From a virus, in the IMG/VR virus record IMGVR_UViG_3300023112_000057, positions 1-34,151 of that record: 34,151 nt of DNA, one strand, 5' to 3'. The notes under the pieces were generated by a model. That model was not told the DNA's origin, did no database searches, and saw only the letters and a program-made list of their open reading frames with translations. Positions within the stretch are counted from its first letter, which is position 1; the number at the start of each line of letters is the position of its first letter. This document shows, piece after piece, positions 1 to 34,151 of this stretch. The translations under genes were made by a program, and so were the position numbers.

Positions 1-3000
1 AAAAATATTCTCCAACTGTAATTCCATTTTCCAAAAGCATTATAGAAAAAGGATTAACATCGTTTTCTATTGAATATCTAATATACCATAATGCGTCTTT
101 TACAGAATCCAATTTACCTTCTTTGTATAATTGAAGTACTTTTTCGTAAAACTCATTAGCTTGATCTTGCTTTAAGCTTGAAGACATGTTTTCGTCTATA
201 CTTCTCAGTAATCCTCCTTGAGCCGCAGAAGGTTCAATTACTTCTGTAAAAACCTGCTCTACATTTCCGTTTTTTGCCGCGTTCATTATCAACCTACCAA
301 TGCCTACAACTGGGCTAGTATGCTCTTCAGTGACTTCTTCGTTTGTTATTATTTTAAGAGAAACAGGATCTACTGTAGCGAACTTTAAAGGTATTAAATA
401 TCTCAATGGATGGTTTTGATCTCTTGATCCATCTTTAAAAAATTGATCGAAAACGTAACCTTTATTTTCATTACCTTTTATACTTAAAAAAGCTTCAATA
501 TCTAATGCTATATCTTTAAGCAAACCTATTCTAGCTTTATTATCTGCTTTTAAAGTAGGTATAGCGTTGTTTATTGTTTTTGCTGATTGAAATCTAGACT
601 TAGAATAACCTAGTCTAGTTATAGGTTTTTTAACGCCTTTAAAACCTGGCACGTACTCGTCAAAAATAGAAACTTCACCGTAAGTGTGCGTTTGCTTCGT
701 TCCAGTATAGCCTTGTCTAAGATAAGGACCGTGTTGTGGGTATTTAGATAAAAAATCATTAACAATAGATGTAAACCCTTGCATTTCTTTAGAGTCTAAG
801 TCTGTTACTTTTATTTTAACTTCTTTTCCTCTTGAAGTTGTTCTGGTAGTTATTTTTTTTACAAGCTCAACGACGAATGGAGTAGAACTTATATCTTTAG
901 CTTTAGCAAGGTCAAATCTCTTGCTAGCCATTGACTTTGGCTCGCTAATTGCTTCAGGTTTAGTTGACACAATAAATGTGTCATTTTTAAAACCATAGCT
1001 ACCATTGAGTTTATCAGCTAACACTTGACTTAGAGTTTTATATAATCTAATTCTACTAGGCTCTTTAGCTGTAAAAACAACACCTTCTATTTTTGGATTA
1101 GCTTTTAAGTAATCTACAACACCGTTCATAGTAGTGGTAAACACCTCAAAAGCATTACCTTTACCTGTTATACCTTTTCCAAGCTCAGTATCTCCAAATT
1201 CTAGGTGATAAAAGTTCTCAGAACTTTCGATTGGATCTCCTTCCGCATCTTCAAGTATATCTAAATCCTTAGCTATATCCTCTATATCTTGATAGGTTTG
1301 ACCTTCGTCAAATTCCATGAAAGCGGTTTCTTCTAAAGTTGTTTTATAAGTTCTATCGCCTATTTTGAAAGAAGCTACTAAAGCTTCATCTGTTTGCTCC
1401 CAGTTTAGCTTTTGTGTTCTTTTGCTAGCCATAGCTTTATTCTTGCCGGCCGCAACATCTTGCTTAGCTTCTAAACTTAAATCTGTGTCAGATCTTACAA
1501 TTTCATTTGTAACTAGCTTACCGTACAAGCTAGCAATACCTTTTAAAGCTTGAGCTTGTGGTGATCTAGCATCAAATCCTTCGGCTTTCTTGCCTTCAAC
1601 AATTCCAAACACTTCTAAGAAATCAGCTTTACTAATTCCTTTGTTTAGTTTAAACGGAGCAAGTCCAGCGCCTTTACCTAATCTAGCTTGTTTAGTATAA
1701 AAAGCATTAAGCAAACCTTTTGGCACGCCAGTAGACGTACCTAAGAGCTTATCTGTTGCAGCTTCTACTACTGCCCCTTCAGGTAATATCTTCAATAGTT
1801 TATCTGCGTTTTTATTGACAAATTGCTGAATAGCTGTAGCGTCGCCTTTTGATAGATTAGCCGTTGGACTAGTTAGTTTTTTAACTGGTATACCAATTTC
1901 TTGTGCAATAATTTCAGGAGCTAAATCACCAAGTTTTTTAAATGTTAGATTTTTAGGATCGATGCCTTTAATCTTCTCTTGTACTTGCTCTTTAATTTTA
2001 GTTACAGCTTCGTTAGAAATAAACGAGCTTGGCTTTATTTTTCTAGTAACAGGTTTAGCAGCAACTTCAGTTGTCACTTCTTCTGCCATAACTCCTTTAG
2101 CCTCTGTAACATCACTAGTAAACTCTTCACCTAAAACTCTTTGAGAGGCTTCAATAGCTCTAGCTGGTAAAAACTTATTTATATAAGCGGCTAATGGCAC
2201 ACCTGATTCAGGTTTGTATTCTCTAATTAAATCGAATATACCACGCTTACCTGTTTCAATTTCATCAGTTAATAACTGACGGTCAAAATTAGGAGCGTCT
2301 CTTCTTTTCTCTACTATTCTATTTACTATAGGCTTAAATTGATCTATAATATCAAAAGCTCCAGCTTCACCCTGCGTATCGTATATTTCTTGCACCTTGG
2401 TAGATGCTTGTACGCCTGTGTCTTTTTTACTTTCTTTAGCTACTATGTTTTCAACCTCTGCAGTGTTATCAACCATTGCTTCGTTAAGAGTTTTTACGGC
2501 TTTACCACCTTTTTTTCTACCGTCAATTTTCACATCTCCAGTAACTAACTCGCCCTTAGCTCCCTCTTTAGCTGTTCTAACTTGATCTTCAGTAAGTTTA
2601 CCACCTGACTGTATAGTGTCGTTGAAATCTTTAATAAAGTTAAAAGCATCTAAACCGGTGTCAAATGTTATACCTAGTTTTTGTTGGTTTTTTGGGTCTT
2701 TAAACAAGCTAGAAATCTGTTTACCTATAGACTTCCAAAAACCATCTTGCTTCTTGTTGTATACAATGTCTCCATCAGTAAGAGACTCACTTAGTAAAGG
2801 AATAACTTCTTCCCATGTGTTTTCTGCAGAGTAATTTTCATCGACTAAGTACTCATTAAATCTAGTCATGAAATTAAACCCACCTGTTATATCAGGGTTG
2901 TTAACTATTTCGTTAACTAACGCTTGGCCAAACTTAATCGCAGCGTCTGGATTTGTTTGAAACGTTTGAAGGAAAAAATGATGCAAAAGCTCATGTTGAT

Positions 3001-5959
3001 CCGTAGTGTACTTAAAGTCTTCTGCTTGCGCTTGGTCGTTTATTAATATTATTTTCTTACCATCTAAAACCAAAGCTTGACCATAACCGGTAGATTCTAA
3101 AACGCTACCTCCTTGTTCTTTTATTTCTTTTACTCTTTCATCTATTTTAGCTTGGTCACTAAAAGTTTCTAGTGTACTTTCTATTTGATCAGATATATTT
3201 TTAGCACCTGCTCTTGACTTAGATTCTGCTATTTTAGTTTTATTAATTTCAATTATTTGCTCATCTACTTTTGCTATTTTTTCATTTATAGGTCCGTGAA
3301 AAGATGAATCTACATTTTCTTTTTCTTTTAATAGCTCTGTTTTCTTCATCAATAAATCAACCTCTACCCCTGTTACGTCACCTGGAGCTTTACTCATGGC
3401 TTTAGATACATTAAAAGCAAGCTGCTGCGCTTTTATTATTTGCGCTATTGTTTCAGGATTGCTGCTTGATTTTTTCATTGTATCAAGATACAGCATAGTA
3501 GAATTTATGTTCTTATGTATCTGATTGTATATTAAAGTTTTTTGATTATTGAATGTTTTAACTGCTCCAATAGACCCCATGCCTCCACTAAGCATTAGTG
3601 TTCCTGCCACTAGCTCTATCTGTGAATTTAAAAATTCTGAAGACTTAGGTAAAGCTAAACCGAAAGAAGCGTCAGTAACTATATTCATAGCCGCGTTTAT
3701 TTCTTCTTCACCAAGTTCTTTTAATATATTAACTGTAAACTCTTTTCCAGCTGCTTTAAAACCTTCTTTAGTTGCTATGTTTTTTAATTTACCTGAGAAT
3801 ATGTCTTTTATTTTTTTACCGCCAACTCCTCTTAAAAACCGAGCGTCTGGCATTATAGTCTGCACTAAACCTTCCGTCAAAGAAACAGCACTGGCGTAAG
3901 CGAGACCACTTCCACCAAATAAACCTTTAGCCTCAGCTTCTTTAACGTTGTCCATTAAAGTTGCTCTAAAAGTGGCGTCTGCCATCAATATACTATCCTT
4001 TAATTTACTAGAAACAGGTGATAACACTTTAGACTTAGACCCAAGTCCAGTAATTGTTTTACCTATTCCCTTTTGAAAGGATGTAACATTACCTTTTCTA
4101 ACTTCATTCATTAAGTGTAAAGTAAAAGGAAGCATTTGACCGCCAAGTTTTAGATAATTCCTAGCGCCAGCGTCAGTATTGAAACCACCTTCTTCAGTTG
4201 TGATTTTAAATTTTTCGTCTTCAGACTTGGGTACTAAACTATAGTCTGTGAAATTGTACACCGTATCTCTCCAAGCGTCATAAACCGAATATTCTTCTTC
4301 GTCTGTAAAAAGATCTCCAAATCCAGCCATTACTGCTGCAGGAAAACCAACAGAAGCTTTTTTAGCTAAACCATATAGTCCACCAATAATCTCCCCACCT
4401 ACAATGTCCATTGCGCCATTCCAGAAACCATCTCCTGAAAAGCTTTCTCTGTAAGCTTCAACCTCATCAGATAATTTAAAATTATTTCCCAAAGTTTCTC
4501 TAGAAAAACTCATGTTTAAATCCCCTTCAATACTGCTTTTAGTCGCGGCTATATTAGACAATTCTTTCTTATAAAAACCAAGCTTTTCGTTTCTTATTTT
4601 AGAAGTTTCTGTGTAAGTTGAAACTAAGGAATTATAGTTTTGCACCTGCTCAGGAGTGTTTAATCCAGAATCCTTTAGAGCTGTCATTTGAGAATTTATA
4701 GTGTCTAAATCAGAGTCTAATTGAATAATATCCTCATCGTATTTTAGTTTAACATTTTCAAATTGAGAACTTAAAAATTTAGACTTTCTTTTTATTACAG
4801 GTATTTTAAATTTATTTATTAAATCTTCTTTTTCTTGTAAAGTAAAAGTTCCTTTAGCTAGTTTTTGTAAAGATCTTTTATCTAAAGAATTTACTATGTT
4901 TAACTCTATCTCATCGTTTATTTCTATAGTTTCACTAGGTTCACTAAAGTCTACACCGAAACCTTTTAAAGCAGAGTTTATATAGTTTGTAACATCTCCA
5001 AAGCCACCACCTGTACTAGCATTGTTTCCAGTGTCTTTTCTAAGCTCTTCAAGAGCCTTTGACTGAGTATCTGTTAAACCATCTAACTCTTTAATTAACT
5101 CTATTTCCTTAGCGTTATTTTCATCAAAATTAGCTAGCTCTTTAGCTATAAATTGATCTCTAGATGCTTGATCTTCAAAGTTATTATTAGCAAATCTAAT
5201 TGACTTAGATTCTAGGTCAACTCTTTGTTGTTCTATTTCTTTTAGCTTATTTTTTTGAGCAGTGTAATACGTGAGCTCAGGGCTTTGCTCTATATCTTCT
5301 TCTATAACGTTACCAACATATTCTGACATTGGCGGTGCGTAGGTTTGAGTTTCCCACAAAACGCCTTCCTCTTGATTCACACCTAAATCTATAGGTTGAT
5401 TTCTAGCTTCTTGAAGCTCTTCTTTAGTTATATCATCTCTATGACCCAACTCCAATTGAACTGCTGCTAAGTTTATTTGAGCATCTTGAGATCCATTGTT
5501 TTCACTTAGATCTAACCAATTATCAGTTTCTTGCTTTTTAGTATAGTACTTTATTTTATTATCGTCACTTACCTCCCATTTATAATCGTAGTTATCAGCA
5601 GAGTAAGTTTCATTTTCCTTAACTACACTGTTTAACTTAGCTGTTTGGTCTTTGTATTGTTTTTGTGATTTTCTAGCTTGATCCATTTCTTTATCAGTCA
5701 TGCCAGGACCAAAAAATCTAGGTTCTTGAGATACTGATTCTCCACTTCCAGAACTTAAACTCTCGGATGCTCCCGGGGTTGTTGCTGCAGTCGCATCCTT
5801 TTCCACAACAACTTCTGTCTTTACTTCTTCAACAGGTGCTTCAGTCACCTTAGTGTCTTCTAGACCTATAGTTTTTTTAAACTCTTTAGTTTTAGCTATA
5901 ATTTCATCCCGAGATAACCCAGTGTCTTGTAAAGAAGTTATGTATTCTATTAATGTCAT
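1..5959 (-). CDS. Giant polyvalent virion (ejection-type) protein, 3' end outside window
   Basis: An open frame runs from the ATG at 5959 to the left edge without a stop, giving at least 1986 residues. I recognise it as a phage large polyvalent protein, probably packed in the virion and ejected with DNA; this is inferred from size, mosaic make-up and position after internal virion genes. The N-terminal 550 residues are charged and coiled-coil rich. Hydrophobic Gly/Ala-rich stretches follow at about residues 550-600 and 790-810. A zinc-protease motif HELLH is at residues 989-993. A sigma-70 region 2-like stretch lies at about 1193-1275. A possible GNAT-type acyltransferase fold is at about 1510-1665, flanked by two MASKR motifs (1510 and 1677). 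The preceding gene stops 10 bases upstream. None of the enzymatic assignments is certain; the polyvalent architecture is the firm part. Confidence 0.8.
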   Translation of the reverse strand, partial: MTLIEYITSLQDTGLSRDEIIAKTKEFKKTIGLEDTKVTEAPVEEVKTEVVVEKDATAATTPGASESLSSGSGESVSQEPRFFGPGMTDKEMDQARKSQKQYKDQTAKLNSVVKENETYSADNYDYKWEVSDDNKIKYYTKKQETDNWLDLSENNGSQDAQINLAAVQLELGHRDDITKEELQEARNQPIDLGVNQEEGVLWETQTYAPPMSEYVGNVIEEDIEQSPELTYYTAQKNKLKEIEQQRVDLESKSIRFANNNFEDQASRDQFIAKELANFDENNAKEIELIKELDGLTDTQSKALEELRKDTGNNASTGGGFGDVTNYINSALKGFGVDFSEPSETIEINDEIELNIVNSLDKRSLQKLAKGTFTLQEKEDLINKFKIPVIKRKSKFLSSQFENVKLKYDEDIIQLDSDLDTINSQMTALKDSGLNTPEQVQNYNSLVSTYTETSKIRNEKLGFYKKELSNIAATKSSIEGDLNMSFSRETLGNNFKLSDEVEAYRESFSGDGFWNGAMDIVGGEIIGGLYGLAKKASVGFPAAVMAGFGDLFTDEEEYSVYDAWRDTVYNFTDYSLVPKSEDEKFKITTEEGGFNTDAGARNYLKLGGQMLPFTLHLMNEVRKGNVTSFQKGIGKTITGLGSKSKVLSPVSSKLKDSILMADATFRATLMDNVKEAEAKGLFGGSGLAYASAVSLTEGLVQTIMPDARFLRGVGGKKIKDIFSGKLKNIATKEGFKAAGKEFTVNILKELGEEEINAAMNIVTDASFGLALPKSSEFLNSQIELVAGTLMLSGGMGSIGAVKTFNNQKTLIYNQIHKNINSTMLYLDTMKKSSSNPETIAQIIKAQQLAFNVSKAMSKAPGDVTGVEVDLLMKKTELLKEKENVDSSFHGPINEKIAKVDEQIIEINKTKIAESKSRAGAKNISDQIESTLETFSDQAKIDERVKEIKEQGGSVLESTGYGQALVLDGKKIILINDQAQAEDFKYTTDQHELLHHFFLQTFQTNPDAAIKFGQALVNEIVNNPDITGGFNFMTRFNEYLVDENYSAENTWEEVIPLLSESLTDGDIVYNKKQDGFWKSIGKQISSLFKDPKNQQKLGITFDTGLDAFNFIKDFNDTIQSGGKLTEDQVRTAKEGAKGELVTGDVKIDGRKKGGKAVKTLNEAMVDNTAEVENIVAKESKKDTGVQASTKVQEIYDTQGEAGAFDIIDQFKPIVNRIVEKRRDAPNFDRQLLTDEIETGKRGIFDLIREYKPESGVPLAAYINKFLPARAIEASQRVLGEEFTSDVTEAKGVMAEEVTTEVAAKPVTRKIKPSSFISNEAVTKIKEQVQEKIKGIDPKNLTFKKLGDLAPEIIAQEIGIPVKKLTSPTANLSKGDATAIQQFVNKNADKLLKILPEGAVVEAATDKLLGTSTGVPKGLLNAFYTKQARLGKGAGLAPFKLNKGISKADFLEVFGIVEGKKAEGFDARSPQAQALKGIASLYGKLVTNEIVRSDTDLSLEAKQDVAAGKNKAMASKRTQKLNWEQTDEALVASFKIGDRTYKTTLEETAFMEFDEGQTYQDIEDIAKDLDILEDAEGDPIESSENFYHLEFGDTELGKGITGKGNAFEVFTTTMNGVVDYLKANPKIEGVVFTAKEPSRIRLYKTLSQVLADKLNGSYGFKNDTFIVSTKPEAISEPKSMASKRFDLAKAKDISSTPFVVELVKKITTRTTSRGKEVKIKVTDLDSKEMQGFTSIVNDFLSKYPQHGPYLRQGYTGTKQTHTYGEVSIFDEYVPGFKGVKKPITRLGYSKSRFQSAKTINNAIPTLKADNKARIGLLKDIALDIEAFLSIKGNENKGYVFDQFFKDGSRDQNHPLRYLIPLKFATVDPVSLKIITNEEVTEEHTSPVVGIGRLIMNAAKNGNVEQVFTEVIEPSAAQGGLLRSIDENMSSSLKQDQANEFYEKVLQLYKEGKLDSVKDALWYIRYSIENDVNPFSIMLLENGITVGEYF

Positions 5960-5969
5960 TTAATTAAAT

Positions 5970-7067
5970 TTATAGGTTATTATCGTCAATAAACTTTTGA
6001 GCCTTAGCTTGCTTAGCTTCGGCTAAATCAAATACAGCTGCATCTTCTGGAACTGTAGGAAATTGATTTGTAATAAATTGTTTTAGATAATTATTCATGA
6101 AGTATTCTTTATATTTCTTTTCAAATAAAACTTTCTTATCTTGGGCTAAAGGTAAATCTTCAATGTAAGACCAACTAGAGTCTCCAGCATTAGCGTCTTG
6201 GACCATTTGAGCGTCCTCTTCAGCACTTGTACCTTTAGATATATAAACATTCCAAGCAGCAATTACGTCTTGCTCAGAGCTCATTAAACCAGCTATCTCA
6301 GCGTTTATAAAAGGAGCCGTTTTCTTTTCTATTTTATCTAAATCGTATTTTAAAGTATTTCTACCTTTACCTCCGCCGATGTCAATTATTGCATAGTCAA
6401 AAGATCCGTCTGGATTCTTTAAAACAAACTCTTCTTGAATTTTAGCTCCTGCTCCTAGCTCTCCATTTTCCATAACAGCATCTGCAGCAAAAATACCTAC
6501 AGCTGTTAATAAAGATAACATGTCACTTGGTATTGTAGGTGTAGATCCTACTAATGATGTTTGCGCTAGATTTAAAGCATTTAAAGCTGTGTTGTTTATA
6601 ATAAATGGCTCTTCAAATAAAGGACCTACAAAAACTAATTGTTGTGCTCCACCTGGTAATAAATCCAAGTAAACATTGTAACCATCTGTTTTAGAAAACC
6701 CAGGTCTAGCATTTAATATGCTATTAGCTACGGTGTATTTAAAATCATTGTTAGGATCAAACGTTGGATCTTCTGTCACTGAAAGCTCAGACATAATTGT
6801 AGCTAAAAAATCTAATGATATTTGAGGTGCGTCTGTTAGATGTTTTAACTCAGCAAGTTCTAAAGCACAATTCTCTGATTGACATTCATTGTTTTCTATA
6901 GCTAGTTTTATTTTAGCATATATCTTACCCGTGTTTCTATAAGCGTTGTCTAGTAATTGAAAATTATAATCACTGGTGTTAGCTGTAAAACCTTTATTAT
7001 ACGCAATAGAATCACTTTGATTAAATTGTTGTATAAAAAGATTTTGAAGTATGTTATTGTTTTCCAT
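5970..7067 (-). CDS. Probable minor virion protein, unknown function
   Basis: The product is 365 residues. I do not recognise a named domain. It has no signal peptide. Its middle third (about residues 130-200) is hydrophobic and Ala/Leu-rich, followed by a Gly-rich turn region containing IDIGGGKGRN. The C-terminal 80 residues are helical and charged. It lies between a probable internal virion protein (6 bases upstream) and the giant ejection-type protein, so a structural or cargo role is likely. The 365-aa length and the absence of catalytic motifs argue against an enzyme. The function is inferred from position only. Confidence 0.6.
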   Translation of the reverse strand: MENNNILQNLFIQQFNQSDSIAYNKGFTANTSDYNFQLLDNAYRNTGKIYAKIKLAIENNECQSENCALELAELKHLTDAPQISLDFLATIMSELSVTEDPTFDPNNDFKYTVANSILNARPGFSKTDGYNVYLDLLPGGAQQLVFVGPLFEEPFIINNTALNALNLAQTSLVGSTPTIPSDMLSLLTAVGIFAADAVMENGELGAGAKIQEEFVLKNPDGSFDYAIIDIGGGKGRNTLKYDLDKIEKKTAPFINAEIAGLMSSEQDVIAAWNVYISKGTSAEEDAQMVQDANAGDSSWSYIEDLPLAQDKKVLFEKKYKEYFMNNYLKQFITNQFPTVPEDAAVFDLAEAKQAKAQKFIDDNNL

Positions 7068-7073
7068 GAATTA

Positions 7074-7760
7074 TTATTGTTTAGTAAACGCTCCGCCTCC
7101 AGCCATAGAACCTCCTATGCTAGCTAAGCTACCGAACATACCGGTTATTGCTCCTGTTTGATCCGCTTGAGCTTGTGCTCTAACTTGTTCTGCCATTCCT
7201 AATTGACCAGCTACTCTATTTAATTGAGCAACCTCTCTGTTTTCAGTTTCACTATATACAAATTGTTTACCAGCAACTTCAGATTGTTGCATTCTACGCT
7301 CTTCAGCCATTTTTTGCTGTTGAACATTTGCTTCTCCTTGAGCTCTTTTGTCTTCGTTACTTTTTTCTTGCATCTCAATACTAGCTGCAACACCTTTCTT
7401 AGACTGTAAAGCAGCTTGAGCTAAAGCTGTAGCTCCACCAGCACCACCGCCGGTTTCTCTAATTGTATCTAGTGTGTTAGCTAATGATATATCAGCCTCT
7501 TCAATTTTCATCTCAGCCGCTCCTGTTGCAACTGATAGGTTAGCAAATGGATTACTTATCATACTGCTAAGACTAGTTACATCTGCATAAGGATTTATTA
7601 TCTCTTGTCTATTAGCCTCTAGCGTTTCTAGTTTCTTAGTCAAACGCCGCTTTTCTGCTTCAGCTCTTCGCTTTTCTCTTTTAGCAGCGCTAGATCCAAA
7701 AATCCCGCCTGCTATAGAAGCAACTCCTCCTATAACGCCTGCCGTTACTATTCCTGACAT
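7074..7760 (-). CDS. Probable internal virion / DNA ejection protein
   Basis: The product has 228 residues. It opens with a Gly/Ala-rich hydrophobic segment (about residues 3-24), then a strongly basic coiled coil (about 28-52) rich in K, R and E. A Gly/Ala and Gln-rich helical middle follows, and a second hydrophobic Gly-rich tail lies at about 203-223. This layout, with membrane-active ends around an Ala/Gln helical core, is that of podovirus internal core proteins such as T7 gp14 or P22 gp7, which leave the capsid and help form the channel across the host envelope. The gene overlaps the upstream cupin gene by 13 bases and precedes two larger virion genes. The role is inferred from composition and position, not from a named domain hit. 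Confidence 0.6.
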   Translation of the reverse strand: MSGIVTAGVIGGVASIAGGIFGSSAAKREKRRAEAEKRRLTKKLETLEANRQEIINPYADVTSLSSMISNPFANLSVATGAAEMKIEEADISLANTLDTIRETGGGAGGATALAQAALQSKKGVAASIEMQEKSNEDKRAQGEANVQQQKMAEERRMQQSEVAGKQFVYSETENREVAQLNRVAGQLGMAEQVRAQAQADQTGAITGMFGSLASIGGSMAGGGAFTKQ

Positions 7761-8209
7761 ACTTTTTCTTTATTTACATACTCTTCTATAGTAAAAGAAT
7801 ATAAGTTTTTTTCTATTGTATCTAAGTTTTGATCGTTAGATGGGTTTTTGTGTACGTTTATAAATACACAGTCTTCTATACATGTTATAAGTCTTTTAGC
7901 GCCTTTTATAGACTTTTCAAAACAAGGTGCTATATGTTCCACCGTTTCTCCATCTGTTGTTACTTGTATTCTGCCAGTCATTAAAAACCAAAAATGATCC
8001 GTATGATGCATAGCGCTTACAACAAATGTTCCAGCTTTCATTTTCATTTCTCTCATATACAATTGATCTGAAAAGTTGTGCTTTATAGGAAAGTCTTCGT
8101 TATCTACAAGAATTTTTCCATCACCATGTATGAAATCTTTATCATTGTTAGCTATTAAAACCTCTTGCAATGTTTCTAGCTTTCTAGTAAAGTTGCTTAG
8201 CTTGTTCAT
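7748..8209 (-). CDS. Cupin-fold protein
   Basis: The product has 153 residues. Residues 56-125 follow the cupin pattern: a glycine strand turn (KAGTF), a His cluster MHHTDH (H68, H69, H72) where the first metal-binding motif is expected, a turn MTGRIQV, then VEHIAP and a closing strand VFINVHKNPSN with H120. Cupins are small beta barrels that bind metals or sugars. Many marine phages carry such a protein among structural genes, with unproven function. The start codon overlaps the stop of the upstream stabilization gene (TAATG), suggesting translational coupling and a virion-related job. Some canonical cupin ligands are not obvious (no clear Glu after the His pair), so catalytic activity is uncertain. 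Confidence 0.65.
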   Translation of the reverse strand: MNKLSNFTRKLETLQEVLIANNDKDFIHGDGKILVDNEDFPIKHNFSDQLYMREMKMKAGTFVVSAMHHTDHFWFLMTGRIQVTTDGETVEHIAPCFEKSIKGAKRLITCIEDCVFINVHKNPSNDQNLDTIEKNLYSFTIEEYVNKEKVCQE

Positions 8210-9726
8210 TAATATCCATTGTTAATACTATAATCTGACATTACAGAGAATATTTGTTTTTCCCCACCAGGATCTGTCACGTTGTCTGTTTGAGCAACTC
8301 CTATTACAAAAAAACCTTTTACTCCACTAATAGAATCACCAAATATTACTTCACCAGCTTGAGCGGATGTGTTAGAAACTAAGTTAGCTACGTATCTATT
8401 TTCTTTCCTAGTAAAACCAGCGTAATACCTATTTAAGCTAGGATCATTTGTTCCAAGCGTAGTAAAATAGTTCGCTCTATTAACAGCTAGCCCTGTTACT
8501 GGATTTATTACATACTCACCGTTAGTATAGCTATATACGCCGTTCGTTGAGTCCGGTGTTGATTGCCAAAGATTTGTAGTAAAATTAAAATCTTTACCAG
8601 TATCGTCTGATGTGTACCTGGTTACCTCCCACCCATTGCTACCTTCGTAAGATATGTTTTTAAAGTTCTTTGAAGTAGTACTTTGAGTGTTTAAAACAAA
8701 AGTAACATTAGAAACACCAGCTACGTCGTAGAAAGATCCTCTATTAATTCTATTGTCATAGTGCTTCCATATAGCCAGCGGTCTTTCTGCTTGTCCTTGC
8801 TGGTTTAAACTGTTTTGTATAGTGTAGAAATTAGCGCCAATACTAAACGCTTTTTGAGGAGGATAAGAAAATCTACTTGTCCACCCTTTAATATCTTCGT
8901 CCCAACACAAAGTATTATAAGTGCTATTTGTGGGAACTTGACTAACGCCTGGTTGTTGTAGTGAAATAACGTATTGATCATTATGTATATCCCAAACCCC
9001 TAACACAACACCATTTCCAGAATTAGTATCTATTTCATTTAGTTTATCTCTAAAGAAATCTTTCATACCAACTCTTGATATTTCAGTTATTCCATTATTA
9101 GAAAGTCTTAATATAGAATTGTTGTTTTTGTCTGAAAAATACTTTTGGTAACCATAAACAGCAAAACTTTCAGGGTTTTTACTTATACCAAACTCTCCTG
9201 CATAAGGCTGTATAACGCCTATGGTTAAATTACTAGACGTAATACTAGAAGTTCCTTCTGCTGAATAAATGGCATCTTTATCTATTAAAGCTCTACTTAT
9301 TTTTCTTTCTTGAAATATTATTAAGTTAGAGTCTTCCGCGTAAAGCTTTTGTATAGAGCCATTAGCGGGATCAGCCGCTTTAGTTATGTCGTCAGCAGTA
9401 GAAAAAACATTTGTTCTGTTTATACCTGTTCTAGAATTGAATATACCAGAATATATCAACGCATTGCCTCTAACAGTTGAATTCGGTTCTTCTTCAACCA
9501 AGTAAGCTTTTACCCCGTAGTCTGTAGAGGTGTTATTAAAACCTCCTCTTATTCTTGATTCTTCAATAGCCCAAGAATTATCTTCACTAGTAGCGGAAAC
9601 AACTGGATAACCACCTTTGCTAGCGGGTATACCGTAGGATCCATTCCACACGGGTAACGAGTCTTTGTTTGTCTTCTTAAGAACAAAAGAGTTAAAATAT
9701 TTCACTTCTACTACCGCTCCAGCCAT
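8209..9726 (-). CDS. Stabilization-like tail protein (second of pair)
   Basis: The product has 505 residues, is rich in Asn, Ser, Thr and Tyr and is beta-strand-like throughout. It resembles the tail-stabilization/hub proteins of crAss-like podoviruses and seems to continue the architecture of the 1355-aa neighbour upstream. Visible patterns include repeated aromatic-plus-Asp turns such as WDIHNDQYVISL and CWDEDIKGWTSRF, typical of propeller-like blades. It probably sits at the head-tail junction or tail hub. The leader is A-rich, with AAGTAATA nearly repeated in tandem. The stop is shared with the cupin start. The family call is recalled from pattern; an alternative is a generic tail tubular B-type protein. 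Confidence 0.65.
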   Translation of the reverse strand: MAGAVVEVKYFNSFVLKKTNKDSLPVWNGSYGIPASKGGYPVVSATSEDNSWAIEESRIRGGFNNTSTDYGVKAYLVEEEPNSTVRGNALIYSGIFNSRTGINRTNVFSTADDITKAADPANGSIQKLYAEDSNLIIFQERKISRALIDKDAIYSAEGTSSITSSNLTIGVIQPYAGEFGISKNPESFAVYGYQKYFSDKNNNSILRLSNNGITEISRVGMKDFFRDKLNEIDTNSGNGVVLGVWDIHNDQYVISLQQPGVSQVPTNSTYNTLCWDEDIKGWTSRFSYPPQKAFSIGANFYTIQNSLNQQGQAERPLAIWKHYDNRINRGSFYDVAGVSNVTFVLNTQSTTSKNFKNISYEGSNGWEVTRYTSDDTGKDFNFTTNLWQSTPDSTNGVYSYTNGEYVINPVTGLAVNRANYFTTLGTNDPSLNRYYAGFTRKENRYVANLVSNTSAQAGEVIFGDSISGVKGFFVIGVAQTDNVTDPGGEKQIFSVMSDYSINNGY

Positions 9727-9760
9727 AATTAATTATTACTTATTACTTTATTTTTTTACG

Positions 9761-12700
9761 TTAAGTTACTTGAAACCTCAAAGTTCCAAAGTCAATTGGA
9801 TTGTCTACTGTGTTCGTCCAATCAGTAACTCCGCGATCGCCTGGACAATCATAGCATATACTTTCCAGTAAGGACTCAGCTCCAGCTCTAGTTGTAGCAA
9901 ATATAGGTCTATTATAAGATCCAACACTACTCGTGCAAGAAATGGATCCTGCACTAGTAATAGCGTTTGAAAAGTTTAAATTAAAAACAGTACCATTGCT
10001 TTGCTGTAACAATCCGTTTGCAGCGTCCCACTCTGTTTCTTTATACATGTAAATACCATTACCTCCACCGTTCCAGTTCGCGACTTCTATAGCGACGTAT
10101 TTTTCATAACTAAAATTAGATGGGTTATTACAGTCAAAAAGCTTAACTTCATTCGTTATTCCAGTAGGTGTAAAGACCATTTCTACAAACAAAGTTCTAG
10201 CTACGTCGCTATTACCAGCGTCACTAGCTAACATCTCAACTTGGTAATTGGAAGGTATTACGTTACCTGTTCCAACTCCTGACTCTAAATCACATCTTAA
10301 AGATTTATCTCCATTCTGTTGAACTTCTAAGTAGTTTCTAAATGTGAAAAAGTCATTTTGCTGGCTAGAATCTTCCAGTAAATCTTGCGTAGGATTGCTA
10401 GACAGTAGGTCAAAAATAGAAACAACACTTAAGTCTAAATCTTGCCATCTTAAGTCGTTATTTAAAGCTCCATTTAATATATAGTAAGTAGCAAAGACTT
10501 CATCTAGATTGTTTTTGTACACTGTGTCATTTTGTCCAGGCTGTTGTTGGCTTGCGTCAAACAAAGGTAAAACGTTTTTTGGATATGCTTCAAAAGTAAA
10601 AGCTGACTGCTGAGGACCGTCTTCGTTAGAAGGATCGTTCACAATAGCTGTAAGGTTAAAGTTAAAAAACCTACTTAAATCCGGTGCTTGTCTAAAAAAG
10701 AACACGTCATCGAAGTATTTCTGAGTTATTACTATGTTATAATAACCTGCAGCTATACTAGGATCATCGTTTTCATCAATCAATGTAAAATAAGGTCCTA
10801 AAGGCGTTAATTGTACATTTACTGGTTCTTGAGCTTGACTAAAAACACTAACAAGATTCATCGTTAAAAAGCTAGGATCTATAGCTGTTCCAAAGTTGTC
10901 TTGAACAGTAAAATTGTTTGAAAGTATTTTTTCTCCTACAGACAAAGCCTCATCCCAATCTGTTGAGTTTATTGGTGATAAACCTGCTCCACCACCAGTT
11001 TCACTTAGTATTAAACTGTTTAAGTCAGAAACTAAACCAGAGGTTGAAGTTTCCCAGTATATATCTAATAAACTTTCAACAGGTTCTGTTTCGTAAACAG
11101 CTAGATATTGTATACCAGGTGTTTGTAAACCTTCTGAATCGTCAGTTACACTGCCAGTCCACAATCCTGGTTCGAAGGTTATTATGTCACCAGCTTTAAC
11201 AGTTACATATACCGCATTGCCTTGAGTATCTTTAATTCTTATAGACGGTGCATTTAGGTTGTCAACGTCTGAAACTAATAAACCTTCGACTAGTTTTGGA
11301 GAGCTTATTATTGAGTTTACTAATATAGTTCCATCTACATTTTGAAGCTTTAAATCTGGAGATCCCGAGGTGGTAGTTTGATCTTCTAAAGCTTCAGCGC
11401 TAGCTGGAGAATAGTTTGTTGTAGAAATTTGACCTATTTGCTTAGGTGTGTTTATTCTAGCTATTAAAGGGTTTGATTCGTATTGATAAAACTGTGGTAT
11501 ATAGTTAGGTCTAGGTGGAGATGTCGGGTCATATTCAAACATGTCGTTAACTGTTGAAATAGTTGAAACCGTGTTAGAATCTCTCCCTGTATAATACTGA
11601 CCGTTAGTGTCTCCTAGATTAGTAGGGTAAGCTACGTTTTGCCAATCAACACCTAAGTCGTTATTTTCAACTCTTCCATACACTTGCACAGAACTTCTAA
11701 ACTGTTTTTGATCTGGACCTACTAAGTTTAAATCTCTAGGCACTTTATTTATATTATCACCTATTAAAACCATGTGAGAAGTTTTTGACAACTCTAGGCC
11801 TTGTCTCTGAGGGTAAGCAGCCATTATACCTGGCGCATAAACGTTGTAGTATTCTTGTTCTGTTTGTTTTACAACTATCTTATAAGAGTACCATCCTAGT
11901 GGATTATAATCAGCGCTAGTAGAATCTCCATTGTATATACCAGGCCAACCTTGTAAATCACCACTAGGTACAGGAGCTGTTGGAAGTATTGGCTCATTAA
12001 ATAAGACTTTCAAAGAATTACCTGGCCAATCTTGAGGTGGCGTTGATTCACCTACATAAGGAGAGTAAATAGTGTCTCCTCCAAAAGCTAAACCTGTAGC
12101 TGCATTTAACAGTTTTTCAGTGCTATTAGATAGTATTACACTAGAGCTTCTTCCAAACTTATCCTGTAAAACTATACCAACTTGGTAGTTTCTATTCTGT
12201 TTAATTGTATGGTTTGGGTATTCTACCTTGGAAACGTAATCTTGATCAGGTCCAACTGCGCTATTATCAACGTTAAAGTCTTCTTTTGGACTAACAGTTA
12301 CACTGTAGTTTATACTTTTAAGTGGAGTGTGTTTATCTTGGAAATTTCCGTAAACAATCCTATTGCTAATTATCTCTTGCGAAAAAGCTCTAACCGGTGT
12401 TTTGTCATAAACCCTAGTTAAATCCCCAGATGGTAGTGTTTTGTAAGGTTTTTTAGATAAATAGTTATACTCAAAAAAAGTATCGCTACCCGCTTTAGTT
12501 TCAATTTCTTCTATTGAAATAGTATCAATAAGCTTAACAGCTAAACCGTCTGACTCTTTGAATAATATATCTAATTCCTTTACTTTAAAGTTGTTTCTAA
12601 GAGTATCTGCTGAAGATGGTAACGGTATTTTTAATTTTATTTTATTAACTTTATTTTCAACAAAGCTTACTATAGTACTAGCGTAAGCCGAGTCTTGATC

Positions 12701-13828
12701 GTTAACCTCTTGTAAGCCGTTGTAAGGTGTGTTTTGATCTGTTAAATAATTTGGTGTATATAAAAAATAGCCATCTTGTTTTGGTATAAAAGCTATTTGT
12801 GTAAATGGAGCTATTAGAGAATGCTCGTTATCCTCAAATCTAAATCTGTAAGAAAACCTAGGAAATAAACTTTCTAAATAATCAGGATCACCTGCAAATG
12901 TTGAATCATAGTATTTATTGGCATTAAAAACAACTTCTTGACCATCTGTAAGTGTTACGTTTGTAGGTCCATCTAGTTCAATTGTCCAAGTAGGTTCTGT
13001 TGCAGAAGGAGTGGTCGTAGAATCTGCGTATGTGAATCTATTGATTTTTTTAGTTGTATCTATAATGTTTCCAGTAGGATCGACATAGCTAAAAATTGCC
13101 CCCGTATTATAGGGTGTTGTTGATAGTGAATCTACTAAGTTACCTACAACGTTTGTTAACACGATCTCATCAGTACCGCTGTATGTTCCAGAAACAGAAC
13201 CTGAACCTCCATTAGGATAGAACTTAGAAGTAACATCATGCATTGTAGTCTCTGGCTCGTCAGACAAAATATCATATAATTCTATAGACTTATAAGGATT
13301 GTATTTAGCTACAGATATTTGATCTTCGTTGACGTAATGAAGTATTGATGATTCAGCTAGAGCAGTGTTAATAACTCTAGGTTGATTATGGTTGTCTGTC
13401 CAGAAGAGCAAGCCTTCTAGAATATTAATCCCGTAAATGTTAAACTGAGTAGAAAAATTTAAAAAAGATCCTTGCACAAGTATATTAGCAAAAGACAATC
13501 CTTCTCCTAAAGTGTTATATCTAACTATAAAATTATCAGCGTTAACATTATATGAAGTTAATTCATTATTTGTTAAAAACAAATAAACGAAACCACTAGA
13601 TTCGTCTTTAATTTCACCTATACAAGATAAATTTGATACGCCTGTTAACTCGTTTAAATCTAAAACCTTGTAATTTCCAAGAACATTTTCTAAAGAACCA
13701 ACGCTAGATCCTTCAGACTTACTAACTTGAACGTTAAAAGCATCTCTATACTCTCCCTGAGGAAGCAACCTAGCATCTAAGTCTTTATTTAACTTACTTC
13801 TTACAAAAGTGTTTCTTGCTTGTGCCAT
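9761..13828 (-). CDS. Stabilization protein / tail hub (crAss-like)
   Basis: The product has 1355 residues, the longest complete gene here. The N-terminus, with NKDLDARLLPQGEYRDAFNV at about residues 14-33 followed by a GS-rich turn and ENVLGN, is a hallmark I recognise from the crAss-like stabilization-protein family. The segment FWTDNHNQPRVINT (about residue 160) is a blade-like WxD motif. The rest is beta-rich, with many NPxxWY-type loops. A Cys pair CYDC lies near the C-terminus. In crAss-like phages such proteins close the portal-tail interface and build the tail hub. It lies directly after two ring/adaptor genes, in the expected head-to-tail order. It is separated from the next, similar gene by 34 AT-rich bases. 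Confidence 0.75.
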   Translation of the reverse strand: MAQARNTFVRSKLNKDLDARLLPQGEYRDAFNVQVSKSEGSSVGSLENVLGNYKVLDLNELTGVSNLSCIGEIKDESSGFVYLFLTNNELTSYNVNADNFIVRYNTLGEGLSFANILVQGSFLNFSTQFNIYGINILEGLLFWTDNHNQPRVINTALAESSILHYVNEDQISVAKYNPYKSIELYDILSDEPETTMHDVTSKFYPNGGSGSVSGTYSGTDEIVLTNVVGNLVDSLSTTPYNTGAIFSYVDPTGNIIDTTKKINRFTYADSTTTPSATEPTWTIELDGPTNVTLTDGQEVVFNANKYYDSTFAGDPDYLESLFPRFSYRFRFEDNEHSLIAPFTQIAFIPKQDGYFLYTPNYLTDQNTPYNGLQEVNDQDSAYASTIVSFVENKVNKIKLKIPLPSSADTLRNNFKVKELDILFKESDGLAVKLIDTISIEEIETKAGSDTFFEYNYLSKKPYKTLPSGDLTRVYDKTPVRAFSQEIISNRIVYGNFQDKHTPLKSINYSVTVSPKEDFNVDNSAVGPDQDYVSKVEYPNHTIKQNRNYQVGIVLQDKFGRSSSVILSNSTEKLLNAATGLAFGGDTIYSPYVGESTPPQDWPGNSLKVLFNEPILPTAPVPSGDLQGWPGIYNGDSTSADYNPLGWYSYKIVVKQTEQEYYNVYAPGIMAAYPQRQGLELSKTSHMVLIGDNINKVPRDLNLVGPDQKQFRSSVQVYGRVENNDLGVDWQNVAYPTNLGDTNGQYYTGRDSNTVSTISTVNDMFEYDPTSPPRPNYIPQFYQYESNPLIARINTPKQIGQISTTNYSPASAEALEDQTTTSGSPDLKLQNVDGTILVNSIISSPKLVEGLLVSDVDNLNAPSIRIKDTQGNAVYVTVKAGDIITFEPGLWTGSVTDDSEGLQTPGIQYLAVYETEPVESLLDIYWETSTSGLVSDLNSLILSETGGGAGLSPINSTDWDEALSVGEKILSNNFTVQDNFGTAIDPSFLTMNLVSVFSQAQEPVNVQLTPLGPYFTLIDENDDPSIAAGYYNIVITQKYFDDVFFFRQAPDLSRFFNFNLTAIVNDPSNEDGPQQSAFTFEAYPKNVLPLFDASQQQPGQNDTVYKNNLDEVFATYYILNGALNNDLRWQDLDLSVVSIFDLLSSNPTQDLLEDSSQQNDFFTFRNYLEVQQNGDKSLRCDLESGVGTGNVIPSNYQVEMLASDAGNSDVARTLFVEMVFTPTGITNEVKLFDCNNPSNFSYEKYVAIEVANWNGGGNGIYMYKETEWDAANGLLQQSNGTVFNLNFSNAITSAGSISCTSSVGSYNRPIFATTRAGAESLLESICYDCPGDRGVTDWTNTVDNPIDFGTLRFQVT

Positions 13829-13834
13829 TTAATT

Positions 13835-15061
13835 TTAGTGTTTAATCCATTTAGACTTACCTCTCATCACTTGAGTGATTTCACTAGTCTTTATATTAGA
13901 TAATCTTATTTTTGCATTCCTTAATTTAGCAGATTTTTCTTTTTTCAATCTTTGAACTACATATTCTGGTTGATTAGCACGTGTGGATATTATAGCATGT
14001 AATATGTGTGCATATAACGCGTCTTCTGCTAATTTTGGTATCTTAGTATCTGTATCGTATGCTAAGCCGTCAGAGATGTATTCTAGCAATATAAGCTCAC
14101 CAACTAATCCACTAGAAAAAGACATTTTACCTTCTCTTTCGTTTAAGTTGAAATAACCATTTGTTTGAGCGTATTGAGGGTCTAAACCATACTGGCTTCT
14201 ATTGTTTGAATATATAAAATCTCCATTGCCTCTAAAGTTAAACCCTAAAGTATCTGGGCTTTCTGCTAGGTAATCATTAAGTTCTTGATTATTGTTACTA
14301 TGCCATCTTTCTTGTATAAGAGAAGTGCCTTCTACATTTTCTCCAAAGTTATCCTGAGTTGGTATACCTTTAGAGTCTTGTATGTTAGTATAGTAAGGAC
14401 TACTTGTTAAATTGTTTGTTGGGTATATTATATGCTTAACACCACTTCTGTCTGTCCAAGAAGTCCTAACATAATTAACGTAGTCTTGTGGTAGTGGTAA
14501 AGTTAAACTTTGAGGTATAGTTAGCTCTGAAGTCTTTACGCTTTTCAAAGTGTCGTAGCTAAACTCCTGTAAACCTCTTTTAGCAAAAAACAAAACATCT
14601 GATTTTTTAGCGGTTTGTATTAACTTGCCATCACCTACGTAACCAACCATGAAGTTGTCTATAGCATCGTTTAACGATATATAAGAATAGCTACCGTAGT
14701 TGTCTTCAACGATTTGACCGTAGGCTTTAGCGGTTTCGTCATTACCATAAAGTCCTCCGTCTAGTTTTTTTAACTGAACAACTATGTATAAACCAAGCGC
14801 TGGTTCAGAACCTGCAGGAAATACTATAGCGTTATCTACAACAGAAAACTCTGTAATATACTCTTCGTAATCACCTGGTAGACCAGTTTGGCTAGTGTAT
14901 AGTTTAAAGTTATTTAAAGAATAGTTAATATCATTAGGATCGAAGTTACCTAAGATTAAATCCGTATCGAAAGTTGTTGGGAAAGACAGCTTATCACCGT
15001 CACCTCTAAAGCCTTGAGCACCTTGATAATATTGTTGGTTTGTTTCAGTTATTAAACTCAT
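13835..15061 (-). CDS. Head-tail ring / adaptor protein
   Basis: The product has 408 residues. The central part (about residues 150-200) reads like a T7 gp11 / P22 gp4-type adaptor: an amphipathic helix LFFAKRGLQEFSYDTLK followed by a strand with LPLPQDYVNYVRTSW. The C-terminal 75 residues are helical and very basic (RLKKEKSAKLRNAKIRLSN), ending in KSKWIKH, which fits contact with DNA or with the portal. Equivalent proteins in crAss-like phages form rings below the portal. The gene lies 3 bases after the 248-aa ring-protein gene and 6 bases before the stabilization gene. The call rests on motif and position. Confidence 0.65.
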   Translation of the reverse strand: MSLITETNQQYYQGAQGFRGDGDKLSFPTTFDTDLILGNFDPNDINYSLNNFKLYTSQTGLPGDYEEYITEFSVVDNAIVFPAGSEPALGLYIVVQLKKLDGGLYGNDETAKAYGQIVEDNYGSYSYISLNDAIDNFMVGYVGDGKLIQTAKKSDVLFFAKRGLQEFSYDTLKSVKTSELTIPQSLTLPLPQDYVNYVRTSWTDRSGVKHIIYPTNNLTSSPYYTNIQDSKGIPTQDNFGENVEGTSLIQERWHSNNNQELNDYLAESPDTLGFNFRGNGDFIYSNNRSQYGLDPQYAQTNGYFNLNEREGKMSFSSGLVGELILLEYISDGLAYDTDTKIPKLAEDALYAHILHAIISTRANQPEYVVQRLKKEKSAKLRNAKIRLSNIKTSEITQVMRGKSKWIKH

Positions 15062-15064
15062 TTA

Positions 15065-15811
15065 TTAGCTTTTTTCGTTAATTTCCATTTGTTGAGCTTC
15101 TTGAGAAGCTGCTTGAATTATTGTTGGATCATTTATTACTATTCCAAAATACTTTAATATTTCTAATATTAATAAAGTCTGCTCAGCACCGTCTAATTGA
15201 AAGTCAATAGATAAATTTGGATTGTAAATATATTGACCTAAACCTCCAGTAGTAAAACTCCAGTTAGGAGGTGTAGGAGTTACTAATGCGTTTACTGTTA
15301 TAGTGTTTGGAGTTGGAGCTACTTTTAATAATAAGCTACCCACTGTGTTTGTAGTGAAGAATAAAGGATTTTTATTATCTGGAGCTGTAAGTTTTGATCT
15401 TGAAATCTTATTAAAATCTGACTTACTAACTAGCTGTGTTATAGAAGCTAAACTAGGATTTACGCTAGTGTAGTTCGATATAACCTCACCTATTTTATAT
15501 AATACATCAGCTACAGGTGTTGTTTGTGTAAACCCATCCTCAGCAGCGTCGTACGTAAAAGATACTTCTTTTTCAAAAGGATGTAATTTATATGATATAT
15601 CTTTAAACATATCAAAAAACTCAGTGCCATTTTGAGCGTTTGTTTGGTTTTTTCTAAATTGTTGATTACCGTCTGGAAAGTAAGATTCAAATATCTGAAA
15701 CTGAACCTGCTCTGCAATACTATTAAACTCAGCAGGTGTCACATAACCTCTTTGTTCTTTGTTTAATATGAACAAGACTGTTTTATATACTTTGTCTACG
15801 CTTACTGCCAT
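15065..15811 (-). CDS. Ring / connector protein after capsid genes
   Basis: The product has 248 residues. The N-terminal helix-rich 60 residues, with VYKTVLFILNKEQRGYVTPA and an EFNxIAEQVQ helix, are typical of a crAss-like phage ring-protein family seen between capsid and tail genes. The middle holds beta strands and the C-terminus an amphipathic helix, EILKYFGIVINDPTIIQAAS. It probably sits in the portal-tail adaptor stack. Its A-rich leader (AATAAAAATAAAAA before the ATG) lies directly after a long hairpin at 15829-15869. The next gene, 3 bases on, is the adaptor-like 408-aa protein. Confidence 0.65.
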   Translation of the reverse strand: MAVSVDKVYKTVLFILNKEQRGYVTPAEFNSIAEQVQFQIFESYFPDGNQQFRKNQTNAQNGTEFFDMFKDISYKLHPFEKEVSFTYDAAEDGFTQTTPVADVLYKIGEVISNYTSVNPSLASITQLVSKSDFNKISRSKLTAPDNKNPLFFTTNTVGSLLLKVAPTPNTITVNALVTPTPPNWSFTTGGLGQYIYNPNLSIDFQLDGAEQTLLILEILKYFGIVINDPTIIQAASQEAQQMEINEKS

Positions 15812-15828
15812 TTTTTATTTTTATTAAT

Positions 15829-15869
15829 TATAGTAGTTAGGCCACGTTTAAAGTGACCTAGCTACTATA
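15829..15869 (-). other. Long stem-loop in the 16 kb - 15.8 kb gap
   Basis: Arms 15829-15845 and 15853-15869 pair over 17 positions with one wobble and one mismatch, around the 7-base loop GTTTAAA. The hairpin sits between the stop of the 272-aa gene and the start of the ring-protein gene. On the minus strand it is followed by an A-rich, not a T-rich, run, so it is not a classical terminator for these genes. It may protect or process the transcript, or set the relative dose of capsid and tail mRNAs. Confidence 0.6.
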
Positions 15870-15882
15870 GTATTACTTGTTT

Positions 15883-16701
15883 TTATAGTTTTTTATCTAT
15901 AGACTTATAGATTTCAACACCTTCGTCGGTTTTTAAGAAAGCCGCAAAAGCTGAATAAGGATTTTCATCAAATGGTACATTCATTAATTTTCTACCGTTT
16001 GATCCCCATGTGAATGTTCTTTGATCTTGAGATAATTTAATTATGCCTGCTTCAGAAGCTCTGATAGCAAAGTTACGTAGCATAACATTTTCATCGTTAG
16101 CTAGGTTTATAAACAATACAGGGTTTTGTCTAGCAAATAAAAGTAAATCTCTTCTAAGCTCTTTAGAACTCATTGAGTTAACTTTAGACCCTAGTTCAAC
16201 TCTTAATATTGCTTCTGCTTGATCTACATCCATTGATCTAGCCGCGTTTAAAGCGTCAATTTGAAGATCTAAAATATCTAATTGATCTTCTGCTTCTTCA
16301 ACAGCACTAAACTCTTCATACATTTTACCTTTTAATGGGTGGTAAAGTGAAAGTAGTTTTTGTAAGTTTTGTTGTTCTTTTGGAACTTTTAAATCCCCAT
16401 CTTTAAAAGTTATATGACCCATAGTGCATTCCCCTTTTTGTTCATCAACAAGTGGAGAACTTTGGTTAGTTGCATATCTAATTTCCCTTTGCGTACCTAA
16501 CTTAGGGTCAAAGTATAATAAAGCATGCTTACGTGTATGCTTACTAGGTATTGTTAATGTTAAAGGAGATTTATTACCTTTAAGATAGTATATTCTATCT
16601 TTGATTTCCCACGTTGGTTTTGTGGGTTTTTGTGGTGCAGTTTTAACTGCTACCTCTTGAGGTGCAACCTCGATTGTTTCTGCTGTAGCTTTTTTAGCCA
16701 T
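15883..16701 (-). CDS. Capsid-adjacent phage protein, unknown function
   Basis: The product has 272 residues. After a Lys/Thr/Pro-rich leader (residues 1-30) comes a conserved-looking core: WEIKDRIYYLKGNKSPLTL, then HALLYFDPKLGTQREIRYAT and SPLVDEQKGECTMGHITF. A long helical second half (about 110-200) and a C-terminal region with WGSNGRKL and FDENPYSAFAAFL follow. I remember closely similar proteins in marine phages directly after the major capsid gene. A head decoration, vertex or head-completion role is plausible but unproven. Its 19-base leader is identical to that of the scaffold gene, and it sits downstream of two terminator-like hairpins. Confidence 0.65.
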   Translation of the reverse strand: MAKKATAETIEVAPQEVAVKTAPQKPTKPTWEIKDRIYYLKGNKSPLTLTIPSKHTRKHALLYFDPKLGTQREIRYATNQSSPLVDEQKGECTMGHITFKDGDLKVPKEQQNLQKLLSLYHPLKGKMYEEFSAVEEAEDQLDILDLQIDALNAARSMDVDQAEAILRVELGSKVNSMSSKELRRDLLLFARQNPVLFINLANDENVMLRNFAIRASEAGIIKLSQDQRTFTWGSNGRKLMNVPFDENPYSAFAAFLKTDEGVEIYKSIDKKL

Positions 16702-16720
16702 AATATAATATAATTAAATA
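16699..16720 (-). repeat. Repeated AT leader, copy 1 (272-aa gene)
   Basis: The 22 bases ending in this ATG are identical to those at 19425-19446, upstream of the scaffold gene. On the minus strand the element reads as TATTTAATTATATTATATT followed by ATG. It has no Shine-Dalgarno sequence. It is either a translation-initiation leader of Bacteroidetes type or part of a shared promoter. Confidence 0.7.
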
Positions 16721-16724
16721 GTTT

Positions 16725-16773
16725 AAAAATGTGACAATAGCCATAGTATATAACTAGTAAGGGGCTAATGTCA
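16725..16773 (-). terminator. Second hairpin with T run, downstream of capsid gene
   Basis: Arms 16763-16773 (TGACATTAGCC on the minus strand) and 16732-16742 (GGCTATTGTCA) pair with one mismatch. The 20-base region between them can form its own small stem (TAGT/ACTA). Five Ts follow at 16729-16725 on the minus strand. It lies about 30 bases after the strong terminator and before the next leader, so it may be a back-up terminator or an attenuator for the tail genes. Confidence 0.45.
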
Positions 16774-16776
16774 TAT

Positions 16777-16802
16777 AAAAAACCCCCGCCCGAAGGCAGG
16801 GA
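16777..16802 (-). terminator. Strong intrinsic terminator after major capsid gene
   Basis: On the minus strand CCCTGCC (16801-16795) pairs with GGCGGGG (16790-16784) across a TTCG tetraloop closed by C-G, the very stable C(UUCG)G form. One G-U pair occurs within the stem. Six Ts (16782-16777) follow at once. It lies 18 bases after the capsid stop codon. Its GC-rich stem stands out in an AT-rich genome. Confidence 0.92.
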
Positions 16803-16819
16803 TTATTATTGATAAATTA

Positions 16820-18256
16820 CTATGCTCCTTTGAAAAGAACGAAGTTGTTAGCAGCTTGAGTTACTAAACATCTTTCAGATAGGAAGTTTACTTCCATAGC
16901 ATCTAAAGTAGATGTGTAAGCTCCTCCAGCAGAACCAGTTAACCAAGACTTCATACGACGATCATCAGCTTGTGAAGCTCTGTATCGTACGTGTAAGAAT
17001 GGTCGACGGATGTTAGTTCCTAAAATCTGATCGTAAACTGTAGAAGTTCCAGCAGGAATTAATACACCCTCAACAGAGTTATTACCACCAGCTCCACCAC
17101 GAGTAGACGCATCGTTTAAGTATTTCCAGTCAGTCTTGTAAAAATCGTAAGAACCTCTTCTGAATCCAGAGAATCCAAGATTCAAAGCCATTTCTTCAGA
17201 GTTTTCAAATAATCCAAAAGCAGTTCCACCGGCAGAACCTAAAGAAAGCTTAGCTAACATATCGTCAAAATCAAGAGATGTTTGTCTCTGTAAGAATAAC
17301 ATGTTTTCTTCAATTGCTCCTTGAGTATCTAAATTTTTCAAGATAGCATCAAAATCAGCTAATCCATCAGCCGCTGTAAAGCCAACGTTTACGTTACCAC
17401 GCGCGCTAACAGCGGCGAATAAACCTTCAGTTCCTTTTCCAGTGGTGATAGCAGAAGCAGCTCCAACTTTTTCACCCTCAATCATAGATATCTCTAAGTA
17501 ATCTTCAAAACGTAAACGAGTTTCAGATTCAGCTTTTAAATACCATAAGTATCCAGATGTTCCATCTTCAGTTGCAACTTCAACCCATCCAATTTGTGCC
17601 ATATCAGAACCAGATACTACGTATTGGCTCTTAAGGATGATTGGTGAATTAGAGTACTGTGTAAACTGAGGATCAACACTTAAATACTGAGTTCCTGTGT
17701 TAGCTCCAGTTGCACCAGCTGAAATAGATCCACCTTTTTGGTACTCAGAACCGTATACAAAAACTTTCAATCCTGTAGCTGTAAAGCCGGTAAGATCCGC
17801 AACAGTATAAGGTTGTATAGTAATTATACCTGTAGTTGTGTCAGAGTCAGTCACTAAACATTTAGCCTCTAAACCAGTCGTTGGGTCTAATACCACAACA
17901 GTAGCTCTTGGAGATATAACGTTTTGAATAGTTGTTCCGTTAGTTTCTAAATCAATAGTTAAAGTAGAAGGAAGAGTACATCCATCGTAAGAGATGTGTA
18001 ATCTGTTTTGCTCAGACCAAATTACTTGGTCAGAAGTCATTGGCATTTCAGCACCAACCATGCGTAAGAATCCAGATAAAGTACGGTTTCCGTAACGCTC
18101 TACTTCTTGTTCGTAGATCTCAGGTAAGTATTGTTGTGCAAATGTGTTAGTGTCGCCAGCAGCGTCACTGTTAAATTGTAGGTAGTTAGAGTTTAGCAAT
18201 TCCTGCTTTTGACTCGGGATAATACTACCAAATGTTGGAGTTAAAGTACTCGCCAT
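16820..18256 (-). CDS. Major capsid protein
   Basis: The product has 478 residues. Its place between a scaffold-like gene and a strong terminator, its size, and the start sequence (MASTLTPTFG, then LPEIYEQEVERYGNRTLSGFL) match the major capsid proteins of crAss-like phages, which have the HK97 fold. A helical N-arm (residues 10-70) is followed by beta-rich A and P domains. The long helix with LRFEDYLEISMIEGEKVGAAS (about 230-250) would be the spine helix. The C-terminus has LSERCLVTQAANNFVLFKGA. Codon use is richer in C-ending codons than in the small genes, as expected for a highly expressed protein. The A-rich leader starts 16 bases after the scaffold stop. Confidence 0.85.
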   Translation of the reverse strand: MASTLTPTFGSIIPSQKQELLNSNYLQFNSDAAGDTNTFAQQYLPEIYEQEVERYGNRTLSGFLRMVGAEMPMTSDQVIWSEQNRLHISYDGCTLPSTLTIDLETNGTTIQNVISPRATVVVLDPTTGLEAKCLVTDSDTTTGIITIQPYTVADLTGFTATGLKVFVYGSEYQKGGSISAGATGANTGTQYLSVDPQFTQYSNSPIILKSQYVVSGSDMAQIGWVEVATEDGTSGYLWYLKAESETRLRFEDYLEISMIEGEKVGAASAITTGKGTEGLFAAVSARGNVNVGFTAADGLADFDAILKNLDTQGAIEENMLFLQRQTSLDFDDMLAKLSLGSAGGTAFGLFENSEEMALNLGFSGFRRGSYDFYKTDWKYLNDASTRGGAGGNNSVEGVLIPAGTSTVYDQILGTNIRRPFLHVRYRASQADDRRMKSWLTGSAGGAYTSTLDAMEVNFLSERCLVTQAANNFVLFKGA

Positions 18257-18272
18257 AATTTGTGTTTTTTAG

Positions 18273-19427
18273 TTAAAATCTTTTTGTTTTAATTTTCAGT
18301 TTTGTAGAATCAGCACCTGAGATAGCTTTAACCTTAAATCCATTCAAGAACACGTCACCTTGTGATGACCTAGCTTTGGTATCACTTAAGTTTTTAGACT
18401 TGTTCATAACGTCTTTAACGGCGTCTGCTTTTCCTTGCTCGTAAAAGTGAGAGGCGATTTTATCTACGTTGTCAGCAGCGTACATAGCTTTGTGATAACC
18501 TATCGTGTCACTAACATTACCATCAGAGTCTAGGAACTTCCCGACAAGGTTATTAATGTTTGATTGGTTTTCTGCAACTTTATCACGGTTTTGAATATTG
18601 TACTTATAACTTTTATCACCGACTTTAATATCGAAACCTTCGAAATTATCGTTAAAAAGCTGTTTAGTACTTTCTTGGAACCGCTTATGTTGTTGCTCAG
18701 CTACTTCCTGTTGCTTGTTATATCGGTTGAAAAAGTCTGTAGCTTTCTGAGTATCAGGGTTTACGTTTGATCTCAACTTGATTTCATCGTAATACTTAAC
18801 CTTTGTTTCCTCTAAAAAGCCTTTAGCTTTTGCAACTTCTTCTTTGAACGCAAGTTTCTTTTTGCGTATATCTCTATCCTCATCCAAATCTTCATCATAG
18901 TCAAAATCTTCCAAAAGAAGTTCAACATCTGAATTATCTAGATAAGGTTTGTTTTTCTTATAATACTCTTTCAATAACGTTTTATCATCAACGCTAGAGT
19001 AATCAGCGTTAAGTCTAGTATAATCTTCAATTGTTCCGCCAGTGTCCTCCATGAAGCTAACGAGCTTTTCAATGTTCTCAGGTAATTGCTTACCTAAAAC
19101 TTTTTCATCTCTTAATGCTTCTTTAACTTCAGCTTCTACTTTGGCTACTTCAACTTCTTTAATCGGCGTAAACTCTTCAACGTCTTCAACTACTTCTATG
19201 ATTGGTTTTTCCACAGGAGAATCTTTTATTTCTCCGATCTGTATAACCTCTTCTTGCTCTTTAGGTATTACTACCTTTTTAACCTCTGGTTCTAGTTCTA
19301 CTAAAGGTTCTTTAATGTTAACTCTAACAGGTTCGTCACTTGTTTTAGTTAATTTTTTTGGAGTTTTCTTTTTAAGTTTAAACTCACCCTCCTGCTTAAC
19401 AGGTTCTTCTTGTTTTACTTCTGACAT
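18273..19427 (-). CDS. Probable scaffolding protein
   Basis: The product has 384 residues, mostly Lys, Glu, Asp and Val. The first 110 residues are low-complexity and alternately basic and acidic (KLKKKTPKKL, then VEDVEEF). An acidic patch DFDYDEDLDEDRD lies at about 175. The second half is helical, with coiled-coil stretches (QQEVAEQQHKRFQESTKQLF), and the tail is basic (KLKIKTKRF). High charge, helical prediction and position between portal and capsid genes are typical for scaffolds that guide procapsid assembly. I see no prohead protease beside it, so how the scaffold is removed is not clear from this window. Confidence 0.72.
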   Translation of the reverse strand: MSEVKQEEPVKQEGEFKLKKKTPKKLTKTSDEPVRVNIKEPLVELEPEVKKVVIPKEQEEVIQIGEIKDSPVEKPIIEVVEDVEEFTPIKEVEVAKVEAEVKEALRDEKVLGKQLPENIEKLVSFMEDTGGTIEDYTRLNADYSSVDDKTLLKEYYKKNKPYLDNSDVELLLEDFDYDEDLDEDRDIRKKKLAFKEEVAKAKGFLEETKVKYYDEIKLRSNVNPDTQKATDFFNRYNKQQEVAEQQHKRFQESTKQLFNDNFEGFDIKVGDKSYKYNIQNRDKVAENQSNINNLVGKFLDSDGNVSDTIGYHKAMYAADNVDKIASHFYEQGKADAVKDVMNKSKNLSDTKARSSQGDVFLNGFKVKAISGADSTKLKIKTKRF

Positions 19428-19446
19428 AATATAATATAATTAAATA
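19425..19446 (-). repeat. Repeated AT leader, copy 2 (scaffold gene)
   Basis: This is identical over 22 bases, including the start codon, to 16699-16720. The match ends exactly one base beyond TATTTA on the upstream side. It lies in the 31-base gap between portal and scaffold genes. Confidence 0.7.
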
Positions 19447-19458
19447 ATTGTTTACTTT

Positions 19459-21846
19459 CTACATGAAAGCTTGCATACCCATATCGGGTTCGTTTTCAAA
19501 GTCTTTAGGTAAGCTATCATTTTGACGCTGGCTTATCATTTCACTTTGTTGTGTAGCTTCCATTTTGCTACGTTTATCTTTTCTATCTTCTATAGCCGCT
19601 TCTTTTTGCTGCATCGCTTGAACCTCTAGTTGCTTTAATTGCATATCGTATTCAAACTTTTGCTGCATTTTTATTTTTTCTAAATCAGCTGCTATTTGCA
19701 TTTTGTTTATTTCCATTTGAGCTTTAGCTTGTTCGTATTGAACTTTAGAACCTGATATAGCTTCTTGCTTTTGAACTTCAGCCATAGCTGTTTTTTCTGC
19801 AGTTTCTGCTTGAGCAGCAGCTTGAGCTTGTATGTTAGCCTGTTGATTAGCTTGGTCTTGAATAGCTTTTTGCTTGCGTTTTACCTTAAGCATTTGATTA
19901 GCTAGCTTAAGATTTTTAATTTGTCTTAAGTCAATAGCGTCTTCTAAGTCAATACCACCTCCACCTAACGCGACTTGAATGTTTTCTTCTAATTTAGCTT
20001 GCTCTTCGTCATCTGGCTCTAGTTCTAAAAATACACCAAAATCATATAAGTTTAAATCAATAACCTGCTGAAGCGTTTCAACGTTATAAGTTGATATAGA
20101 GTTTTTAAGTGATTCAGCTGTTAATGGAAAATACAAAGCATCCGCTATTTTAAGAGATACGTTCTCTGCTAGCTTTAACGTAAGGTATAAACTAGCTTGT
20201 TTGATATGTCTGGTTGCTACATTGGACGCGTTAGCCGCCATCTTTTGAAGACCTACTAATGAGTTCTTATCTTGCGTGCTTCCATCTCTGGCTTCGTTTA
20301 ATCCCGTTACATCGCGTATCATTTGTAAGTAATACTGATATGTTTGTATTAGCGCCTGTATTTTACCAAGTCCGCTAGAGCTATTAAGTTCTTGAATAGG
20401 CACTTTACCAGGATTCATATCGCCGTCTTGCGTCATTGATCTACCTACTATAGAACCAGTTTGGAAATACATGTTTAAAGCCTCTGCAGGATTATAATTA
20501 GTTCCATTACCAAGATCAACCTCAGCTAATCCGTCCATGTCTAAATAAACACCGTCTGGAACCATCCTAGACATTACCTGTTGCAGTTTAAGATGCGTTA
20601 GTTGAATCATGTCTGCAAATCCAATACATTTACTTACAACAGACTCTATGCGTCCCTTATACATTCTAGGAGCACATATCGTGTAATTCATTTTAACCTT
20701 AGTTGTGTCTGCCATTGGCCTAGACATGTTCTCTGCTAAGCCCCAATCTAGTATAGTGTTAGTTCCTAAAACTTTTGCGCCAGTGTATAAAACCTCTATA
20801 GACCTAGATACTCTTTCAAAGTTATCATTTTCAGGCGGATCAAACGTATCTGGTTTTTCCAAAGCTTTTAATAATCCTGAATCTGTTTGCTTTATTTTAA
20901 AAACTTGATTGTGGTAAGTCTTATATTCAAAGTACATAACCTGCACAGTGTTTTCGTCGTAATTACCCCAACCAGTTATATACTGTCTGTTTCCAGGTGT
21001 TTTTTGTATTCTTTCTAACTCCTCTTGTGATATACCAGGAAACTCTTTTTTAAGCTCTGGTATTGTTATAGACTTTACTTCACCCACATAATATATATCT
21101 TCAAAGTTTGGATCTTCTGTGTATGAGTAAACCATATAAGCTGGATCTACGTAGTCAACAGTAATTCCTTCAGCTGTATTAAAGTTGGTTTTACCAGCCG
21201 CAATACCAATAGTTGTAAGATCCATGTTTAATCTACGTCTTACAAGATCATATTTATTTTGAGCAAATACAGTTGATATAGCTTCTTCTTCTGCTATTTC
21301 AATTGACTGCTTGTAACTAAGCTGCATGTGTAGCTCTAACTCTTCTTTAGATTCTGGAACCACAACACTGCTCGGTGACTGATATAAGTCGATACCTAAC
21401 GTTTGTTTTAAGCCGTCTAAATACTCTTTAGCAACCATATCTTCTTGAAGCTTGCTAGCGTATTCAGTTCTTTTCTTTACTGAGCTAGGATCTTGAGAGT
21501 AGGCTTTTATATCATAAGACTTTTGCGATATACCGTTAACTACGATGTCTACAAACTTAGATAAAATAGGTACTGGCTTCCAGTCTAAATTAAGATAAGA
21601 CAAATCACCATTAATGGATAATTCATCTTTATATTTCTGCACAGGCTGTTCACCTCTAGCGTACAATCTTAACGAATGAAAATTATTCCAATTAGTTAGA
21701 TATCTATTACCTCCAGTTCGCCCTTGGTCAAACCACTCATACTCTATTGCTTGAGCAACTTGAGTTCCGTATTCCCAGCTAGCTTTTTCAGCGTCGCTTA
21801 CTACTTGGCTTGGAAAAGCGCTATTGGTGTTAGTGTATATACCCAT
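19459..21846 (-). CDS. Portal protein (crAss-like)
   Basis: The product has 795 residues. The order terminase-portal-scaffold-capsid and several motifs identify it: DYVDPAYMVYSYTEDPNFED with YYVGEV in the wing region (about 230-255), and the stem helix region IRDVTGLNEARDGS, which I recognise from crAss-like portals. The portal forms the dodecameric ring at one capsid vertex and the docking site for TerL. The last ~150 residues (from about 640) form a long Gln/Ala/Lys/Glu coiled coil, longer than in most portals, which may line the barrel inside the head. The ATG follows the TerL stop directly (TAAATG). Confidence 0.88.
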   Translation of the reverse strand: MGIYTNTNSAFPSQVVSDAEKASWEYGTQVAQAIEYEWFDQGRTGGNRYLTNWNNFHSLRLYARGEQPVQKYKDELSINGDLSYLNLDWKPVPILSKFVDIVVNGISQKSYDIKAYSQDPSSVKKRTEYASKLQEDMVAKEYLDGLKQTLGIDLYQSPSSVVVPESKEELELHMQLSYKQSIEIAEEEAISTVFAQNKYDLVRRRLNMDLTTIGIAAGKTNFNTAEGITVDYVDPAYMVYSYTEDPNFEDIYYVGEVKSITIPELKKEFPGISQEELERIQKTPGNRQYITGWGNYDENTVQVMYFEYKTYHNQVFKIKQTDSGLLKALEKPDTFDPPENDNFERVSRSIEVLYTGAKVLGTNTILDWGLAENMSRPMADTTKVKMNYTICAPRMYKGRIESVVSKCIGFADMIQLTHLKLQQVMSRMVPDGVYLDMDGLAEVDLGNGTNYNPAEALNMYFQTGSIVGRSMTQDGDMNPGKVPIQELNSSSGLGKIQALIQTYQYYLQMIRDVTGLNEARDGSTQDKNSLVGLQKMAANASNVATRHIKQASLYLTLKLAENVSLKIADALYFPLTAESLKNSISTYNVETLQQVIDLNLYDFGVFLELEPDDEEQAKLEENIQVALGGGGIDLEDAIDLRQIKNLKLANQMLKVKRKQKAIQDQANQQANIQAQAAAQAETAEKTAMAEVQKQEAISGSKVQYEQAKAQMEINKMQIAADLEKIKMQQKFEYDMQLKQLEVQAMQQKEAAIEDRKDKRSKMEATQQSEMISQRQNDSLPKDFENEPDMGMQAFM

Positions 21847-24057
21847 TTAACTTATTATTTTTGATGTGACACCTTTGTTGTCATATTTTTTAATTCCTAA
21901 ATTTACAGCTTCTCTTTTAACTGGAGCTGATGGAGCGTATCTATGTTTATTACAAGCCATCAAGGCTAGTCCAGAACTAATAGAAGCATCGTGCTTTGTC
22001 CTGTTGTTTATATTAAATTTAGCCCAGTCTTCCAGTGTTCTTTGAAAGTACATATCTCCATAGCCAGTTTCTTTTAATCCTACAAAATCTTCTATATAAG
22101 ACTCTATAGCAGCAGCGTGAGCTTGCTTGATATCTTCACTTGAATTTGGTATTCCACCAAGCTCTCTTTCAGTTATCGATAATTTATTGTACTTCCTGTC
22201 TGGTCTATTTATAGAGAAATTTCTATAACCTCTTCTTTTTAAATGATACAACAATCTAGGCTTGTTATTTTCCGCTAATATTGGCATACTGTAAAAAACT
22301 AATGCCATTAACACATCTTCAAAAAATATCTCAGCAGTTTGTGGTCTAGCTATATATTCTAAAAAGAAATGGTTTGGAGGTACGTCCTCCATACTAAATT
22401 TAGTTAAGCCATGTAAAGATCCATTTGATCCTCTTTTATCAACCGTACCTGATATATCATAACTATCACAACCAAAAGCTCCACAGTGTTCATTACCTGG
22501 ATATTTCAGTCCACCCTTTATTATCACACGATTTTGGAGATTTAAAGGTGGAACCCAGGAAACTCTAAATCTACCGCTTTTGTTTGGTACAAATATAACT
22601 TTTGTATCTTTAACTCCGTTTTCCCACTGAAAACTTCCTTGAGTAACATTTATTGAGTTTTTAAGATCTTCATTAAAATCTATCTGCTCATATATCTTTG
22701 AAAGGTTAAATAGAGATTCTTTAGACTCATCTCTAAACGCGTGTTTAGTTGTGCGTGGAAACTGTCTGTAGAATTCATTTAAACCATCTTGATCATTTTT
22801 AAGACCTTCAACTTCATTGTCCCAATACTCTATAACACCTTGAGTAATTGGATCTCCAAAAGGACCTACTACTTCTTTTTCTGGTGTGTTGAATACAGGA
22901 AAGCCATAAGAATCAATGTAGCCTTCGTAGTTCCATTCCATAGGTATGAACAAAGAATAGAGTCCTGAGCGAGTCTGTCCATTGGCGTTTCTTTGTGTAA
23001 CGTCTGAATCATTGTAAAGTTTTTTAAAGTTATCTCCTCCTTTATCTAAAGCGTTTGACGTTGATCCCATCATACACTTGCCTATAATTCTTGAACCTAG
23101 TCTTAAACAAGTTCTTGTAACCCTCCAGTTATTTAATATATTAGTTGGTCTCTCCCACTTTCCACTTTCATCGTGTACTAGTAGTTTTAATTTCTCACCG
23201 TCATACGAGTTGTCCCCCGTGTTTTTCCAGTCGATCGTCGTGTCGAGCCCTGTGATCTCTTGTAGCTTCTCGTTTGAATCGAGCTTGCGTCTCGTAAACT
23301 TTGACGCGGGAACTCTATAAGCGAGCTCTGTCTTCGGTCGATCCATTCCGTCCTGTATTGGCTTGAAAAAGAAGGGGTAATTGACTGATATTGGTACAAC
23401 TTTGTCTGTAAACATCTTCTTTGCATCTGGTCCAGATTTGGACAATATACCAAATCTAGCATCTGAAGATATCGTTGCTTGGTTAACGGTTTCTCCTGAA
23501 GCCATAAACGAAAAACCCGATCGTCTGTTTTTAAGGTAGCACATTCCGTAGCTACGTTTATCTGCTTTACAAGCTTCCCAGAATATGTAGAATAATCTGT
23601 TTGATTCCCTAAAGTCCGGCTGCCCAACGTCAATCTTGCTCCACTGCAAGTACATATAGTTAGTGCCAGTAATGTAAGTAGCCAACCCTTTATTATAAAA
23701 CCAAAAACCCTGTCCTCTTCTATTAAATTCTTCATCAATGTAATCATACCATTTTTCTTTAAATTCCAAAGGATATTCTTCCCAGTCAAATACTGATTTT
23801 ATTTTACTAAGCTCCTTTGGGTACTCAGTGTAACTCCATCTGTCGTCTTCAAATGTGTGTATATTTTCAGCTTTTGGTAAAGCTATTTTTAAATCCTGTA
23901 TTTCATAAATTTCACCTATTTCACCGGTTTTACTTATAACCACCAAATCGTGTTCTTCGTTATAACCGTACTCCCACTTCTTATACCTATTCATTCTTTT
24001 AAGAACTTTAGGCTTTATGTAGTCTTCTAATACTTTGTATAAAGTTTGCTCGTACAT
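21847..24057 (-). CDS. terL: Terminase large subunit
   Basis: The product has 736 residues. The packaging ATPase and nuclease motifs are visible in order: an adenine-binding/Walker A-like region YLKNRRSGFS (residues 174-183), Walker B LKLLVHDE (290-297), and coupling motif GSTSN (331-335). The nuclease domain follows, with the first acidic pair in GCDSYD (529-534) and a late KHDASISSGLAL (688-698) carrying the final Asp. TerL cuts concatemeric DNA and pumps it through the portal. Codons for residues about 235-288 are unusually G/C-ending, unlike the rest of the gene (see findings). The start overlaps the stop of the TerS-position gene (TAATG). Confidence 0.92.
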   Translation of the reverse strand: MYEQTLYKVLEDYIKPKVLKRMNRYKKWEYGYNEEHDLVVISKTGEIGEIYEIQDLKIALPKAENIHTFEDDRWSYTEYPKELSKIKSVFDWEEYPLEFKEKWYDYIDEEFNRRGQGFWFYNKGLATYITGTNYMYLQWSKIDVGQPDFRESNRLFYIFWEACKADKRSYGMCYLKNRRSGFSFMASGETVNQATISSDARFGILSKSGPDAKKMFTDKVVPISVNYPFFFKPIQDGMDRPKTELAYRVPASKFTRRKLDSNEKLQEITGLDTTIDWKNTGDNSYDGEKLKLLVHDESGKWERPTNILNNWRVTRTCLRLGSRIIGKCMMGSTSNALDKGGDNFKKLYNDSDVTQRNANGQTRSGLYSLFIPMEWNYEGYIDSYGFPVFNTPEKEVVGPFGDPITQGVIEYWDNEVEGLKNDQDGLNEFYRQFPRTTKHAFRDESKESLFNLSKIYEQIDFNEDLKNSINVTQGSFQWENGVKDTKVIFVPNKSGRFRVSWVPPLNLQNRVIIKGGLKYPGNEHCGAFGCDSYDISGTVDKRGSNGSLHGLTKFSMEDVPPNHFFLEYIARPQTAEIFFEDVLMALVFYSMPILAENNKPRLLYHLKRRGYRNFSINRPDRKYNKLSITERELGGIPNSSEDIKQAHAAAIESYIEDFVGLKETGYGDMYFQRTLEDWAKFNINNRTKHDASISSGLALMACNKHRYAPSAPVKREAVNLGIKKYDNKGVTSKIIS

Positions 24058-24332
24058 TACTTAGATCTCCCTTCTGCAAAGCCTTTAAAAGATTTTTCTT
24101 CTTTAACTTCCACTGGTTTTTCGTTTAACATATTTTCTTCAGCTTCTATTCTATTTAGTATTTCAAAAGCATCAAATATAGCTAACTTTTTTGTAGCTGC
24201 AGCGTTTTTTAATCTGTCAGCCGATATATCGTCATCCGAATCAACAATAGCTTCTTTAGCTACTTTGATCAACTCCTCTACTGCTTTTTGCCCAGCTTGG
24301 ATTATGTTCAACTTCGTTTCCTTGGTATTCAT
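24057..24332 (-). CDS. Terminase-linked small protein, TerS candidate
   Basis: The product has 91 residues and is fully helical in appearance: NIIQAGQKAVEELIKVAKE, then an acidic DSDDD linker, ADRLKNAAATKKLAIFDAFEILNRI, and a basic tail GFAEGRSK. I recall very similar proteins directly upstream of terL in many marine phages. Position and helical make-up suggest the small terminase or a terminase regulator, but I see no clear helix-turn-helix. It overlaps the end of the 208-aa gene by 77 bases in another frame. Its stop shares bases with the terL start. Confidence 0.6.
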   Translation of the reverse strand: MNTKETKLNIIQAGQKAVEELIKVAKEAIVDSDDDISADRLKNAAATKKLAIFDAFEILNRIEAEENMLNEKPVEVKEEKSFKGFAEGRSK

Positions 24333-24882
24333 ATTTAATTACGATATCATTAGATTTCATACAGTATAATCTTTTTCCGTCAATCAAAAACTCCCATTCT
24401 CCGTTAGGCGTATAGCCAACTAAGTCTCCTGAGTTAATTCCTAGCGCATTTAAAGAGCTATTGTCATATTTTAATATACCAACAAGGCTTCTTTCTTTAT
24501 CTAGCGTTAAAGACTCTGTATTTTTTATAGGTGAAACAAAACATCTGTCTCCGAAAGACCTCCATTTGTCACCTTTATTATATAAGTAAATTTGATCTAT
24601 AGCGCAAAAATGCCACTCATCTTTAAACCAAGATCTACTTTTCTTTTTTCTCCCCTTCATGTCATAGAATACTCTAAACACGTTTTGGTGTATAACAATT
24701 ATATCACCAACTTCAATATCAGTATTAAAAGCCTGAGGTGTTTCTACTACTTTAGCTAGTCTATTGACAAATTTAAAATCTTCAATTTTTGTATTTACAA
24801 CTAACTCCTTACCTGCTATTGTTATTTTATTACTGTATTTTTCGCCTAACGGCTCTACTATAAAGTCATATAAAGCTTTCAA
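24256..24882 (-). CDS. Tandem GroES-like protein
   Basis: The product has 208 residues. The first half aligns by eye with co-chaperonin 10: DFIVEPLGEK, GKELVVNT, NRLAKVVETP, IEVGDIIVIHQNVFR (57-71), then CAIDQIYLY (93-101). The second half repeats the plan: DRCFVSPIK (112-120), LVGILKYD, INSGDLVGYTP (149-159), FLIDGKRLYCMKSNDIVIKY (165-184). Both VGD/SGD turns and the closing xDI/DQI strand are at GroES-like places. It may act as a co-chaperonin variant or simply use the fold in the virion or in packaging. The only in-frame start is TTG at 24882, inside a TTGA overlap with the previous stop. The fold call is inference; the length (208) is about twice GroES. Confidence 0.55.
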   Translation of the reverse strand: MKALYDFIVEPLGEKYSNKITIAGKELVVNTKIEDFKFVNRLAKVVETPQAFNTDIEVGDIIVIHQNVFRVFYDMKGRKKKSRSWFKDEWHFCAIDQIYLYNKGDKWRSFGDRCFVSPIKNTESLTLDKERSLVGILKYDNSSLNALGINSGDLVGYTPNGEWEFLIDGKRLYCMKSNDIVIKYEYQGNEVEHNPSWAKSSRGVDQSS

Positions 24883-25106
24883 TATTCTAAGTCATATTCA
24901 ACGGATATTGCCATGTGAGAATTAAACTTCTTCCATGGCATTACCTCGTTGTTTTTCTTAATGTGAATATTGTAAGAGTTATCAGACTCGTCAAAAAGTA
25001 TATGTGAAATCTCGTGACCTCCATAAACTTGTTGACCTACAGAATAATGCATAGCATCGTTTTTGTAGTCAGAGCCAATACTTATTTTTCTTACAATTGA
25101 AGACAT
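24879..25106 (-). CDS. Small conserved phage protein
   Basis: The product has 75 residues, beta-rich, with no membrane segment. Visible blocks are MSSIVRKISIGSDYK, AMHYSVGQQVYGG and FNSHMAISVEYDLEY. I recall similar small proteins near terminase genes of marine phages, but no function. It is packed between the coiled-coil gene (1 base upstream) and the tandem GroES-like gene (TTGA overlap). Confidence 0.55.
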   Translation of the reverse strand: MSSIVRKISIGSDYKNDAMHYSVGQQVYGGHEISHILFDESDNSYNIHIKKNNEVMPWKKFNSHMAISVEYDLEY

Positions 25107-25107
25107 A

Positions 25108-25359
25108 TTACGCTTTTTCTAGTTTAGCGTCTTCTTCAATAATTTCATATTCACCTGTTTTTAGGTTTATATTAACTGGACCGTACTCTTTTTCTAACTC
25201 AAGCTTGTAGTCTTCTAGCTCTTTGTTAGCATCTGCCACTTGATGTAAAAGTCCATGCTTTTGTGATTCTAAAATACCAATTTGATTAACTAAACCCATT
25301 AGTTTATCTTGGCTTTCGTTGATTTGTTTTAATTGCTCTTCTGTGATTTTTTTACTCAT
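25108..25359 (-). CDS. Small coiled-coil protein
   Basis: The product has 83 residues. Residues 5-58 form one long heptad-like helix (EEQLKQINESQDKLMGLVNQ, then LESQKHGLLHQVADANKELE). A short strand region follows, YGPVNINLKTGEYEIIEE. It is likely an oligomeric helical bundle, and a packaging or virion accessory role is possible from its position. The leader at 25360-25378 resembles that of groEL. The function is unknown. Confidence 0.6.
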   Translation of the reverse strand: MSKKITEEQLKQINESQDKLMGLVNQIGILESQKHGLLHQVADANKELEDYKLELEKEYGPVNINLKTGEYEIIEEDAKLEKA

Positions 25360-25378
25360 TTGATTTAATTTAATTGTT
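25360..25378 (-). promoter_or_regulatory. AATTAAATTAAATCAA leader, copy 1
   Basis: On the minus strand AATTAAATTAAATCAA runs into the ATG at 25359. The same element, with one more AAATT unit and two spacer bases, precedes groEL at 30606. It is A-rich and lacks a Shine-Dalgarno sequence, like Bacteroidetes leaders. Confidence 0.5.
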
Positions 25379-25402
25379 TATAATTTATTATTACTTGTTT
25401 TT

Positions 25403-25798
25403 CTATTTATTACTTATTGACTTTGCTTTTTCCCAAGTTCTACCTACAAAATAAGCTCCGTAAACGGTTACTAACAATGTTTGAAATATTGGTATATATT
25501 CTTTAGCTAGCCCAAACTCACCTATGTTACCATCAAAGAAAGCTAAAGACGTAAAGATTACAGTTAGATATATTAATATCATTGGTCTAATGTTTTTACT
25601 TAAAAAACTATCAGACTTCATATCTGCTTCCCAACGCTTGCTAACTTCTAATTGAGCTTTAGTATCTGCGTCTTCTAATATCTGCTGTATTTGTTTCTTT
25701 ACTTCTAACCTTTCTTCCTCGGTTGTAGTAAGCTTGTCGATGACGTTACCAATCTCTTTGATAACGCCACCTGATAGCCATTGAATTATTTTTTTCAC
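25403..25798 (-). CDS. Holin, GTA-holin (3TM) type
   Basis: The product has 131 residues. An amphipathic N-terminal helix (1-20) and a charged coiled coil (24-55) lead to the family signature RWEADMKSDSFLSKNIRP (55-72). Two membrane helices follow, about 72-89 and 102-119, with the closing motif GRTWEK (119-124). This is the pattern of the GTA holin family, which opens the inner membrane for lysis or release. No endolysin is recognised beside it. The start is GTG at 25798, within a TAGTG overlap with the upstream stop; low-strength initiation would suit a timed lysis protein. Confidence 0.78.
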   Translation of the reverse strand: MKKIIQWLSGGVIKEIGNVIDKLTTTEEERLEVKKQIQQILEDADTKAQLEVSKRWEADMKSDSFLSKNIRPMILIYLTVIFTSLAFFDGNIGEFGLAKEYIPIFQTLLVTVYGAYFVGRTWEKAKSISNK

Positions 25799-26040
25799 TA
25801 TCTTTTATCCGCTTTTTTTTGAGCCTCTGTTCTAGGGTGAAATTTACCACTAGCATCTCTGCCTCCACCAAGTACAATTTCATTAGTAGCTCTTTCTCTA
25901 ACAATACTACCGTCATATACTAGCCTTGAAGTTGGATTTTTATCTACTACGCCTCTATTAGGTTGAACACTCTTTTTTTTATCTCCTACGTGTAGTGGTG
26001 ATCCTGCTGCGATAGAGTGTTTGTTTGTAAATGGTTTCAT
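25798..26040 (-). CDS. Small basic protein with N-terminal GSPL motif
   Basis: The product has 80 residues and is basic, without a membrane segment. The N-terminus reads KPFTNKHSIAAGSPLHVGDK; the middle has LVYDGSIVRERATNEIVLGG and the tail KADKR. The GSPL near the start resembles motifs in several neighbouring small genes. It is probably a virion cargo or assembly factor, but that is inferred only from the shared motif. It ends in TAG overlapping the holin GTG start. Confidence 0.55.
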   Translation of the reverse strand: MKPFTNKHSIAAGSPLHVGDKKKSVQPNRGVVDKNPTSRLVYDGSIVRERATNEIVLGGGRDASGKFHPRTEAQKKADKR

Positions 26041-26044
26041 TTTT

Positions 26045-26254
26045 TTATTTTTTAATTGGTGTTTCTGTTACGTATTTCGCGCCAGGAAATTTATAGTCAT
26101 ATCCTGGGTACATTATTTTTGTATATCCTCGGTCATCAGTACCTAGTACTTTAAAATCGACTCCTTTCATTGTTATATCGCCTCCTAATATAGTATTTTG
26201 AGGCTCGTTAACATCAGGGCTGTTTTTTAAATAACCTGTCTTAGATGTCTTCAT
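26045..26254 (-). CDS. Small conserved phage protein
   Basis: The product has 69 residues. It reads KTGYLKNSPDVNEPQNTI, then DITMKGVDFKVLGTDDRGYT and YPGYDYKFPGAKYVTE. I recall close relatives in marine and gut Bacteroidetes phages, always small and of unknown function. It looks like a compact beta protein. The start shares bases with the stop of the HExxH gene upstream (TAATG). Confidence 0.55.
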   Translation of the reverse strand: MKTSKTGYLKNSPDVNEPQNTILGGDITMKGVDFKVLGTDDRGYTKIMYPGYDYKFPGAKYVTETPIKK

Positions 26255-26562
26255 TATGATCTTCTATAAGCTTCAGCCTCCCAAGGCAGGTTTTTAGCAC
26301 CTTCCTTCATATCGGCTCGTGAATATTTTTTACCTTTCCAGTATACGTAATCATCGTCGTAATCTAAATCACCTCTATCCATTTGTTCTAAATGAATTTT
26401 CTCGTGAGCAACTACATCTTCTACTTGATCTGGATGTAAATCTTTATTTATGGTTATAGAACCATTGTTGTTAGCTTTTCCCATAACACCGTCTTCCATA
26501 TCTACTCGATATATTGGAGTGTTGTCCATGTGGAAAGGTGGGTTATCTAGTTTAAAAGCCAT
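26254..26562 (-). CDS. Miniature HExxH zinc-peptidase-like protein
   Basis: The product has 102 residues. Residues 44-57, PDQVEDVVAHEKIH, form a helix with the zinc motif HEKIH (H53, E54, H57). PWEAEAYRRS at the C-terminus offers Glu95 or Glu97 as the third ligand, the usual arrangement in gluzincin-like small phage proteins. The N-terminus NPPFHMDNTPIYRV is beta-like. It may process a virion or host protein, but at 102 residues it is near the lower size limit for such enzymes. The gene starts 2 bases after the 51-aa gene and shares TAATG with the next. Confidence 0.65.
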   Translation of the reverse strand: MAFKLDNPPFHMDNTPIYRVDMEDGVMGKANNNGSITINKDLHPDQVEDVVAHEKIHLEQMDRGDLDYDDDYVYWKGKKYSRADMKEGAKNLPWEAEAYRRS

Positions 26563-26564
26563 AT

Positions 26565-26720
26565 TTATTTTTTATAAGGAAAAATTTTGTTTAGTATTTC
26601 TTTTCTTTTATTGCAACCACAAGGTTTTCCTATTTTTTCAGAAGCTAAGCTAATTATTTTTTTCACGCCAGTTGCTGTGGTGATTTTTTCAACTGTATCA
26701 CCTAGCCCTTTAGATTCCAT
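26565..26720 (-). CDS. 51-aa protein with CGCNKRKE motif
   Basis: This short gene fills the otherwise empty gap between the HExxH gene and the 212-aa gene. The ATG at 26720 lies inside the end of the upstream gene (11-base overlap) and the TAA ends 2 bases before the next start. The product reads GLGDTVEKITTATGVKKI, then a Cys pair in KPCGCNKRKEILNKIF and an end PYKK. I recall similar small CGC proteins in marine phages. The two Cys and basic cluster could bind metal, DNA or another protein. The function is unknown. Confidence 0.7.
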   Translation of the reverse strand: MESKGLGDTVEKITTATGVKKIISLASEKIGKPCGCNKRKEILNKIFPYKK

Positions 26721-27348
26721 AGTAATCTCCTGTTATTATGTCCGATATTAATTTTTCTGGGTCTTGGTTTTTAGTTTCATATTTTCTAGTCCTTGTTCCT
26801 ACTTGAGAAACACCTGTTCTCTCCGTTTGGGTTTCGTCCCATTTTTTAGTACCATAATCGTCTCTGTATTTTTGAGCTGCTTTTTTAAAATTTCCTAAAC
26901 TTCCATATTTTAATTTTTCTTCACTAGACATACCTTTCCAAGCTTGCGAATCTGAGAGTCTTACGTTAATTTTGGTTCTATTTTTAATAGTATCTGAACC
27001 ACCACCACCGCTACTTCCGGACATAGGTGGAGTTTCTGGTTTGTAATCAAGACCGAAATCCGTATCAACTCCTTTGAAGTCATATACAACTTTATCTTTA
27101 CCTTGATTTCCGTAATTGTAGATATTAGTAACAGAGTTATCGTAATCACTAGAATTAGTTTCTTTACTAGTATCTGGTTCTTTAGGTTTAAGACCGTCTA
27201 TAGCTTTTGCAGTTCCACCGGCTATCTTGTTTTGCATGTCTTGAAAAGCAGGTGCAGTGGAAACATAACGTATACCGTCAACGCCGCTTTCGTAGTTACC
27301 TTTTAAAGGTGATGGACCCATGTTTAGAGGAGTTTGTTTGTATGCCAT
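26710..27348 (-). CDS. Unknown protein with N-terminal PSPL motif
   Basis: The product has 212 residues. It starts MAYKQTPLNMGPSPLKGNY, a motif shared with other small genes here. A Ser/Asp/Asn-rich, probably disordered middle with GSSGGGGS follows (about 108-116). The C-terminal half has RLSDSQAWKGMSSEEKLKYG and SLGNFKKAAQKYRDDYG, likely helical. A virion-associated or scaffolding cargo role is conceivable. I do not recognise a domain. Confidence 0.6.
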   Translation of the reverse strand: MAYKQTPLNMGPSPLKGNYESGVDGIRYVSTAPAFQDMQNKIAGGTAKAIDGLKPKEPDTSKETNSSDYDNSVTNIYNYGNQGKDKVVYDFKGVDTDFGLDYKPETPPMSGSSGGGGSDTIKNRTKINVRLSDSQAWKGMSSEEKLKYGSLGNFKKAAQKYRDDYGTKKWDETQTERTGVSQVGTRTRKYETKNQDPEKLISDIITGDYYGI

Positions 27349-27369
27349 TGTTATTGTTTTAGGTATTAA

Positions 27370-27612
27370 TTAATCGTAACCGTCGTCCCCTGGAAACTTT
27401 TGTGGATCTACAGATTCAGAGTAGTTTTCTTTAAGTCTTTCGGCAACAACAGCTCCTTTAGGGTCGTAAGACTCTATGTCATCTCCTGCGAACTGAGCTT
27501 CTGGTAAATCGCTTTCAGTGTCTACAGAGTTTAATTTTGGATTTTTTTGTTTATTTTTCATTAAAAAAAAGGGATTTTTTACTGAAAATTTTTTTTGAAA
27601 TGGTGAACTCAT
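27370..27612 (-). CDS. Small protein with N-terminal SSPF motif
   Basis: The product has 80 residues: a basic start SSPFQKKFSVKNPFFLMKNK and an acidic remainder with GDDIESYDPKGAVVAERLKE and an end PGDDGYD. The charge split between the two halves suggests a linker or targeting peptide. The start shares bases with the stop of the 65-aa gene (TAATG). The function is unknown. Confidence 0.55.
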   Translation of the reverse strand: MSSPFQKKFSVKNPFFLMKNKQKNPKLNSVDTESDLPEAQFAGDDIESYDPKGAVVAERLKENYSESVDPQKFPGDDGYD

Positions 27613-27809
27613 TATTTGTATGTTTTTGCGCGTTGTGTAATTGGTCCTGCTTTATAATCGCAAGGATATTTAGATACTTCTAATCCATCTTTGCCTGAGC
27701 TAGATCCTTTTCCCATTGGGAAACCTTCTTTGCTTAATGGCCCGTCCCAAATAGCGTTTTCACCTACTTGACCTGATAGATCTACTTTTAAGTTTTTAAT
27801 ATTTTTCAT
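27612..27809 (-). CDS. Small unknown protein
   Basis: The product has 65 residues. It begins KNIKNLKVDLSGQVGENAIW, then has GPLSKEGFPMGKGSSSGKDG and a single Cys in YPCDYK. It is basic and probably flexible, with an A-rich leader. It belongs to the run of small genes between the winged-helix gene and the holin. I do not recognise it. Confidence 0.5.
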   Translation of the reverse strand: MKNIKNLKVDLSGQVGENAIWDGPLSKEGFPMGKGSSSGKDGLEVSKYPCDYKAGPITQRAKTYK

Positions 27810-27820
27810 GTTGTTTTGTT

Positions 27821-28363
27821 TTATAAATTTCTTTTAGACATCATTCGCTGTATACCTCTATCTGAAGGCTTATTGCCATCTACAACTGATCTAACAACCT
27901 CTTGTTGGTTTTGAGGTATAAAATCACTAGTAGCTCCACTTTCTAAAGTTTGTGCGCCTTGAACTTGTCCACCACTTTCTAGAGCCGTTAGTCTTTCTTC
28001 AGTAGTAGATTGAAAATCGTCTTGAACACCTACACCAGTTGTCATACCGGCTGAAGCACCTTGCATTAGTCCACCGGTAGTACCTGTTGCTTGATTAACA
28101 CCGCCCATTAAATTCCCAGCTCTAACACCCTGCATTAACCCGCCGGTGGTACCTGTTGGTGTTTGGGGTTGATTTGGATCCACAGCAGATCTCATAGCGC
28201 CAAATAAACCTGAGTTTATGTCACCAGGGCTTGCGCCAGCTGAGGTATCTACTGAATTACTTCTTTTTATAACTTCTGCTAGTGAACCATATTGATTTAA
28301 AGGTGAGTAGTGCAATGGTCCGCATTTACAAACTGGTGAGCTACATTTTGAGCATTTTGCCAT
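27821..28363 (-). CDS. Cys-start, Gly-rich repeat protein
   Basis: The product has 180 residues. A Cys cluster CSKCSSPVCKC occupies residues 4-14 and could hold a metal. HYSPLNQYG follows at 18-26, the SPL motif again. Residues 70-79 and 93-102 repeat the same ten residues (TGTTGGLMQG), within a Gly/Thr/Ala-rich disordered region. The end is basic. It may be a virion-bound cargo or a flexible linker protein. The leader contains AATTATG and the gene starts 2 bases after the previous stop. Confidence 0.6.
   Translation of the reverse strand: MAKCSKCSSPVCKCGPLHYSPLNQYGSLAEVIKRSNSVDTSAGASPGDINSGLFGAMRSAVDPNQPQTPTGTTGGLMQGVRAGNLMGGVNQATGTTGGLMQGASAGMTTGVGVQDDFQSTTEERLTALESGGQVQGAQTLESGATSDFIPQNQQEVVRSVVDGNKPSDRGIQRMMSKRNL
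28060..28158 (-). repeat. Two imperfect direct repeats in Gly-rich gene
   Basis: Copies at about 28060-28089 and 28129-28158, 69 bases apart, keep the 23-residue reading frame. They differ mainly at third codon positions, so selection keeps the peptide while the DNA drifts. Confidence 0.7.
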
Positions 28364-28365
28364 AA

Positions 28366-28812
28366 TTATCTGTTTTTATCTTTATTGACGTTTTTAATAG
28401 AAGTTATAAGAACTTTATCAGTATACGTCTTACCCTTCATAATACTGTTTCTGTGATTGCTAGTTGGCAAGTCATCTTGACCTAGTATAATTCTATACAT
28501 ATGCTTTATTAAATGCTTGCATTTAAACGAAGTTTTGTATATGTGATATTTTTGAGTTGTTCTGTTTCTTTTTCTCCAAACAACTATCCAACCTTCTTTT
28601 AACAAACGATTCCAGCGGCGGTTATCCCAACTATAGGAATAACTACCGGCTTCAAAATCTTTTTTTGTAAACATATCCATGCAGTCTAAGTATATCAATA
28701 ACTCTAGATCAGCATCATTAAGGTCGTTGTTCCTGCAAGCCCATTTACGTATTATACGATAATGTTTAAACAGATTCATATTCTTTATGTCATCTGCGTC
28801 TAGCCTTTTCAT
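28366..28812 (-). CDS. Winged-helix-like DNA-binding protein
   Basis: The product has 148 residues and is basic. The region 13-100 fits a winged helix: LFKHYRIIRKWACR, helix DADLELLIYLDCMD (33-46), second helix FTKKDFEAG, a recognition-like helix WDNRRWNRLLKEG (62-74) and a wing of strands IVVWRKRNRTTQKYHIY (76-92). I recall close relatives in many marine phages. It may regulate late genes or bind phage DNA. It overlaps groES by an ATGA junction, so it is co-translated with the chaperonin pair. Confidence 0.65.
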   Translation of the reverse strand: MKRLDADDIKNMNLFKHYRIIRKWACRNNDLNDADLELLIYLDCMDMFTKKDFEAGSYSYSWDNRRWNRLLKEGWIVVWRKRNRTTQKYHIYKTSFKCKHLIKHMYRIILGQDDLPTSNHRNSIMKGKTYTDKVLITSIKNVNKDKNR

Positions 28813-29069
28813 AAAACAACAACTACATCTTGCGCTTTAATAACGTGATATGTTTTTTTGTCTATTTCTATCTTATGCCCAGCGTGTCTGTCAAAGAAGA
28901 TTTTATCACCTTCTTTCAATCCTTCAACTTGTTCACCAGCTGATAATACATTGGCTTCAGTGTAACGAATATCTTCACGTTGGTTTTCTGCAAGAAGTAA
29001 ACCACCTTTTGTTTCGGTGGTTCCTTCTTTTATTTTTTCTATTATTAAGTTTCTACCTATCGCTTTCAT
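28809..29069 (-). CDS. groES: GroES co-chaperonin
   Basis: The product has 86 residues, close to bacterial GroES (97). It begins MKAIGRNLIIEKI, has a mobile loop EGTTETKGGLLLAEN (15-29) with the hydrophobic GGLLL that docks on GroEL, then VLSAGE, LKEGDKIFF (51-59), YHVI and QDVVVVL. It caps the GroEL ring. I chose ATG 29069 over an upstream TTG at 29072; both lie inside the end of groEL (17 or 20 bases of overlap). The order groEL then groES is the reverse of bacterial operons. The mobile loop differs from the bacterial consensus, which fits a phage-adapted partner. Confidence 0.88.
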   Translation of the reverse strand: MKAIGRNLIIEKIKEGTTETKGGLLLAENQREDIRYTEANVLSAGEQVEGLKEGDKIFFDRHAGHKIEIDKKTYHVIKAQDVVVVL

Positions 29070-30606
29070 CAATTCTTAAATTATTGATTACACAATCAGT
29101 TGATAATATAGTTGTCGCTACTGAAGCTGCGTTTTGAAGAGCGCTCTTGGTAACTAGTAGAGGATCAATAATGCCTGAGTTAATCATATTTACCATTTTT
29201 CCTGTAACCACGTTTAAACCTCTTCCTTTAGCTTTTGGTAATTCTACATCTGTTATGCCGGCATTTTCTAGTATTGTATTAAATGGTGCTTTAATTGCTT
29301 CTAAAAGCAGCTTTTCACCATCTGACTTTGGTACTATACTTTTTGCAGCGTTTAACAGAGCTATACCACCTCCAGGAACGATACCTTCTTTAATAGCAGC
29401 TTTTGTAGCGCAGATAGCATCTTCGACTCTATCTGTTTTTTCTTTTAATTCAATATCAGAATTAGCACCTACTTTTACAATTGCTATTTTAGCAGCAAGC
29501 ATCGCTAATCTTTTTTCAAGTTTAATTACTTTGTGAGGCGGGTTGTCTTTTAATAACTCTCCCTTAATCTCATCTATAATATTTAAAACTTCTTGTGAAG
29601 ACTCTCCAAATTGAAGAATAGTCTCTTCGTGTGTTGTAACACTTTTTAAACAACTACCTAAATGTTCCACTTGAATTAAATCCATATCGTCACCTAGGTC
29701 TTCATTTATAATAGTAGCTCCAGTTAATAAAGCTAAATCATCTAAAACTTCTTTTTTGCTAATACCATAAGTTGGTGCGTTAATTACATTAACCTTGATG
29801 TTACCCTTGTTTTTATTCATAGCTAAAGCAGATAAAACACCTTGTTCTAAATCGCCTATAATAAGCAAAGGTTTGTTGTTTTTTATTACATGCTCTAGCA
29901 CTGATTGAATTTGTCTAATTGTATCAATAGGTGATTCAACTAGTAATACTAATGCGTTTTCAAGTTCAGCTGACTTATTTTGCTTGTTTGTTATAAAGTG
30001 AGAGTTTGTAAGACCTTTGTCGTACTGAACACCATCTATAACTTCGACTTCTGTTTTACCTTCTGCTGAGGTTTCCATCATTACAATCCCTGTATTATCT
30101 ACAGCTCTAAAAGCGTCGGCTATAATTTTACCTAGCTTTGGATCGTTATTTGTAGATATAGTAGCGATTTGATCGATCATGCCACCTTCTACAGGTACTG
30201 ATGCAGATTCTAAGTAAGTAATTACTTTTTCTACAGCTTTGTTAATACCTTCTTTTAATTCTCTTGAGTTTGTTTTATCTGAAACCTTATAAGCTTCAGT
30301 TAATATAGCGTGAGCTAAGACTGTAGCTGTGGTTGTACCATCGCCTGCTTCTCTCACTGTTTTTCTTGCTGCTTCTTTTAAAAGTGTAGCGCCCATGTTT
30401 TCCACAGGATCTCGCAAGATTATTGAATCCGCCACTGTAACACCGTCTTTTGTAATAATTGGCTTTCCAGTATGATCTTCTAACATCACACATTTGCCGC
30501 TAGCTCCTAAAGTGGAGCTAACAGCTTTTGTGAGCTTTTCTATTCCTTTAAATACGTTAACTCTGGCTTCTTCACCAAAGTTAAGGTTTTTGACAATTGC
30601 GTCCAT
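29053..30606 (-). CDS. groEL: GroEL chaperonin (60 kDa), phage-encoded
   Basis: The product has 517 residues against 548 in E. coli. The ATPase residues are kept: TKDGV with D54, GDGTT at 88-92 with D89, the RVEDA Asp (D396, equal to E. coli D398) and PGGGIALL at 411-418. The apical domain runs about 186-375, with YDKGLTNSHF and KPLLIIGD. The C-terminal Gly-Gly-Met tail found in most bacterial GroELs is absent; the protein ends after NNLRIDESDR. Such a folding machine would help fold phage capsid or tail proteins. It lies in a late-gene run between small phage genes, so it is a phage gene. The leader resembles that of the 83-aa coiled-coil gene. Confidence 0.93.
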   Translation of the reverse strand: MDAIVKNLNFGEEARVNVFKGIEKLTKAVSSTLGASGKCVMLEDHTGKPIITKDGVTVADSIILRDPVENMGATLLKEAARKTVREAGDGTTTATVLAHAILTEAYKVSDKTNSRELKEGINKAVEKVITYLESASVPVEGGMIDQIATISTNNDPKLGKIIADAFRAVDNTGIVMMETSAEGKTEVEVIDGVQYDKGLTNSHFITNKQNKSAELENALVLLVESPIDTIRQIQSVLEHVIKNNKPLLIIGDLEQGVLSALAMNKNKGNIKVNVINAPTYGISKKEVLDDLALLTGATIINEDLGDDMDLIQVEHLGSCLKSVTTHEETILQFGESSQEVLNIIDEIKGELLKDNPPHKVIKLEKRLAMLAAKIAIVKVGANSDIELKEKTDRVEDAICATKAAIKEGIVPGGGIALLNAAKSIVPKSDGEKLLLEAIKAPFNTILENAGITDVELPKAKGRGLNVVTGKMVNMINSGIIDPLLVTKSALQNAASVATTILSTDCVINNLRIDESDR

Positions 30607-30632
30607 ATTTGATTTAATTTAATTTAATTGAG
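30607..30632 (-). promoter_or_regulatory. AATTAAATTAAATCAA leader, copy 2
   Basis: On the minus strand AATTAAATTAAATTAAATC leads to AAAT and the ATG of groEL. It carries one more AAATT unit than the copy at 25360-25378. Confidence 0.5.
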
Positions 30633-30638
30633 TGTGGT

Positions 30639-30929
30639 TTATTTAAAGGTCTTTACTACTTTAGGTCCGTCGATAAATTCAACTTTCTTTAAGTAATGCG
30701 CTACTGTTTGGTCGATAGCTGTTTCAGCTCCTTCTAAAGTTTCACGCCTGGTTACATCATGCCAGTTTTCTGGATCTTCGATGTCTTGGTACTCTGTTTG
30801 GTAAAATCCATTGATAAGCTGGACAATTCTCCAGTTTTCTTTGTTAGCTATGTGTTTCCATAGTTTAACTTGGCTTTTGCCTGGTTGTGGGTGACTACTC
30901 CACGATTCAGTCTGGTAAAATAGTGTCAT
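30639..30929 (-). CDS. Small conserved phage protein
   Basis: The product has 96 residues, rich in Trp and His: FYQTESWSSHPQPGKSQVKL, then NWRIVQLINGFYQTEY, TRRETLEGAETAID and a basic end VVKTFK. I recall relatives in marine phages and metagenomes, with no known role. The leader holds three copies of AAAACCAAA. It lies 32 bases before groEL. Confidence 0.55.
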   Translation of the reverse strand: MTLFYQTESWSSHPQPGKSQVKLWKHIANKENWRIVQLINGFYQTEYQDIEDPENWHDVTRRETLEGAETAIDQTVAHYLKKVEFIDGPKVVKTFK

Positions 30930-31004
30930 TTGGTTTTGGTTTTAATTTGACTTTGGTTTTATGCTTTGTAGCATATGGCTATTATTACTCGTTTTGCTCG
31001 ATAT

Positions 31005-31325
31005 TTACTCCCCTATTGTCATTGTTACAGACGTAGGGTTTATTAAGTCTTGTATTTGATTAGCAATACTAGTCTCTATACTTGCCACAGTTTCTTCTCC
31101 CATAGCTTCTTTTGTCCACCCAACTACTATTTCGTTAGTTAAGTCTTCAAATGGTATAAAAGCGCCACCATCGCTTAAAGGTACAATTTGAGTGCCTATC
31201 GCACTAGATGAGTAATCGCCATCAACCCCTGTTACTATCCAGTGTACATTATACACTACGTCTGTCTGCCCTTCTTCTTGAGGGTGTACATCTACTGTTT
31301 TGCAATTCCATTTGTATGTAACCAT
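31005..31325 (-). CDS. Small conserved phage protein, tail region
   Basis: The product has 106 residues, a beta-rich N-terminus with a helical end. Blocks are TYKWNCKTVDVHPQEEGQTD, VVYNVHWIVTGVDG, IPFEDLTNEIVVGWTKEAMG and INPTSVTMTIGE. I recall near-identical architecture in T4-like cyanophages and other marine phages, where the function is unknown. Here it follows two adhesion genes, so a baseplate or fibre accessory role is possible. Confidence 0.6.
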   Translation of the reverse strand: MVTYKWNCKTVDVHPQEEGQTDVVYNVHWIVTGVDGDYSSSAIGTQIVPLSDGGAFIPFEDLTNEIVVGWTKEAMGEETVASIETSIANQIQDLINPTSVTMTIGE

Positions 31326-31343
31326 AATTTTTGTTTTAATTTA

Positions 31344-32063
31344 TTAAGTCATTATTTCTAAATATATTGAATAAGATCCCATAGTAGCGCCATAATTACC
31401 TCTCCACCAATTTATTTGGGCATTCCCATTAGAAATAGATACTTGAGGGCTCCTAAGCCAGAAACGTTTATAAGGATAACCTGGTGAGGAAGTTTCAGCA
31501 TAATAAAAAGTGCTATCTCCTCCTGGATATGGTGGTGGTGATAAACCAGTTCCTCCTGACGGAGGCGCAGTATTAGCTCTTTTATTCCATCTCATCGAAG
31601 ACGATCCAGTTAAGATGTCATAAAAAGTTGCAGTATCGTAATCAGCTGTATCAACTCTAGTTGTCTGCCATGCTGTGCCAGAATAAGTATCTAAATCAAA
31701 AGTTGTTCCACCTAAAGTTACATTTCCACCAATCTGTAAATCGCCAGTGTATGAACTTCCGCTTGTATATTTCCAAACAACTCTAACATCATGACCATAA
31801 TACAAAGGTAAAAGAGTGGTGTTTGGGTTGCTCCACGAGGTAGAATTACCTGGAGTAATGGTGTTAATAAGTATAAATTTACCAACCCAAAGGCCACCAT
31901 AATTTCTAAAATTAGACAACCTATCTTCATCGCCTTTGTAATTAGGATCAAATTGTGAAGAAGTTGCATTATTAAAACAATCTGTCAAACTATCACCGCT
32001 ACCTAAACCAAGCTCGTTTGTAACATCTTGTAGTGAAAACGTGTTAGTATCTGGAACAGCCAT
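31344..32063 (-). CDS. Tail-tip / adhesin protein
   Basis: The product has 239 residues. The first 57 residues (MAVPDTNTFSLQDVTNELGL, then DRLSNFRNYGG) are a short motif block common to Bacteroidetes phage tail and fibre proteins, with LSNFRNY as the signature. The remainder is beta-rich, with many Trp, Gly and Tyr, ending in a compact domain IYLEIMT. It probably binds the host surface or joins the fibre. The start shares bases with the fibre stop (TAATG), which supports a joint function. Confidence 0.6.
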   Translation of the reverse strand: MAVPDTNTFSLQDVTNELGLGSGDSLTDCFNNATSSQFDPNYKGDEDRLSNFRNYGGLWVGKFILINTITPGNSTSWSNPNTTLLPLYYGHDVRVVWKYTSGSSYTGDLQIGGNVTLGGTTFDLDTYSGTAWQTTRVDTADYDTATFYDILTGSSSMRWNKRANTAPPSGGTGLSPPPYPGGDSTFYYAETSSPGYPYKRFWLRSPQVSISNGNAQINWWRGNYGATMGSYSIYLEIMT

Positions 32064-34151
32064 TATAGTCCAGCTTTTTCTAACCTTGCTTCTAACTCAG
32101 CAATTTTAGTTATTAATAAATCTATATATGCTACAGACTTTAATCCATCGTCTGCTGTTCTTACGAACTCAGGGTGTTTAATTTCTAGCTCTTGAGCTAC
32201 AACACCTGCTCTTTTAATTCCAGGCTCAGATTTTAATTCAAAGTTTTTCCAGTCGACATCTATATGTTTAGTGTCTATTTCTTTTATGTTATCTTTTAGT
32301 GTTTCATCAGAAGATAGTATGAAGTTTGTAGCTGTAGCTGTTGAGGCTAAAGTTAATTGGCCAACACCACTAATACTAGCTACGTTACCTGCAGTACTAT
32401 TTGTAGTTCCAGCTTTCCATATCCAACCTCTAGTAGCAGTTCCACTCATTGTCATATATGTAGCCCAGTCTCCGCTTACACCTCCATAAGTACCTAGATC
32501 TACCGTTTGCGCAAACAACAGTCCATATTGTGGATATAACGTAGGACCTGCGTATAAAGATATACCTCTACCAAGTGTTCCAATCGTGTTGTCAACTCCA
32601 AGTCCAGCTGTTGCACTAACGTAAGTAGAAGAATGTATTTCTCCACTTACATCAAGTGTAAACCCAGTCCCAATAGAAGTTACCCCAATACCAACTTGAC
32701 CTAATTGGTTAATACGCATTCTGGGTTGAGGTGTGTTTCCAGTACCCCATGGTGCTGTATAGAAGTCTAAAATACCGCCTCCGCCATTTCCCTGGCCAGC
32801 TGCTTGAGATATAGAGCCTCGTATCGAAGCCGAGGTATATCCCAGGCCGCTTTGATCGTCTTTTATAGCAAATTGAATAATTCCTGTTGCGTCACCAGCG
32901 TTACTTGGGTTGGGATCAGTGTTGCTTAAAGTTAAAACTGCAGCACCTCCAGTACCAAGTCCTACTGCAAGTGTAGCGTCAGCACCATAAGATGAAGTTA
33001 AACTAGAACAACTAATCATTGTACCGTATTCTTTTACTGTAACTATGGCAGCACCGTTGTCATCATATATACTAGTACTAAAGCCTTGACCATCCCAATC
33101 ACCTAACTTCAAGTTATTTGAGCTTTCCTCTGCCCAAGGCATTCCATTTATTCTATATCCATCACCTCCATTGGCGTCAATTTCACCATCAACCTGTAAT
33201 TTAGAGTTTGGATTAGTCGTTCCAATGCCTACGTTACCATCGTTTAGTATACGCATTCTTTCACCCCCACCACTACCACCTTGATAGGTTTCAAATGCTA
33301 GGTGACCGTTTCCATTGCCAACCTCAACTTGTTTTATTACTGCTATTTTTCCAGAATTAATAGTTGTTGAACTTGATTGAAAAGAAATACCTGATGATCC
33401 TGTACCTAGTGTTAAGCTTGTGATTGGGTTAGTCGTTCCAATACCGAGGTTACCACTATTTAAGTAGTTATCGCCGTTATAAGTAATTTTATTATTAAAT
33501 GATGCTGAGGAGTTTTTTGTACCAATACTACCCTGATAACTGTACAAATCTCCTTGAACCGAAACGTTTTGCGTGTTACTTGCTGGCGTACCAAAAGTTA
33601 TTGTAGACCCATTTCCAGCGCCTACATAAAAAACTGTGGTTAAAAACGGACTTTGTGCAATAGTAAAAGTGCCGGTAGTTCCTAATCTTAAATTACCATA
33701 AACATCTAGTTTAGCCTGAGGGAAAATCGTCCCAATACCTACATTAGTTCCATTATCATATGTAACTCCAATACCTAAAGTGTTAGCATCAGGCGTCCAT
33801 CTAGCTAGGTAGTTTATAGTACCTGATCCTGCTGGTACACCTGGTATAGCTGATCCGTCTATCCACTCGGTTTGACTTCCGTCTGAAGATAATATTTGTC
33901 CATTAGTACCACCTGAGTTAGTTCCATCATAAAATAGACCAGTTAATCTAGCATTTCCATTTACGTGAAGTTTTTGAGTTGGAACAGGAGCACCAATACC
34001 AACTCTTTGGTTACTATCACAAACTAAAGTTTCACCACCACCGGTAAAAACTTTAATGCTAGAGCTATCCCCTTCTATGTAAGCTTCGTTACCTAAACCG
34101 TCAATATCGCCAATCTTAAAAGATCCAGTATTTGCGGTTAGTGTAAGCACT
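32063..34151 (-). CDS. Tail fibre with GIG repeats and S74 chaperone domain, 5' end outside window
   Basis: The frame is open up to the right edge; the GTG at 34150 is unlikely to be the true start because the sequence begins inside fibre repeats. Residue numbers here count from the first in-window codon. Repeats of the type VGIGTTNPNSKLQVDG occur at about 49-66, 137-153, 234-250, 307-322 and 486-503. The C-terminus (about 612-695) is an intramolecular chaperone of the peptidase S74 type: SDETLKDNI with Ser614-Asp615 and Lys619 as the autocleavage motif, then GVVAQELEIKHPEFV and a coiled coil LLITKIAELEARLEKAG. The domain trimerises the fibre and then cuts itself off. The fibre is the likely receptor-binding protein. 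Confidence 0.88.
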   Translation of the reverse strand, partial: VLTLTANTGSFKIGDIDGLGNEAYIEGDSSSIKVFTGGGETLVCDSNQRVGIGAPVPTQKLHVNGNARLTGLFYDGTNSGGTNGQILSSDGSQTEWIDGSAIPGVPAGSGTINYLARWTPDANTLGIGVTYDNGTNVGIGTIFPQAKLDVYGNLRLGTTGTFTIAQSPFLTTVFYVGAGNGSTITFGTPASNTQNVSVQGDLYSYQGSIGTKNSSASFNNKITYNGDNYLNSGNLGIGTTNPITSLTLGTGSSGISFQSSSTTINSGKIAVIKQVEVGNGNGHLAFETYQGGSGGGERMRILNDGNVGIGTTNPNSKLQVDGEIDANGGDGYRINGMPWAEESSNNLKLGDWDGQGFSTSIYDDNGAAIVTVKEYGTMISCSSLTSSYGADATLAVGLGTGGAAVLTLSNTDPNPSNAGDATGIIQFAIKDDQSGLGYTSASIRGSISQAAGQGNGGGGILDFYTAPWGTGNTPQPRMRINQLGQVGIGVTSIGTGFTLDVSGEIHSSTYVSATAGLGVDNTIGTLGRGISLYAGPTLYPQYGLLFAQTVDLGTYGGVSGDWATYMTMSGTATRGWIWKAGTTNSTAGNVASISGVGQLTLASTATATNFILSSDETLKDNIKEIDTKHIDVDWKNFELKSEPGIKRAGVVAQELEIKHPEFVRTADDGLKSVAYIDLLITKIAELEARLEKAGL

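Follow-up and report, generated by a model that had tools for sequence, protein, structure and literature searches.

The window is the complete IMG/VR record IMGVR_UViG_3300023112_000057, a linear 34-kb fragment of 34,151 bases from a marine phage; the relatives known for it are phages of flavobacteria. It encodes a GroEL (Cpn60; 29053..30606, minus strand, 517 aa) and a GroES (Cpn10; 28809..29069, minus strand, 86 aa, ATG start) within a minus-strand gene run that leads from the tail fibre to the holin, terminase, portal, and virion proteins, in line with the late operon proposed for the pair in an earlier note made from the sequence alone. The run includes the genes for the terminase large subunit (21847..24057, minus strand; PHROG 6681, E 5.6e-161), the portal protein (19459..21846, minus strand; PHROG 6547, E 1e-140), and a virion structural protein (16820..18256, minus strand; PHROG 13704, head and packaging, E 4.6e-85). 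The portal, which was used to place the phage, is 50% identical to that of ctfjg026 and 41% to that of an elemovirus. The virion structural protein is the presumed capsid of the earlier note and a candidate chaperonin substrate; none of the libraries used names it major capsid protein. Further along (8209-13828), two adjacent ORFs encode products of 505 and 1355 aa that correspond to different regions of a single 1474-aa family, PHROG 14478, so that a protein found in one piece elsewhere appears to be split in two here. In the product of 8209-9726, the C-terminal part resembles the crassvirus muzzle domain of Pfam (crAss_MUZ_C, E 1.5e-7), which hints at a relationship to crAss-like phages.

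The groEL product matched Pfam Cpn60_TCP1 above its cut-off (PF00118, E 1.2e-59) and, over residues 5-509, PHROG 5725 (E 2e-133). All residues of the ATP site that were checked are kept (E. coli numbering here and below): T30, G32, K51, D52, G53, D87-T91, D398, G414-G416, N479, and D495. The protein lacks the Gly-Gly-Met tail and ends in NNLRIDESDR. The groES product matched Pfam Cpn10 (PF00166, E 8.5e-14) with 51.8 bits against a cut-off of 21.1 and also a PHROG family named GroES, its AlphaFold2 model matches GroES, Hsp10, and gp31 structures, and its mobile loop contains GGLLL; the hydrophobic character of this loop is conserved in both phage GroEL clades described below. What the earlier note had read from the letters, namely a full-length GroEL with its ATPase residues but no Gly-Gly-Met tail, accompanied by its own GroES with a GGLLL loop, thus held throughout. 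The median dN/dS was 0.125 for groEL and 0.20 for groES, indicating that both genes are maintained by selection. The roof of this GroES is short (10 residues), as is that of T4 gp31 (12 residues), a phage-encoded lid of the GroES type that, by annotation, uses the host GroEL. We considered such a roof as a special phage adaptation and rejected this, as some bacterial GroES also have a roof of 10 residues, for example in Campylobacterota and Nitrospirota loci.

The last 17 nt of groEL are shared with groES, which starts at an ATG there (overlap 29053..29069, minus strand) and has an in-frame TTG one codon upstream; with the ORF that follows, groES shares 4 nt. A conserved neighbor, P148 (28366..28812, minus strand), adjoins groES in nearly all loci. 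It had no match in Pfam or PHROG, and a winged-helix protein is our guess from its sequence. P148 is on the same strand as groES here and on the opposite strand in the elemoviruses, ctfjg026, and the second GroEL clade.

Gene order was compared in IMG/VR relatives, of which the best 80 of 114 for the window GroEL and the best 80 of 442 for the ctfjg026 GroEL were analyzed. Within the close group, which includes the window, each of the 80 members that reach groES has it downstream of groEL, and 76 of the 80 show an overlap of exactly 17 nt. In the second clade, groES follows groEL within 600 nt in 53/80 loci, and in most of the others it is found further downstream on the same strand; for two loci (L198 and L199) it was not found in the DNA examined. 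Inserts of 0 to ~2 kb separate the two genes across this clade (L187-L266). Bacterial loci have the opposite arrangement, with groES before groEL in 77/80. The reversed order and overlapping ends pointed out in the earlier note are therefore confirmed, and as the order is kept across relatives it is a stable phage trait rather than an oddity of a single contig. Immutovirus, SJC03, and Cellulophaga phage phi40:1 show the bacterial order.

The same order of groEL then groES, together with the terminase-linked second co-chaperonin described below, is shared by the elemoviruses, ctfjg026, and Maribacter phage Panino. The GroELs of these phages and of those reported by Nishimura et al. 2017 (PMC5332604) are only 35-39% identical to that of the window, and these phages differ from it in the strand of P148 and in the absence of the 17-nt overlap. 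The Panino groES (L086, 8767-9033) follows groEL and carries the annotation 'hypothetical protein'. The Pervagoviridae (Cellulophaga phages phi38:1 and phi40:1, and Calle) encode GroEL, a short GroES, and the second co-chaperonin in one genome, as here, but in phi40:1 groES is upstream of groEL with one gene between.

Phage GroEL pairs have been described before, and the present one is not the first of its kind. Among marine Bacteroidetes phages related to Cellulophaga phage phi38:1, 36 genomes were reported to encode GroEL (PMC5332604), the Panino paper also mentions phage GroEL and GroES (PMC11590407), and Marine et al. 2017, as cited in PMC7185714, dealt with chaperonins in virioplankton. 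Using tblastn, we detected GroEL relatives in 280 of 50,697 phage records, 192 of them with at least 80% query coverage; this record set is redundant, with 73 of the matching records from Flavobacterium phages and 68 of these from one host strain. With the hundreds of IMG/VR contigs added, GroEL cannot be called rare in this region of phage space, contrary to the statement in the earlier note that it is rare in phages.

To what extent could the pair be a recently captured host groESL, retained fortuitously or to raise the dosage of the host machine? Such capture does occur in other phages, given that the SJC03 GroEL nests among Bacteroidota and Vibrio phage GroELs group with those of Gammaproteobacteria. 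The window GroEL behaves differently. With 84,980 species genomes scanned, the best bacterial GroELs among the matches listed were 38-42% identical and came from many phyla at similar identity, and there was no close clustering with one host genus, which the earlier note had named as the sign of recent acquisition. In the tree, the window group is a clade of phage sequences alone (support 100/100; branch length 1.8 changes per site) that stands apart from all cellular rows, although several long branches meet in this tree and false joins are a risk. The low bacterial identity and the branch length, along with a gene order opposite to the bacterial one, make recent host capture extremely improbable, and we rejected it. 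Placing the window group together with Bacteroidota was not rejected in an approximately unbiased (AU) test (p 0.352), and the GroEL may have an ancient origin in this phylum.

A second co-chaperonin gene, hereafter tES, is located just upstream of the terminase gene (24256..24882, minus strand; 208 aa, TTG start), from which it is separated by one small ORF (24057-24332). Its product matched PHROG 13932 ('co-chaperonin GroES', E 5e-26) and no Pfam family, whereas the Cellulophaga homologues pass the Pfam cut-off in their C-half, and the family is annotated as cpn10 or GroES in several phages. When aligned to bacterial GroES, the C-half of tES gave an HHalign probability of 96.5% and is by this comparison homologous to Cpn10; the N-half gave 12.5% and has no significant sequence match to Cpn10. 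When the AlphaFold2 model of tES (pLDDT 79.6) was compared with the PDB, two-domain plastid subunits of entry 7ekq ranked first and second, namely Cpn20 (7ekq_R; E 3.7e-5, 202 columns, TMq 0.52) and Cpn23 (E 3.7e-4, 214 columns, TMq 0.44), whereas single-domain GroES chains had a TMq of ~0.30. The higher values for the two-domain subunits suggest that the N-half also has a Cpn10 fold, and tES is apparently, judging from the model, a two-domain, Cpn20-like co-chaperonin.

Occurrence of tES was tied to that of the short GroES, the two being found together in 18/18 records tested. Cellulophaga phages phi13:2, phi19:3, and phi46:3, which belong to the same portal group, encode both proteins without a GroEL, and Gundel_1 lacks all three. 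A search for a tandem co-chaperonin in 295 host-class genomes gave, among the matches listed, coverage of the C-half only. Four unusually long host-class frames were inspected and discarded, three being ordinary GroES with an upstream open-frame extension and one (G025) an unrelated protein. In phage MaF61, the gene of a very divergent GroEL is immediately preceded by that of a 187-aa protein (L267, 912-1475) with matches to the GroES PHROG in two stretches, which may be a separate case of a double GroES-like protein.

The GroEL of the window clade is altered at sites of lid and substrate contact. The apical groove residues Y199, Y203, L234, V263, and V264 are replaced by L or I, H, Q, A, and M, respectively, in 13/13 window-clade rows (Y199L, Y203H, L234Q, V263A, and V264M in the window itself), and these substitutions run toward smaller or polar residues, while L237, L259, F204, and N265 are retained. 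In place of the lower hinge G374-G375 the clade has A-K, or A-R in one row. At the ring-ring interface, where the alignment is gappy, R452, E461, S463, and V464 are in most cases not retained and differ among clade members, and a deletion covers E434. The groove and hinge changes, along with the altered inter-ring residues, suggest a chamber tailored both to phage proteins and to its own lid, and the ring-ring interface is perhaps rebuilt or absent, so that the chaperonin possibly works as a single ring.

Phage-encoded GroEL relatives with single rings have been reported for phages EL and OBP (PMC5934643). The EL protein is ~28% identical to the window GroEL over 79% of the query, and both chaperonins are reported to act without a co-chaperonin, whereas the window phage has its own GroES. 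Studied with E. coli GroES, the EL chaperonin did not interact with it and was a holdase or remodeller without encapsulation (PMC7185714). The window GroEL could likewise hold or remodel its substrates in the open, with the phage GroES serving the host GroEL instead; the lids of the three GroEL-less Cellulophaga phages imply that such proteins can do so. The replaced groove residues fit this explanation as well. We nevertheless consider it unlikely, as the conservation of the 17-nt overlap in the close group and the retention of L237, L259, F204, and N265 both argue against it.

The reading we favor, with a probability of roughly three in four, is that this is a functional group I chaperonin with a specialized chamber, which the phage supplies together with a dedicated lid, and that virion or packaging proteins are its likeliest clients. 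From the sequence we infer its activity, ring state, GroES docking, and clients as follows. An unfolded phage protein would bind the apical groove of GroEL, and ATP binding would then allow GroES to dock via its GGLLL mobile loop. The protein would fold inside the closed chamber, and ATP hydrolysis would reset the cycle. The reversed gene order and the overlap would probably couple the translation of groES to that of groEL. Late virion or packaging proteins are our best guess for the clients because the two genes sit among late genes; the earlier note had named the capsid and the very large stabilization protein as possible clients. T4 gp31 and phage EL provide precedents for phage lids and chaperonins (PMC7185714, PMC5934643, PMC5780408). 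The proposal of the earlier note that this is a phage-adapted pair is well supported by the phage-only branch, the clade-fixed groove and hinge changes, the 17-nt overlap, and purifying selection. A further candidate reading is a decoy or moonlighting protein, acting for example in stress tolerance of the infected cell or in interference with host GroEL rather than in the folding of virion proteins. An intact ATP site, purifying selection, a lid of its own, and a location with structural genes make this highly unlikely.

Of the elements at this locus, the second, apparently double-domain lid may possibly be the new one, such a type being otherwise described only in chloroplasts. The chloroplast system has one single-domain (Cpn10) and one two-domain (Cpn20) lid protein, comparable to the GroES and tES of the window, and the two-domain type is chloroplast-specific according to a review (PMC5780408). 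Cpn20 differs from tES in that the N-half of the latter is not significantly similar to Cpn10 in sequence. A literature search with most subscription journals outside its coverage returned no paper on two-domain or tandem GroES in phages. We tentatively raise the possibility, which we think doubtful, that the short GroES and tES form a mixed seven-domain lid (e.g., three tES and one GroES), plastid-like but arisen in phages, which would serve the phage GroEL, or the host GroEL where the phage has none.

Taken at the level of sequence, this is a real, conserved phage GroEL/GroES machine whose reversed gene order and remodelled GroEL are solid facts, while operation as a single ring, a mixed lid, and clients among the virion proteins are what we infer. 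It belongs to a large and strongly conserved GroEL clade with fixed changes in the lid groove and hinge and with lost ring contacts. With cultured relatives available (elemovirus, Calle, phi38:1, and Panino), the client, the ring state, and the lid can be tested for a natural phage chaperonin. Should the two-domain structure of tES be confirmed, Cpn20 would have a counterpart outside plastids, and tES would offer a natural way to test how even-numbered lids sit on rings with seven-fold symmetry.
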